Virus record (IMG/VR): IMGVR_UViG_3300046690_000885 | Span: 1 to 38,792 of that record | Source: a virus | Length of the DNA: 38,792 nt | Direction: 5' to 3' (one strand) | In this document: piece by piece, positions 1 to 38,792 of the stretch | How the letters are laid out: each line of letters begins with the position of its first letter | How positions within the stretch are numbered: position 1 is the stretch's first letter | Position numbers and translations under genes: made by a program | Notes under the pieces: model-generated | Seen by the model: only the letters and a program-made list of their open reading frames with translations | Told to the model about the DNA's origin: nothing | The model's database searches: none

Positions 1-246
1 ATGAAATACTTCTTTGACTACAAACTCGCCGAGCGATACGGCTACGGGATCGCGGTGTATATCGCCGCCGAAACTTCCGATTTGCAACGTGCCATTGATT
101 TGACAAACGCTCGACGCCTGCGCGCCGGTCGGCGCCCGCTCGAGGACGCGAAGATTGAGGACGTGCTATCGGCCATGCGCAACACGGGGCGGCTTTCGAC
201 CGAAAGGGATGAGGGCGGAGCCAACGTGTCGGACGCAACGCGCTGA
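1..246 (+). CDS. Small hypothetical protein, left flank
   Basis: Predicted 81-aa soluble protein that I do not recognise. It starts with ATG on the first base of the window, so its upstream signals are not visible and an earlier start cannot be excluded. The N-terminal half mixes aromatic and charged residues (MKYFFDYKLAERYGYG), followed by an Arg/Ala-rich helical part and a polar C-terminus. It lies outside the tRNA-His fragment at 348-397, on the side that should be host chromosome if that fragment is a prophage end. It converges with the terminator at 285-321. Role unknown. Confidence 0.5.
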   Translation: MKYFFDYKLAERYGYGIAVYIAAETSDLQRAIDLTNARRLRAGRRPLEDAKIEDVLSAMRNTGRLSTERDEGGANVSDATR

Positions 247-284
247 AGCGGGATTCAAACCGCGAAGGAAAACCGCAAAGGCCA

Positions 285-321
285 AAACAAAAACGGCGAA
301 GTGATTTCTCACAACGCCGTT
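285..321 (-). terminator. Rho-independent terminator downstream of the tRNA-His fragment
   Basis: Arms AACGGCG (292-298) and CGCCGTT (315-321) pair, as do GTGA (301-304) and TCAC (309-312), with a TTTC loop. On the minus strand the hairpin is followed by a T-rich run over 293-285. It lies about 30 bases beyond the 3' CCA of the tRNA-His fragment, in the tRNA's reading direction. It is therefore probably the native chromosomal terminator of the tRNA-His transcript, which supports placing host DNA left of about 348. Confidence 0.7.
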
Positions 322-347
322 CGTAAAACTTGACTACTTGAATTCTT

Positions 348-397
348 TGGGGTGGCTGATGGGGCTCGAACCCACGACAACAGGAATCACAATCCAG
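348..397 (-). other. Attachment site: 3' fragment of tRNA-His(GTG)
   Basis: On the minus strand the sequence reads as the 3' half of a tRNA-His: anticodon stem start CTGGA, loop TTGTGAT with anticodon GTG (388-390), variable region, T arm with GGGTTCGAGCCCC, acceptor strand GCCACC and encoded CCA (350-348). The D arm and 5' acceptor strand are missing; unrelated phage-side sequence joins at the anticodon stem. One anticodon-stem pair is a T-T mismatch (CTGGA against TCCTG), so it is not a functional tRNA. Tyrosine recombinases often integrate into the 3' half of tRNA genes and leave such a copy at the distal end. The polarity fits: phage DNA at higher coordinates, host DNA and terminator at lower ones. 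Confidence 0.75.
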
Positions 398-445
398 CCG
401 TCAAAACGCCTCAAAGCCTTTACCAGTATAGGTTTCTAGACCCAG

Positions 446-510
446 TTTCGGAACGCATCGGCACTTTCGCCCCACGGTTTTATGCGGTTCTCCGGGCATC
501 CGTTCCGAAA
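446..510. repeat. 10-bp perfect inverted repeat at the prophage end
   Basis: TTTCGGAACG (446-455) and CGTTCCGAAA (501-510) are perfect inverted copies 45 bp apart. They lie between the tRNA-His fragment and the last lysis gene. No T-run follows on the minus strand, so this is not a normal terminator. Its place 50-110 bp inside the attachment site suggests recombinase or excisionase arm sites, but this is inference. Confidence 0.4.
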
Positions 511-545
511 TTCGGCGAGGTCTAGGCGAATATTTTCACCGATCG

Positions 546-1094
546 CTACCCGCGATTGTCACTTGGCAAGCGCGGGTCGCTTTGCATCTTCCCGCGGAAG
601 AAACTTGCTACTCCGAGCACCCCGCCAATCGCGATCCATGCCTCGGGAGGGATGCTCGGCTGAGCGATGTTTGGCCACCAGCCGCGCAGCACCGGGATGA
701 TGAAGTACGCGCCAATCCACGCAAACCCAAAACAGAAGCCGACGAACGGCCGCCATGCATAGGTCGGCCAGTGGTCCGCCTTCGCCTCGACCTGCATTGT
801 CTGATTGACCACCGCGGTATTGGCCTCATCATTGGCAAGCTGGGCCTTATCGACGTCGGCGGCTATCTGCGCAAGCTGCGCCTGGTTATCGAGCACAGCC
901 TTCTGGAACTGCAAGGACAGCGTGGGGTCGGCCTGAATCGCCGCAAGCGCAGCGTCAGGAGCCGACTGGCCGGTAACGGTCTGCGCGATACCCACGACTT
1001 TGCTGGCGACGTTTTCGGCCTTCGAACCGCCGAGCCACCCGGCAATCATCGGCGCGAACTGTGCCAGCGCCATGGCAATTGGAATCAGCGGCAT
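546..1094 (-). CDS. Phage holin, 3TM type (GTA_holin_3TM-like)
   Basis: 182-aa membrane protein, probable holin that opens the inner membrane at lysis. A hydrophobic N-terminus (MPLIPIAMALAQFAPMIAG) is followed by a polar helical part rich in Ala, Gln and Asp (residues about 30-105), then WPTYAWRPFVGFCFGFAWIG and further hydrophobic segments near residues 115-165, and a charged tail. This resembles the 3TM holin family named for gene transfer agent release. It is the last gene of the late operon, and its ATG follows the endolysin TAA directly. The alternative is an accessory lysis protein, with the 57-aa product of 1574-1747 as the true holin. Confidence 0.7.
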   Translation of the reverse strand: MPLIPIAMALAQFAPMIAGWLGGSKAENVASKVVGIAQTVTGQSAPDAALAAIQADPTLSLQFQKAVLDNQAQLAQIAADVDKAQLANDEANTAVVNQTMQVEAKADHWPTYAWRPFVGFCFGFAWIGAYFIIPVLRGWWPNIAQPSIPPEAWIAIGGVLGVASFFRGKMQSDPRLPSDNRG

Positions 1095-1577
1095 TTATGC
1101 GGCTCCTTTGGTGAGATTGTTTGCGATGCGGCGAGCCCAGCCTTTACCGAAGTCCGGCCAGGTCTTGAGCGACGTGAAGTAGTTCAGGCGTAGCGCGTTC
1201 CAGCGCAGCATGAAGCGCAGCGGATCGACGGCTCGTACCGCGGCGATTGTGGCGTCCCCAATCAGCCCATCGACCTTTGCGCCGGCGGCGCCCTGCATCC
1301 AGATCACCGGGTGGCCGCCGTTATAGTTCGCGTCGAAGATCTGAAACGCGACCCGCGCGTCGAGCTGATCGAGCCGCAGCGGATCCCAGTACATCTTTTT
1401 CGCGATCGCCTTCGCCGTGTCGCGTGGCAAGTTCTTCATCGGCCCGGCATATCCCGCTGCGCGCGCTACTCGCACCGTCACGCCCCACATGGTCTCGCCG
1501 CCGGGATCCGCCGGGTTGTTCGAATAGCCGCCCTCGTTACCGATCAGCGCATCGAACGCGTCGTCAAAGCTGCTCAT
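1095..1577 (-). CDS. Endolysin, GH108-type muramidase
   Basis: 160-aa peptidoglycan hydrolase that should cleave the glycan backbone at lysis. The N-terminus carries the glycosyl hydrolase 108 signature EGGYSNNPADPGGETMWGVT, with Glu15 as expected catalytic acid. The C-terminal half (DGLIGDATIAAV onward) matches the PG_binding_3 domain that usually accompanies GH108. Length is typical. I see no signal peptide, so access to the wall needs a holin. The ATG overlaps the stop of the upstream 57-aa gene (ATGA), and the 3TM holin follows without a gap, giving a compact lysis cassette at the end of the late operon. Confidence 0.88.
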   Translation of the reverse strand: MSSFDDAFDALIGNEGGYSNNPADPGGETMWGVTVRVARAAGYAGPMKNLPRDTAKAIAKKMYWDPLRLDQLDARVAFQIFDANYNGGHPVIWMQGAAGAKVDGLIGDATIAAVRAVDPLRFMLRWNALRLNYFTSLKTWPDFGKGWARRIANNLTKGAA

Positions 1578-1747
1578 GAAGCCCTCCGCATTACACGGTC
1601 ACGCACAAACACGTAAAGGTGCAGAGTTGCGTAGATAGCGCCCATCCAAAGTGACCAGGTCGGCAATGCGTCCGTCAACTTCTGGAAACAGGCGAGGATG
1701 ACTGGAGCGAACCCCTTGGCCATCGTTGCCAGGTCTTCGTTTTTCAT
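1574..1747 (-). CDS. Small holin-like membrane protein
   Basis: 57-aa protein read directly from the sequence (starts MKNEDLATMAKGF, ends RDRVMRRAS). One strongly hydrophobic segment (PTWSLWMGAIYATLHLYVFV, about residues 31-50) is followed by a basic tail, giving a likely cytoplasmic C-terminus. Size, single span and position immediately before the endolysin (ATGA overlap) suggest a small holin or pinholin, or a partner of the 3TM holin. I cannot assign a named family. Confidence 0.65.
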   Translation of the reverse strand: MKNEDLATMAKGFAPVILACFQKLTDALPTWSLWMGAIYATLHLYVFVRDRVMRRAS

Positions 1748-1777
1748 CTATCCCCCGATAGTCAATAAATATTTCGG

Positions 1778-2065
1778 CTAGGCCGGCTGAGTAGCCGATA
1801 TTTGCGCCTGAAGCTGAGCAATCGTTGCGTTGGCCGCTGCCAGCTGTGCCGCCAATGGCGCAACGGCATCCCCGAGCCAAGTGGCTACATCTGCCGAGGA
1901 AAGGTCAACGTTCGTCGCATCCTCGATGGATATGCTTCCCTGGACGATCTGGTTTCCATCAGTCAGAAACGATGCGTATGACACGGTCAGCGTTTTAAGG
2001 ACGCCCGTGAGAGGATCGCCGGTCATCAGGACTTGATGGAGTACGCGTTTTTGTTCGGTGGCCAC
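1778..2065 (-). CDS. Hypothetical protein downstream of tailspike
   Basis: 95-aa protein of unknown function. The start is GTG, with GGGAG nine bases upstream inside the end of the tailspike gene. The N-terminal two thirds look like a small beta-rich domain (VLMTGDPLTGVLKTLTVSYASF). The C-terminus (LAAQLAAANATIAQLQAQI) is a short heptad-like coiled coil, so the protein may oligomerise. Its place between tailspike and lysis genes suggests a minor virion, tailspike-associated or assembly role, but no family is recognised. Confidence 0.7.
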   Translation of the reverse strand: MATEQKRVLHQVLMTGDPLTGVLKTLTVSYASFLTDGNQIVQGSISIEDATNVDLSSADVATWLGDAVAPLAAQLAAANATIAQLQAQISATQPA

Positions 2066-2066
2066 A

Positions 2067-4181
2067 TTAATCTCCCAGGCAAAGAAGCCAGTTGCCCGCC
2101 GGGATCGTTACATCGGTCCCTGTCGGATTGAAAAGGTTGATAAAGAAAGTTCCGCCGCTCGCGAGTGGCTCCGCGTCGATGAGCACCGCGCCGACGTTGC
2201 CGGGAGGCAGTGCACGCGCTTTCGCATAGATCTGTGCGCCGGTGAAAGGCACAGAAAGCGATGTGCGACTATTCGCAGGTACCGTTACGGCCAGTTGAGC
2301 GGACAACAAAGTAAGTTGCGTGCGCGGATCGACACTGGCCCCGGTACCGACGACGATATCGTTCGGATAGCTTGGACTCGAAACGATCTTCTTTGGACGT
2401 CGGGCGAGCGTGCCGCCGTTATTGGTCAATTGCAGTGTGGCTGGGATCGTGCACGCCGAGCGAAAGTCGGTAACGGTATTCGATCCCCATTCACTGTTGT
2501 TGAGTCCGTCGGCGACAAACGGCGCACCGATGGTCAGCGTGTCCGAGACGTTTGTGATATTGCCGACACCGTAGCTCTTATTGCCGTCGACCTTCCATGA
2601 TCTGACGTGATCGCCTACTTGCAACCAGATAGCGCGAGCCAGTCCGCCGTACATTTCGTTGTCGGTGATCGAGCCAGAATTCGATCCGCTGTTCGCGACG
2701 AAATTGGCAGTGACGATATGCGACCCCTTGTATGGCATCTGCGCAAGTGTGACGGTGCCACCCGCCAGCAATTGAGGGTCGCGGCTCTTGTTGTGGTGTA
2801 TGTCAGCGTTGCCGCCACAAAAGATGCTCGCATTGTTGCAGCGCTGTATATCGTTATGGTGGAGGTTGATCGCGTCGTTACCTTCCGATATCCAGATGCC
2901 CGCGAGTTGAGGGAACGGGGTATTCGAGTTAAGGGCGCAGTCCCACACTCGATTGCTGAAGATATCGAGTGATGCATTGGCGTTGTTGACGCCTGCCGCA
3001 CTGTAGAAGGGCGAGGACACGTCCACCGTGTTGCGTGCCAGTTGGATGCCAATGGAATTGGTGAACTGAACCTTGTTGGCATAGATGGAGCCACTCAGGA
3101 TGCCGCCGGAGAAAATTCCGCGTTGGCCGCCGGTCACCAACTTGTTGTGGTGGATGTGCACGTCACGCGACTGCTTGATGCCATCGGTGAGTCCGACATA
3201 AGCAGGATCATTGCCGGTGAACCACGTCACGGCGATCATGTCATCGCCGACATTGCTCACGCGGTTATGATCGACCTCGAGGTCATAGCCGCAACCTTGA
3301 AGGGTGATCCCGTCAGCGAGCGTATCGTGGACATAGTTGTGGTGAATACGTACGCGGTTTGAACGCTGCACCCAGATGCCCGCAGACCAGCTGCCTGCAA
3401 TTTCGATATTGTCGATTTCCAGGCCATCGACACCATCGGCATAGATAGCGAAGTTGTTGTCGACACGGGCACCAGGCGCCGTCACGAACTGAATCTTGCC
3501 GTTGCAAATCCGAATGTTGGCCGATCCGCCGAGCGCTGTAGACGAAAGAACCTGAATGCCGTATGCCTGACTGGCCGCTGTTGGGACAGGCGCGTCAACG
3601 AGTAGAGTTGCACCTTGAAGATCGATCGTCAGATTCTTGACGTCTGTCAACTTGGCGGGTTTGAAGCGGTACACATCACCTGCGCGGCCATAGACATGCC
3701 GATTTGATCCGAACGAATTCAGCAATGCCGTTGTGTCGTCCGCAACTCCATCGCCCACTGCACCCTTATCCCGTGGGTTATAGAAGTCGCGCATTTTGTC
3801 CTGCGCGGTGCGCGGGCTTGAGCCAGCGCCAGCCTGTAAAAAGCCAATGAGCGCCGAGCCGCCGGAAGCAGAATAATTCGCGGAAATTCCGTCAATGTCG
3901 TCCTGCAAGCCTTGCGTCGGATCACTTATCACCTGATCCCAGATCAACGCCCCATTGCGGTCATAGACGACCTGCCGATAGGTGCCATTTCCCCAGATGG
4001 TCGCCTGACCGCGCGCGTCGAGCATAACCGGATTGGTGTTCGGCATCGTCATCGCCGAGTCTTTCCACGTGTCTTTTTTTGTCTCAGTGGCCGGCGCGTA
4101 ATACCACACGCTACCTCCGACGAGTGGGCGGCCGTTCTGGTCGCTGAATTGCGTCTTTCCGTTTGGAAGGATCGATGCCAT
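2067..4181 (-). CDS. Tailspike protein with beta-helix (pectate-lyase-like) domain
   Basis: 704-aa receptor-binding tailspike, expected to recognise and probably depolymerise a host surface polysaccharide. Residues 1-90 form an adapter/head-binding region (ILPNGKTQFSDQNGRPLVGG... with VVYDRNGALIWDQV). Residues 136-152 (PRDKGAVGDGVADDT) are the typical entry of a Pectate_lyase_3 beta-helix. Residues about 180-560 contain many NxxI/HHN-type rungs of a right-handed parallel beta-helix. The last ~100 residues are a beta-rich cap. It follows the ejection-protein genes, as gene 9 does in P22. Substrate and active-site residues cannot be assigned from sequence. Confidence 0.88.
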   Translation of the reverse strand: MASILPNGKTQFSDQNGRPLVGGSVWYYAPATETKKDTWKDSAMTMPNTNPVMLDARGQATIWGNGTYRQVVYDRNGALIWDQVISDPTQGLQDDIDGISANYSASGGSALIGFLQAGAGSSPRTAQDKMRDFYNPRDKGAVGDGVADDTTALLNSFGSNRHVYGRAGDVYRFKPAKLTDVKNLTIDLQGATLLVDAPVPTAASQAYGIQVLSSTALGGSANIRICNGKIQFVTAPGARVDNNFAIYADGVDGLEIDNIEIAGSWSAGIWVQRSNRVRIHHNYVHDTLADGITLQGCGYDLEVDHNRVSNVGDDMIAVTWFTGNDPAYVGLTDGIKQSRDVHIHHNKLVTGGQRGIFSGGILSGSIYANKVQFTNSIGIQLARNTVDVSSPFYSAAGVNNANASLDIFSNRVWDCALNSNTPFPQLAGIWISEGNDAINLHHNDIQRCNNASIFCGGNADIHHNKSRDPQLLAGGTVTLAQMPYKGSHIVTANFVANSGSNSGSITDNEMYGGLARAIWLQVGDHVRSWKVDGNKSYGVGNITNVSDTLTIGAPFVADGLNNSEWGSNTVTDFRSACTIPATLQLTNNGGTLARRPKKIVSSPSYPNDIVVGTGASVDPRTQLTLLSAQLAVTVPANSRTSLSVPFTGAQIYAKARALPPGNVGAVLIDAEPLASGGTFFINLFNPTGTDVTIPAGNWLLCLGD

Positions 4182-4191
4182 GGTCTAGAAT
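4163..4191 (+). promoter_or_regulatory. Candidate sigma70 promoter for opposite-strand ORF 4219-4461
   Basis: TTGGAA (4163-4168) and TAGAAT (4186-4191) are separated by 17 bp, a good match to the -35/-10 consensus. It points away from the tailspike gene and lies 28 bp before an ATG preceded by GGAG. All surrounding virion genes run the other way, so it would drive an independent plus-strand unit. Confidence 0.5.
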
Positions 4192-4218
4192 CCTTACGTC
4201 AACAAAGCGGAGATCCGC

Positions 4219-4461
4219 ATGAATGCGTTTTGGCTAGGAGTGGTTTCGAGCGGGCTTTTCACGGGATTTATCCAGTTAGCGGCGCGCTGGTACAGCCGCA
4301 GCCCCAGCGACCCCCGGAAGGAACGGCAGAAGCTGATTGACCGAATCAACAGAACGCCGCTCGACCGTCACTGGCGCTTGGCCGGCGACCGCCTGTTGCG
4401 CGAGCCGTTCGTTACTCGACTGATTAATCGCGTTTTTTGCAATTCCGGCGCCAACTTGTAA
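4219..4461 (+). CDS. Possible opposite-strand small membrane protein in the P22 sieA/immI position
   Basis: 80-aa ORF opposite to the late operon. An N-terminal hydrophobic segment (FWLGVVSSGLFTGFIQLAAR, residues 4-23) is followed by a strongly basic cytoplasmic-type tail (KERQKLIDRINRTP...). GGAG lies six bases before the ATG, a sigma70-like promoter sits at 4163-4191, and an inverted repeat ending in TTTTC overlaps the stop codon. It overlaps the last 62 codons of the well supported gene 4276-6888, so a chance ORF is possible. P22 carries oppositely oriented immunity/superinfection-exclusion genes between genes 16 and 9, the same position. Function unknown. Confidence 0.42.
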   Translation: MNAFWLGVVSSGLFTGFIQLAARWYSRSPSDPRKERQKLIDRINRTPLDRHWRLAGDRLLREPFVTRLINRVFCNSGANL

Positions 4462-6888
4462 GCCCGGAATTTTCTCTGCGATAGACAGCAATGCATTTAC
4501 AGCGGAATTCGAAATGGCGGCGGCCGTGTTGGAGTGATTAACTGCGGAGCCCGCTGGCTCTGCCTGAATGTTTGCGGCGACGCGCCCAATCTGCCTTAGC
4601 TGCGCCACCTGACCCGGGTCGAACAGCGCATTCAATTTCTGCGTGCCGATCGAGTTGAGGGCTTTGTTGTAGCCCGACTGCGAAAACGTACCGACCTCGT
4701 CGCTCGCGCCGCCGAGCGCCTTTTGCTTGAGGTAATCGACCATCTGCCGGCGCAACGCCATGCCCTGATCGGGCACGATGTTGAGCATGGCGTTGATATC
4801 GCCGACGTTCCCATTCAGCACGAACCGGTTAAAGAAGGTGTCAGGCACCGCGCGGCCGCTAACGACCGCATTCAATGCCGGAACCGAATCGATGGTATCG
4901 AATCGCTCACGCGCAACTGCGCGCGCCCGGTTGAATGCGGCAATCGCGGCCGCGCCTTGATCCGCCTCGCCACCCATCAACGGCTGCGTGTTATCCAGCG
5001 AGTTGCGCACGATGCCAAGTGCATTGACGACGTTCCCTTTATCGGCGGCCTCGGCGTTCGCAATGTCCTGCGCAAGAATGGTTTTGAACTGCTCAGCGGT
5101 GCTCACGTTGAGCGGCGTATCGCCACTTTCGAAACGGTCGAGCTGACGCGAGACGGTCGTCGGCAGATGCAAATCTCGCATCTGCTGGGTGAGCTGCTGG
5201 CGGGCGTCATTGACGAAGGCGACGTGGTCTAGCGGAATGTCGCCCCCGTCGATCGCGCGCGCCTGGCCGTAGAGCCCGCTGATACCGGCCTGCACCTCGG
5301 CGTCGCGCTGAGCAAGCGCGTTCATAACGCCTTGGCCGGCCTGATATTCTCCCGGTGCCTCAAGTGCGCCTTGATTGTTTAGCGCGTCAATGAGCCCACG
5401 GTTCTGGTCCGCGTAGCGCTGCGCGAGCGCCTCGCCGCCGATCTTGCCGCGTGTGTTTCGCTCCAGCGTGAATTGCGTCGGATCGCGCGTCGCCTGACCG
5501 AGCGTCAAGCTGCTATCCGGGCCGAGTACCGCATCGCCCTCGGCGCGCCGTAGCACCGCTGCTGCGTCGATCGTGCCATCGCGCGACAGCGCTTCCGTGA
5601 CCCGTTGTCGTGTCGCTGCGAGAATCGATTGCGGAATCGCAGCCAAATCGATGTTTTGATCCTGAGCTGCTTGCGTGATCAGGTCATCGGCGTTGACTCG
5701 CGCCGCAGCCTGTGTGCTTGGCAATCTCGAGCGCACCACGCTCACCAGCCTATCTACACCGGTTGCGAGCCGGTCAGCAACTGCGCCCATAGCGCCGCCG
5801 ACAGCAGCACCCGCAACACCACCAGCCGCGCCGCCGGCGACACGGCCCGCGAAGTCGCCTACGGTATCGTCCGCATGCAACGGCTGAGCGCCCGCGGTCG
5901 TCGCACCGGCCAACGCGCCGCGACCGAGCGTCGAGAGAGCGCCGCTCGCCGGCGCCATGATTTCGCCGCCGACGAGATTCACCGGGTTTGCGACGGCGTC
6001 GGCCAAATGCCCGACTGTCTGCTCGGTCCCGTTCCAGGAGTCGGGCGTGACGGCATCGACGCCGCGGCGAATGAGCGTGTCGACGTCCTGCAAGTGCGGG
6101 TCGTGCCCGATCATGCTGCCTGCGGTGTTGATGACTGCGTTCACAGGGTTCGCGACGAGCCCGACAGCATCCGCAACGCCGTGACCAACGGCGCGCGCGG
6201 TACGCCCGATCTGGTGCCCAAGCTGGTCGAGGAAGCCCGGTTGTTGCTGCGATTGCGGATTGCCGCGCGCCGCCAGTGCAGCCAGCAAATCCGCATCGCT
6301 GATGCCTGATAGCTCCTGAGGCGTCGCCGCGTTCGCGGTGCCGGAAATCGCGCTCGCCACCGCATTGCCGACGCGCGCCAACATGCCAGGCTGTTGCTGC
6401 GCGACCTGTTGCGGTTGATTGCGCTGGACGGTCTGCACGACCGCGGCGAGTTTTTGCGGGTATTGCGGATCTTCCGCATAGCCGTGCAACCCGCTCGCGA
6501 ACTTGCTGACGTCAGACCCCGCGCCGACCACGCCGGGATACTTCCGCGCGAGCAAACTGGCTTGATCCGCTGCAAACGCATCTGGCGACGAATACGAGCG
6601 GTAGTTGTCCGTCGAGCCGGTCGCGTTGTCGGTCGCTGCTACGCCGCCGCCTGAGAAGTCCTTGACGTTGCCGAGATTGTTCGTGCCCGGCACGACGGAC
6701 TTGCCCCAGCCAGTCTCAAGCCCCCATTGAGCAAGCAACAGGTTCGGGTCTACGCCGAGTTGGTGCCCGGCGGCCGCCGCAGTGCTGGCGTGTTGCGCGA
6801 CGAACGCGGCAGGAGTGTGGGCGACGGCCGTCGCGGCGCCGACGGCGGATAGAAGCGCATCGTCCGAGAGCGAGCTGATATCGGCCAT
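4276..6888 (-). CDS. Large virion ejection protein with N-terminal glucosaminidase-like domain
   Basis: 870-aa protein, the last of three consecutive ejection-type proteins. Residues about 25-160 resemble a glucosaminidase/lysozyme-like domain, with QWGLETGWGKS (Glu58 as expected acid) and NNLGNVKDFSGG. This should locally open peptidoglycan during genome entry. Residues 190-390 are Gly/Ala-rich with amphipathic stretches, and the rest is long and helical, as expected of an internal protein that refolds in the envelope. Order and position match P22 gp16, although sequence relation to gp16 cannot be claimed. The ATG directly precedes the previous gene's TAA on the map (adjacent, no gap). Its 3' end overlaps the opposite-strand ORF 4219-4461. 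Confidence 0.78.
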   Translation of the reverse strand: MADISSLSDDALLSAVGAATAVAHTPAAFVAQHASTAAAAGHQLGVDPNLLLAQWGLETGWGKSVVPGTNNLGNVKDFSGGGVAATDNATGSTDNYRSYSSPDAFAADQASLLARKYPGVVGAGSDVSKFASGLHGYAEDPQYPQKLAAVVQTVQRNQPQQVAQQQPGMLARVGNAVASAISGTANAATPQELSGISDADLLAALAARGNPQSQQQPGFLDQLGHQIGRTARAVGHGVADAVGLVANPVNAVINTAGSMIGHDPHLQDVDTLIRRGVDAVTPDSWNGTEQTVGHLADAVANPVNLVGGEIMAPASGALSTLGRGALAGATTAGAQPLHADDTVGDFAGRVAGGAAGGVAGAAVGGAMGAVADRLATGVDRLVSVVRSRLPSTQAAARVNADDLITQAAQDQNIDLAAIPQSILAATRQRVTEALSRDGTIDAAAVLRRAEGDAVLGPDSSLTLGQATRDPTQFTLERNTRGKIGGEALAQRYADQNRGLIDALNNQGALEAPGEYQAGQGVMNALAQRDAEVQAGISGLYGQARAIDGGDIPLDHVAFVNDARQQLTQQMRDLHLPTTVSRQLDRFESGDTPLNVSTAEQFKTILAQDIANAEAADKGNVVNALGIVRNSLDNTQPLMGGEADQGAAAIAAFNRARAVARERFDTIDSVPALNAVVSGRAVPDTFFNRFVLNGNVGDINAMLNIVPDQGMALRRQMVDYLKQKALGGASDEVGTFSQSGYNKALNSIGTQKLNALFDPGQVAQLRQIGRVAANIQAEPAGSAVNHSNTAAAISNSAVNALLSIAEKIPGLQVGAGIAKNAINQSSNERLAQQAVAGQAPVTVERRSVDSVNQLLPFLPGVAGAAAVPARR

Positions 6889-8325
6889 TTAATGCCCCAT
6901 GGCAGCAAGGCGCGCCGCGAGCGCCGGGTTAGTCGCGGCCCGCCGCCGCAGTTCGGCAAGTGCAGTATCCGGCGCGATAGCGGCGGCCGGCCGCGGCTGT
7001 GCGGCGGCCTGCGGTTGCGACTGCGCCTGCTGTTGGGGCTGTCCCGTTTGGACTGCGCCGCTTTGCTGTTGAGGCACGGCTGCCGGCTGGCCTGCGCGCG
7101 GCTGAGTCGAATAGTCCTGATTCGCCGACGAGATAATTCCAGGAATGAGGGAGGCACCTTGGCCGGCCTGCGCCTTCAGGCCTTCGATTGCGAGGTCGCG
7201 AGCACGCGCTTTCTGCTCGATGGTGGCCGCCGAGTCGCCGGGTTGCGGGAAGTACTTTTTGTCTTCGGTATCGAATTCCGCCGGGGCGATCGATGCCCCA
7301 GATTCTTTGCGCAGCACAGCCGTAATGAAATTCGACTTGGCTTGCTGATAGCTCTGCTGCTGGTCGCTGTTCAGCCAATTCGTCGCCGCACCCAGAGCAC
7401 CGCCTACGCCCGGAAGAGCAGACACAGCGCGATTGACCGCATTGCTGTTCGTCGTTCCGCCTGCCTCCAGTTGACGCAAAGTGCCTTGAGCATCGAGCGC
7501 GCGTGCGCCGAAAGCAACCGCGTTCGACTGATCTTGCGTCAAGTTGTTGGCCGTGCCACCGATCGGCTGACCGCTCGCGCCCATGACCGGCGTCGACTGG
7601 CCCGTGATCTTGTTCACGATGACGCCGTTCTTTGGATCGAACTCGCGTGCGCGAAGATCTTGGCCGCGCGTCTCGGTCGCGGCCGTCAGGTTTTGGCCGC
7701 GAGTCGTACTCGCTTCGGTCGCCTGATTGTGGCGTTGCGTTTCTTCGAACTGCGACTGTTGCAACGCCTGGTCGATTTGCTTGCTGTGCTGATCTAGCGC
7801 TTGCTGCGTCGTGAGCGCCTGCTGCTGCGCTGTCGCAATGACCGTTGGATCGTACGCCGCAGGAGCGTTATCCAGCGCTGAACCACCTAGGTTCGTATGC
7901 GCCCACTGCCGGGCGGCATCCCACGTCGCTTGATCATGCACGCCATTCAGCACCTGCCCGACGGCATTCAACTGCTGGGTCGCAAGGTCGACTTTCGTTT
8001 TCTGTTGGGTGAGTTGTGCCGTTTGCGTCTCGGCGAGCGACTTCACAAGACCCGGCACGGCGGCGCCGTTGCCGCTCGAAGCCACGCTGCTGACGATGCC
8101 GCTCGAGTTCAAAGTCCCGTCTGCGTTCACATTACCCGGTGCTTTGAACGCGTCATTTAGCGCCTGCGCCTGCCCGATCTCGCGTTGCTTGTCTTGAATC
8201 GCGAGGCCGGTCAACGCGTTCTGCTGTTGCGCGTTTTGAATCGCGGAAATCTGCGCGTACTGGGTCAGCGGGTTCTGCAGTTGGACCGGCTGAATCTGAA
8301 GCGCGATAGAAGGATCGAGTGCCAT
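6889..8325 (-). CDS. Virion ejection/internal protein (P22 gp20 position)
   Basis: 478-aa Gln/Ala-rich protein, probably carried in the virion and ejected with DNA. The ATG at 8325 overlaps the previous stop (TAATG), so the protein starts MALDPSIALQIQ; an upstream in-frame ATG would run into the previous gene. Residues 20-230 are helical with many Gln repeats (QQQALTTQQALDQHSKQID). The segment near residues 330-390 contains the pattern KESGASIAPAEFDTEDKKYF..PGD, which recurs in phage ejection or injection proteins. The C-terminal 80 residues are a Pro/Gln/Ala linker. Operon order supports equivalence with P22 gp20. Confidence 0.7.
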   Translation of the reverse strand: MALDPSIALQIQPVQLQNPLTQYAQISAIQNAQQQNALTGLAIQDKQREIGQAQALNDAFKAPGNVNADGTLNSSGIVSSVASSGNGAAVPGLVKSLAETQTAQLTQQKTKVDLATQQLNAVGQVLNGVHDQATWDAARQWAHTNLGGSALDNAPAAYDPTVIATAQQQALTTQQALDQHSKQIDQALQQSQFEETQRHNQATEASTTRGQNLTAATETRGQDLRAREFDPKNGVIVNKITGQSTPVMGASGQPIGGTANNLTQDQSNAVAFGARALDAQGTLRQLEAGGTTNSNAVNRAVSALPGVGGALGAATNWLNSDQQQSYQQAKSNFITAVLRKESGASIAPAEFDTEDKKYFPQPGDSAATIEQKARARDLAIEGLKAQAGQGASLIPGIISSANQDYSTQPRAGQPAAVPQQQSGAVQTGQPQQQAQSQPQAAAQPRPAAAIAPDTALAELRRRAATNPALAARLAAMGH

Positions 8326-9101
8326 TACATGGTCCCCCACGCATCAGTTGCACCGCCGCTCGAACCGTAAAGAGTCGAACCATTGTTTTTGAGGGCGCTC
8401 AGTAGCAGCGCATTCTGACCACCGTTGATCGCGTTCGAAATGCCGCTGTTTATCGCGTTTGCCGATCCTACTTGGCCAGCGGCCGAAGCTGCTGCACCAG
8501 ACGTCAACGTGCCGGCGATACTGTTCGTACTCGCGGTGCCGAGTTGCCCGGTTTGCGCGGCGGCATTGCCTCCGACCTGTACGAGCCCAAGTAGTCGATT
8601 CACGTTGTCCGACGCCGTACCGTAATTTGTAGCGTATGTTTGGAGCGCGCGATTGAAGGTGTCGCCATAGGTCGACTCTGCGAGTCCAGACGCGTAACTT
8701 TCGGCACCCTTAATCGCTGCGCCCGACGAACCTAGGCCACGCGCGGATGCACTGTTTTGCGTAGCCTTTAACCCGTTCTGCAATGTGAATTGATAGCCCG
8801 GCGTCGCCGCGGCTTGTGCCGCGGTCGGCGCGGTAAACGTGCTTGAAAGCAGCGGGTTTTTGATAGCTGCCTGCAAACCTGCAATGCTGCTTGAGCCAAG
8901 ATCGCGATAGGGCTTCAAATCGCTGCGGACCTGCTCTTGCTCCTGCTGCTGCAATTGCGCGGCGCTACTCGCTGCATTTGCTTGGGTAGCGGCTGCATTC
9001 TTCGCGCCATTGCTGCTGATGACGGCGCCGCCGATGGCGCCCGCGGCTGCAATGCCGCCACCGATTAAAGCGGCTGCACCCGCCGATATTCCGAAGGTCA
9101 T
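8325..9101 (-). CDS. Virion ejection protein (P22 gp7 position)
   Basis: 258-aa Gly/Ala/Ser-rich protein. The N-terminus (ISAGAAALIGGGIAAAGAIG) is a glycine-zipper-like hydrophobic segment, followed by a Gln-rich helix and a region with SASARGLGSSGAAIKGAESY and SYASGLAESTYGDTFNRAL. This pattern is shared by many podovirus DNA-injection proteins. The start at 9101 overlaps the previous stop (ATGA). It heads the 7-20-16-like trio and so probably contributes to a trans-envelope DNA channel. Family assignment rests on composition, motifs and order. Confidence 0.68.
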   Translation of the reverse strand: MTFGISAGAAALIGGGIAAAGAIGGAVISSNGAKNAAATQANAASSAAQLQQQEQEQVRSDLKPYRDLGSSSIAGLQAAIKNPLLSSTFTAPTAAQAAATPGYQFTLQNGLKATQNSASARGLGSSGAAIKGAESYASGLAESTYGDTFNRALQTYATNYGTASDNVNRLLGLVQVGGNAAAQTGQLGTASTNSIAGTLTSGAAASAAGQVGSANAINSGISNAINGGQNALLLSALKNNGSTLYGSSGGATDAWGTM

Positions 9102-9562
9102 GGTTTTTCCTCTAGGCGACCGCACAGCAATTGCTTGTTCTCTCTGCCGCCAAGCAGTTGCGTGTTTGTGGATTCGGTCAATTCCTCGACCAGCCTGTCA
9201 AGGTCCGTTCCATCCGTTGCATGGATCGTAGTTAGCACTGTTTCTTCGACCGCATATGCCGCGCGCTTGGTGCCAGCCTTTGAAACGAAGGTCGCCGGCG
9301 CCACGAATTCGCACATGCCTTCGTCGGTCGTGATATGCAGACGACCTTTCGAAATGATCGTCAAGTGCTCGGTCTTGTGGACAGCCCCAGTTGCTACGAC
9401 GCCTGCCGGAATCGTCATTTCGCGCGCGTAAATGCCGGGCGCAAAATGATGGCGAACAGGGCAGTGAACCTGCGGCAGCTTCTCAATCTGAGCCTCCAGC
9501 GCGTACACGCGCTCGCGCATGGGCCGCGTGTCGAGATCGAACGTGACCCTGACATTGCTCAT
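9098..9562 (-). CDS. Cupin-fold protein in tail operon
   Basis: 154-aa protein with a single cupin-like beta barrel over residues about 38-117. The first motif is GAVHKTEHLTIISKGRLHI (His62, Glu65 and His66 are candidate metal ligands) and a second is CEFVAPATFVSKAGTKRAAY. The N-terminus is helical (ERVYALEAQIEKLP). The C-terminus holds a short repeated motif (QLLGGR, then QLLCGR). The ATG overlaps the previous stop (TAATG) and its own stop overlaps the next ATG (ATGA), so it is translated with virion genes. Cupins in phage tail operons have no settled role; a structural metal-binding or stabilising role is inference. Confidence 0.72.
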   Translation of the reverse strand: MSNVRVTFDLDTRPMRERVYALEAQIEKLPQVHCPVRHHFAPGIYAREMTIPAGVVATGAVHKTEHLTIISKGRLHITTDEGMCEFVAPATFVSKAGTKRAAYAVEETVLTTIHATDGTDLDRLVEELTESTNTQLLGGRENKQLLCGRLEEKP

Positions 9563-9888
9563 TACGCGTCGGCCTCCGCGCCGGTGATCGTCAGCGTTAC
9601 GCCCACGCCATCCGCGAACAAGGACCAACCGGTAACGATTTTCAGATTGAGCAACTCGAGCACCTGAATGGATTTGCCGGCCGGCACTGAGACTTGATGG
9701 ACGCGCGTGGTGTCGTCTGCGGCGCTTCCAGTGGGTACGAGATAAACATTCAGCGTCACCGCGACGACGGTAGGGTTCCACGCATTCGCACTTTGTATAG
9801 ATGCCTGTTTTGCTGCGGCAGGCGTGTATTTCGCTGCGGGGGCGCCAGCCAGAACGGATTGAGTGAGGGGTTTCCAGGCTATGGACAT
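9562..9888 (-). CDS. Hypothetical small virion protein
   Basis: 108-aa protein, probably beta-sandwich: PTVVAVTLNVYLVPTGSA and HQVSVPAGKSIQVLELL alternate as expected for strands. It lies between the putative connector-region genes and the cupin gene, and translation is coupled through a TAATG overlap. It might be a minor head or tail decoration protein. No family recognised. Confidence 0.7.
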   Translation of the reverse strand: MSIAWKPLTQSVLAGAPAAKYTPAAAKQASIQSANAWNPTVVAVTLNVYLVPTGSAADDTTRVHQVSVPAGKSIQVLELLNLKIVTGWSLFADGVGVTLTITGAEADA

Positions 9889-9892
9889 GGTT

Positions 9893-10315
9893 CTATGCCT
9901 CGATCAGTTTGCGAAGGTCGTCAGATGGCACGCGCGGAACCGCAACGGGCTCGGGTAAGGTCGCCGTTGATTGCACGGTTGGGCTGACAGCAGGCAGGCC
10001 CGCAACCATCAATTCGAGCGTCGCCATACGCCCGAGGACAGCCGCGAGCGCTGCGCCAAACGGATTTGTTTCGACAATCAACCGAAGGTCAGCTACCTCG
10101 CCGTCGAGCGCGTCAAGGCGCCCCTCATGTTCGGCGAGTTCTGCCGTATGACTTTTGACCAGGGCGGTGAGGGCGGTTAGATCGCCGCCACCTTCAGCAC
10201 CGGTACGGCGAAACAAGGAAACAAGGAAGTCCAGCCAAACGCGCTGCACGCGACCTTGCGGATCTAGGAACGGAATGTCGTTCAGGGGAAATGGAGTCTT
10301 CGTGCTGGCCGCCAT
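9893..10315 (-). CDS. Hypothetical phage structural protein with coiled coil
   Basis: 140-aa protein. The ATG at 10315 overlaps the stop of the gp10-like gene (TGATG), giving MAASTKTPFPLNDIPFLD. The N-terminal part (FLDPQGRVQRVWLDFLVSLF) resembles the short conserved start found in many podovirus tail-region proteins. Residues 55-90 (LTALVKSHTAELAEHEGRLDALDG) form a coiled coil likely to trimerise. The C-terminus is Pro/Val-rich. It is probably a tail needle- or fibre-associated protein by position and coiled-coil content, but this is not proven. Confidence 0.65.
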   Translation of the reverse strand: MAASTKTPFPLNDIPFLDPQGRVQRVWLDFLVSLFRRTGAEGGGDLTALTALVKSHTAELAEHEGRLDALDGEVADLRLIVETNPFGAALAAVLGRMATLELMVAGLPAVSPTVQSTATLPEPVAVPRVPSDDLRKLIEA

Positions 10316-11727
10316 CACGCCCCCAACTCTGGATCGATGTACGCGCCATTCAGTGCCGTCTTGACTGGCGCTGACCACGACACCTCGAACACGCGCTCGC
10401 GTGATTGCCCGCAGCGATTGAATTGCACAAGATGGTTAAATTCGCCTCGCGCGCCGAGCCCCTTGGAAACCGGGTTCTTCCACGTTCTCCCCCGCGTATC
10501 AGACCAACGCAGGCGGACTTGAGGCTCATCCTGGTCAACTGGTATCTCACCCGTCTCCATATCGAGGCTGAACCGGTCGAGGAAAATACGCTTCTTTTCA
10601 TTCGATAGCGCTGGCCACGACCTGATGTGCAGCATTTCATGACCGGCATCGTCATAGGCGTCGGGCGTCATCTCGTAGAGATCGCCAGTTTCCCAATCCC
10701 CCACCAGTTGCATGCGATTCCACTGCGCGAAGCAATTGCCGCGGTGCCGGCGTAGCACGCCGTCCGCGTCGAGCCAGTTACGTTCGTGCCATTGACCGGT
10801 CGCCAGATCAAAACACCAGGTCTTGTCGGCAGTCGGAAACGTCAGCACATAGAACGTGTGTCCATCGCGCTGGTAGCAGTAGCCAATAGCATCGTCGATG
10901 CGAGAGTAGGACTTGATTTCCTGATCCATCGCATGCGTCGAGATGCGCAATGCGGTCATCTGGTTGCTGCGAAACACCATTCCTTCGCCATCGGCCCCGT
11001 CTGACAGCCAGTAAAGCGCGGTGTCGATGGTGGCTACTGATGCCGCGGCTACGCAGCCCTGCTGAATGAATACGCCCGGGTACCGTTCGAACGTGAAGTC
11101 GGATGCGCCGGTGTTGTACCAAACTTCAATTGACCGCTCGCCAAGAAGCCATATTGTGCGATTGACGACAGCGTGCGCTACCAGCTTGTCCGGAGCACCG
11201 TTCTTCGATGCAATGTCGAGTGCATCGAAAGTCACCGCGAGCGCGCCACTGATATAGAACTGGCGCGTGCCCGGTTGGTTGAATATCAAAAAATCGTCGA
11301 GCACGGAGACGCGCGGCGAACCATAAAACGCATCTGCCGTGATCGCTGCAAAGGCGAACGAGGCGAGGTCAACCGTGTAGCCCGCCTTGGTCCCGTCTAC
11401 GATAACGAGGGTGATGCTGTTGTCGACCATCGCCACCGGCGTGATACCGGCTTCGATCGAGCCCAGCAACACGAACGACCAATCACTTTTTATCCGATAG
11501 ACGCCGGTCGCGACGACCGCGAAAAGATCGCCACTGGTCGCCGTATAGAGCGCGCGAAACCCCCTCAAAGGTGCCGTTGCACGCTTGATCAGGCCCGGTG
11601 TCGGGTAATGCGTCGTCGGAAATTCCGAATCGGCCGGATTCTGTTCGAGATACAAATTCACGCATCGCTGTGCGCTCGCGATCAACGAACGGGCTTGATA
11701 GGCGCCGGTAAGAAGCGGTTGCTTCAT
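10315..11727 (-). CDS. Packaged DNA stabilization protein, P22 gp10-like (tail hub)
   Basis: 470-aa tail-hub protein that closes the portal after packaging and carries the tailspikes. The start (MKQPLLTGAYQARS) and CVNLYLEQN...TPGL match the beginning of P22 gp10-type proteins, followed by seven-to-eight-strand propeller-like repeats (ALYTATSGDLFAVVATGVYR, TFYVLTFPTADKTWCFDLAT). I chose ATG 11727 because it overlaps the previous stop (ATGA); a GTG three codons upstream is the alternative. It follows a gp4-like adaptor gene, as expected for a P22-type tail. Confidence 0.82.
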   Translation of the reverse strand: MKQPLLTGAYQARSLIASAQRCVNLYLEQNPADSEFPTTHYPTPGLIKRATAPLRGFRALYTATSGDLFAVVATGVYRIKSDWSFVLLGSIEAGITPVAMVDNSITLVIVDGTKAGYTVDLASFAFAAITADAFYGSPRVSVLDDFLIFNQPGTRQFYISGALAVTFDALDIASKNGAPDKLVAHAVVNRTIWLLGERSIEVWYNTGASDFTFERYPGVFIQQGCVAAASVATIDTALYWLSDGADGEGMVFRSNQMTALRISTHAMDQEIKSYSRIDDAIGYCYQRDGHTFYVLTFPTADKTWCFDLATGQWHERNWLDADGVLRRHRGNCFAQWNRMQLVGDWETGDLYEMTPDAYDDAGHEMLHIRSWPALSNEKKRIFLDRFSLDMETGEIPVDQDEPQVRLRWSDTRGRTWKNPVSKGLGARGEFNHLVQFNRCGQSRERVFEVSWSAPVKTALNGAYIDPELGA

Positions 11728-12110
11728 GCTCGCCACCCGTAATCATTGCCGCTCAGAAAGAACCAGTCGCGCAAACGGCGACGTCGCGTTACCACGTAAC
11801 CGAAGATCAGCGTCGTTTTAAGGGCATCCGCATCGACCATAAAAATCCGAAACGGTGCGCGTGCATGCCGGTATTGCTGACTCAGAAAAGGCGCGAAGGT
11901 AAAGGTATTGCCGACAGCCTGCACCGACTGAGACGGATAGCCAGGCAGCTCAAACGTCAAGGCCGAGCCCGCCAAGTTGATCGTATCGATATCGTCGGCG
12001 CTGTCAGTCGTGTAGATATCGACGATTACCCTGAAATCATCGTCGTGTGAGATTTGGAAATCGCGTTCCTGTGCTGGAGAGTCAAGCGCGACCGAAAATT
12101 TAACGTCCAT
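11724..12110 (-). CDS. Hypothetical head-tail protein
   Basis: 128-aa protein beginning MDVKFSVALDSPAQERDF. Alternating hydrophobic residues (DDFRVIVDIY, TFELPGY, KTTLIFGYVV) suggest a beta-rich fold. It lies between gp4-like and gp10-like tail genes and is coupled to both by stop/start overlap, so a minor connector or tail component is likely. The ATG at 12110 touches the preceding stop. No named family recognised. Confidence 0.7.
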   Translation of the reverse strand: MDVKFSVALDSPAQERDFQISHDDDFRVIVDIYTTDSADDIDTINLAGSALTFELPGYPSQSVQAVGNTFTFAPFLSQQYRHARAPFRIFMVDADALKTTLIFGYVVTRRRRLRDWFFLSGNDYGWRA

Positions 12111-12442
12111 CAGAAGTACTCCGTGGGCGTGCTCTCGCCAGACGCAGGCGTGCTGATCAGGCGCGTAATTTCCTGCTGCCCCCAGTTCCACACGTCTTGT
12201 GTTAGCCCTTGACCGAACGACGGCGCCGCGAGGAACGCGGCCATGAACACATAGGCTTCTTCGGCGGCTTCAGGAATTTCCTGAAGTGTCCACCGCACGC
12301 GCTCGTCTTTCTTCAGGCTCGCGTGCACGGCGGATACCTTTTGTTCGGCGATAAGCTGATCTTCGGGATCGGCCGTTTGACCATTCCCGAGCACCTTCAA
12401 ATTCTGAAGAACGCGTTTCGCCAGATCCGCCTTGGTAGCCAT
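12110..12442 (-). CDS. Tail accessory factor / head-tail adaptor, P22 gp4-like
   Basis: 110-aa helical protein. The start (TKADLAKRVLQNLKVLGNGQ) and the later EAYVFMAAFLAAPSFG match the layout of P22 gp4 adaptors, which bind the portal ring after packaging. Typical gp4 proteins are somewhat longer. Position directly before the gp10-like gene supports this. The sequence relation is visible in the N-terminal helix and the mid-protein helix only, so assignment is moderate. Confidence 0.65.
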   Translation of the reverse strand: MATKADLAKRVLQNLKVLGNGQTADPEDQLIAEQKVSAVHASLKKDERVRWTLQEIPEAAEEAYVFMAAFLAAPSFGQGLTQDVWNWGQQEITRLISTPASGESTPTEYF

Positions 12443-12445
12443 CGC

Positions 12446-12877
12446 TTAGGCCTGTGGTTGCGGCAGCGGAACGAGCGCGGTCAAGCGATCGATTTCAGCC
12501 TTCATCGATGCGATGGTCGCTTCCGAATTGGCCGTCGCCGCGGCAAGTGCAGCAACAGCTTCTTCGTCCTTCTTCGCGATCAGCGCGGCGAGCGCAGCAT
12601 CGCGCTCAGCATCCTTCTGCGCCTCGAGCTTGCCCATCGCGGCGTTGAATTGCTCGCGCGTGCAAGTGTCGGCGCTTGTCTGCTTGTCTTCGCTCGCGTC
12701 GGGCTCGACCGGTGCTTTATAGCCGGTGACCTTGAAATGCGAGTTGTTTACCAGCTTCGACGCGATGAAATCGGGCACCGTTAGGGTGACCCCGCGTTCG
12801 AAGAACGTCCCCTTATGCTCGACGCCCGGGGTGTTATCGGTGCCTTTTGGGTCACCGATGAAAGTAACTTTTGCCAT
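12446..12877 (-). CDS. Hypothetical virion protein with small N-terminal beta domain and coiled coil
   Basis: 143-aa protein starting MAKVTFIGDPKG; GGAG lies upstream of this ATG. Residues 1-50 are a compact beta domain also seen in phage structural genes downstream of coat genes (FERGVTLTVPDFIASKLVNN, SHFKVTGYK). Residues 60-135 are Ala/Glu/Lys-rich coiled coil (KLEAQKDAERDAALAALIAK). It is probably a connector or head-associated protein by position. A hairpin at 12898-12921 sits just upstream of its ribosome binding site. Confidence 0.65.
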   Translation of the reverse strand: MAKVTFIGDPKGTDNTPGVEHKGTFFERGVTLTVPDFIASKLVNNSHFKVTGYKAPVEPDASEDKQTSADTCTREQFNAAMGKLEAQKDAERDAALAALIAKKDEEAVAALAAATANSEATIASMKAEIDRLTALVPLPQPQA

Positions 12878-12897
12878 GGCTATTCGCTCCATTTGTC

Positions 12898-12921
12898 GGG
12901 GCCGACCAGTTGGCCGACCCC
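12898..12921 (-). other. Intergenic hairpin before gene 12446-12877
   Basis: A 10-bp stem with two G-T pairs and a 4-base loop (GGGGCCGACC / GGCCGACCCC, loop AGTT). No T-run follows in the minus direction, so termination is unlikely. It lies just before the ribosome binding site of the downstream gene and could stabilise or process the late transcript. Confidence 0.4.
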
Positions 12922-12928
12922 GCGCGCC

Positions 12929-13363
12929 TTACGCGCTCGGCGGAAGGAAGAAGACCGTCAGGTCGATCGTGCCTGCCTGACCCGTTGCCGGCGCCGCATG
13001 CACGGTGACGTCGATCGTGTCATCGGCCGAGAGCGTGAGCGGCTTAGCTGTTGCAGCGCTGGCGCGCGCAAGGCCGCCAGCTTGGCCGATGGTCGAAGCC
13101 GCGATGAAGTAGGCAGGCGAGCCACCATAGCCGACGTCGAGCGTGATCGTCGGCGCAGCGTTCGAATCCAGATCCGACGCCACTGCAATAACATCGACAA
13201 CCGTCGAGCCCTCCGCCAACTTCGGGCCAATCAGCACGTCATTGAGCGCCAAAGCAGCGGCCAACGTTATGCGCATCGTCTTGCACTTCAGGCCGGCGGC
13301 GTCGCCAGCACCTGGCATTGCGTCCGGACGGCCGTCCGGATTGCTCATGTGATACGTGGTCAT
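12929..13363 (-). CDS. Putative head decoration-type protein
   Basis: 144-aa protein, mainly beta by pattern (MRITLAAALALNDVLIGPKL, VVDVIAVASDLD, TITLDVGYG, DTIDVTVHAA). It is the first gene after the coat gene, in the place usually held by head-decoration or head-fibre proteins. The start context MTTYHMSNPDGRPD is soluble and without signal peptide. The gap before it holds a GC-rich hairpin (13398-13420) that may set its expression relative to coat protein. No named family can be given. Confidence 0.65.
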   Translation of the reverse strand: MTTYHMSNPDGRPDAMPGAGDAAGLKCKTMRITLAAALALNDVLIGPKLAEGSTVVDVIAVASDLDSNAAPTITLDVGYGGSPAYFIAASTIGQAGGLARASAATAKPLTLSADDTIDVTVHAAPATGQAGTIDLTVFFLPPSA

Positions 13364-13397
13364 GTCAGGATCCTCTGAATTCCATTTCGACTGGAAA

Positions 13398-13420
13398 GGG
13401 CAGCGCCGCGCGGGCGCCGC
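13398..13420 (-). terminator. Strong hairpin after the major capsid gene (partial terminator)
   Basis: A 9-bp GC stem with one G-T pair (arms 13398-13406 and 13412-13420) and a 5-base loop, followed on the minus strand by CTTTCC. The short pyrimidine run makes it a weak terminator or an mRNA-stabilising end, which would help raise coat protein above downstream genes. Confidence 0.5.
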
Positions 13421-13440
13421 CGTCTCACATCACTGCCGGC

Positions 13441-14535
13441 TTACGCGTCGGCGACTGCCGCCGTGTAGACCGTCACCAGGCCGTGTTGAACGAGGTTGTC
13501 GGTGTCGTCCGGACCGCGACCGAAGAGCAGCTTTTCAATGCCGCGAATCTCCTGCACGCCGACGCCGGTCCGGAAACCGTAGTCGCGGACGTTGGTCGTC
13601 GACTTCGTGCGCTGCGCCCATGCCACGCCAATTGCTTGCGCACCGCACAGGAAATTCGCACCGACTTGAATACCGCCAGCACCGACACCGGCCAGGTACG
13701 GAATTTCCGGAATCTCGCGGATGATCACACCATCCCATTGCAACGAACCGCCGGTGAACAACGGGTTGTTGGTCATGGCGCCGCTTTCACGCGGGCGCGC
13801 GGTGCGGTTCGCTTCGACCATCGCCGGGTCTTTGCTCAGATCGCGGAACGAAAGCGAATTCGCGAACATCACGAACCACTCTTCGTCTTCAGCGAGGCGA
13901 ATCGGTTTGATCGCCGGCGACGCGAGCTGCGCGCGCCGCTTGGCCAAACTGACCATGTCGCACGACAGCTTGTCGGCGGTGTTGTCGAGGTTCGCGAGCG
14001 AGGCCGAATGGTCGTTCCCGCTGTTGTTGCTAAGCGCGGCGCCGAAAAGAACCCGGTCCGCGTTGTCCGCGAGCCATGCATCCTTCTGCGCTTCGGACGC
14101 CGACGCATAGGGAACGCCGTTGATCGAATACAACGCTGCGATCGTGTCGTCGCGCATCAGCTCCATAATCCAGAGCTTGAGAGCCGTCTTGCCGGCGTCG
14201 CGCAGATCGATCACCGATTTCTGTTCATCCCAATCCGTGACGACAACAGCGTTGCGGATGGGATTCACAGCAACGCTCATCGACCGCGAGTCGAGTTCGT
14301 CTTCGTTGCCTTCGAGAACCTGATTGCCGCGAACGCCATTGCCTTTCAGCTTGCGCACGTTGGCGAAGGAGACGCGATCGCCCGGCTTGCGGGTCAAGTC
14401 GTCCTTCAGTTGGATGATGGAATTCTCGTCGGTGCCCATGTAGCGCTTGAAGCGCGAGTCACGGACGTATTCCATGAAGAATTGATCGTCCCATTGCTGG
14501 GGGGTTAGACCTTGGCGTGCAACTGTATCGACCAT
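13441..14535 (-). CDS. Major capsid protein, N4 gp56 family (DUF4043)
   Basis: 364-aa coat protein, HK97-type fold expected. MVDTVARQGLTPQQWDDQFF at the start and the segment DDLTRKPGDRVSFANVRKLKGNGVRG match the N4-gp56/DUF4043 capsid family. Further family features are NPIRNAVVVTDWDEQKSV, LKLWIMELMRDDTIAALYSI and the C-terminal GIEKLLFGRG. Length is normal. It follows a scaffold-like gene and is the only coat candidate in the operon. An N4-type coat combined with P22-type portal and tail-hub proteins points to a mosaic podovirus head module. Confidence 0.9.
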   Translation of the reverse strand: MVDTVARQGLTPQQWDDQFFMEYVRDSRFKRYMGTDENSIIQLKDDLTRKPGDRVSFANVRKLKGNGVRGNQVLEGNEDELDSRSMSVAVNPIRNAVVVTDWDEQKSVIDLRDAGKTALKLWIMELMRDDTIAALYSINGVPYASASEAQKDAWLADNADRVLFGAALSNNSGNDHSASLANLDNTADKLSCDMVSLAKRRAQLASPAIKPIRLAEDEEWFVMFANSLSFRDLSKDPAMVEANRTARPRESGAMTNNPLFTGGSLQWDGVIIREIPEIPYLAGVGAGGIQVGANFLCGAQAIGVAWAQRTKSTTNVRDYGFRTGVGVQEIRGIEKLLFGRGPDDTDNLVQHGLVTVYTAAVADA

Positions 14536-14538
14536 TTT

Positions 14539-15294
14539 TTACCTCGGTTTCAGAATGTCATTGAGCGGCGTCGGTCCGGTCCATGCCGGCGCCGAGCGCG
14601 GGCCTGCGGAACGGGCTGTCGCCAGTGATTTCGGAAGAACAGGCGCGGCGGCTTGCGTCGTCGTGGCTGCGGCAGGCGTCTGCTGTTGCTGCTGACCTTG
14701 AATCTCGGCCATGATCTTTTCGCGCAGCTTCGTTTCATACGCGGTCGGATCGTCACCAATATCGTTCAGCGCCTGAATGCGCTGGGCCTGCTTGTACATC
14801 CATTCCCATGGATGCCGTTGCTTCGCCAGTTCCGCACCCAGCGCGGGGTTCTTCGCTACTTCTGCTTGGAACACCGCGAGCTTTTCGTCCACGTCCTGAT
14901 GCTGGTTGCGAAGCATCATTTCGGAGACGTTCATCCGCTCATTGAGAAGCGCCTGCTCGAAGGTCAGCGGCTCTTGCTGCTGTTGCTGAGCTTGCTGCTG
15001 CCCGCCATTGGCGCGCAGATGCTTAAGCTCTTCCTCAAAGCGAATGGCCTTTTCCTTCCAGTCCTGACGGCCTTTGCGCTCTTCTTCCAGCGCTTTCAAC
15101 GGAACTAACTTGTCCTGTTCGGATGCCGGCGGCGCATCGTTTGCAGACTGCTGAGGTGCGACTTCGCCTTCTCCTGCTGGCTGCGTCGCCGTCTGCGTTT
15201 CGCCCGTGCTTTGAGCTTCAGCGTTGTCAGTTGCTGCAACAGCGGTATTGACATTGCTCGACTCTCCGCGAAGAACGTTTTCCAAGCTTTCCAT
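14539..15294 (-). CDS. Scaffolding-like protein
   Basis: 251-aa acidic, Gln-rich, largely helical protein between portal and coat genes, the usual scaffold position. The N-terminal 60 residues are low-complexity (Thr/Ala/Glu), residues 65-100 form a charged coiled coil (KALEEERKGRQDWKEKAIRF), the middle has poly-Gln runs and the C-terminus is Pro-rich and basic, as expected for coat binding. GGGAG precedes its ATG. It should guide procapsid assembly and be lost at maturation. Assignment rests on position and composition. Confidence 0.72.
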   Translation of the reverse strand: MESLENVLRGESSNVNTAVAATDNAEAQSTGETQTATQPAGEGEVAPQQSANDAPPASEQDKLVPLKALEEERKGRQDWKEKAIRFEEELKHLRANGGQQQAQQQQQEPLTFEQALLNERMNVSEMMLRNQHQDVDEKLAVFQAEVAKNPALGAELAKQRHPWEWMYKQAQRIQALNDIGDDPTAYETKLREKIMAEIQGQQQQQTPAAATTTQAAAPVLPKSLATARSAGPRSAPAWTGPTPLNDILKPR

Positions 15295-15307
15295 TTACTA
15301 GCTCCCA

Positions 15308-15359
15308 ACAACGCCCGATTTGACCCGGCGGCAGTCTTTAACGCCCGATGCCCGGCGGC
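15308..15359. repeat. Imperfect direct repeat between portal and scaffold genes
   Basis: AACGCCCGAT followed by CCCGGCGGC occurs twice (from 15311 and from 15341) with different spacer lengths. The repeat lies in the only gap of this part of the operon. It could be a recombination scar or a duplicated regulatory element. Confidence 0.35.
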
Positions 15360-15364
15360 GGCTA

Positions 15365-17377
15365 CTATCCAACCTGTACGACTTGCGGCGGCTGCTGTGC
15401 GTCTGCGATGTTCTTGATCGCGGCCGCCTGCGCCTGGCCAGCTTGTGCATTGAGCTTTCGGATTTCAGCGGCAGTCTTCAGTTGATCGAGCGTCGACGGT
15501 CCCTGTACGGGCTGAGACGGCGCCGTCGATTGCTGCGGCGGTTGCTGTGCTTCGCTCATAGCCTTTACAGCCTGCGCGTGCGAATGTTCGGCTTGCGCTT
15601 GCGTCTTCGCGATATCGGCCTGAGTCTTCTGCATACCGAGCTGCTGCACTCGTTGCTGAGTGCCGGCGTTCTGCTGCTGCGACTGCTCGAGCATCTCGAT
15701 CAGCTTGTCTTTGTTGCGCAGTTGCGATGCTTCGATCAGCACGGCCGGCGGCAACGGAACGCCCGATTGCGCGAGCTGCGTGAGCATCTGGAACTGTTCG
15801 GCCTGAATGTTCGCGACGTCTGGACCTTCTTCGATCGTGATATCAACGTCGAGCCCGGCAATGTCGTTATCGACGCGCACGATCTGTTGCAAACGCGGGT
15901 CGTTTTGTTGCATCGGCGGCTGCACCTGTTGCAGGTACTGTTGCGCGTCGGCCGGATCGAGTTCGCCGAGCGCCTGCTGCAACGTGACGGGCTGATTCAG
16001 GCCGACCCATTTCGCGTTGCGTTCGTCGTCAGTAACGCGGATCCATTTCTGTTCGGTCCAGAATTGACGAATGCACAACCAGGCGGCCTCATAGACCTGT
16101 TTCGTCCACTGGCGCAGATCGTCGATGATCGGCTCAACCTCGATAGCGCCGCCGGCTTGCTGCGATTGAATCGCGCGGCCTGACTGAATGCGCGGATCTT
16201 TGCCAGCCATTGCCGCGTTCGGGCCGCTTGCCTGGAGTTCGCTGGTCGCGTGTTGCATCAATTCAACCTGCGCCGACGCCATGTCACCAGTAGGCAATAC
16301 GCCGAAATCCTTGTTGAGCTCACCGGCGTTCTGGATTTCGATATGACCGTCGGGCTTCGCGAGCTCGCGACGCGCTTTATCGACGTCGGCGATTGCCTGC
16401 TGATTGCCGAAGGTCTGACGCACGCTCATAAGGTGCAGCGCCTTCGAGCGGCGCTTATTCACCTCGTCTTGCAACGACAGCATGTCGTTGACGTGGCCGT
16501 AACGGTTGTTCTCGCGATCGACATACGCGGCGCGCAAATGCAACGTGCTCGCGGGCTTGCCTTCGCGATCGAGATATGGCGACACCATCGGCTCTTCGAG
16601 ATAGCCGCCTTTGGTGAACGTGGCAATCATCCACGTGCCTTTCCAGATGAAGTGACACTGCACGATGCGCACGCGCGTGCGGCGGTTGTCGCTCCACGTC
16701 GAGAACTTCGGCCGATCATCGTACGTCTGGCTCAGCGACACCGAATTGAGCGTGGCTTCGATCACGTCTTCTTTATCAGGCCAATCGTCGAGCGCTTGCT
16801 GGCGATCCATCCAGATCACGATGCCTTTGTAACGCGCGTCGCTGAAATCCTTCTGGCGGCTGTAAGCGTCGTACCAGATACGATCCCAAGGAATGCGCGC
16901 GACGTTGACGTCATAACCATCGGCGCTCGGCTTGGCCGTGATATCGACGCCGCCGTAACCCTCGATCAGCATGTCTTCGTACACGTCCGAGCGAATAACG
17001 TCGAAGTCGTTTCGATCGGCGACATAGCGCAGCGAATCGGTCGCGGCTTCGCTCAATTGCTCTTCGGCGGGATCGCGCGGAAACGCTTTCGGATCGCTAC
17101 GCATGCGGCGTTCGAAGCCGCGCAGATATTCGACCTTGCGCTTTACGTAGTTGATCGTGAGCGCTGGCTGGCCGCGCTTACGCAAAATCTCAAGCTCACG
17201 CGCGGTCCATTGCTGGCCATCGTAATAGTCGCGGGCGCGCTCCGATTTCTCGCGAGCGTCCCGTGTCATCTGTTCGGACTCTTCGAACCAACGGCATAGA
17301 ACCGTCGCATCCGGCGCGTCGACGGCGGCCGGCTGGTTGTATCCCGTATCGGACGTGACGGTCACGCTGTTTTCCAT
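15365..17377 (-). CDS. Portal protein, P22 gp1-like
   Basis: 670-aa portal that forms the dodecameric DNA gate at one capsid vertex. Residues about 45-120 carry the podovirus portal signature (DYYDGQQWTARELEILRKRG, VKRKVEYLRGFERRMRSDPK), followed by EQLSEAATDSLRYVADRNDF and EDMLIEGYGGVDI. The C-terminal 130 residues are Gln/Ala-rich coiled coil, matching the long helical barrel of P22-type portals. Length fits. Its ATG overlaps the end of the large terminase gene by 16 bases. Confidence 0.88.
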   Translation of the reverse strand: MENSVTVTSDTGYNQPAAVDAPDATVLCRWFEESEQMTRDAREKSERARDYYDGQQWTARELEILRKRGQPALTINYVKRKVEYLRGFERRMRSDPKAFPRDPAEEQLSEAATDSLRYVADRNDFDVIRSDVYEDMLIEGYGGVDITAKPSADGYDVNVARIPWDRIWYDAYSRQKDFSDARYKGIVIWMDRQQALDDWPDKEDVIEATLNSVSLSQTYDDRPKFSTWSDNRRTRVRIVQCHFIWKGTWMIATFTKGGYLEEPMVSPYLDREGKPASTLHLRAAYVDRENNRYGHVNDMLSLQDEVNKRRSKALHLMSVRQTFGNQQAIADVDKARRELAKPDGHIEIQNAGELNKDFGVLPTGDMASAQVELMQHATSELQASGPNAAMAGKDPRIQSGRAIQSQQAGGAIEVEPIIDDLRQWTKQVYEAAWLCIRQFWTEQKWIRVTDDERNAKWVGLNQPVTLQQALGELDPADAQQYLQQVQPPMQQNDPRLQQIVRVDNDIAGLDVDITIEEGPDVANIQAEQFQMLTQLAQSGVPLPPAVLIEASQLRNKDKLIEMLEQSQQQNAGTQQRVQQLGMQKTQADIAKTQAQAEHSHAQAVKAMSEAQQPPQQSTAPSQPVQGPSTLDQLKTAAEIRKLNAQAGQAQAAAIKNIADAQQPPQVVQVG

Positions 17378-18978
17378 GAGCCGTCGTCCGTGTCATCGTT
17401 GTTGAATGCGCGATCCCAGCTATCACGCTCGACAGGCCGCGCTTCCTTCACCGGAATAATCGCCGGGTGTGCGTCCGCGATCGCGCGACCGATCAAGCTG
17501 CCTGCGTCGACCTCGTCGTCATGCTTCGCGGTCGGGAACTTGATGTACTGGTCGACAATGTCGTCGCCTTCGGGGCCTTCCGGCACCCACACGCAACCGC
17601 TCGACGCCATACCTTGAAAGGCCTGCGCCTTGACCTCTTTGTCGTTGCCGTGCGGGCTGATCGGCTCGATGCGAATGAATTGCTTCTCGCGACGCATCGC
17701 GGCGGTGACGAAACCAGCAACCGACTTCCAGTTGTTGTCGTCTTCAGGGAACCAGGCGAGCGGCTTGTATTTGCGAATCAGGCCGGTGCGCTTTTCCTCC
17801 GGCGGAACCTCGCGGTTCTCCGCGGCCTTCACGTTGCCGACGACGCGCGCGCACAGCTTGTCCATCGTCATCTGTTCGCGGAAGCCATCGATCAGGTACA
17901 CGTTTTCGAACTGGTCTACGCCCCACACGCGCACGCACGCAAAGTCGGCGTTATCCGCGCCGCTCGGCGCATGGTCGCTGGTGATGTAGTAGTTGAGCCG
18001 TGCCGGCTGGCTACCAGGGCGATAGCGGCGAAACCAAGCCTTCTGAAAGTACGTGCCCTCGGCGGGCGCGGGCTTCTGCTGATACAGCGAAGACCATGTG
18101 CGGCGATTGAGCTTGAACGGCTCCCAATGCTCGAGGCTGAACCACTCTGGCCACAGCGTCTCGCCGATCTGGCGGCCGAGCGGATCGTCCGCGCGGTCTG
18201 CAATCGCCGGCAGGCAGATGACGTGCCACACACGACCATCGCGGCCACGGAACACACCTGATTCACCGTCCCAGCCTTCAGGCAGGATGCGGCCGGCGAT
18301 GTCGTCTTCGTGCCAGCGCGTCTGAATGATGACCTGCGGCGCGCCCGGGATCAGGCGCGAACAGAAGTCGTCAATGTACGCATCCCACGTGGAGTTGCGC
18401 ACCGTCTCCGATTCCGCTTCCTTCCGGCCTTTGATCGGATCGTCGAGCACGCCGAGCGCGCCGCGGTTGCCGGTCAAACCGGACAGCAGACCGCCGGCCA
18501 TGAACTCGGAACCGTTGTCGAGCGTCCATTGATGCGCGGCGCGGTTATCGGCGACGAGCCCCACGTCCATCAATCGCTGAAAGCTGCGCGACTTGACAAG
18601 CTGTCGAGCGCGGCGGCCTTGCTTCATTGCGATTTCGGTCGCGTAGCTGGCGAGAATGGTATTGCGACGCGGCTTGCGCGCCATGAACCACGGAACGAAG
18701 ACAATATCGCTATAGGTGCTCTTCGCCGAGCCCGGCGGCATGAGCACCATGAGATTCGGGATTGTGCCGTCGTCGATGCCCTGCAATTTCTCGCACAGGA
18801 ATTGATGATGCGCGGCGAGTTTGCCGATGCGCATCATCGAGAACTGGTCTTCGTCGGAGGCGTCGGTGATCGGCACCGTCGGAATGTCCACCATGCACGC
18901 GAAGTCGGGAAGACTGCGCTGGGCGAGTACTCGCCGCGCTGCCATTACGTCTTCGACGGTGAAGTCCCGACCGCCCAT
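17362..18978 (-). CDS. Terminase large subunit
   Basis: 538-aa packaging motor. The ATPase domain has a Walker A-like motif PPGSAKS (residues 81-87), adenine-binding-type ILASYATEIA (108-117) and Walker B VLDDPI (177-182). The C-terminal nuclease domain shows YYITSDHAPSG and later DEVDAGSLIGRA, typical acidic positions of the RNase H-like terminase nuclease. Size is normal. It follows the small subunit directly (TAA then ATG) and overlaps the portal gene, the standard packaging module. A headful (pac) mechanism is plausible from the P22-type relatives but not shown. Confidence 0.92.
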   Translation of the reverse strand: MGGRDFTVEDVMAARRVLAQRSLPDFACMVDIPTVPITDASDEDQFSMMRIGKLAAHHQFLCEKLQGIDDGTIPNLMVLMPPGSAKSTYSDIVFVPWFMARKPRRNTILASYATEIAMKQGRRARQLVKSRSFQRLMDVGLVADNRAAHQWTLDNGSEFMAGGLLSGLTGNRGALGVLDDPIKGRKEAESETVRNSTWDAYIDDFCSRLIPGAPQVIIQTRWHEDDIAGRILPEGWDGESGVFRGRDGRVWHVICLPAIADRADDPLGRQIGETLWPEWFSLEHWEPFKLNRRTWSSLYQQKPAPAEGTYFQKAWFRRYRPGSQPARLNYYITSDHAPSGADNADFACVRVWGVDQFENVYLIDGFREQMTMDKLCARVVGNVKAAENREVPPEEKRTGLIRKYKPLAWFPEDDNNWKSVAGFVTAAMRREKQFIRIEPISPHGNDKEVKAQAFQGMASSGCVWVPEGPEGDDIVDQYIKFPTAKHDDEVDAGSLIGRAIADAHPAIIPVKEARPVERDSWDRAFNNDDTDDGSWKTA

Positions 18979-19578
18979 TTAATCGACCTTGATAGATGCA
19001 AGTGCGCGAAGCTGCTCTTCGCTGAGTGAGCTAATGTCTACTGTCGTGCTGACGGGAATCGGACCGCCGCTAGGTCCTGATAGCTCGCCTTTCACTTTGT
19101 CCTGATTCCAACCCATCACGCGCGCAATGCTGTCGAGCGCTGATTTCTTATCTACCCACTTGACCTTCTTCACAAACATCGGAATCGGTATGACGTTGCC
19201 TTCGCCGTCGATCTCCGCTGACTGCTGCTCGACCACTTCAAACCCTGCGAGCGAAGCGGCCGTGTCTGCATCAAGTTCCGGAATGTTCTTCAGCGTGCCA
19301 TCTGGCCGATAGAACTTCCGTGGGTCAGAGAAAGCCAGCCTTGCGTACTCTTCGAGAACCCGCTCGCGCGTGATTTCAAACTTCGTTGCCATCGAATTGC
19401 GCGCGGCGCAAATCGCGGCCTGTATATCTGCTTTTGTCAACAGGCGTGAACCCTGTTTCACCGCTGTCTTAGGGCTATATCCCGCACGGATTGCCGCCTG
19501 AGTCGCATTAAGATCGACGAGATACTCATCAACAAAGCGGGCGTACTTCGCCGAGAGTTTTCGCGTCGGTTCGGTCAT
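18979..19578 (-). CDS. Terminase small subunit (Terminase_2 type)
   Basis: 199-aa DNA-recognition subunit. The N-terminus matches the Terminase_2 helix-turn-helix layout (SAKYARFVDEYLVDLNATQA, then RAGYSPKTAVKQGSRLLTK). Residues 75-135 form the oligomerisation region, and the tail (SSLSEEQLRALASI) may contact the large subunit. It binds the packaging start site on phage DNA and hands it to the large subunit encoded next. A pac/cos site may lie in or near this gene but I cannot mark it. Confidence 0.85.
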   Translation of the reverse strand: MTEPTRKLSAKYARFVDEYLVDLNATQAAIRAGYSPKTAVKQGSRLLTKADIQAAICAARNSMATKFEITRERVLEEYARLAFSDPRKFYRPDGTLKNIPELDADTAASLAGFEVVEQQSAEIDGEGNVIPIPMFVKKVKWVDKKSALDSIARVMGWNQDKVKGELSGPSGGPIPVSTTVDISSLSEEQLRALASIKVD

Positions 19579-19634
19579 GCTAGCGGTGCTACCCGTAAAA
19601 GAAAATGACTCCAGTGAAAGCGGAACATGGGTAC

Positions 19635-19916
19635 TTAGCAGCCCGCAGTATCCGACATATCGCTAGACGAAATCTTGGCTAAATTGCGTGTTTGGGCACG
19701 AATTGTTGGCGCTTCGCTCGGATCGCTTCCGGACTTGATTGCCCATGCGATCAAAAGCAGCGATCCAACGGAATGCGACGGCTCGACGCCGTTGCGATAG
19801 CTCTGCAATGAGCTACGGGGAATTGAGGTAATGCGGGAGAGTTTGTACAAAGAGAAGCCGTCGCCGCAAAGGTCAGCGAGGACTCTGAACCAGTCAATGC
19901 AAACGGTGGACGGCAT
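19635..19916 (-). CDS. Small HTH protein upstream of terminase
   Basis: 93-aa protein starting MPSTVCIDWFRVLADLC at 19916. Residues 18-50 form a helix-turn-helix (GFSLYKLSRITSIPRSSLQS, YRNGVEPSHSVGSLLLIAWA). A longer reading through the gene upstream is rejected because it leaves the 19934-20407 coding frame. It lies between nin-type genes and terminase, where a late-gene regulator would fit, though a packaging accessory role is equally possible. Unrecognised family. Confidence 0.65.
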   Translation of the reverse strand: MPSTVCIDWFRVLADLCGDGFSLYKLSRITSIPRSSLQSYRNGVEPSHSVGSLLLIAWAIKSGSDPSEAPTIRAQTRNLAKISSSDMSDTAGC

Positions 19917-19933
19917 AGGCGTGCGCGGTGCTG

Positions 19934-20407
19934 TTACTTGCCGCCGTGCAGGCGCTGATGCGCGTTCGCGGTGTCGTCGAACACTTCCGGCGACAAGGGC
20001 GGCTGACGCATCTGAAACAGTCGCTCCTTCAGCGCGTAACCAGCGAGCGGCCAGATTTTCTCGCGTGCATTTTTGCGGGCAATGTCGCGGCCGATCTGCG
20101 GGTCGAAGTTTTCCGGGCTCGCGCAAGCGCTCTCGCCAGTGACCGTAAAGCCGTTGCGCAGAACGAGCACGCAGAAGGTGAGCAATGTCAGTTCCGCGCG
20201 GGTAGTCTCCTGATACGGGCGATCGAGTTGAGCAGCCGTGTCGAGCGCCGCCTGGCGACAGCCCTGGTCCGCAGTGAAGAAGTGCTCGCTTGCGATCGCC
20301 GCGTCGATATCGGCCGGGGTGATATGCGGTGCCGTCTTGCCTGCCTTGACGATTGCCGCTTCGGTGCTCTGTTCATCGGTGAGCGTCGTGTGGGTTGCCA
20401 TGTTCAT
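19934..20407 (-). CDS. Gp49/gp66 family phage protein (N4 gp49 / Sf6 gp66)
   Basis: 157-aa protein of the Phage_gp49_66 family. The key segment is LLTFCVLVLRNGFTVTGES followed by NFDPQIGRDIARKNAREKIW and LAGYALKERL, which is the family hallmark. These proteins are common near late/nin regions of temperate phages; their biochemical role is unknown. GGAG precedes the ATG. The 115-base gap upstream (20408-20522) holds only this ribosome binding site and GC-rich sequence as far as I can see. Confidence 0.8.
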   Translation of the reverse strand: MNMATHTTLTDEQSTEAAIVKAGKTAPHITPADIDAAIASEHFFTADQGCRQAALDTAAQLDRPYQETTRAELTLLTFCVLVLRNGFTVTGESACASPENFDPQIGRDIARKNAREKIWPLAGYALKERLFQMRQPPLSPEVFDDTANAHQRLHGGK

Positions 20408-20522
20408 GGTGTTGCTCCTATCGCATCAAAATGGGTTTGAGTTGCTGTTACCGCATCGCGCCTGCCAGGGGTCTTACGCGCAACGTCCGCTGCCCCAGCG
20501 TGCTGCCGCTCGCGGGTGTTCG

Positions 20523-21080
20523 TTACTCGATGACGTGCCAGTCTTCGGCGAGCAGATCGCTCACACTCGGCACCCAAGTGCTCACCGTTTCGTCGACGCC
20601 TTTCAGCGCGAAATACGCGTTGTACGGGACGAGTGAACCATCACCGAAGTGCGCCTTGGCTGCGCCGGTCTGCACGGGGTATGACGCCGCGGGAACCATG
20701 TAGGCGAACATGCCTTTGCCGTTCCAGCCGGCGCGCGCCACCCGGCGGCCATCTTTCAATGCGGCGAGCGCGCCCTGAAACGTCGACGTGTACGAAGCGG
20801 GCGGCATCGTCACGGGGTCATATGTCGCTGCAAAAATGTCCGCTTTGCACGGGTAAATCTCGCCCTTTACGCCGGTGATCAGCATGTCGCCGCGCTCGAG
20901 GCGCATCGTCCCTTCGAGAGTCGGGATCAGATAGCAGTCATCGTTCTCATGCGTGATCGCATGGCCTGCGTAGCTGAACGACCATGGTGTCCCGGATACG
21001 CTATTTGCGCGAGCGTGTTCGACGAGCGCGTCGAATGTGATTGCGTCGACGACGACGGGTTTCTTTCGGAATTGCGGCAC
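20523..21080 (-). CDS. Two-domain protein: phage N-terminal domain fused to Tad2 (DUF2829)
   Basis: 185-aa protein. Residues 1-90 are a small domain frequent in phages (FRKKPVVVDAITFD, then GDMLITGVKGEIYPCKADIF). Residues 99-185 match DUF2829/Tad2: FQGALAALKDGRRVARAGWN, GKGMFAYMVP and SDLLAEDWHVIE. Tad2 proteins bind the cyclic signalling nucleotide of Thoeris and so block that antiphage defence. The start is GTG with GGAG eight bases upstream. Expression with early/nin genes fits a counter-defence protein acting soon after infection. Fusion to the N-terminal domain is the odd point. Domain identity is from pattern recognition; ligand binding is inferred. Confidence 0.78.
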   Translation of the reverse strand: MPQFRKKPVVVDAITFDALVEHARANSVSGTPWSFSYAGHAITHENDDCYLIPTLEGTMRLERGDMLITGVKGEIYPCKADIFAATYDPVTMPPASYTSTFQGALAALKDGRRVARAGWNGKGMFAYMVPAASYPVQTGAAKAHFGDGSLVPYNAYFALKGVDETVSTWVPSVSDLLAEDWHVIE

Positions 21081-21094
21081 GTGATTTCTCCGTT

Positions 21095-21589
21095 TTACGA
21101 ACTGTGCTGCGAGTTGTGCGCCTTCCAGCGCAAAAGACTTTGGAATGCCTGTTCGTCGGTCAGCACGGCAAGCCCTCGCGATTCGAAGTCGCGCGGCGCC
21201 GGCGGCCGACGCCCGCCGGCCGCGTCGGCTTGCTGCTCTTCAGCGGTCCATTCGGCAACGCATAGGCGGCAAATAGCGACGTGCGGCGACGGATCGCAAA
21301 ACAGGCCGTAATAGTTCGGGTTCTGCTGCGCCTCGGCGAGCCACACCCACACCGACGGCGCGCCGTTGGCGCAAGCGTCGAGCCGCGGGAACAGCGTGTA
21401 ATGCCGCTCGAATGCGATCGCGCCCGACAGCAACACGTTTTCGGTCGGCTGATAAATCTGATAGCCGGAGCCGTACGTGTTGATGCGGCAATAGCTCTGC
21501 CCGTACAAGCTGCGCAGTTCGGGCGTCAGGCCGCGCGCCTTGGCCACCCAAAAATCAAGTTCGGCGCCTTTCAGGTTTTCGACGTTCAC
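21095..21589 (-). CDS. NinX-like protein (DUF2591)
   Basis: 164-aa protein with a GTG start overlapping the previous stop (GTGA). The N-terminus VENLKGAELDFWVAKARG is the signature of the P22 NinX/DUF2591 family, with the usual later elements YQIYQPTENVLLSGAIAFER and PHVAICRLCVAEW. It belongs to the nin-type cluster between replication and late genes; function unknown in the family. The C-terminal 45 residues are an Ala/Arg-rich extension beyond the typical domain. Confidence 0.78.
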   Translation of the reverse strand: MNVENLKGAELDFWVAKARGLTPELRSLYGQSYCRINTYGSGYQIYQPTENVLLSGAIAFERHYTLFPRLDACANGAPSVWVWLAEAQQNPNYYGLFCDPSPHVAICRLCVAEWTAEEQQADAAGGRRPPAPRDFESRGLAVLTDEQAFQSLLRWKAHNSQHSS

Positions 21590-21876
21590 GTCGTGCCCCC
21601 TACGGTCCATTCGTTGTCGTTGCTCGCGAGAAAGGCCGCGAGGGATCTACGGTTGTGAGCGATCACCGCTTCAACCGGATATGTGCCGTCGGCGCGGAAC
21701 AGCCGCGGATTTGCAAACTCGCGATACTTCGCCGGCAGATCGACGTCAGCGGTGATATAGGCGGCGTCCGCCTTCGGCGCGACGACCGGCCGACGCACGC
21801 GGACCACGACGCATTCGAACGTCTCGTAGCCCTCGGTGCTCGAGAAAGGCAGCGGAATGCGCACAAGCAGTCTCAA
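21586..21876 (-). CDS. Hypothetical nin-region protein, TTG start
   Basis: 96-aa protein. I chose TTG 21876 because GGAGG lies four bases before it and the codon overlaps the previous stop (TTGA); a GTG four codons later is the alternative. Two parts are visible: a beta-type start (LLVRIPLPF..., FECVVVRVRRP) and a segment AEYREF-like (DLPAKYREFANPRLFRADGT) leading to a helical end. No family recognised. It is flanked on both sides by overlapping genes and so is probably translated with NinX-like and DUF1364 proteins. Confidence 0.65.
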   Translation of the reverse strand: MRLLVRIPLPFSSTEGYETFECVVVRVRRPVVAPKADAAYITADVDLPAKYREFANPRLFRADGTYPVEAVIAHNRRSLAAFLASNDNEWTVGGTT

Positions 21877-22304
21877 GCGGCCTCCGGAAGCGGAAGGCCG
21901 AGCTTGGCGGCGCGCACTGGCACCCACGCGGCGAGCCCAGTGTCGAACGTGAGAACCTTCGTCTCGCGCGGCGCGCCGCCGAAATCGAGCCAGTAATGAC
22001 ATGGCCCGCAGCCAGGCACAGTGAATTCGTGCTTGGCCTTCAGCGCGCCGCCCTTGCCATGCTTCGACTGGTTCGAATGGCAATCGACGACAGACGGATG
22101 CGCCCAACCGATGCTGCAACAGACACCGGGCACGCGCAGATAGCATTCTTCGCCGCGGCAAGCGTCGATATATGCGGAGCCCTCGGCCTTCGTCGGGCGC
22201 TTGCGGCGGCTGCGCAATGGCTTGTCACCGCGCGGCATCGCGCCCGACCGCGAGAGCGTGGCGCACTCTTTGCCGGGTTTGCGAACGAATCCCGAGCGCT
22301 TCAC
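21873..22304 (-). CDS. DUF1364 (YbcO-like) putative nuclease
   Basis: 143-aa protein. A basic N-terminus (residues 1-40) is followed by the DUF1364 pattern: CYLRVPGVC (Cys54, Cys62), a central DCHSNQSKHGKGG, then PGCGPCHYWLDF, a Cys/His metal site like that of HNH-type enzymes. E. coli YbcO is the known representative, with nuclease activity proposed for the family. It sits in the nin cluster next to a DUF1064-like nuclease, suggesting joint roles in recombination or DNA branch processing. Stop/start overlaps link it to neighbours. Confidence 0.75.
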   Translation of the reverse strand: MKRSGFVRKPGKECATLSRSGAMPRGDKPLRSRRKRPTKAEGSAYIDACRGEECYLRVPGVCCSIGWAHPSVVDCHSNQSKHGKGGALKAKHEFTVPGCGPCHYWLDFGGAPRETKVLTFDTGLAAWVPVRAAKLGLPLPEAA

Positions 22305-22972
22305 GCCGCCACCTGCATAAGAATGGTCGCGAACGGGTTTGCCGGGCCTTGTGCCGCGCGCCGCCGGGCGCGGAACGCGCGTGAGTGTTCGGCGTGCGAT
22401 TTCCGCTCGGGCTTTGGCACGTCGGGCAGATTTCCGAGCGACCAGCGCGCCGCCAGCGAACCGCCGTTTGTAATGCGCGTCTGTTTCCAGCCGGAAATGT
22501 AATAGCGCGTGCCGTGGCCTTCGGCCAGCACCTGGGTGATTCGCGTGCGCGATGCCACCGTGCGCGCGTCGATCTGCGGCACGATCAGGCTGTCAAATTC
22601 ACCGAGAATGCGGTCGACCTCTGCGCGCACCCATGAATAAGCAGACGTGCCGCGCTTCGAGCCGCGCGGACCGAGCCCAAGGTCGATGCCGCGATCGTGA
22701 ATAGCGCGCCACGAACGTTGCGGTAACAGATGCATGTGCGATTTCAGCGTGCCCGGTGTATCCCAAATGCGTCTGACGATTTCGTCGTCTTCGGGTGACC
22801 AGTCGGCGCGTGCAACGGCACGCTGGCCGAGCTGCAGCGCAGCCATGCGCGATTGAATTGCGCACGCCGTGCGCCCGGGCAACATGCCAACGCATTCGGC
22901 AATCTGTTTATCGGACGCGTGAATCTGCTTCACGATCGCGTCTTCTTCTGGTCCCCACGGTTTGCCGGCCAT
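22301..22972 (-). CDS. DNA-binding protein with two Myb/SANT-like modules
   Basis: 223-aa protein starting MAGKPWGPEEDAIVKQIHAS (ATG overlaps the previous stop, TGATG). Two Trp-containing helix-turn-helix units are visible: PWGPEEDAIVKQI...GRTACAIQSRM (residues 4-47) and DWSPEDDEIVRRIWD...RSWRAIHDRG (residues 57-95). Both resemble Myb/SANT or GcrA-type DNA-binding repeats. The rest is basic and ends in RAFRARRRAAQG. It could be a transcription factor for late genes or a recombination accessory protein. The exact family is not settled. Confidence 0.65.
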   Translation of the reverse strand: MAGKPWGPEEDAIVKQIHASDKQIAECVGMLPGRTACAIQSRMAALQLGQRAVARADWSPEDDEIVRRIWDTPGTLKSHMHLLPQRSWRAIHDRGIDLGLGPRGSKRGTSAYSWVRAEVDRILGEFDSLIVPQIDARTVASRTRITQVLAEGHGTRYYISGWKQTRITNGGSLAARWSLGNLPDVPKPERKSHAEHSRAFRARRRAAQGPANPFATILMQVAA

Positions 22973-23463
22973 CACACCTCCCTGATATCGAAACTGCCGC
23001 CCTTGGCTTTGCGCACCAGGCGGAACGTGAACGGATACTGAGTCGCCGCGACCTTGATCTTTACGAGCGCGTCGTCTTCCATGAATCCCTTGCATTCGTG
23101 CATTTCCAGCGCGCCGCCGGCCACGATCACAGCGAAGTCAGGGGTATAGAACGTGCGATCGGCGAGCCGCAGCTTCATGCCCTCGAAGCGGTACCAGAGC
23201 ACGTCACCGGCATGGCGCAGCACGTCAAGGTGCGCGGCATAGCGCTTTTCGAGGCCGTTCATCTGGCCGCCGCCGAGTCGCCCGAGATCACGATGTGAGT
23301 TGCGCGCGCCGCCGACCAACTGCGCAATGGGAGCGTCAAGCGGAACGGGTGCAGGCGATTCGAGGCGCGCCGCCGCACTGGCAATCTCGCCGCGCACGCG
23401 AGCGGTGCCGAAGCGGCCGCCGGCGATCGAGCTTTCCGGATAGCGGAGGGCGTTCTTGCTCAT
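22972..23463 (-). CDS. DUF1064-like PD-(D/E)XK nuclease
   Basis: 163-aa protein. The N-terminal 65 residues are an Ala/Arg-rich linker. The conserved core starts at MNGLEKRYAAHLDVLRHAG, followed by YTPDFAVIVAGGALEMHECK. This is the Glu...Pro-Asp...Glu-x-Lys arrangement (Glu72, Asp109, Glu123, Lys125) of restriction-endonuclease-like folds in the DUF1064 family. It may be a Holliday-junction or structure-specific nuclease, the usual proposal for nin-region nucleases. A much longer in-frame reading upstream overlaps two genes and is rejected. Confidence 0.75.
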   Translation of the reverse strand: MSKNALRYPESSIAGGRFGTARVRGEIASAAARLESPAPVPLDAPIAQLVGGARNSHRDLGRLGGGQMNGLEKRYAAHLDVLRHAGDVLWYRFEGMKLRLADRTFYTPDFAVIVAGGALEMHECKGFMEDDALVKIKVAATQYPFTFRLVRKAKGGSFDIREV

Positions 23464-23465
23464 GG

Positions 23466-23696
23466 TCAGAAGGGAATCTCGTTGCATGAGCCGCCGGTGA
23501 ACGTCGTGCGGACCATGTTGTCGACTCGGCGCGCGGCGACCGCCTCGAGCACAACGAACAATTGGCCCGGGTGCGCCTGCGCGAGCCGCTCGGCTTCCGT
23601 GGTCGCGCTCTGTTCGGACGCGTGACGGTATTTTGGCGGCCGCATGCCGGTCGGCGACCAGACCAGCCAGAAGGCTTTCTCGGTTTGCGTGCTCAT
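23466..23696 (-). CDS. Small hypothetical protein after replication gene
   Basis: 76-aa protein starting MSTQTEKAFWLVWSPTGMRP at 23696, overlapping the replication-gene stop (ATGA). The short motif KAFWLVWSPTG...PPKYRHAS...A..EAERLAQAHPG..FVVLEAV is a compact alpha/beta pattern seen in many small phage proteins. It may be a regulator or accessory protein. Unrecognised. Confidence 0.7.
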   Translation of the reverse strand: MSTQTEKAFWLVWSPTGMRPPKYRHASEQSATTEAERLAQAHPGQLFVVLEAVAARRVDNMVRTTFTGGSCNEIPF

Positions 23697-24805
23697 GAGG
23701 CGTAGTCGTCCACTGGCATAAGCGCGTCGCCGAACGTGGTACGCGCAAACTGGTATAGGTCCGCAGCGTTGAAGCGCTGGGCGTCCGACAGCACGAATTC
23801 GATTGCGCGGGACTCGCGCGATGCTTTGGCGACATGCACGCGGTAGACGCGCCAATCTTCGTCGGGCTTCCGCGGGCGCGCGTCGAGTTCGGCGCCTTTC
23901 GCGTCAACGCCCTCTGGCGTCCGGTACCACTCGGCAGGGTCAGCCTTGACCGCCGGCGCGGCGGCCGATACCGCTTCGGCATCGATGAAGGTCGTAACGA
24001 ACCCGGCATAGGTCGGCCGGTCGTCGGTGTCGCGAGTGCGCGCCGCCACCGCCAGCGCGTGAGCAGCGCGGAGACGCGCCGCTGTTACGCCCTTGCCGAC
24101 CCACGTCAGCACGTGCACGCGGTCACGGCTGCGGTCAACGGTCAGCGCTTTACCTCGGGCGGCTTCGAGCGACACCAGCAGCTCAGTCAGTTCGCGCTCG
24201 GGGTTGGGTTCGGCTTTTTCATTTTCAGCAGCAGCAGCAACGGACTTATCCACAGCGTCGGTCGCGCGCGTTGCTGCTGTAGTCTCTGCTGTAGTCTTTG
24301 TACCGTTAACGGAATGGGGATCGGCACTCCCGCGAGCGAGGTTTTCCCCTTCCGGCGAATCAGGGTTTGCCGATTTCGCGGGATCGGGATTTACCATTTC
24401 CCGAAATGGACTTTCCCCATTTGGGGAAATGGACTTTCCCGATGTGGTGTCGGCGTCTTTCGAAGCCCGTTTCTTCGGCATCGGCGCCGACGAAAGCAGT
24501 TTTTCGAGTGCGTCTTCGTCGATCCGGAAATAGGTCTTGTGCTCGATACGCTTGGCCGTCTCGATCAGCACGCCGCGCGCCTTCAGCGCCCGCCGGGCGG
24601 TCCGCTGTTCCTCGTATGACAGCCCGGTTTCTTCCTCAAGCTCTTCGACGGTTTTATGGACGCCTAGCTCGCTCGTCGCCTTGTCCTGCCAATAGAAGAT
24701 CTGGCAAAACAGCACGGACGCGTTCACGCCGCCCAAGTATCGACTGAGGAACGGGTAATAGGCGATCGGCCGCCCAAGCTCGCGGAGGAAGTCTGCAGCC
24801 CTCAT
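23693..24805 (-). CDS. Phage replication initiator (lambda O-like organisation)
   Basis: 370-aa protein. Residues 1-100 form a winged-helix domain (AYYPFLSRYLGGVNASVLFC, KTVEELEEETGLSYEEQRTA, RRALKARGVL), typical of phage replication proteins. Residues about 110-190 are a low-complexity linker (Asn-Pro-Asp repeats, TTAETTAA). Residues 195-370 form a second domain (RVHVLTWVGKGVTAARLRAA). DNA encoding the linker carries a DnaA box and direct repeats (24246-24440), as lambda carries its origin within gene O. I see no helicase motif in this window, so the protein probably recruits the host helicase. ATGA overlap with the previous gene. Confidence 0.75.
   Translation of the reverse strand: MRAADFLRELGRPIAYYPFLSRYLGGVNASVLFCQIFYWQDKATSELGVHKTVEELEEETGLSYEEQRTARRALKARGVLIETAKRIEHKTYFRIDEDALEKLLSSAPMPKKRASKDADTTSGKSISPNGESPFREMVNPDPAKSANPDSPEGENLARGSADPHSVNGTKTTAETTAATRATDAVDKSVAAAAENEKAEPNPERELTELLVSLEAARGKALTVDRSRDRVHVLTWVGKGVTAARLRAAHALAVAARTRDTDDRPTYAGFVTTFIDAEAVSAAAPAVKADPAEWYRTPEGVDAKGAELDARPRKPDEDWRVYRVHVAKASRESRAIEFVLSDAQRFNAADLYQFARTTFGDALMPVDDYAS
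24246..24440. other. Candidate replication origin inside the initiator gene
   Basis: Within about 200 bp lie a perfect DnaA box TTATCCACA (24246-24254), a 12-bp tandem repeat CTGCTGTAGTCT x2 (24274-24297), and two exact copies of GAAATGGACTTTCCC (24403-24417 and 24426-24440, 23 bp apart) with inverted elements CCATTT/AAATGG between and beside them. The repeats fall in the linker-coding part of the initiator gene, the same arrangement as lambda ori in gene O. Binding by the encoded protein is inferred. Confidence 0.6.
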
Positions 24806-25116
24806 GCACGTGGCTCCTGCACATGAAGGGTGTAGGTCGTGGCGCTACCGGGCCGACGAGCGCGGGTGAGCAGCCCAGCGCCTTCCAGCGTGTTCAGCGT
24901 GACGAAGATCGTCATACGCGTGACGCCGACCCGGGAAACAAGGTAATCGACTGTCACCCTGCACAAATTCGCGTCGTCGGCTTTCTTGTCCAGCGCAAGC
25001 AGCAACAGTTTCGACGTCGGCTGAAGATCGAGATTCCAGATAGCGGCCTCGCGACTCTGTTTCCTCACCTCGGCGACAATCGCAGCGCTCGCCGGCAGCA
25101 TCAGAAAGGCGCTCAC
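24802..25116 (-). CDS. Winged-HTH protein
   Basis: 104-aa protein with GTG start overlapping the previous stop (GTGA). Residues 30-90 form a winged helix-turn-helix (PTSKLLLLALDKKADDANLC, TVDYLVSRVGVTRMTIFVTL, LLTRARR). It resembles the small HTH proteins that often precede phage replication initiators and may modulate replication or early transcription. It shares its layout with the 88-aa protein at 25319-25585, suggesting duplicated wHTH genes. No specific family. Confidence 0.7.
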   Translation of the reverse strand: MSAFLMLPASAAIVAEVRKQSREAAIWNLDLQPTSKLLLLALDKKADDANLCRVTVDYLVSRVGVTRMTIFVTLNTLEGAGLLTRARRPGSATTYTLHVQEPRA

Positions 25117-25322
25117 GTTTCGACCTCGTCGGCGGGCGGCGTCCAGCCAAGGTCGATCAGCGCGCGGCGCACGTGCGCGTCGCGCGTGAAGATCACGTCG
25201 CGCGCAACGATTTCCGCCGGTTCGCCAAAGACGGCCGGATGCGCGGTGATCGATTGAATGATCCCGTCGTCGTTCCAGTCGGTGTCGATCGTGTAGCCGT
25301 GGGCGCTTGAATGCAGGGTCAT
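25113..25322 (-). CDS. Small hypothetical protein
   Basis: 69-aa acidic protein starting MTLHSSAHGYTIDTDWNDDG, overlapping stop codons on both sides (ATGA, GTGA). Predicted small alpha/beta fold with no motif I recognise (EIVARDVIFTRDAHVRRALI, then LGWTPPADEVET). It sits between two wHTH genes in the early right operon. Confidence 0.65.
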   Translation of the reverse strand: MTLHSSAHGYTIDTDWNDDGIIQSITAHPAVFGEPAEIVARDVIFTRDAHVRRALIDLGWTPPADEVET

Positions 25323-25585
25323 GGCTTCACCCAATCAAGATTTAGCCGGTACTGGATGCCGCGGCCCGGCACACGCATGCGGGTGAAGTAGCCTTCCTGT
25401 TCCAACTCGGCAATGAATTTGCGGACGGCCGACTCGCTTTGACCGCACGTGCGCGCGAGCTTCTGAACCAGCGCGAAGCCTTCGAGCGTCCGCATGTCTG
25501 CGTTGCGATAGATCGCGAGCAGCACCAGCTTTTTCAGGCCGGGCATTTCCAACGGCCAGATAGGCGTTTCGTGAACGATGCTCAT
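25319..25585 (-). CDS. Winged-HTH replication/regulatory protein
   Basis: 88-aa protein starting MSIVHETPIWPLEMPGLKKL. Residues 15-85 form a winged helix (KLVLLAIYRNAD, LARTCGQSESAVRKFIAELE, GYFTRMRVPGRGIQYRLN), the pattern of small phage wHTH proteins near O-like genes. The longer in-frame reading upstream is rejected because it would cross the membrane-protein gene at 25582-25812. Overlap ATGA with that gene. Confidence 0.72.
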   Translation of the reverse strand: MSIVHETPIWPLEMPGLKKLVLLAIYRNADMRTLEGFALVQKLARTCGQSESAVRKFIAELEQEGYFTRMRVPGRGIQYRLNLDWVKP

Positions 25586-25812
25586 GCGCGCCGCCATACC
25601 CAATGCACAAAGAAACCGCGCAACCAGGAGAACAGGTAGAGGATGCACAGCGCAAAGATGCCGTATTGGCCGGCTTTCCACGTTGTGTAGAACCAGAACG
25701 GCTGTGCGACGAGCCCGAATAGACAGGCGAAGCGCCGGCGATCGGCGCGGACGTCCTGGGACAGGAACACTGACGCCACGCCGCATAGCCCGATGGCGAT
25801 TTGGTCGAACAT
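25582..25812 (-). CDS. Small membrane protein in early right operon
   Basis: 76-aa protein with two or three hydrophobic segments: FDQIAIGLCGVASVFLS (residues 2-18), FACLFGLVAQPFWFYTTW (about 28-45) and YGIFALCILYLFSWLRGFF (about 50-68). Positive charges lie between the first two. ATG 25812 overlaps the CII-like stop (TGATG). It resembles small host-membrane-modifying proteins in early phage operons; role unknown. Confidence 0.7.
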   Translation of the reverse strand: MFDQIAIGLCGVASVFLSQDVRADRRRFACLFGLVAQPFWFYTTWKAGQYGIFALCILYLFSWLRGFFVHWVWRRA

Positions 25813-26285
25813 CACGTGCTCTTAAGCTTGGTGGGGGCAGGGCGGCAGTAAATTCGCTCGGTAAGCGCGTTGATTTCCTCAACGCTGCGGTGAATCGCGT
25901 TGCCGATGCGCTTCAAGTCGGCCATTTCTCTCTCGTCGACAACGTCGTCTTCGGTAGCTTCCTGATACCGGCGGGCGAGGGCGCCGTAATGCGCGGTCAA
26001 CTCAAGGAACTTGGTCAGAATTTCCTGGTTGTCGGGCGTTTCTGTCGCTGCGGGCAGCTTCACCAGTACGGCGTTGCGGTCGTGGACCCAAGCTTCCAGG
26101 ATCCGCTCGTCGCCCGTAACCGCGGTGATACGCACCGCTTCCAGCAACGAAAGTTTATGAGTGTCGTTGTTCGGGTTGACCTTGTTTCGTATCACCGCCG
26201 CCGGCATTGCGACGCGCGGTGCGAGCGATTCACTACCCCCCGGATAGTCATGCACGACGGCGTAAGCAGCGTCTTCGATGTTCAC
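25812..26285 (-). CDS. CII-like regulator, Phage_CP76 family
   Basis: 157-aa transcriptional regulator. The start (GTG; GGAG six bases upstream) leads into NIEDAAYAVVHDYPGGSESL, APRVAMPAAVIRNKVNPNND and THKLSLLEAVRITAVTGDER, the hallmark of the CP76 regulatory family that includes CII-type proteins. The C-terminal third is helical. It lies second in the early right operon after the Cro-like gene, the cII position. It should help set lysogeny by activating repressor and/or integrase promoters, but no activator site is identified here. Confidence 0.85.
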   Translation of the reverse strand: MNIEDAAYAVVHDYPGGSESLAPRVAMPAAVIRNKVNPNNDTHKLSLLEAVRITAVTGDERILEAWVHDRNAVLVKLPAATETPDNQEILTKFLELTAHYGALARRYQEATEDDVVDEREMADLKRIGNAIHRSVEEINALTERIYCRPAPTKLKST

Positions 26286-26365
26286 AGCGACTCCATTTGA
26301 ACGTTGTACAGTCCAATGAGGACTACTAAAGTAGATGTATGGACTTTCCGAACGAGCCGCCGCGA

Positions 26366-26596
26366 CTAGGCGGAAGCCTGTTCGGTTGCCTGTTCCATCG
26401 GATAAAGATCCGGCCGCAGCTCATGACGAGTCACGGCGCCATCCACGGCGCGCTCAACCGGGATCACCCGTTCCGCCGGAACCTTTCCGGTACTGCACAT
26501 CTTCGAAACGGCTTGGGGGGTACATCCCAGCTTGCGAGCAAGCGCTGATTGACCGCCGGCGAGTTGCGCGGCGCGCTCGATGGCATGCGTGGTCAT
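26366..26596 (-). CDS. Cro-like regulator, YdaS type
   Basis: 76-aa HTH protein: MTTHAIERAAQLAGGQSALA, RKLGCTPQAVSKMCSTGKVP, AERVIPVERAV. This matches the YdaS/Cro-like family. It is the first gene leftward of the divergent operator region and faces the repressor gene, so it is the Cro equivalent that shuts down repressor synthesis during lytic growth. GAGG lies upstream of the ATG. The 80-base gap after it holds a short AGTCC/GGACT hairpin without T-run. Confidence 0.82.
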   Translation of the reverse strand: MTTHAIERAAQLAGGQSALARKLGCTPQAVSKMCSTGKVPAERVIPVERAVDGAVTRHELRPDLYPMEQATEQASA

Positions 26597-26620
26597 AAGC
26601 TGATACCTCGGTTGGCTATC

Positions 26621-26699
26621 TACAACCGAAATTTACAACTTACAACCAAATGAATCAACCGCTTTTTGCAATGCCGGTTACAACCAACTTTTGTATCAT
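26621..26699. promoter_or_regulatory. oR-like region: divergent early and repressor promoters with TACAAC operators
   Basis: TACAAC boxes start at 26621, 26634, 26641 and 26679; the first three form the layout box-7-box-1-box. TACAA (26679-26683), 7 bp, TTGTA (26691-26695) forms a 17-bp inverted repeat. On the minus strand TTGATT (26658-26653), 17 bp, TAAATT (26635-26630) is a candidate early right promoter overlapped by the boxes. On the plus strand TATCAT (26694-26699) is a candidate -10 for the repressor, with no clear -35. Confidence 0.7.
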
Positions 26700-26706
26700 C
26701 CGGCCT

Positions 26707-27438
26707 ATGAGACCTGTGCCTATCGGAAAGCGGATCAAAGAGGTACGCACCGCGTACCGTCAAAAAGACGGTGGCGAATTCAGTCAATCGGACCTCGCGC
26801 GCGCGGTGGGAACGTCGCCCCAAGCTGTTCAGAAGTGGGAGTCCGGACTTAGCGCGCCGCGCAATAATCGTCTAAAAGCTGTGGCTGAAGCGCTTAACAC
26901 ATCAGTAAAAGAGCTGGTCCGCGGAACAGAGCTAGAAGGAATTGCCGAATCCGACCCACAAAAGTCCGTAAGCAACAGTAAAGTTTTCCCCCAGAGAGGC
27001 GCGAACATACGTGCTTTGCATAGAAAACTTGGCTCCATCCCAGTTCTTTCTTGGGAAAGAGCCAGTACCTGGGGGCCTACTGTGGAAAATTTTGACCCGG
27101 AAGACGCCGAAGATTGGATGCTTTGTCCGTTCGATCATGGACCTGCGGCGTTTATTCTGGAAGTTGCTGGAGAGAGCAATTACGATCCCACCGGTGCCAA
27201 GTCTTATGCGCCGGGAGAATTCATCGCTGTGGATCCAGAGCGGGAGCCGATAAATCGCAGCATGGTTGTCATCCGACTGGACCACGAAGAGCGGGCGACA
27301 CTGAAACAGATCTTGATGGATGAAGGCGGTACGAAGTTGCTGAAGTCGCTGAATCCAAATTGGCCTAGTCGTGTTGCGCCAATACCGGAAGAATCAAAGA
27401 TTATCGGCGTCGTCATAGGTAAGTGGGTGCCTGAATGA
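26707..27438 (+). CDS. Prophage repressor, HTH plus S24 (LexA-like) domain
   Basis: 243-aa CI-type repressor. The HTH_3 domain is QSDLARAVGTSPQAVQKWES (residues 27-46). The C-terminal S24 domain has FILEVAGESNYD with Ser157 as nucleophile, YAPGEFIAVDPE and VVIRLDHEERATLKQILMDE with Lys200 as general base. The expected Ala-Gly cleavage site reads Ala119-Ser120 (WERASTW), which is unusual. The ATG lies 7 bases after the candidate -10 and has no clear ribosome binding site, so a leaderless message like lambda cI is likely. An upstream in-frame ATG is rejected because it lies inside the operators. Coupled by ATGA to the lipoprotein gene. Confidence 0.88.
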   Translation: MRPVPIGKRIKEVRTAYRQKDGGEFSQSDLARAVGTSPQAVQKWESGLSAPRNNRLKAVAEALNTSVKELVRGTELEGIAESDPQKSVSNSKVFPQRGANIRALHRKLGSIPVLSWERASTWGPTVENFDPEDAEDWMLCPFDHGPAAFILEVAGESNYDPTGAKSYAPGEFIAVDPEREPINRSMVVIRLDHEERATLKQILMDEGGTKLLKSLNPNWPSRVAPIPEESKIIGVVIGKWVPE

Positions 27439-27851
27439 GGATTTTGCAAGCTATGCGGATTGGGCTTGCATGCGTATTCCTTTGCGGATGCGCCTCGCAG
27501 ATGGACTTGTCGCTTCTGCCTCGAGGTTCCGGCGCGCTCGCGCATGGCGTCATGAAAAAGCCGGGTAAATCCGTCGATATCAATATCGACGGCCAGAATT
27601 TCTCCGGTACATACGCTTTCGTCGTCGGTGGAAATTTCACCTTGGCATCCTTCAGCGGCCCACAATCTAGTTCCGTTGGTGCAGCGACATCCGTAGATCA
27701 AGTCGGCAATGGAAACATCATTGCGAGCGCTATCGATGGGGAAAATCTGCGATGCGTCTTTTCCTACAGTGGGTGGAGCAATTCAGGCACCGGAACTTGC
27801 CGCCGTGATGATGGACGCCTCTACGATTTACAACTCGCACCACGCTACTAG
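27435..27851 (+). CDS. Lipoprotein co-transcribed with the repressor (rex position)
   Basis: 138-aa protein with a lipoprotein-type signal: basic start, hydrophobic core (IGLACVFLCGC) and a lipobox-like LCGC with the expected lipidated Cys at residue 19. The mature part is Gly/Ser-rich beta (INIDGQNFSGTYAFVVGGNF, GNGNIIASAIDGENLRCVFS) with a Cys pair near LRCVF and GTGTC. ATGA overlap with the repressor and a strong terminator behind it place it in the lysogenic transcript, where lambda has rexAB. It is therefore probably made in the lysogen and may act in superinfection exclusion or surface change; no direct evidence. Confidence 0.75.
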   Translation: MRILQAMRIGLACVFLCGCASQMDLSLLPRGSGALAHGVMKKPGKSVDINIDGQNFSGTYAFVVGGNFTLASFSGPQSSSVGAATSVDQVGNGNIIASAIDGENLRCVFSYSGWSNSGTGTCRRDDGRLYDLQLAPRY

Positions 27852-27876
27852 CAAGACCCGAATATTCTCTAAAAGG

Positions 27877-27901
27877 AGCCGCCTGCGGGCGGCTTTTTTT
27901 T
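27877..27901 (+). terminator. Strong intrinsic terminator of the repressor-lipoprotein operon
   Basis: AGCCGCC (27877-27883), loop TGCG, GGCGGCT (27888-27894), then a run of eight T residues to 27901. It separates the lysogenic transcript from the early left promoter region. Confidence 0.92.
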
Positions 27902-27910
27902 ATCGCCAAC

Positions 27911-27960
27911 TACAACTTTTGCTTGCGGTTGTTTGTTGTAAGTTGTAATCTGAAGTTGTA
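27911..27960 (+). promoter_or_regulatory. oL-like region: second copy of the three-box operator with early left promoter
   Basis: GTTGTA boxes at 27935-27940, 27942-27947 and 27955-27960 show, on the complementary strand, the same spacing (7 and 1 bp) as the boxes at 26621-26646; GTTGTAAGTTGTAA is identical in both. A further TACAAC lies at 27911. Aligned with the right promoter, TTGCGG (27923-27928), 17 bp, TAATCT (27946-27951) is the candidate early left promoter; TGTAAT (27944-27949) is an alternative -10. Confidence 0.68.
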
Positions 27961-27991
27961 GTGCAGTTTCCCAAGCACTTGCGAGGCGCCG

Positions 27992-28189
27992 ATGACAACC
28001 GCTTTCAGATTTACAGCAGACACCAGAATTGATGACGAAGCTGAATACTTCGTGCGCGGCGGTATGACCGATGCAGAGCGTGAGCAGTACGCTCGCCGCA
28101 CCGCGAACCGTCCGGGCCTTTGCTTTGCTGCGATTGCCGCCGCGCCGCTCGTCATTGAACTGCTGTGCCGGCTGTGCGACGCCCGGTAA
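27992..28189 (+). CDS. First gene of early left operon, small hypothetical
   Basis: 65-aa protein: acidic/polar N-terminal half (TADTRIDDEAEYFVRGGMTD), Arg-rich middle (AEREQYARRTANRPG) and a hydrophobic end (LCFAAIAAAPLVIELLCRLC). GAGG precedes the ATG. As first gene after the oL-like promoter it holds the place of lambda N, but I see no arginine-rich N-terminal RNA-binding motif of N type. Function unknown. Confidence 0.62.
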   Translation: MTTAFRFTADTRIDDEAEYFVRGGMTDAEREQYARRTANRPGLCFAAIAAAPLVIELLCRLCDAR

Positions 28190-28314
28190 TGCGCGCCTAT
28201 CTCAAAGCCCTTGCTGTCGGTGTGGCCGCGTTGTTGGTCTATAGCGCGATCGCCACCGCGATTGAATTACGCACGGCTCACAACGAACACTGCAGCGTTG
28301 TCCACTGCACCTGA
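28189..28314 (+). CDS. Micro membrane protein, 41 aa
   Basis: 41-aa protein read from the sequence; ATG overlaps the previous stop (TAATG). One hydrophobic helix (LKALAVGVAALLVYSAIATA, residues 5-24) and a Cys/His-containing tail (HNEHCSVVHCT). It is coupled to its neighbour and probably real. Role unknown. Confidence 0.6.
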   Translation: MRAYLKALAVGVAALLVYSAIATAIELRTAHNEHCSVVHCT

Positions 28315-28332
28315 TCCCGTAAAGGCTCACCC

Positions 28333-28524
28333 ATGTACACGTCTATTGATAACTGCTTAGCAGTACTTGGCGGTCTCTGGGTCGGTGCGAGCCTCGGCGT
28401 GATCGCCGGCGGCATCAATCGCGCGGCGAAGCACGCGACACCCGAGCAGGTGTTTAAGGTGCCGGCGCCGCATCGCGAACTCGAACAAGAAGCCGACGGG
28501 CATTGTCCGCGGCAGTACCACTAA
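28333..28524 (+). CDS. Small membrane protein
   Basis: 63-aa protein with one Gly-rich hydrophobic segment (CLAVLGGLWVGASLGVIAGG, residues 8-27) and a polar tail ending HCPRQYH. It is the third very small, partly hydrophobic product in a row in the early left operon. Unrecognised. The following 65 bases contain a weak GCCG/CGGC hairpin followed by TTTTTT (28553-28580) that could trim transcription. Confidence 0.62.
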   Translation: MYTSIDNCLAVLGGLWVGASLGVIAGGINRAAKHATPEQVFKVPAPHRELEQEADGHCPRQYH

Positions 28525-28589
28525 CCCCCGCGCCTCTCTCAGGGCGTTTCTGTGCCGGCCTTCATGTGCGGCCTTTTTTGGGACAAATC

Positions 28590-28685
28590 GTGGACGCAAT
28601 CCTTCTTTTCGCCATCGCTGTTATTGCCGCTGCTGCGGCGGGCGTGGCGTTGGGTTTGCTCCACCTGCGGAACCGGAAGCGTTGA
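28590..28685 (+). CDS. Micro membrane protein, 31 aa
   Basis: 31-aa protein from GTG (GGGA seven bases upstream): VDAILLFAIAVIAAAAAGVA, then LGLLHLRNRKR. It consists of a single membrane helix and a basic cytoplasmic tail. A longer ATG reading from 28503 is possible but adds an unlikely polar leader. Role unknown. Confidence 0.5.
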   Translation: MDAILLFAIAVIAAAAAGVALGLLHLRNRKR

Positions 28686-28686
28686 T

Positions 28687-28914
28687 ATGCGCGCCGCCAT
28701 TTCTGTCACCGACGACATGATCGACCGCGAAGCCATCGCGCATGGATTCAGCGGCGCGGCGCGCAACCCGGCAGTTCGCGCAGCGCTTCGCGCCGCCGTG
28801 CGCGCTCGGCTCGATCCGAACCCGCGCGCCGCCGACGGCATCCGCCGACCGCTTCCGGAGCCGCGCAATACCCGCGTCGATGCCAAACGGCTCGCCGCTA
28901 ACGATCTCGACTAA
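28687..28914 (+). CDS. Small basic hypothetical protein
   Basis: 75-aa Ala/Arg-rich protein starting MRAAISVTDDMIDREAIAHG. Likely helical with an Arg-rich middle (ALRAAVRARLDPNP) that could bind nucleic acid. It starts one base after the preceding stop. It is followed after 23 bases by the 114-aa gene. Unrecognised. Confidence 0.6.
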   Translation: MRAAISVTDDMIDREAIAHGFSGAARNPAVRAALRAAVRARLDPNPRAADGIRRPLPEPRNTRVDAKRLAANDLD

Positions 28915-28937
28915 CCACAACCCGTCAGGGGGATTTC

Positions 28938-29282
28938 ATGAGCGTAAGACCCATCACCGACACGCTTCGCCACATCGGCGGAGGCGTGTTCATCGACCAG
29001 GCAAGCGACAAGCTCGCTGAACTGGTGAACGCCGTCGACGCGAGCGGGAAGGGCGGGACGCTGACGCTAGTCGTCGCTGTCAAGAAAGCGACGCGCGGCG
29101 GAGCAATGCATATCGGCGGAAAGATCACGATCAAGAAGCCGGCAGAAGAGCCGATGGAAGCCATGTTGTTCGCGACCCCGGAAGGCAATCTCATCGCGGA
29201 CGACCCCCGCCAGCAAAAGCTCGATTTGAAGCGCGTCGAAGGCGCTTCGGACGCCGCGCCGTCGAATCTGAAGACGGCCTAA
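28938..29282 (+). CDS. Hypothetical phage protein paired with DUF2303 gene
   Basis: 114-aa protein. The start MSVRPITDTLRHIGGGVFID leads into a helix (ASDKLAELVNAVDASGKGG), a basic beta region (TLTLVVAVKKATRGG, IGGKITIKKP) and an acidic tail. This protein is usually seen just before DUF2303 in related prophages; the pair is thought to belong to recombination/anti-exonuclease functions, but this is not established. GGGGG precedes the ATG. Confidence 0.7.
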   Translation: MSVRPITDTLRHIGGGVFIDQASDKLAELVNAVDASGKGGTLTLVVAVKKATRGGAMHIGGKITIKKPAEEPMEAMLFATPEGNLIADDPRQQKLDLKRVEGASDAAPSNLKTA

Positions 29283-29315
29283 CAACCCTCCCACCAGAAG
29301 GAACCCCGACCCATC

Positions 29316-30173
29316 ATGGAACCGATCACGACCCCGAACCTCGCCGAGACTCTGGCGAAGGAACTGAAACAGCCGATGGAAATTGCGTCGAACACGGCGG
29401 TCGCACTGCGCCGCGTCGCGCTGCCGCCGGGCTGGAAGCTGGAAGAGCACGACGACGAGCGCTCGCTGGCCGCGCCGTTGCGCAAGACCGCTACGGTGCG
29501 CGTCCGCGACGCCGAAAGCTTCATCGCCTATATGAAGCGCCATGGCTCGCTGACTGACAGCACGGTCTGGTGTCTCGCCGACTATGTGCAGGGCAAAATT
29601 GCGTTCACCGGCATCGTCAACGATCACGGCGAAGACGAGAACAAACCGGCGTGGCGCGATCACCAAGCCCGCTTCGCTCCCGAGTTCAGCGAGGAATGGC
29701 GGCGCTGGTCGGGCACGAACAAAAAGCAACTCACGCAGACCGAGTTCGCCGCGTTCATCGAAGATAACCTGAAAGACATTGCGAGTCCGGAAGGTTCAGG
29801 CCTGCCGAGCGGTTCCTCAATGCTCGAAATGGCGCTGTCGTTCGAAGCCACGCAGGACATGCGATTCAAGAGCGCGATTCGCCTCTCGAATGGCGGCGTC
29901 AACCTCTCGTTTGTGCAGGACGACGACGCACAAACCCTTCAAAAAATGTCCGTGTTCGAACGCTTCGCGATCGGCATTCCGGTTTTCTGGAACGGCGACG
30001 CGTATCAGATCGACGCGCGGCTTCGCTATCGCGTGCGCGACGGCAAGCTCTCGTTCTGGTTCGAACTGATCCGCGCCGACAAGGTGCTCGAGGCGGCCGC
30101 GACGACCGTCATCAACACGATCAAGGGCGAAACCGGCTCGCCGTTCTTCTTCGGCGATCCGTTCGCAAGCTGA
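29316..30173 (+). CDS. DUF2303 family protein
   Basis: 285-aa protein of DUF2303. Key parts: LRRVALPPGWKLEEHDDERS, ATVRVRDAESFIAYMKRHGS, AFTGIVNDHGEDENKPAWRD and SMLEMALSFEATQDMRFKSA; the end (YRVRDGKLSFWFELIRADKV) is also typical. Length is normal for the family. DUF2303 genes lie in phage early operons near recombination genes, and their activity is unknown. It is followed by a strong terminator at 30218-30243. Confidence 0.85.
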   Translation: MEPITTPNLAETLAKELKQPMEIASNTAVALRRVALPPGWKLEEHDDERSLAAPLRKTATVRVRDAESFIAYMKRHGSLTDSTVWCLADYVQGKIAFTGIVNDHGEDENKPAWRDHQARFAPEFSEEWRRWSGTNKKQLTQTEFAAFIEDNLKDIASPEGSGLPSGSSMLEMALSFEATQDMRFKSAIRLSNGGVNLSFVQDDDAQTLQKMSVFERFAIGIPVFWNGDAYQIDARLRYRVRDGKLSFWFELIRADKVLEAAATTVINTIKGETGSPFFFGDPFAS

Positions 30174-30217
30174 GTGGGACGCGTAGCAGCATGACCCCGC
30201 TGCTGCGTGTGTGTTTT

Positions 30218-30243
30218 GCCCGGGCTTCGGCCCGGGCCTTTTT
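30218..30243 (+). terminator. Strong intrinsic terminator before the methyltransferase gene
   Basis: GCCCGGGC (30218-30225), tetraloop TTCG, GCCCGGGC (30230-30237), then CTTTTT. It ends only 16 bases before the methyltransferase ATG, leaving no room for a promoter between them. Confidence 0.93.
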
Positions 30244-30259
30244 CCTCGAGATCCCGCAA

Positions 30260-31390
30260 ATGAGCAAATGGCTCGACCGCTGCCACTTCGGCGATTGCCG
30301 CGACACGATGCGCGCGATGATCGCCGATGGCGTCAAGGTGCAAACGATCGTCACGTCGCCTCCGTATTGGGGTTTGCGCGACTATGGCGGCGTTGCCGGC
30401 CAGATTGGGCACGAACCGACGCTGCGCGAGTTTATCGATACGCTGGTCAGGGTGTTCGAATTGTGCCGCGAGCTGCTCGCCGAGGACGGTACGGCGTGGG
30501 TGAACATGGGCGATAGCTATTGCGGCAATCGCGGCGCCGCGTGGGGCCCATCGGAGGCCTCGACCCATGCTCGCGCAACGGTGAAATCTCGCCGGCGCGA
30601 TGACGAGCCAATTCCGCGCTCTGACGTGAGAGTCGAAGGTCTGAAGCCGAAAGACCTGGTCGGCCAACCATGGCGGCTCGCGTTCGCCTTGCAGGACGCC
30701 GGCTGGTATCTGCGTCAGGACATTGTTTGGCACAAGCCGAACCCGATGCCAGAAAGCATGCGAGACCGCTGCACTAAGGCACACGAATACCTGTTCCTGC
30801 TTTCGAAGTCGGAAAAATACTACTTCGACCAGGATGCGATTCTCGAGCCGGTCAGCGCGACGACCGCGGCGCGCCTTTCACAGAATGTCAATGCCCAGGC
30901 AGGCAGCGAGCGCGCTAACGGCGGCGGCAAGACCAACGGAAACATGAAGGCTGTCGCGCGAGGCGTCGGCTGGGGGCACGGCACTGACGCCGAGCAACGC
31001 GGCCGCGGCCGTGTGACAACAAAAGAAGCGCCAGAGAAAGACGGTGGCCGCCTTGAGCAAGGTTTGCGGCCCGCCGCTCGCATGGGTGGCGGCGCTGGCT
31101 GGCGCGAGCAAGGCCGTCCGCTCGACCGCAATAAACGCAGCGTTTGGACCGTCCCGACTCAGTCGTATAGCGGCGCGCACTTCGCGACCTTTCCAGAGAA
31201 GCTCGTCGAGCCGTGCGTACTCGCTGGCTCGCGCGTGGGTGACGTCGTCTTCGATCCGTTCTTCGGTAGCGGTACCTCCGGACAGGTCGCATCGCGCCTC
31301 GGACGCCGCTTCATGGGCTGTGAACTGAACACCGACTATGAGCCCCTCCAACGCGATCGCTTGCGCCAACCCGGCCTTGAACTCGCGTGA
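30260..31390 (+). CDS. DNA methyltransferase, N6-adenine/N4-cytosine type
   Basis: 376-aa methyltransferase (N6_N4_Mtase) using S-adenosylmethionine. Catalytic motif TSPPYWGLRDYG (SPPY 33-36) precedes the AdoMet motif DPFFGSGTSG (FGSG 335-338), the beta-class order. KPNPMPESMRDRCTKAHEYL and LLSKSEKYYFDQD are also typical. Residues about 205-285 are a Gly/Arg-rich, low-complexity stretch that probably holds the target-recognition or linker part. No endonuclease gene is adjacent, so it is probably an orphan enzyme protecting phage DNA or altering expression. It lies behind a strong terminator. Confidence 0.88.
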   Translation: MSKWLDRCHFGDCRDTMRAMIADGVKVQTIVTSPPYWGLRDYGGVAGQIGHEPTLREFIDTLVRVFELCRELLAEDGTAWVNMGDSYCGNRGAAWGPSEASTHARATVKSRRRDDEPIPRSDVRVEGLKPKDLVGQPWRLAFALQDAGWYLRQDIVWHKPNPMPESMRDRCTKAHEYLFLLSKSEKYYFDQDAILEPVSATTAARLSQNVNAQAGSERANGGGKTNGNMKAVARGVGWGHGTDAEQRGRGRVTTKEAPEKDGGRLEQGLRPAARMGGGAGWREQGRPLDRNKRSVWTVPTQSYSGAHFATFPEKLVEPCVLAGSRVGDVVFDPFFGSGTSGQVASRLGRRFMGCELNTDYEPLQRDRLRQPGLELA

Positions 31391-31438
31391 CCACCATGCC
31401 AATGAGAATGCAACCGGCATTACTCGCCAATTGTTTAG

Positions 31439-32095
31439 CTACCGAGGCCCGAGATGATTTTTGAGTTTTTCGAATTCGAACTCGATCTGCTTGAGATGAA
31501 CTTCGACGTTGCGTCTTCGCACGTTTCGCGCAACGGTGAGGATTTCATCTTGGTGTTCGCGCCCGTAGCCTTGGGCCTTCAGACGATCGAGCTGCCGCTG
31601 CACTATCGGATCGGCACTAGGGCCATCTACGTACTCCTCCAGTGCTTTACGCAGGAAAACAAACTGCCCGGAAAAAAGAATGAAGGCATCAACCGCTTCG
31701 TCGGATCCGAGTTCGGAAACCGGAATGCTGCTCATTGCGAGCACGAGACTGTCGATGATCGACGAGTGGTAGACCTCGATCAAATTCAGTGGCGGCTCCC
31801 CTTTGGTCAAAGCGGCTCGAATAAGACTCGCTCGATTATGTGCGGCACGAAGGACAGCGAACCTCGAAACTCTCTTCGACTCCTCCGCCACGTGATGCGC
31901 TTCTCTCGCGGACTCCAAGGTCGCTTTCGACTGACGTTCCCCAATTACGTACGCACCGATGATGGCGGCAATCGATCCTACGGCCTGCACCCACGACGCC
32001 CAATCGGACTTGTTGAGACTCCACATGTTCTGAGCAACGATGATCGAGCCAACCGCGAGCACTGCGCAGCAATACGACCAAAGCAACTTATGCAT
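31439..32095 (-). CDS. Two-span membrane protein inserted against operon direction
   Basis: 218-aa protein starting MHKLLWSYCCAVLAVGSIIV. Two membrane spans: residues 3-21, and SWVQAVGSIAAIIGAYVIG (about 34-52). The rest is a cytoplasmic helical domain (KATLESAREAHHVAEESKRV, LEEYVDGPSADP, EVHLKQIEFEFEKLKNHLG). It opposes all flanking early left genes and is less GC-rich than they are, both signs of a transferred moron. A -10-like TACGAT (32125-32120) with TTGTAG 16 bp upstream could drive it. Unknown function; membrane-linked superinfection exclusion or defence is possible. Confidence 0.75.
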   Translation of the reverse strand: MHKLLWSYCCAVLAVGSIIVAQNMWSLNKSDWASWVQAVGSIAAIIGAYVIGERQSKATLESAREAHHVAEESKRVSRFAVLRAAHNRASLIRAALTKGEPPLNLIEVYHSSIIDSLVLAMSSIPVSELGSDEAVDAFILFSGQFVFLRKALEEYVDGPSADPIVQRQLDRLKAQGYGREHQDEILTVARNVRRRNVEVHLKQIEFEFEKLKNHLGPR

Positions 32096-32127
32096 GCAAG
32101 ATCCCGAAGTTTTTGCGCGATCGTAGC

Positions 32128-32196
32128 ATGAGCCGCGCTTACTACAACGCGATCGACCCATACGCCGCGCAGTGGCTGATCAACTTGATCGCCAAT
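32128..32196 (+). pseudogene. Truncated N-terminus of phage DNA cytosine methyltransferase
   Basis: The first 22 codons (MSRAYYNAIDPYAAQWLINL...) match the start of phage Dcm-like cytosine methyltransferases, which usually read YYNEIDPYAAQWLRNLI before the first AdoMet motif. After residue 22 the frame runs into unrelated sequence and stops at 32400, without FxGxG or PCQ motifs. The rest of the gene is missing, so this is a deletion remnant beside the inserted minus-strand gene. Confidence 0.65.
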
Positions 32197-32326
32197 CCGC
32201 CACGCACGAAACGCAATCGGCGATTTATTCTAGACCACACTGTGACCACTCCCCGAATACAGTACTCAGGATCTGCCGGTCAGATGAGCGGGGACTTCTG
32301 TGCTGGGTATCGAGACGGCGCTTCCG

Positions 32327-32572
32327 TCAATTGGGTTGCGCGGCTATCCACTCGTCGATCAGCATCCGCGCTTTCAACTGCATTTCCATGGAGAAGGTGA
32401 GCATGCTCTTTTTAAGTCTGGCCGCCTCGTGCTTGAACGTTGGCGGACCGTCCTTGGATCTAGGCCATTCCGTGCGCTCGAAGGTGATCTCGCAGATCCA
32501 GTGTTTCGGGGTCTCATGCAGCGCTATGTGGACAGTGAAGCCGCGGTATGTCTCTAGTTTGTGGGCAGCCAT
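32327..32572 (-). CDS. Small hypothetical protein, minus-strand accessory
   Basis: 81-aa protein starting MAAHKLETYRGFTVHIALHE. AGAGGG lies five bases before the ATG. A compact alpha/beta domain is suggested by YRGFTVHIAL, KHWICEITFERTEWPRS and an Lys/Met-rich helix (LKARMLIDEWIAAQ). Proteins with the YRG-VH...W-C-F-R layout are common in Burkholderia-type genomes. It opposes the early left operon, as does 31439-32095. The reading on the other strand lacks such order. Function unknown. Confidence 0.65.
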   Translation of the reverse strand: MAAHKLETYRGFTVHIALHETPKHWICEITFERTEWPRSKDGPPTFKHEAARLKKSMLTFSMEMQLKARMLIDEWIAAQPN

Positions 32573-32674
32573 GTGGCCCTCTCGAGCGTGATTTATTTAT
32601 GAAGCATCTGGAATGCAATTTTATCCAGCCGAGAAAAAAGCGGACGCAGCCTTATATGCGCGAATTCCGCCATT

Positions 32675-32695
32675 AGCCAATTCTGTTTGGCTTTT
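32675..32695 (+). terminator. Weak terminator-like hairpin
   Basis: AGCCAA (32675-32680), loop TTCTGT, TTGGCT (32687-32692), then TTT. The short stem and T-run make it a weak candidate in the AT-rich stretch 32573-32736, where I see no supported gene. Confidence 0.3.
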
Positions 32696-32736
32696 GAAGG
32701 TGCTTTTATGCGTATCGGATTAGAGCAGGGGAGAAT

Positions 32737-32871
32737 ATGGACGAACTGTGGAAGTTTAACGTGTGGGTTACCAACTTGGCCGATCAACTCTGGCTGGAGG
32801 ACGCAAAAAACGAAGGCGAATTCTTCGATGCCAACGGATTCGCTTGCTCGAATAAAGCGGAGGGCTGCTGA
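32737..32871 (+). CDS. Small protein, 44 aa
   Basis: 44-aa acidic protein starting MDELWKFNVWVTNLADQLWL, read from the sequence. GGGGAG lies close before the ATG. Trp-rich amphipathic first half and polar, acidic second half (EDAKNEGEFFDANG). It ends directly before the next small gene. It marks the return of the early left operon after the disturbed region. Role unknown. Confidence 0.58.
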   Translation: MDELWKFNVWVTNLADQLWLEDAKNEGEFFDANGFACSNKAEGC

Positions 32872-32991
32872 ATGGGCATGACCGCCGTTATCGCAATCGT
32901 CTTGCTATGCGACCTTGGCATATTCCTGATCGGCTTTGAGTTGGGTCAGACAGTCGGTCGCGCGCGATCTGCAACCGGAGGTGCGAAGTGA
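32872..32991 (+). CDS. Micro membrane protein, 39 aa
   Basis: 39-aa protein with one membrane helix (AVIAIVLLCDLGIFLIGFEL, residues 5-24) and a basic tail (GRARSATGGAK). It starts directly after the previous stop, and its stop overlaps the ASCH gene's GTG (GTGA). A short periplasmic or membrane-anchored peptide of unknown function. Confidence 0.58.
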   Translation: MGMTAVIAIVLLCDLGIFLIGFELGQTVGRARSATGGAK

Positions 32992-33395
32992 AAGCACTGT
33001 CTATTCGCCAGCCCTATGCATGGCTGATCGTCAACGGGCTCAAAGACATTGAGAATCGCAACTGGCCGACGAACTTTCGCGGCGACGTGCTGATTCACGC
33101 TGGCATCACTTACCCGATGCGCGACTATGCGGACGACGCCGAAATTTATGGTCGTCGCTTCGGAGCTTACCCGGCGCGCGAGGAAATGCTCGGCGGTATC
33201 GTCGGCGTGGCCACCATCGTTGACTGCGTCGCGACCAGCGATTCGGAATGGTTCTTTGGTCCTTACGGCTTTGTGTTAGAGAATGCGCGTCCGCTTCCGA
33301 TGATCCCGTGTAAAGGTGCGCTCGGTTTCTTCGAGCCGAAGCTGGATTTCGCAGACCGGCATTTTCTCGCGCAGCAGCTCGGCGGCGCACGATGA
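32988..33395 (+). CDS. ASCH-domain protein
   Basis: 135-aa protein with GTG start overlapping the previous stop. MKALSIRQPYAWLIVNGLKD and IENRNWPTNFRGDVLIHAGI are the classic ASCH start; EEMLGGIVGVATIVDCVATS and the C-terminal CKGALGFFEP complete the beta-barrel. ASCH proteins are RNA-binding-type folds, some with nucleotide hydrolase activity; the phage role is unsettled. Overlaps the next gene by ATGA. Confidence 0.85.
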   Translation: MKALSIRQPYAWLIVNGLKDIENRNWPTNFRGDVLIHAGITYPMRDYADDAEIYGRRFGAYPAREEMLGGIVGVATIVDCVATSDSEWFFGPYGFVLENARPLPMIPCKGALGFFEPKLDFADRHFLAQQLGGAR

Positions 33396-33793
33396 AGCCT
33401 GCCAACAACAAATCCGAAGGTATGGTGCCGAACAGGCCGACGCCGGAAGGCTACGAACTCGGCGCCGTGCTCGCGAAGCTATCCGATCGCGGCGAACGCA
33501 TCCTGCTTGCGGAGGACGGTGAAGCGCCGCATTGCTGCGCGTCGTGCGCGTTCAAGGCTGGCACGTTCCCGAACGGCTGTCCGGAAACCGTCCTGGACGC
33601 GCTTAAATGCGCGGCTGAAGGCCATCGCTTTACATGCCACCACTCGAAGCCGCTAGACAGCGCGAAGGGCTATTCCGAGCCGTGCGCAGGCTGGGTGCGT
33701 TCGCGCGTAACTGTCGCGCGCATGGGCGGCCTTCCGGCGAAAGTAATGGAGTTGATCGCGCAACACACCATCGAGGACGGGAAAAGACGATGA
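33392..33793 (+). CDS. Cys-rich hypothetical protein
   Basis: 133-aa protein. CCASCAFKAGTFPNGC followed by ALKCAAEGHRFTCHH gives a cluster of six Cys and two His that could bind zinc. The N-terminus is a short polar leader and the end is helical and basic (VMELIAQHTIEDGKRR). Overlaps ASCH and DUF4224 genes by ATGA on both sides. Unrecognised; DNA- or RNA-binding is possible from the metal site. Confidence 0.72.
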   Translation: MKPANNKSEGMVPNRPTPEGYELGAVLAKLSDRGERILLAEDGEAPHCCASCAFKAGTFPNGCPETVLDALKCAAEGHRFTCHHSKPLDSAKGYSEPCAGWVRSRVTVARMGGLPAKVMELIAQHTIEDGKRR

Positions 33794-34020
33794 GCAGCGA
33801 CTACCTCACCGCGCAGGAACTCGCCGATTTGGTCGGCTGCAAACCGAACCAGCGCGCCGCCATGGCGCACTGGTTGTCGGATAACCATTGGCGCTTCGTC
33901 GTCGACAAGAACGGCTTGCCGAAGGTCGCGCGCGAATACCGCGACCGTAAGCTCGGCGTCTCAACAGAAACCAAATCAACTAAATACGATGCCGGCCCGA
34001 ACCGCCAAGCCTTCGCGTGA
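33790..34020 (+). CDS. DUF4224 protein, xis-like neighbour of integrase
   Basis: 76-aa protein: YLTAQELADLVGCKPNQRAA, MAHWLSDNHWRFVVDKNGLP, KVAREYRDRKLG. This is the DUF4224 family, a small winged-helix-like protein nearly always just upstream of tyrosine integrases and considered a directionality-factor candidate. Overlaps the integrase gene by 32 bases and the Cys-rich gene by ATGA, indicating coordinate control with integration/excision. Confidence 0.82.
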   Translation: MSSDYLTAQELADLVGCKPNQRAAMAHWLSDNHWRFVVDKNGLPKVAREYRDRKLGVSTETKSTKYDAGPNRQAFA

Positions 34021-35206
34021 AACGCACGTCGCGACGAACGAGTCTACGGGCATTGATCGCCTGTACAAGCGGTACGGCGCGCGGAAGATATCCTTCTGGT
34101 ACAAGTACCCGGACGGCCGCAGCGAGACGCTGACGTCTGCGAAGCTCGGCGACCGCGCGGGGATCGCGGCGGCCGAACGCAGCGCGAAACGCAAGGCGCT
34201 CGATATTCAGTCAGGGCAGGTCATCGCCGGCTCAGTTGCCGACATGATCGACCGCTTTAAAACGGACATTGCCCCGACTCACTTTCGCGACCAATCGAAA
34301 GATGGCCTCGCCGTGCGCAACGGCGCATATGCGCGCCTTACCCGATTTTTCGGCCGTATGGCGCCAATGAAGATGGAAACGGTCCACGGCTATCAATACC
34401 TCGACGATCGTGCGAAGGCCGGCGCACCCATCGGCGCAAACAAAGACATGGCGCTGATGCAGACCATCTGCAATTACGCCGTGCGTTGGGGCGTCATCAA
34501 ACAGAACCCGTTCGTCGGCATGATGCAGAACCAGGCGGAAAAGGACGTTCGCACCGTCGAGCGCTCACAGGTCGTCCGGTTTTATTTATGGTCGCTACGG
34601 CAGGATCAGGCCTATCGAACGATGGGGCTCGCCGCCATGTTCTGCTACCTGACCGGCTTCCGCGCCGCCGAAATCCGGCCGTTTCATATGTCAGGCCTGA
34701 CGGATGCCGGCGTGCGCGTCACGAACGCGAAGCGAAAAAAAGGCGAAGCGGAAGTGCAGAAGCTGCGCTACTGGTCGACGCGTTTGCGCGTGGTTGTCGA
34801 GCGCGCGAAACGCGATCGCAAGGTCGAAAGCCTGTTTCTCTTCCCGAACCGCCGCGGCCAGCCATACTCAAAAAGTGGCTGGGGCTCGGTGTGGCAAGAC
34901 GCCATGTATGCGTACATCGGTGCGTTCGAACCGGCGATCGCGGAAGAGTTTGAAGAGAAGAAGAAGCGGGAGGCTGCGCGGCGCATCGCGAAGCGCCGCG
35001 GCAATCCGAATAGCGACAACGTCGAATTGCAGATCACGAAGCATCCGTCCTATTTTTCGCTGCTCGACATTCGCCCGACAGCGATCAGCGCGAAGCTCGA
35101 TAACCGCGACGACGATGCATACGATTTTGCCGCGCACGCGAACCCGGGTACGACGCACCGTCACTATGACCGACGCAAGGCAAAGGCCGCGCGCGCGACC
35201 GAGTAA
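33989..35206 (+). CDS. int: Tyrosine integrase
   Basis: 405-aa site-specific recombinase for integration and excision at the tRNA-His-like attachment site. The arm/core-binding region spans residues 1-190. Catalytic domain: LTGFRAAEIRPFHMSGL with the first Arg, a Lys-rich beta-hairpin (VTNAKRKKGEAEVQKL), DIRPTAISAKLDN with the box II Arg, AHANPGTTHRHYDRRK with the His and Tyr393 nucleophile. The usual His of the HxxR motif is replaced (LLDIR), a known but less common variant. Start ATG 33989 lies inside the DUF4224 gene. It ends the early left operon and converges with an SOS-type gene. Confidence 0.9.
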   Translation: MPARTAKPSRETHVATNESTGIDRLYKRYGARKISFWYKYPDGRSETLTSAKLGDRAGIAAAERSAKRKALDIQSGQVIAGSVADMIDRFKTDIAPTHFRDQSKDGLAVRNGAYARLTRFFGRMAPMKMETVHGYQYLDDRAKAGAPIGANKDMALMQTICNYAVRWGVIKQNPFVGMMQNQAEKDVRTVERSQVVRFYLWSLRQDQAYRTMGLAAMFCYLTGFRAAEIRPFHMSGLTDAGVRVTNAKRKKGEAEVQKLRYWSTRLRVVVERAKRDRKVESLFLFPNRRGQPYSKSGWGSVWQDAMYAYIGAFEPAIAEEFEEKKKREAARRIAKRRGNPNSDNVELQITKHPSYFSLLDIRPTAISAKLDNRDDDAYDFAAHANPGTTHRHYDRRKAKAARATE

Positions 35207-35207
35207 C

Positions 35208-35600
35208 TCATCGTTTCTTCTGATGTTGGCACGCAATCATGTACGCCGCGCGGTCTACCGGGTCATCCGGATCGAAATCAAACGCCGCAGCACCTTCCGT
35301 CGATCGTGCCGGATGCCCTCGGCGTTTTCTCTTGCCGCCGATCGGCCCGACGCGAAACATTTCCAACTCCACCAGCGTGCACGCAGCGCGTAACGGCGCG
35401 TCTTCGCCCGTGAGCCTTCCGAACTCGGCGCGTTGCGCCGCGCGCGTCGTCTGAGCGAGCAGCTTGCTCAGTTCTGCCAGCGTTTCGCGCGAATGCTGAA
35501 CCTCCAACACCAAGCGCCAAACATCACCGTTTTCTTTGTAAAGCCGGTACCACTCGCGCAGCTCTGCGAGCGTCGGAGGGATGAACGGCGGCAACGTCAC
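35208..35600 (-). CDS. Putative SOS-regulated gene next to integrase
   Basis: 130-aa protein, GTG start with AGG six bases upstream. N-terminal helical region (IPPTLAELREWYRLYKENGD, VWRLVLEVQHSRETLAELSK), basic middle (GGKRKRRGHPARS) and acidic C-terminus (DFDPDDPVDRAAYM). No family recognised. The promoter carries a LexA-type box (35614-35633) across its -10 (TATACT, 35635-35630). Its place beside integrase and its SOS control make an induction or antirepressor role possible, by analogy with LexA-controlled antirepressors of other prophages. That is inference. Confidence 0.65.
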   Translation of the reverse strand: MTLPPFIPPTLAELREWYRLYKENGDVWRLVLEVQHSRETLAELSKLLAQTTRAAQRAEFGRLTGEDAPLRAACTLVELEMFRVGPIGGKRKRRGHPARSTEGAAAFDFDPDDPVDRAAYMIACQHQKKR

Positions 35601-35613
35601 AGCAACCTCGAAA

Positions 35614-35633
35614 TACTGTGCATATGTACAGTA
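35614..35633 (-). promoter_or_regulatory. LexA (SOS) box upstream of gene 35208-35600
   Basis: CTGTGCATATGTACAG (35616-35631) matches the CTGT-N8-ACAG consensus shared by beta- and gammaproteobacterial LexA, and TACTGT/ACAGTA extends the symmetry. It overlaps a minus-strand -10 (TATACT). The 98-base space on the other side leads to the ATPase gene and holds a CCGCTGC/GCAGCGG palindrome. Confidence 0.8.
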
Positions 35634-35730
35634 TAGCAGCGATGGCGCACTCCGCTGCCGCAGCGGCGCGCTCGCTAATGTCTGTTGAAGGTGTTATATT
35701 TGCCCAACTCAAACACCGGCGTGACAGCAA

Positions 35731-36954
35731 ATGAGCGATATTCTCAGCGGGGACAACTTCCAGAAGTCACTGGAGGTCAGCAAAGTTTTCACGCCTACGG
35801 CACCGGTTGATGCCAAGGCTCTTTTTGCGGGACGGCACGAACAACTTCGACAGGTTATAGACGCCGTAAACCAGAAAGGTCAGCATGCCATTATTTTTGG
35901 GGAGCGCGGCGTTGGCAAGACGTCGCTCGCTAACGTGTTGGCTGAGTTTTTGCCTTACGCCGGCGGCAGGCCAGCCATCACACCGCGCGTAAACTGCGAC
36001 TCGTCCGATACGTTTGAATCTGTTTTTGAAAAGGCATTTCGCGAAATCGCGCTCGTCCAGCAGACACGGCAAGGGATTGGCTTCAATCCACAGGGCATGG
36101 CGCCACAGAAGATAGACGGCCGATCTCTAGTAGACGGAAAGTTCACGCCAGATAACGTCCGTAGAGCTCTGTCAATTGTTTCTCAAATCTACATTCCGAT
36201 CATCATTCTTGATGAATTCGACCGGTTGTCTGACGCGGTCAAACATTCTGTGGCAGACACTGTAAAGACTCTCTCCGACCATGGCGTCGATGCGACCATA
36301 ATCATGGTAGGTGTGGCGGATACGGTGGGGGAACTCATCAGAGAGCATGCGTCTGTTGAGCGCGCAATGGTACAAGTCCCAATGCCCCGAATGTCGGAGG
36401 TGGAAATTGCTGAGATCATCACAAAAGGGAACCAGCAACTACATTTGACTGTGACCGGTGCAGCGCAGAAGACTATCCGTGTCCTGTCACAAGGCCTCCC
36501 TCACTATACGCACCTGATTTGCCTCTACTCCGCACGAAAAACGATCGAGAGCGGGAAAAGCGAGATTGGTGCAGAGGCCGTCGGAATGGCGATCGATCAA
36601 GCTGTCCGTAACGCTCAGCAATCTATTCAGAGCGCTTACCACCTGGCAACAATGAGCCCGCGCAAGGATAATCTTTTTGCAGATGTTCTTTTGGCATGTG
36701 CGCTTGCGCCGGTCGATCAGATGGGATATTTCGCGGCGCAAGACATTCGCAAGCCGATGCAGGAGATCACTGGCAAGGATTATCAAATTCCTAGCTTCTC
36801 CCAGCATCTGAACGAGTTTTCCGAGGAAAAGCGCGGGCCCATCCTTAAGAAGATCGGAACGGCGCGTCGCTTTCGTTTCCGGTTTATTAATCCACTGCTT
36901 CAGCCGTATGTCGTTATGCAAGGTTGCCTTACGGGCAAGGTGACGATTGTTTGA
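35731..36954 (+). CDS. Orc1/Cdc6-like AAA+ ATPase
   Basis: 407-aa protein. Walker A GERGVGKTS (residues 57-65), Walker B IILDEFDRL (158-166), sensor-type segment IIMVGVADT and a sensor 2/lid region LSQGLPHYTHLICLYSAR. The C-terminal ~90 residues form a winged helix (LLACALAPVDQMGYFAAQDI, SFSQHLNEFSEE, FRFINPLLQPYV), the Orc1/Cdc6 layout. It should bind and hydrolyse ATP and probably DNA. It is less GC-rich than the virion genes. Its neighbours are a SRAP gene and a membrane protein. A role in defence or element maintenance is possible; initiator function is unlikely to be needed here. Confidence 0.75.
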   Translation: MSDILSGDNFQKSLEVSKVFTPTAPVDAKALFAGRHEQLRQVIDAVNQKGQHAIIFGERGVGKTSLANVLAEFLPYAGGRPAITPRVNCDSSDTFESVFEKAFREIALVQQTRQGIGFNPQGMAPQKIDGRSLVDGKFTPDNVRRALSIVSQIYIPIIILDEFDRLSDAVKHSVADTVKTLSDHGVDATIIMVGVADTVGELIREHASVERAMVQVPMPRMSEVEIAEIITKGNQQLHLTVTGAAQKTIRVLSQGLPHYTHLICLYSARKTIESGKSEIGAEAVGMAIDQAVRNAQQSIQSAYHLATMSPRKDNLFADVLLACALAPVDQMGYFAAQDIRKPMQEITGKDYQIPSFSQHLNEFSEEKRGPILKKIGTARRFRFRFINPLLQPYVVMQGCLTGKVTIV

Positions 36955-37016
36955 GTTCGATGGCCACCTTTGTGCGGTGGTTCGATTCAACTAGTTTGGC
37001 GGGCCTTGGAGCGACC

Positions 37017-37700
37017 ATGTGCACGAACTACAGACCCCCGGAAGCCGATCTGTTCGAGGCGTTCACAGATTTCCCTGCGCCACGGTTCGACTACCCGCCG
37101 GAGACATATAAGGACTATGTCGCACCTATACTGCGGCTGAGTGACGGCACGCGTAGCACGGATCCAGCCACGTTCGCCATGGTTCCGCGGAAGCGCATCC
37201 CGGCAGGCGTGAAGGTGTTCGACACGATGAACGCCCGCGCGGAGTCGGTGGGCGAGAAGCGCAGCTATAGCGGCGCCTGGAAGAAACTGCAGCTCTGCCT
37301 GGTTCCGTGCGCCAGCTTCTATGAACCGAACTACGAGACTGGCAAGCCGGTGCGCTGGCGCATCGGAGTGGAGGGCGGCCGCCCGTTCGCAATCGCCGGG
37401 CTTTGGCGTGCGTGGGAGGATCCGGACGGTGTTTCGCTGTCGTTCACCATGCTCACCGTGAATGCCAACGAGCATCCGCTTATGAAGCGGTTTCACCGGC
37501 CCGGCGACGAGAAGCGCTCGCTCGTGATCCTCCGACCGGAAGAATACGGCGACTGGCTCGGCGCGCGCAGCCCAGATGAGGCGCGGTCGTTCCTGAATCT
37601 GTTCCCGGCCGACGACATGGTGGCCGTTGCGGCGCCTAAGTCACCGAGAACTCAAGTTCCGAAACCGGATGGTGAGGCTCAATCCTCGCTGCTCGACTAG
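37017..37700 (+). CDS. SRAP-domain protein (HMCES/YedK family)
   Basis: 227-aa protein of the SOS-response-associated peptidase family. Met1 is followed by Cys2 (MCTNYRPPE), the residue that crosslinks abasic sites in single-stranded DNA. TMNARAES, CLVPCASFYEPNY and LTVNANEHPLMKRFH are the other family motifs (Asn, Glu and His positions). Start 37017 was chosen because Cys2 must follow Met1, and GGAG lies six bases upstream; a longer frame from 36924 overlaps the ATPase gene. It protects damaged DNA from strand breakage. Prophage copies are common. Confidence 0.88.
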   Translation: MCTNYRPPEADLFEAFTDFPAPRFDYPPETYKDYVAPILRLSDGTRSTDPATFAMVPRKRIPAGVKVFDTMNARAESVGEKRSYSGAWKKLQLCLVPCASFYEPNYETGKPVRWRIGVEGGRPFAIAGLWRAWEDPDGVSLSFTMLTVNANEHPLMKRFHRPGDEKRSLVILRPEEYGDWLGARSPDEARSFLNLFPADDMVAVAAPKSPRTQVPKPDGEAQSSLLD

Positions 37701-37778
37701 GCGGGTGAGGCAGATCTGCACCAAGATCGGCGCAAGCAAAGGTTCCGAGGGAGATTGGATGAGCTTGATGCAGTCGCT

Positions 37779-38792
37779 TTACTGTTGCGCGATCTGCGGA
37801 ACGGGCGATACTTTGACGACGGTTGCATCCCGTATCTCGCCGCGAATCTCGCGCGCATTCACGTCGAGCAGGACTGGAATGCGCTCAGTGACCGCTCGAC
37901 TTAATAGATCGCGTGATTCGCCTGTCACCGTTTCGTTCTGAAGCAACGCCGTGATCTGCTTGTTTGTGTCGGGGTTCCAAATCGTCACGCGGTATACGAG
38001 GGGATCGGTGTTGTCGATCTTGAGCACTCGATACTTGTTGTCCAATCGGATTTCAACTGCCTGCTGTCGGGGGTTAGCCACCAGCGCCGCTGCTTGCTCG
38101 CCCGTCAATGTCACTGAGTTGATCTTTGCGTGCTCCGAGCGACGTGCAACGCGGGTCTTTGCATCATTCGCATCTTGCGAAGTTGCATAAACGTTAGCGG
38201 CCTCCGGGCTTGTCTTTGAGGCTTGAATCAGCAGCTTCACGTTCTCGTTATTCGCCTTCGACGCATCGAGCATGCCTTGGATAATCTGCTTCTGGTCTTC
38301 GTTCTTTGCCTGCTCGAGCTTGATCTCTTTTTGCGTCTCTAGGTAATGCTCGTAGGCGGTATTGCCAAAATAGCCGAGTGCAAAAATCAGAGCCACCGCG
38401 ATCCAATGTTTCGGCTCCATCTTGTCTCCCACGGCCTTGATGAACTCTTTGGCGATTTCAACGATGTTGTCGGGTTCGAGAAGCGACGAGCCCGGGCCGA
38501 CAGTAACAACCATCTCAAGCCGCGACTTCTCATCCGCGGAGAGCGATTTGATGTCCGGATTATTATATCGCGCAAGCGCAAAGCCGCGGTAGATTGAGCG
38601 CTGCAGTTCAACCAGTTCAGTCATGACGGAGGGCGTCACACTCTGATGGAACTGAGGGCCGCTAAGATCAATCTGGAGAGTCGGCCAGCCCTCAAACGCT
38701 ATGGCATCAACGTTTTCGAGTTTGCCATTCAGTACTAAGCGCAAGGCGGAGAAAGCATCGGCCTCGCTCTTAATAGCCAACGTAATCGACAT
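37779..38792 (-). CDS. Single-span membrane protein with cytoplasmic and C-terminal domains
   Basis: 337-aa protein whose ATG lies on the last base of the window, so upstream control is not visible. An N-terminal soluble domain (residues 1-125, e.g. AFSALRLVLNGKLENVDAIA, RSIYRGFALARYNN) is followed by a membrane segment HWIAVALIFALGYFGNTAYE (about 133-152), a charged coiled coil (ETQKEIKLEQAKNEDQKQII, 155-210) and a beta-rich C-terminal domain (QAVEIRLDNKYRVLKIDNTD). It converges with the SRAP gene. Family not recognised. The design (sensor-like domain, span, coiled coil, effector-like domain) would suit envelope signalling or defence, but this is speculation. Confidence 0.7.
   Translation of the reverse strand: MSITLAIKSEADAFSALRLVLNGKLENVDAIAFEGWPTLQIDLSGPQFHQSVTPSVMTELVELQRSIYRGFALARYNNPDIKSLSADEKSRLEMVVTVGPGSSLLEPDNIVEIAKEFIKAVGDKMEPKHWIAVALIFALGYFGNTAYEHYLETQKEIKLEQAKNEDQKQIIQGMLDASKANNENVKLLIQASKTSPEAANVYATSQDANDAKTRVARRSEHAKINSVTLTGEQAAALVANPRQQAVEIRLDNKYRVLKIDNTDPLVYRVTIWNPDTNKQITALLQNETVTGESRDLLSRAVTERIPVLLDVNAREIRGEIRDATVVKVSPVPQIAQQ

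Follow-up and report, generated by a model that had tools for sequence, protein, structure and literature searches.

This study analyzed the regulatory region surrounding a CI-like repressor gene in the window, a DNA stretch of 38,792 bases that comprises an entire IMG/VR record. The repressor carries an HTH_3 domain and a Peptidase_S24 domain (match of 2.1e-15), and its profile matches included the lambda CI C-terminal domain (4.7e-16) and the HTH domains of P22 C2 and 434. The divergent gene to its left encodes a Cro-like protein that matched Pfam YdaS_toxin (1.9e-20), Pfam P22_Cro (1.4e-7), and the PDB entry 3bd1, "Cro protein" (3e-11); its score for PF15943 (YdaS) was 72.9 bits, against a cut-off of 30. 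A small putative lipoprotein gene, for which family searches returned no family, occupies the slot between cI and a terminator. The genes and the terminator are as follows:

25812-26285, CP76-type CII gene, beyond cro
26366-26596, minus strand, cro-like gene of the YdaS/P22-Cro type, 76 aa, divergent from cI
26707-27438, plus strand, CI-like repressor gene (cI), 243 aa, HTH_3 and Peptidase_S24
27435-27851, plus strand, putative lipoprotein gene, 138 aa
27871-27905, plus strand, terminator of the cI-lipoprotein unit, an inverted repeat (27871-27883/27888-27900) followed by a T run

The element TACAAC-N7-TACAAC-T-TACAAC, which a preliminary description had reported on both sides of the repressor unit, was found exactly at 26621-26646 (plus strand) and at 27935-27960 (minus strand), in opposite orientation. 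The 14-bp identical core GTTGTAAGTTGTAA was recovered in both copies, and the copies do flank cI together with the lipoprotein gene. Searching with up to three mismatches allowed revealed no third copy in the window; the shuffled window yielded 0 in 100 trials, and the expected number was 0. The hexamer TACAAC alone occurred 16 times in the window, compared with 6.3 expected. We refer to the array on the cro side as oR, to the array beyond the terminator as oL, and to the boxes as A, B, and C (A', B', and C' in oL). On the oL side, an N6_N4_Mtase DNA methylase gene (30191-31390) adjoins a DUF2303 gene (29316-30173).

We scanned the exact three-box pattern blindly against 2.9 million viral contigs. 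The scan retrieved 10 loci, and in all 10 the pattern occupied the oR position of a homologous immunity region, on the side of cro. At nine loci, cro lay to one side of the pattern and a homologous cI was detected on the other; the tenth (L021) was clipped at the edge, and its cI is seen in locus L101 of the same contig. The relatives with the exact pattern carry a second array with the same 7- and 13-bp steps directly after the terminator of the cI unit, with a one-box mismatch in L020. When one base of the pattern was freed, 18 stretches were obtained, all of which except L059 lay beside such immunity genes. The contig of L021, L062, and L101 (IMGVR_UViG_3300012942_000040) has the same oR and oL and, at 89 kb, is larger than the other carriers. 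In the relatives, an equivalent stem and T run precedes oL, and the stretch from cI to this terminator is a cargo slot of variable content, ranging from about 0.1 to 1.3 kb; homologs of the lipoprotein were seen in only L015 and L018.

Using an alignment of ten CI proteins as the query, we obtained 80 loci. Among the nonredundant loci with the CI recognition helix PQAVQKW, some of which were first found through the boxes and most through the protein alone, at least three TTGTA/TACAA boxes were present upstream of cI in 33 of 33 (mean 4.7; shuffled, 0.34). By contrast, among 17 loci in which a related C-terminal (S24) domain is joined to a different HTH, BcepC6B and BPP-1 included, none contained three or more boxes (mean 0.18). 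This difference indicates that the boxes follow the DNA-binding domain. The search of bacterial genome contigs with a single CI returned only distant Firmicutes HTH proteins, and the plasmid records contained only CI relatives of less than 60% identity. The preliminary description had proposed that arrays similar to oR and oL, with promoters pointing outward, flank the repressor unit, and had named the absence of the arrangement next to homologous repressors as the observation that would count against it. The three-box pattern does sit beside homologous repressors, and the layout recurs there. It is very probable that the boxes flanking the repressor function as genuine control sites and silence the dormant virus.

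To describe the individual sites, we examined the orientation of the boxes in the oR of 37 nonredundant loci. TACAA-like inverted partners were found at offset -12 for 49 of 136 TTGTA boxes, compared with a mean of 3 per offset; the sites are therefore 17-bp palindromes of the form TACAA-N7-TTGTA. A motif of this form was built from 87 sites, all of them in distant relatives outside the branch of the window, and was then applied to the window. The predicted sites and the candidate promoters are as follows:

26621-26637, predicted oR1, 17 bp, TACAACCGAAATTTACA, boxes A and B; score 19.4, rank 2 of the window; spans the pR -10/+1
26630-26658, minus strand, pR candidate, TTGATT-17-TAAATT, 8/12
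26634-26646, minus strand, C-B tandem half-sites in oR, GTTGTAAGTTGTA, 7-bp step, branch-specific
26654-26670, predicted oR2, 17 bp, degenerate, TGCAAAAAGCGGTTGAT on the minus strand; score 6.4, rank 8; overlaps the pR -35 and adjoins the pRM -35 position
26679-26695, predicted oR3, 17 bp, TACAACCAACTTTTGTA; score 20.1, rank 1 of the window; over pRM
26694-26699, plus strand, pRM -10 candidate, TATCAT, ending 7 nt ahead of the cI ATG
27911-27927, predicted outer oL site, 17 bp, TACAACTTTTGCTTGCG; score 14.1, rank 4; overlaps the pL -35
27923-27951, plus strand, pL candidate, TTGCGG-17-TAATCT, weak, 6/12
27924-27940, predicted middle oL site (box C'); score 1.8 in the window; shares 4 bp with the outer oL site
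27935-27947, plus strand, C'-B' tandem half-sites in oL, GTTGTAAGTTGTA
27944-27960, predicted oL1, 17 bp, TGTAATCTGAAGTTGTA, boxes B' and A'; score 18.6, rank 3 of the window

The top four motif sites of the whole 38.8-kb window were all located within the two arrays, and four sites scored at least 14, a number expected to be 0.07 in Markov sequence. The boxes had previously been read as direct repeats rather than as 17-bp palindromes. This reading mostly failed. Boxes B and A constitute the two halves of one 17-bp palindrome, which is easily missed since its inner half reads TGTAA and not TACAA; the 7-bp C-B tandem does exist. Besides this palindrome, the preliminary description had overlooked the further oR sites at 26654-26670 and 26679-26695 and a TACAAC in inverted orientation whose position, 27911, is exactly 24 bp ahead of the first oL box. 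The latter was present at this distance in the oL of 18 of 18 close relatives, the window included. A dyad around box A (GGTTG-N8/10-CAACC) was also considered as the operator and was dropped because its spacing, judged by eye, was unequal (7-9 in oR and 10 in oL) and because it is absent from the oL of the window.

The positions of the sites are conserved. The oR sites are spaced 25 and 33 bp apart (34 in some) in most of the 37 nonredundant loci, and in all 37 of them 10 or 11 nt separate oR3 from the cI start; the oR of L080 contains four 17-bp palindromes. The oR2 score of 6.4 is not significant alone, as the Markov null reaches such a score somewhere in 38.8 kb, and oR2 was accepted as a site only because of its conserved position; most relatives score 8-22 there, at the same spacing. 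The outer oL site scores 18-21.5 in close relatives. The middle oL site scores 6-19 in close relatives, where it is often a good palindrome, and its left half has decayed in the window; it lies at +13 in the branch of the window and at +20 in L001, L080, and L088. The predicted operator TACAA...TTGTA is common to dozens of related phages.

The candidate promoters pR and pL lie where the preliminary description had placed them relative to the boxes, and this relative position is conserved in relatives; both are nevertheless weak compared with the Escherichia coli consensus, and a strict sigma-70 scan of the region detected no promoter. At the position of pR, the relatives mostly carry TTGAAA or TTGGAA and TAGATT, and at that of pL, TTGCAA and TAATCT, TAGTCT, or TAGCCT. 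TANNAT is conserved in relatives at the pRM -10 distance from cI. The location of TATCAT 7 nt before the cI ATG places the start at the A of this codon; the cI transcript is therefore probably leaderless, starting at 26707. Part of the conservation of the left half of oR1 and oL1 may belong to the promoter because this half coincides with the -10 region, and the same may hold for box B, which overlaps the -10.

Box C is, by its sequence and position, a predicted extra half-site beside the B/A palindrome. The tandem has the form GTTGTA(A/G)GTTGTA in the oR and oL of the window's branch. In oR, box C is kept in 18 of 18 branch loci, and box B is degraded in three of the 18 (L058, L060, and L061); in oL, C' and B' are exact in 16 of 18, with C degraded in L084 and L020. 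Read as a 17-bp site, box C shares 4 bp with oR2 (in oL, with the outer site) and lies 20 bp from oR1 or oL1, and it could therefore represent an alternative, mutually exclusive register. The tandem may be bound in a manner unlike that of the lambda sites, for example, by CI or Cro in a further register that overlaps the first and is incompatible with it, such that the switch would be set by the choice of register and not by affinity only; we regard this proposal as rather unlikely.

We further compared the recognition helices of CI and Cro in 15 immunity regions of different specificity (L033, L055, L056, L077, L081, L082, L090, L092, L096, L099, L100, L102, L104, L106, and the window). The helices from the same locus were much more similar to each other than permuted pairs (BLOSUM mean of 21.7 vs 8.2, p <= 5e-5), a p value to be read with caution because the octamers were selected and aligned by hand and some regions are possibly interrelated. 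Examples of such pairs are SPQAVQKW/TPQAVSKM in the window, SRASVSEW/SRISIYEW in BcepC6B, and SQPTLHRI/SQPTICRI in BPP-1. The preliminary description had also raised two different regulators as a possibility; this finding suggests that CI and Cro of the window read the same half-site, TTGTA. A correlation between the Cro helix and the OR half-site is prior art, attributed in PMC4488713 to Hall, LeFevre and Cordes (2005).

We consider it highly likely that the window contains a temperate-phage immunity region with a lambda-like CI/Cro switch acting on 17-bp TTGTA palindromes. The architecture of the sites, their conservation, and their covariation with the HTH are established from sequence, whereas the binding, order of occupancy, activation, and role of box C are inferred as follows. 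The switch would use the three oR palindromes that separate cro from cI, together with two palindromes and a decayed middle one in oL, past the terminator. CI bound to oR1, oR2, and the oL sites would block the outward promoters pR and pL, and CI on oR2, whose center lies near -45 of pRM, could activate transcription of its own leaderless mRNA. Cooperative pairing between oR1 and oR2 is not assured because their distance of 33 bp exceeds that in lambda. Cro on oR3 would first block pRM and, at a higher level, pR and pL. The Cro proteins of the telomere phages PY54 and phiKO2 bind OR3 only (PMC4488713, PMC4997575), and Cro therefore need not read every site in the window. Box C, 7 bp from B, would have arisen in both arrays of the window's branch and would offer the alternative register.

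A different explanation is that the boxes serve as true tandem half-sites, stepped by 7 and 13 bp, on which a single regulator binds head-to-tail. Both arrays of the branch retain the C-B tandem, including those of L063, L064, L073, and L084, where the oR B-A step is 14 instead of 13, and direct-repeat binding is known for the phage repressors P2 C and Pf4r (PMC8402870). However, the arrays contain 17-bp inverted partners and one additional 7-bp tandem rather than direct repeats without an inverted partner; the inverted offset of -12 dominates in oR, neither oR3 nor the outer oL site, both palindromes, includes a tandem, and the distant relatives and PS-1, which lack box C, still have the 17-bp sites. 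The protein also differs: P2 C is not known to have an S24 domain, whereas the CI of the window, with 243 aa and Peptidase_S24, is not a small S24-less repressor and is of the lambda/P22 C2/434 type. We therefore judge purely tandem binding improbable. Still more doubtful, to the point of being very improbable, is the explanation that no regulator recognizes the boxes, which would then be promoter sequence or repeats due to chance and conserved through pR and pL alone. Box B extends into the -10 of both pR and pL, and the box designated D' into the pL -35, but boxes A, C, and H, like most of oR3, are not part of the promoter hexamers, and the motif is absent from the loci with another HTH, which also need promoters.

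It is conceivable, though we would not favor it, that CI and Cro divide the registers between them, for instance with CI on the outer sites and Cro on the C register, yielding a competitive switch. Two sites offset by 13 bp have the hexamer TTGYAA in common and are not expected to hold a dimer each at the same time, and the middle oL site differs in position between branches (+13 and +20). The PaaR2 and YdaS footprints of CP-933P overlap and differ in extent (PMC8630535). The similarity of the CI and Cro recognition helices within each locus argues against such a division, as it points to the same half-site preference.

Similar to lambda, the window has divergent cI and cro genes with three palindromic oR sites between them, sites of the same family in oL past the cI unit (oR2 being degenerate and the middle oL site decayed), palindromes over pR, pRM, and pL, a putatively leaderless cI, and a repressor that combines an HTH with an S24 domain resembling the lambda CI C-terminal domain. 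It differs from lambda in its TTGTA half-site, its overlapping middle sites, its extra tandem half-site, and its Cro of the YdaS/P22-Cro type; the OR sites of lambda are spaced about 24 and 23 bp apart, compared with 25 and 33 bp in the window. The repressors of P22 (C2) and 434 have the closest solved phage-repressor HTH domains to that of the window CI and bind as dimers to palindromes, with operator lengths and spacings that differ from those of the window; the 434 sites also use ACAA/TTGT.

The CP-933P prophage of E. coli O157:H7 (PaaR2/YdaS/YdaT), as covered by the passages of PMC8630535 used here, resembles the window in its divergent repressor and YdaS-type Cro, its leaderless repressor gene, the presence of similar operators at PL, and palindromes that overlap other repeats. 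PaaR2 and YdaS occupy overlapping sites across PRM and PR and also repress PL, and a leaderless transcript has been shown for paaR2 and reported for lambda cI. Unlike the window, CP-933P has the half-site GTTTAGTAA in 18-bp palindromes, and PaaR2, part of a toxin-antitoxin unit, is a small regulator, whereas the window has a full CI with S24; these passages describe neither the 25/33-bp spacing nor the 7-bp tandem for CP-933P (PMC8630535).

Among the named phages, Pseudomonas phages PS-1 and vB_PaeP_Tr60_Ab31 share the motif, the oR layout, and related Cro and CI proteins with the window but lack box C and have oL arranged otherwise. PS-1, which was outside the training set, has oR spacings of 25 and 33 bp and a pair of sites past the cI unit. 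Burkholderia phage BcepC6B and Bordetella phage BPP-1 contain the best named CI relatives (38% and 36%) in the same divergent cro-cI order; they differ from the window in their recognition helices and lack TTGTA sites upstream of cI. A search for TACAAC/GTTGTA operators found no description of the window's operator in the open-licence literature; PrtR/prtN and LfsT were considered as a known match, and neither is this operator. The operator family TACAA-N7-TTGTA, with its oR spacing of 25/33 bp, is defined from sequence alone, and it predicts the immunity specificity of many uncharacterized prophages. The loci in which the CI helix, the Cro helix, and the operator change together provide a natural test set, and the matched helices in the 15 regions would help to predict cross-repression between prophages from protein sequence.

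Compared with lambda CI, the window CI conserves the Ser and Lys residues, and the A-G cleavage dipeptide reads A-S. In several of the close relatives L012-L018, this dipeptide is A-A, A-V, or A-N, and the catalytic Lys position is occupied by Arg in the CI of L015, L017, and L018. It is possible that SOS-dependent cleavage does not occur in some of these repressors and that they need another inducer.
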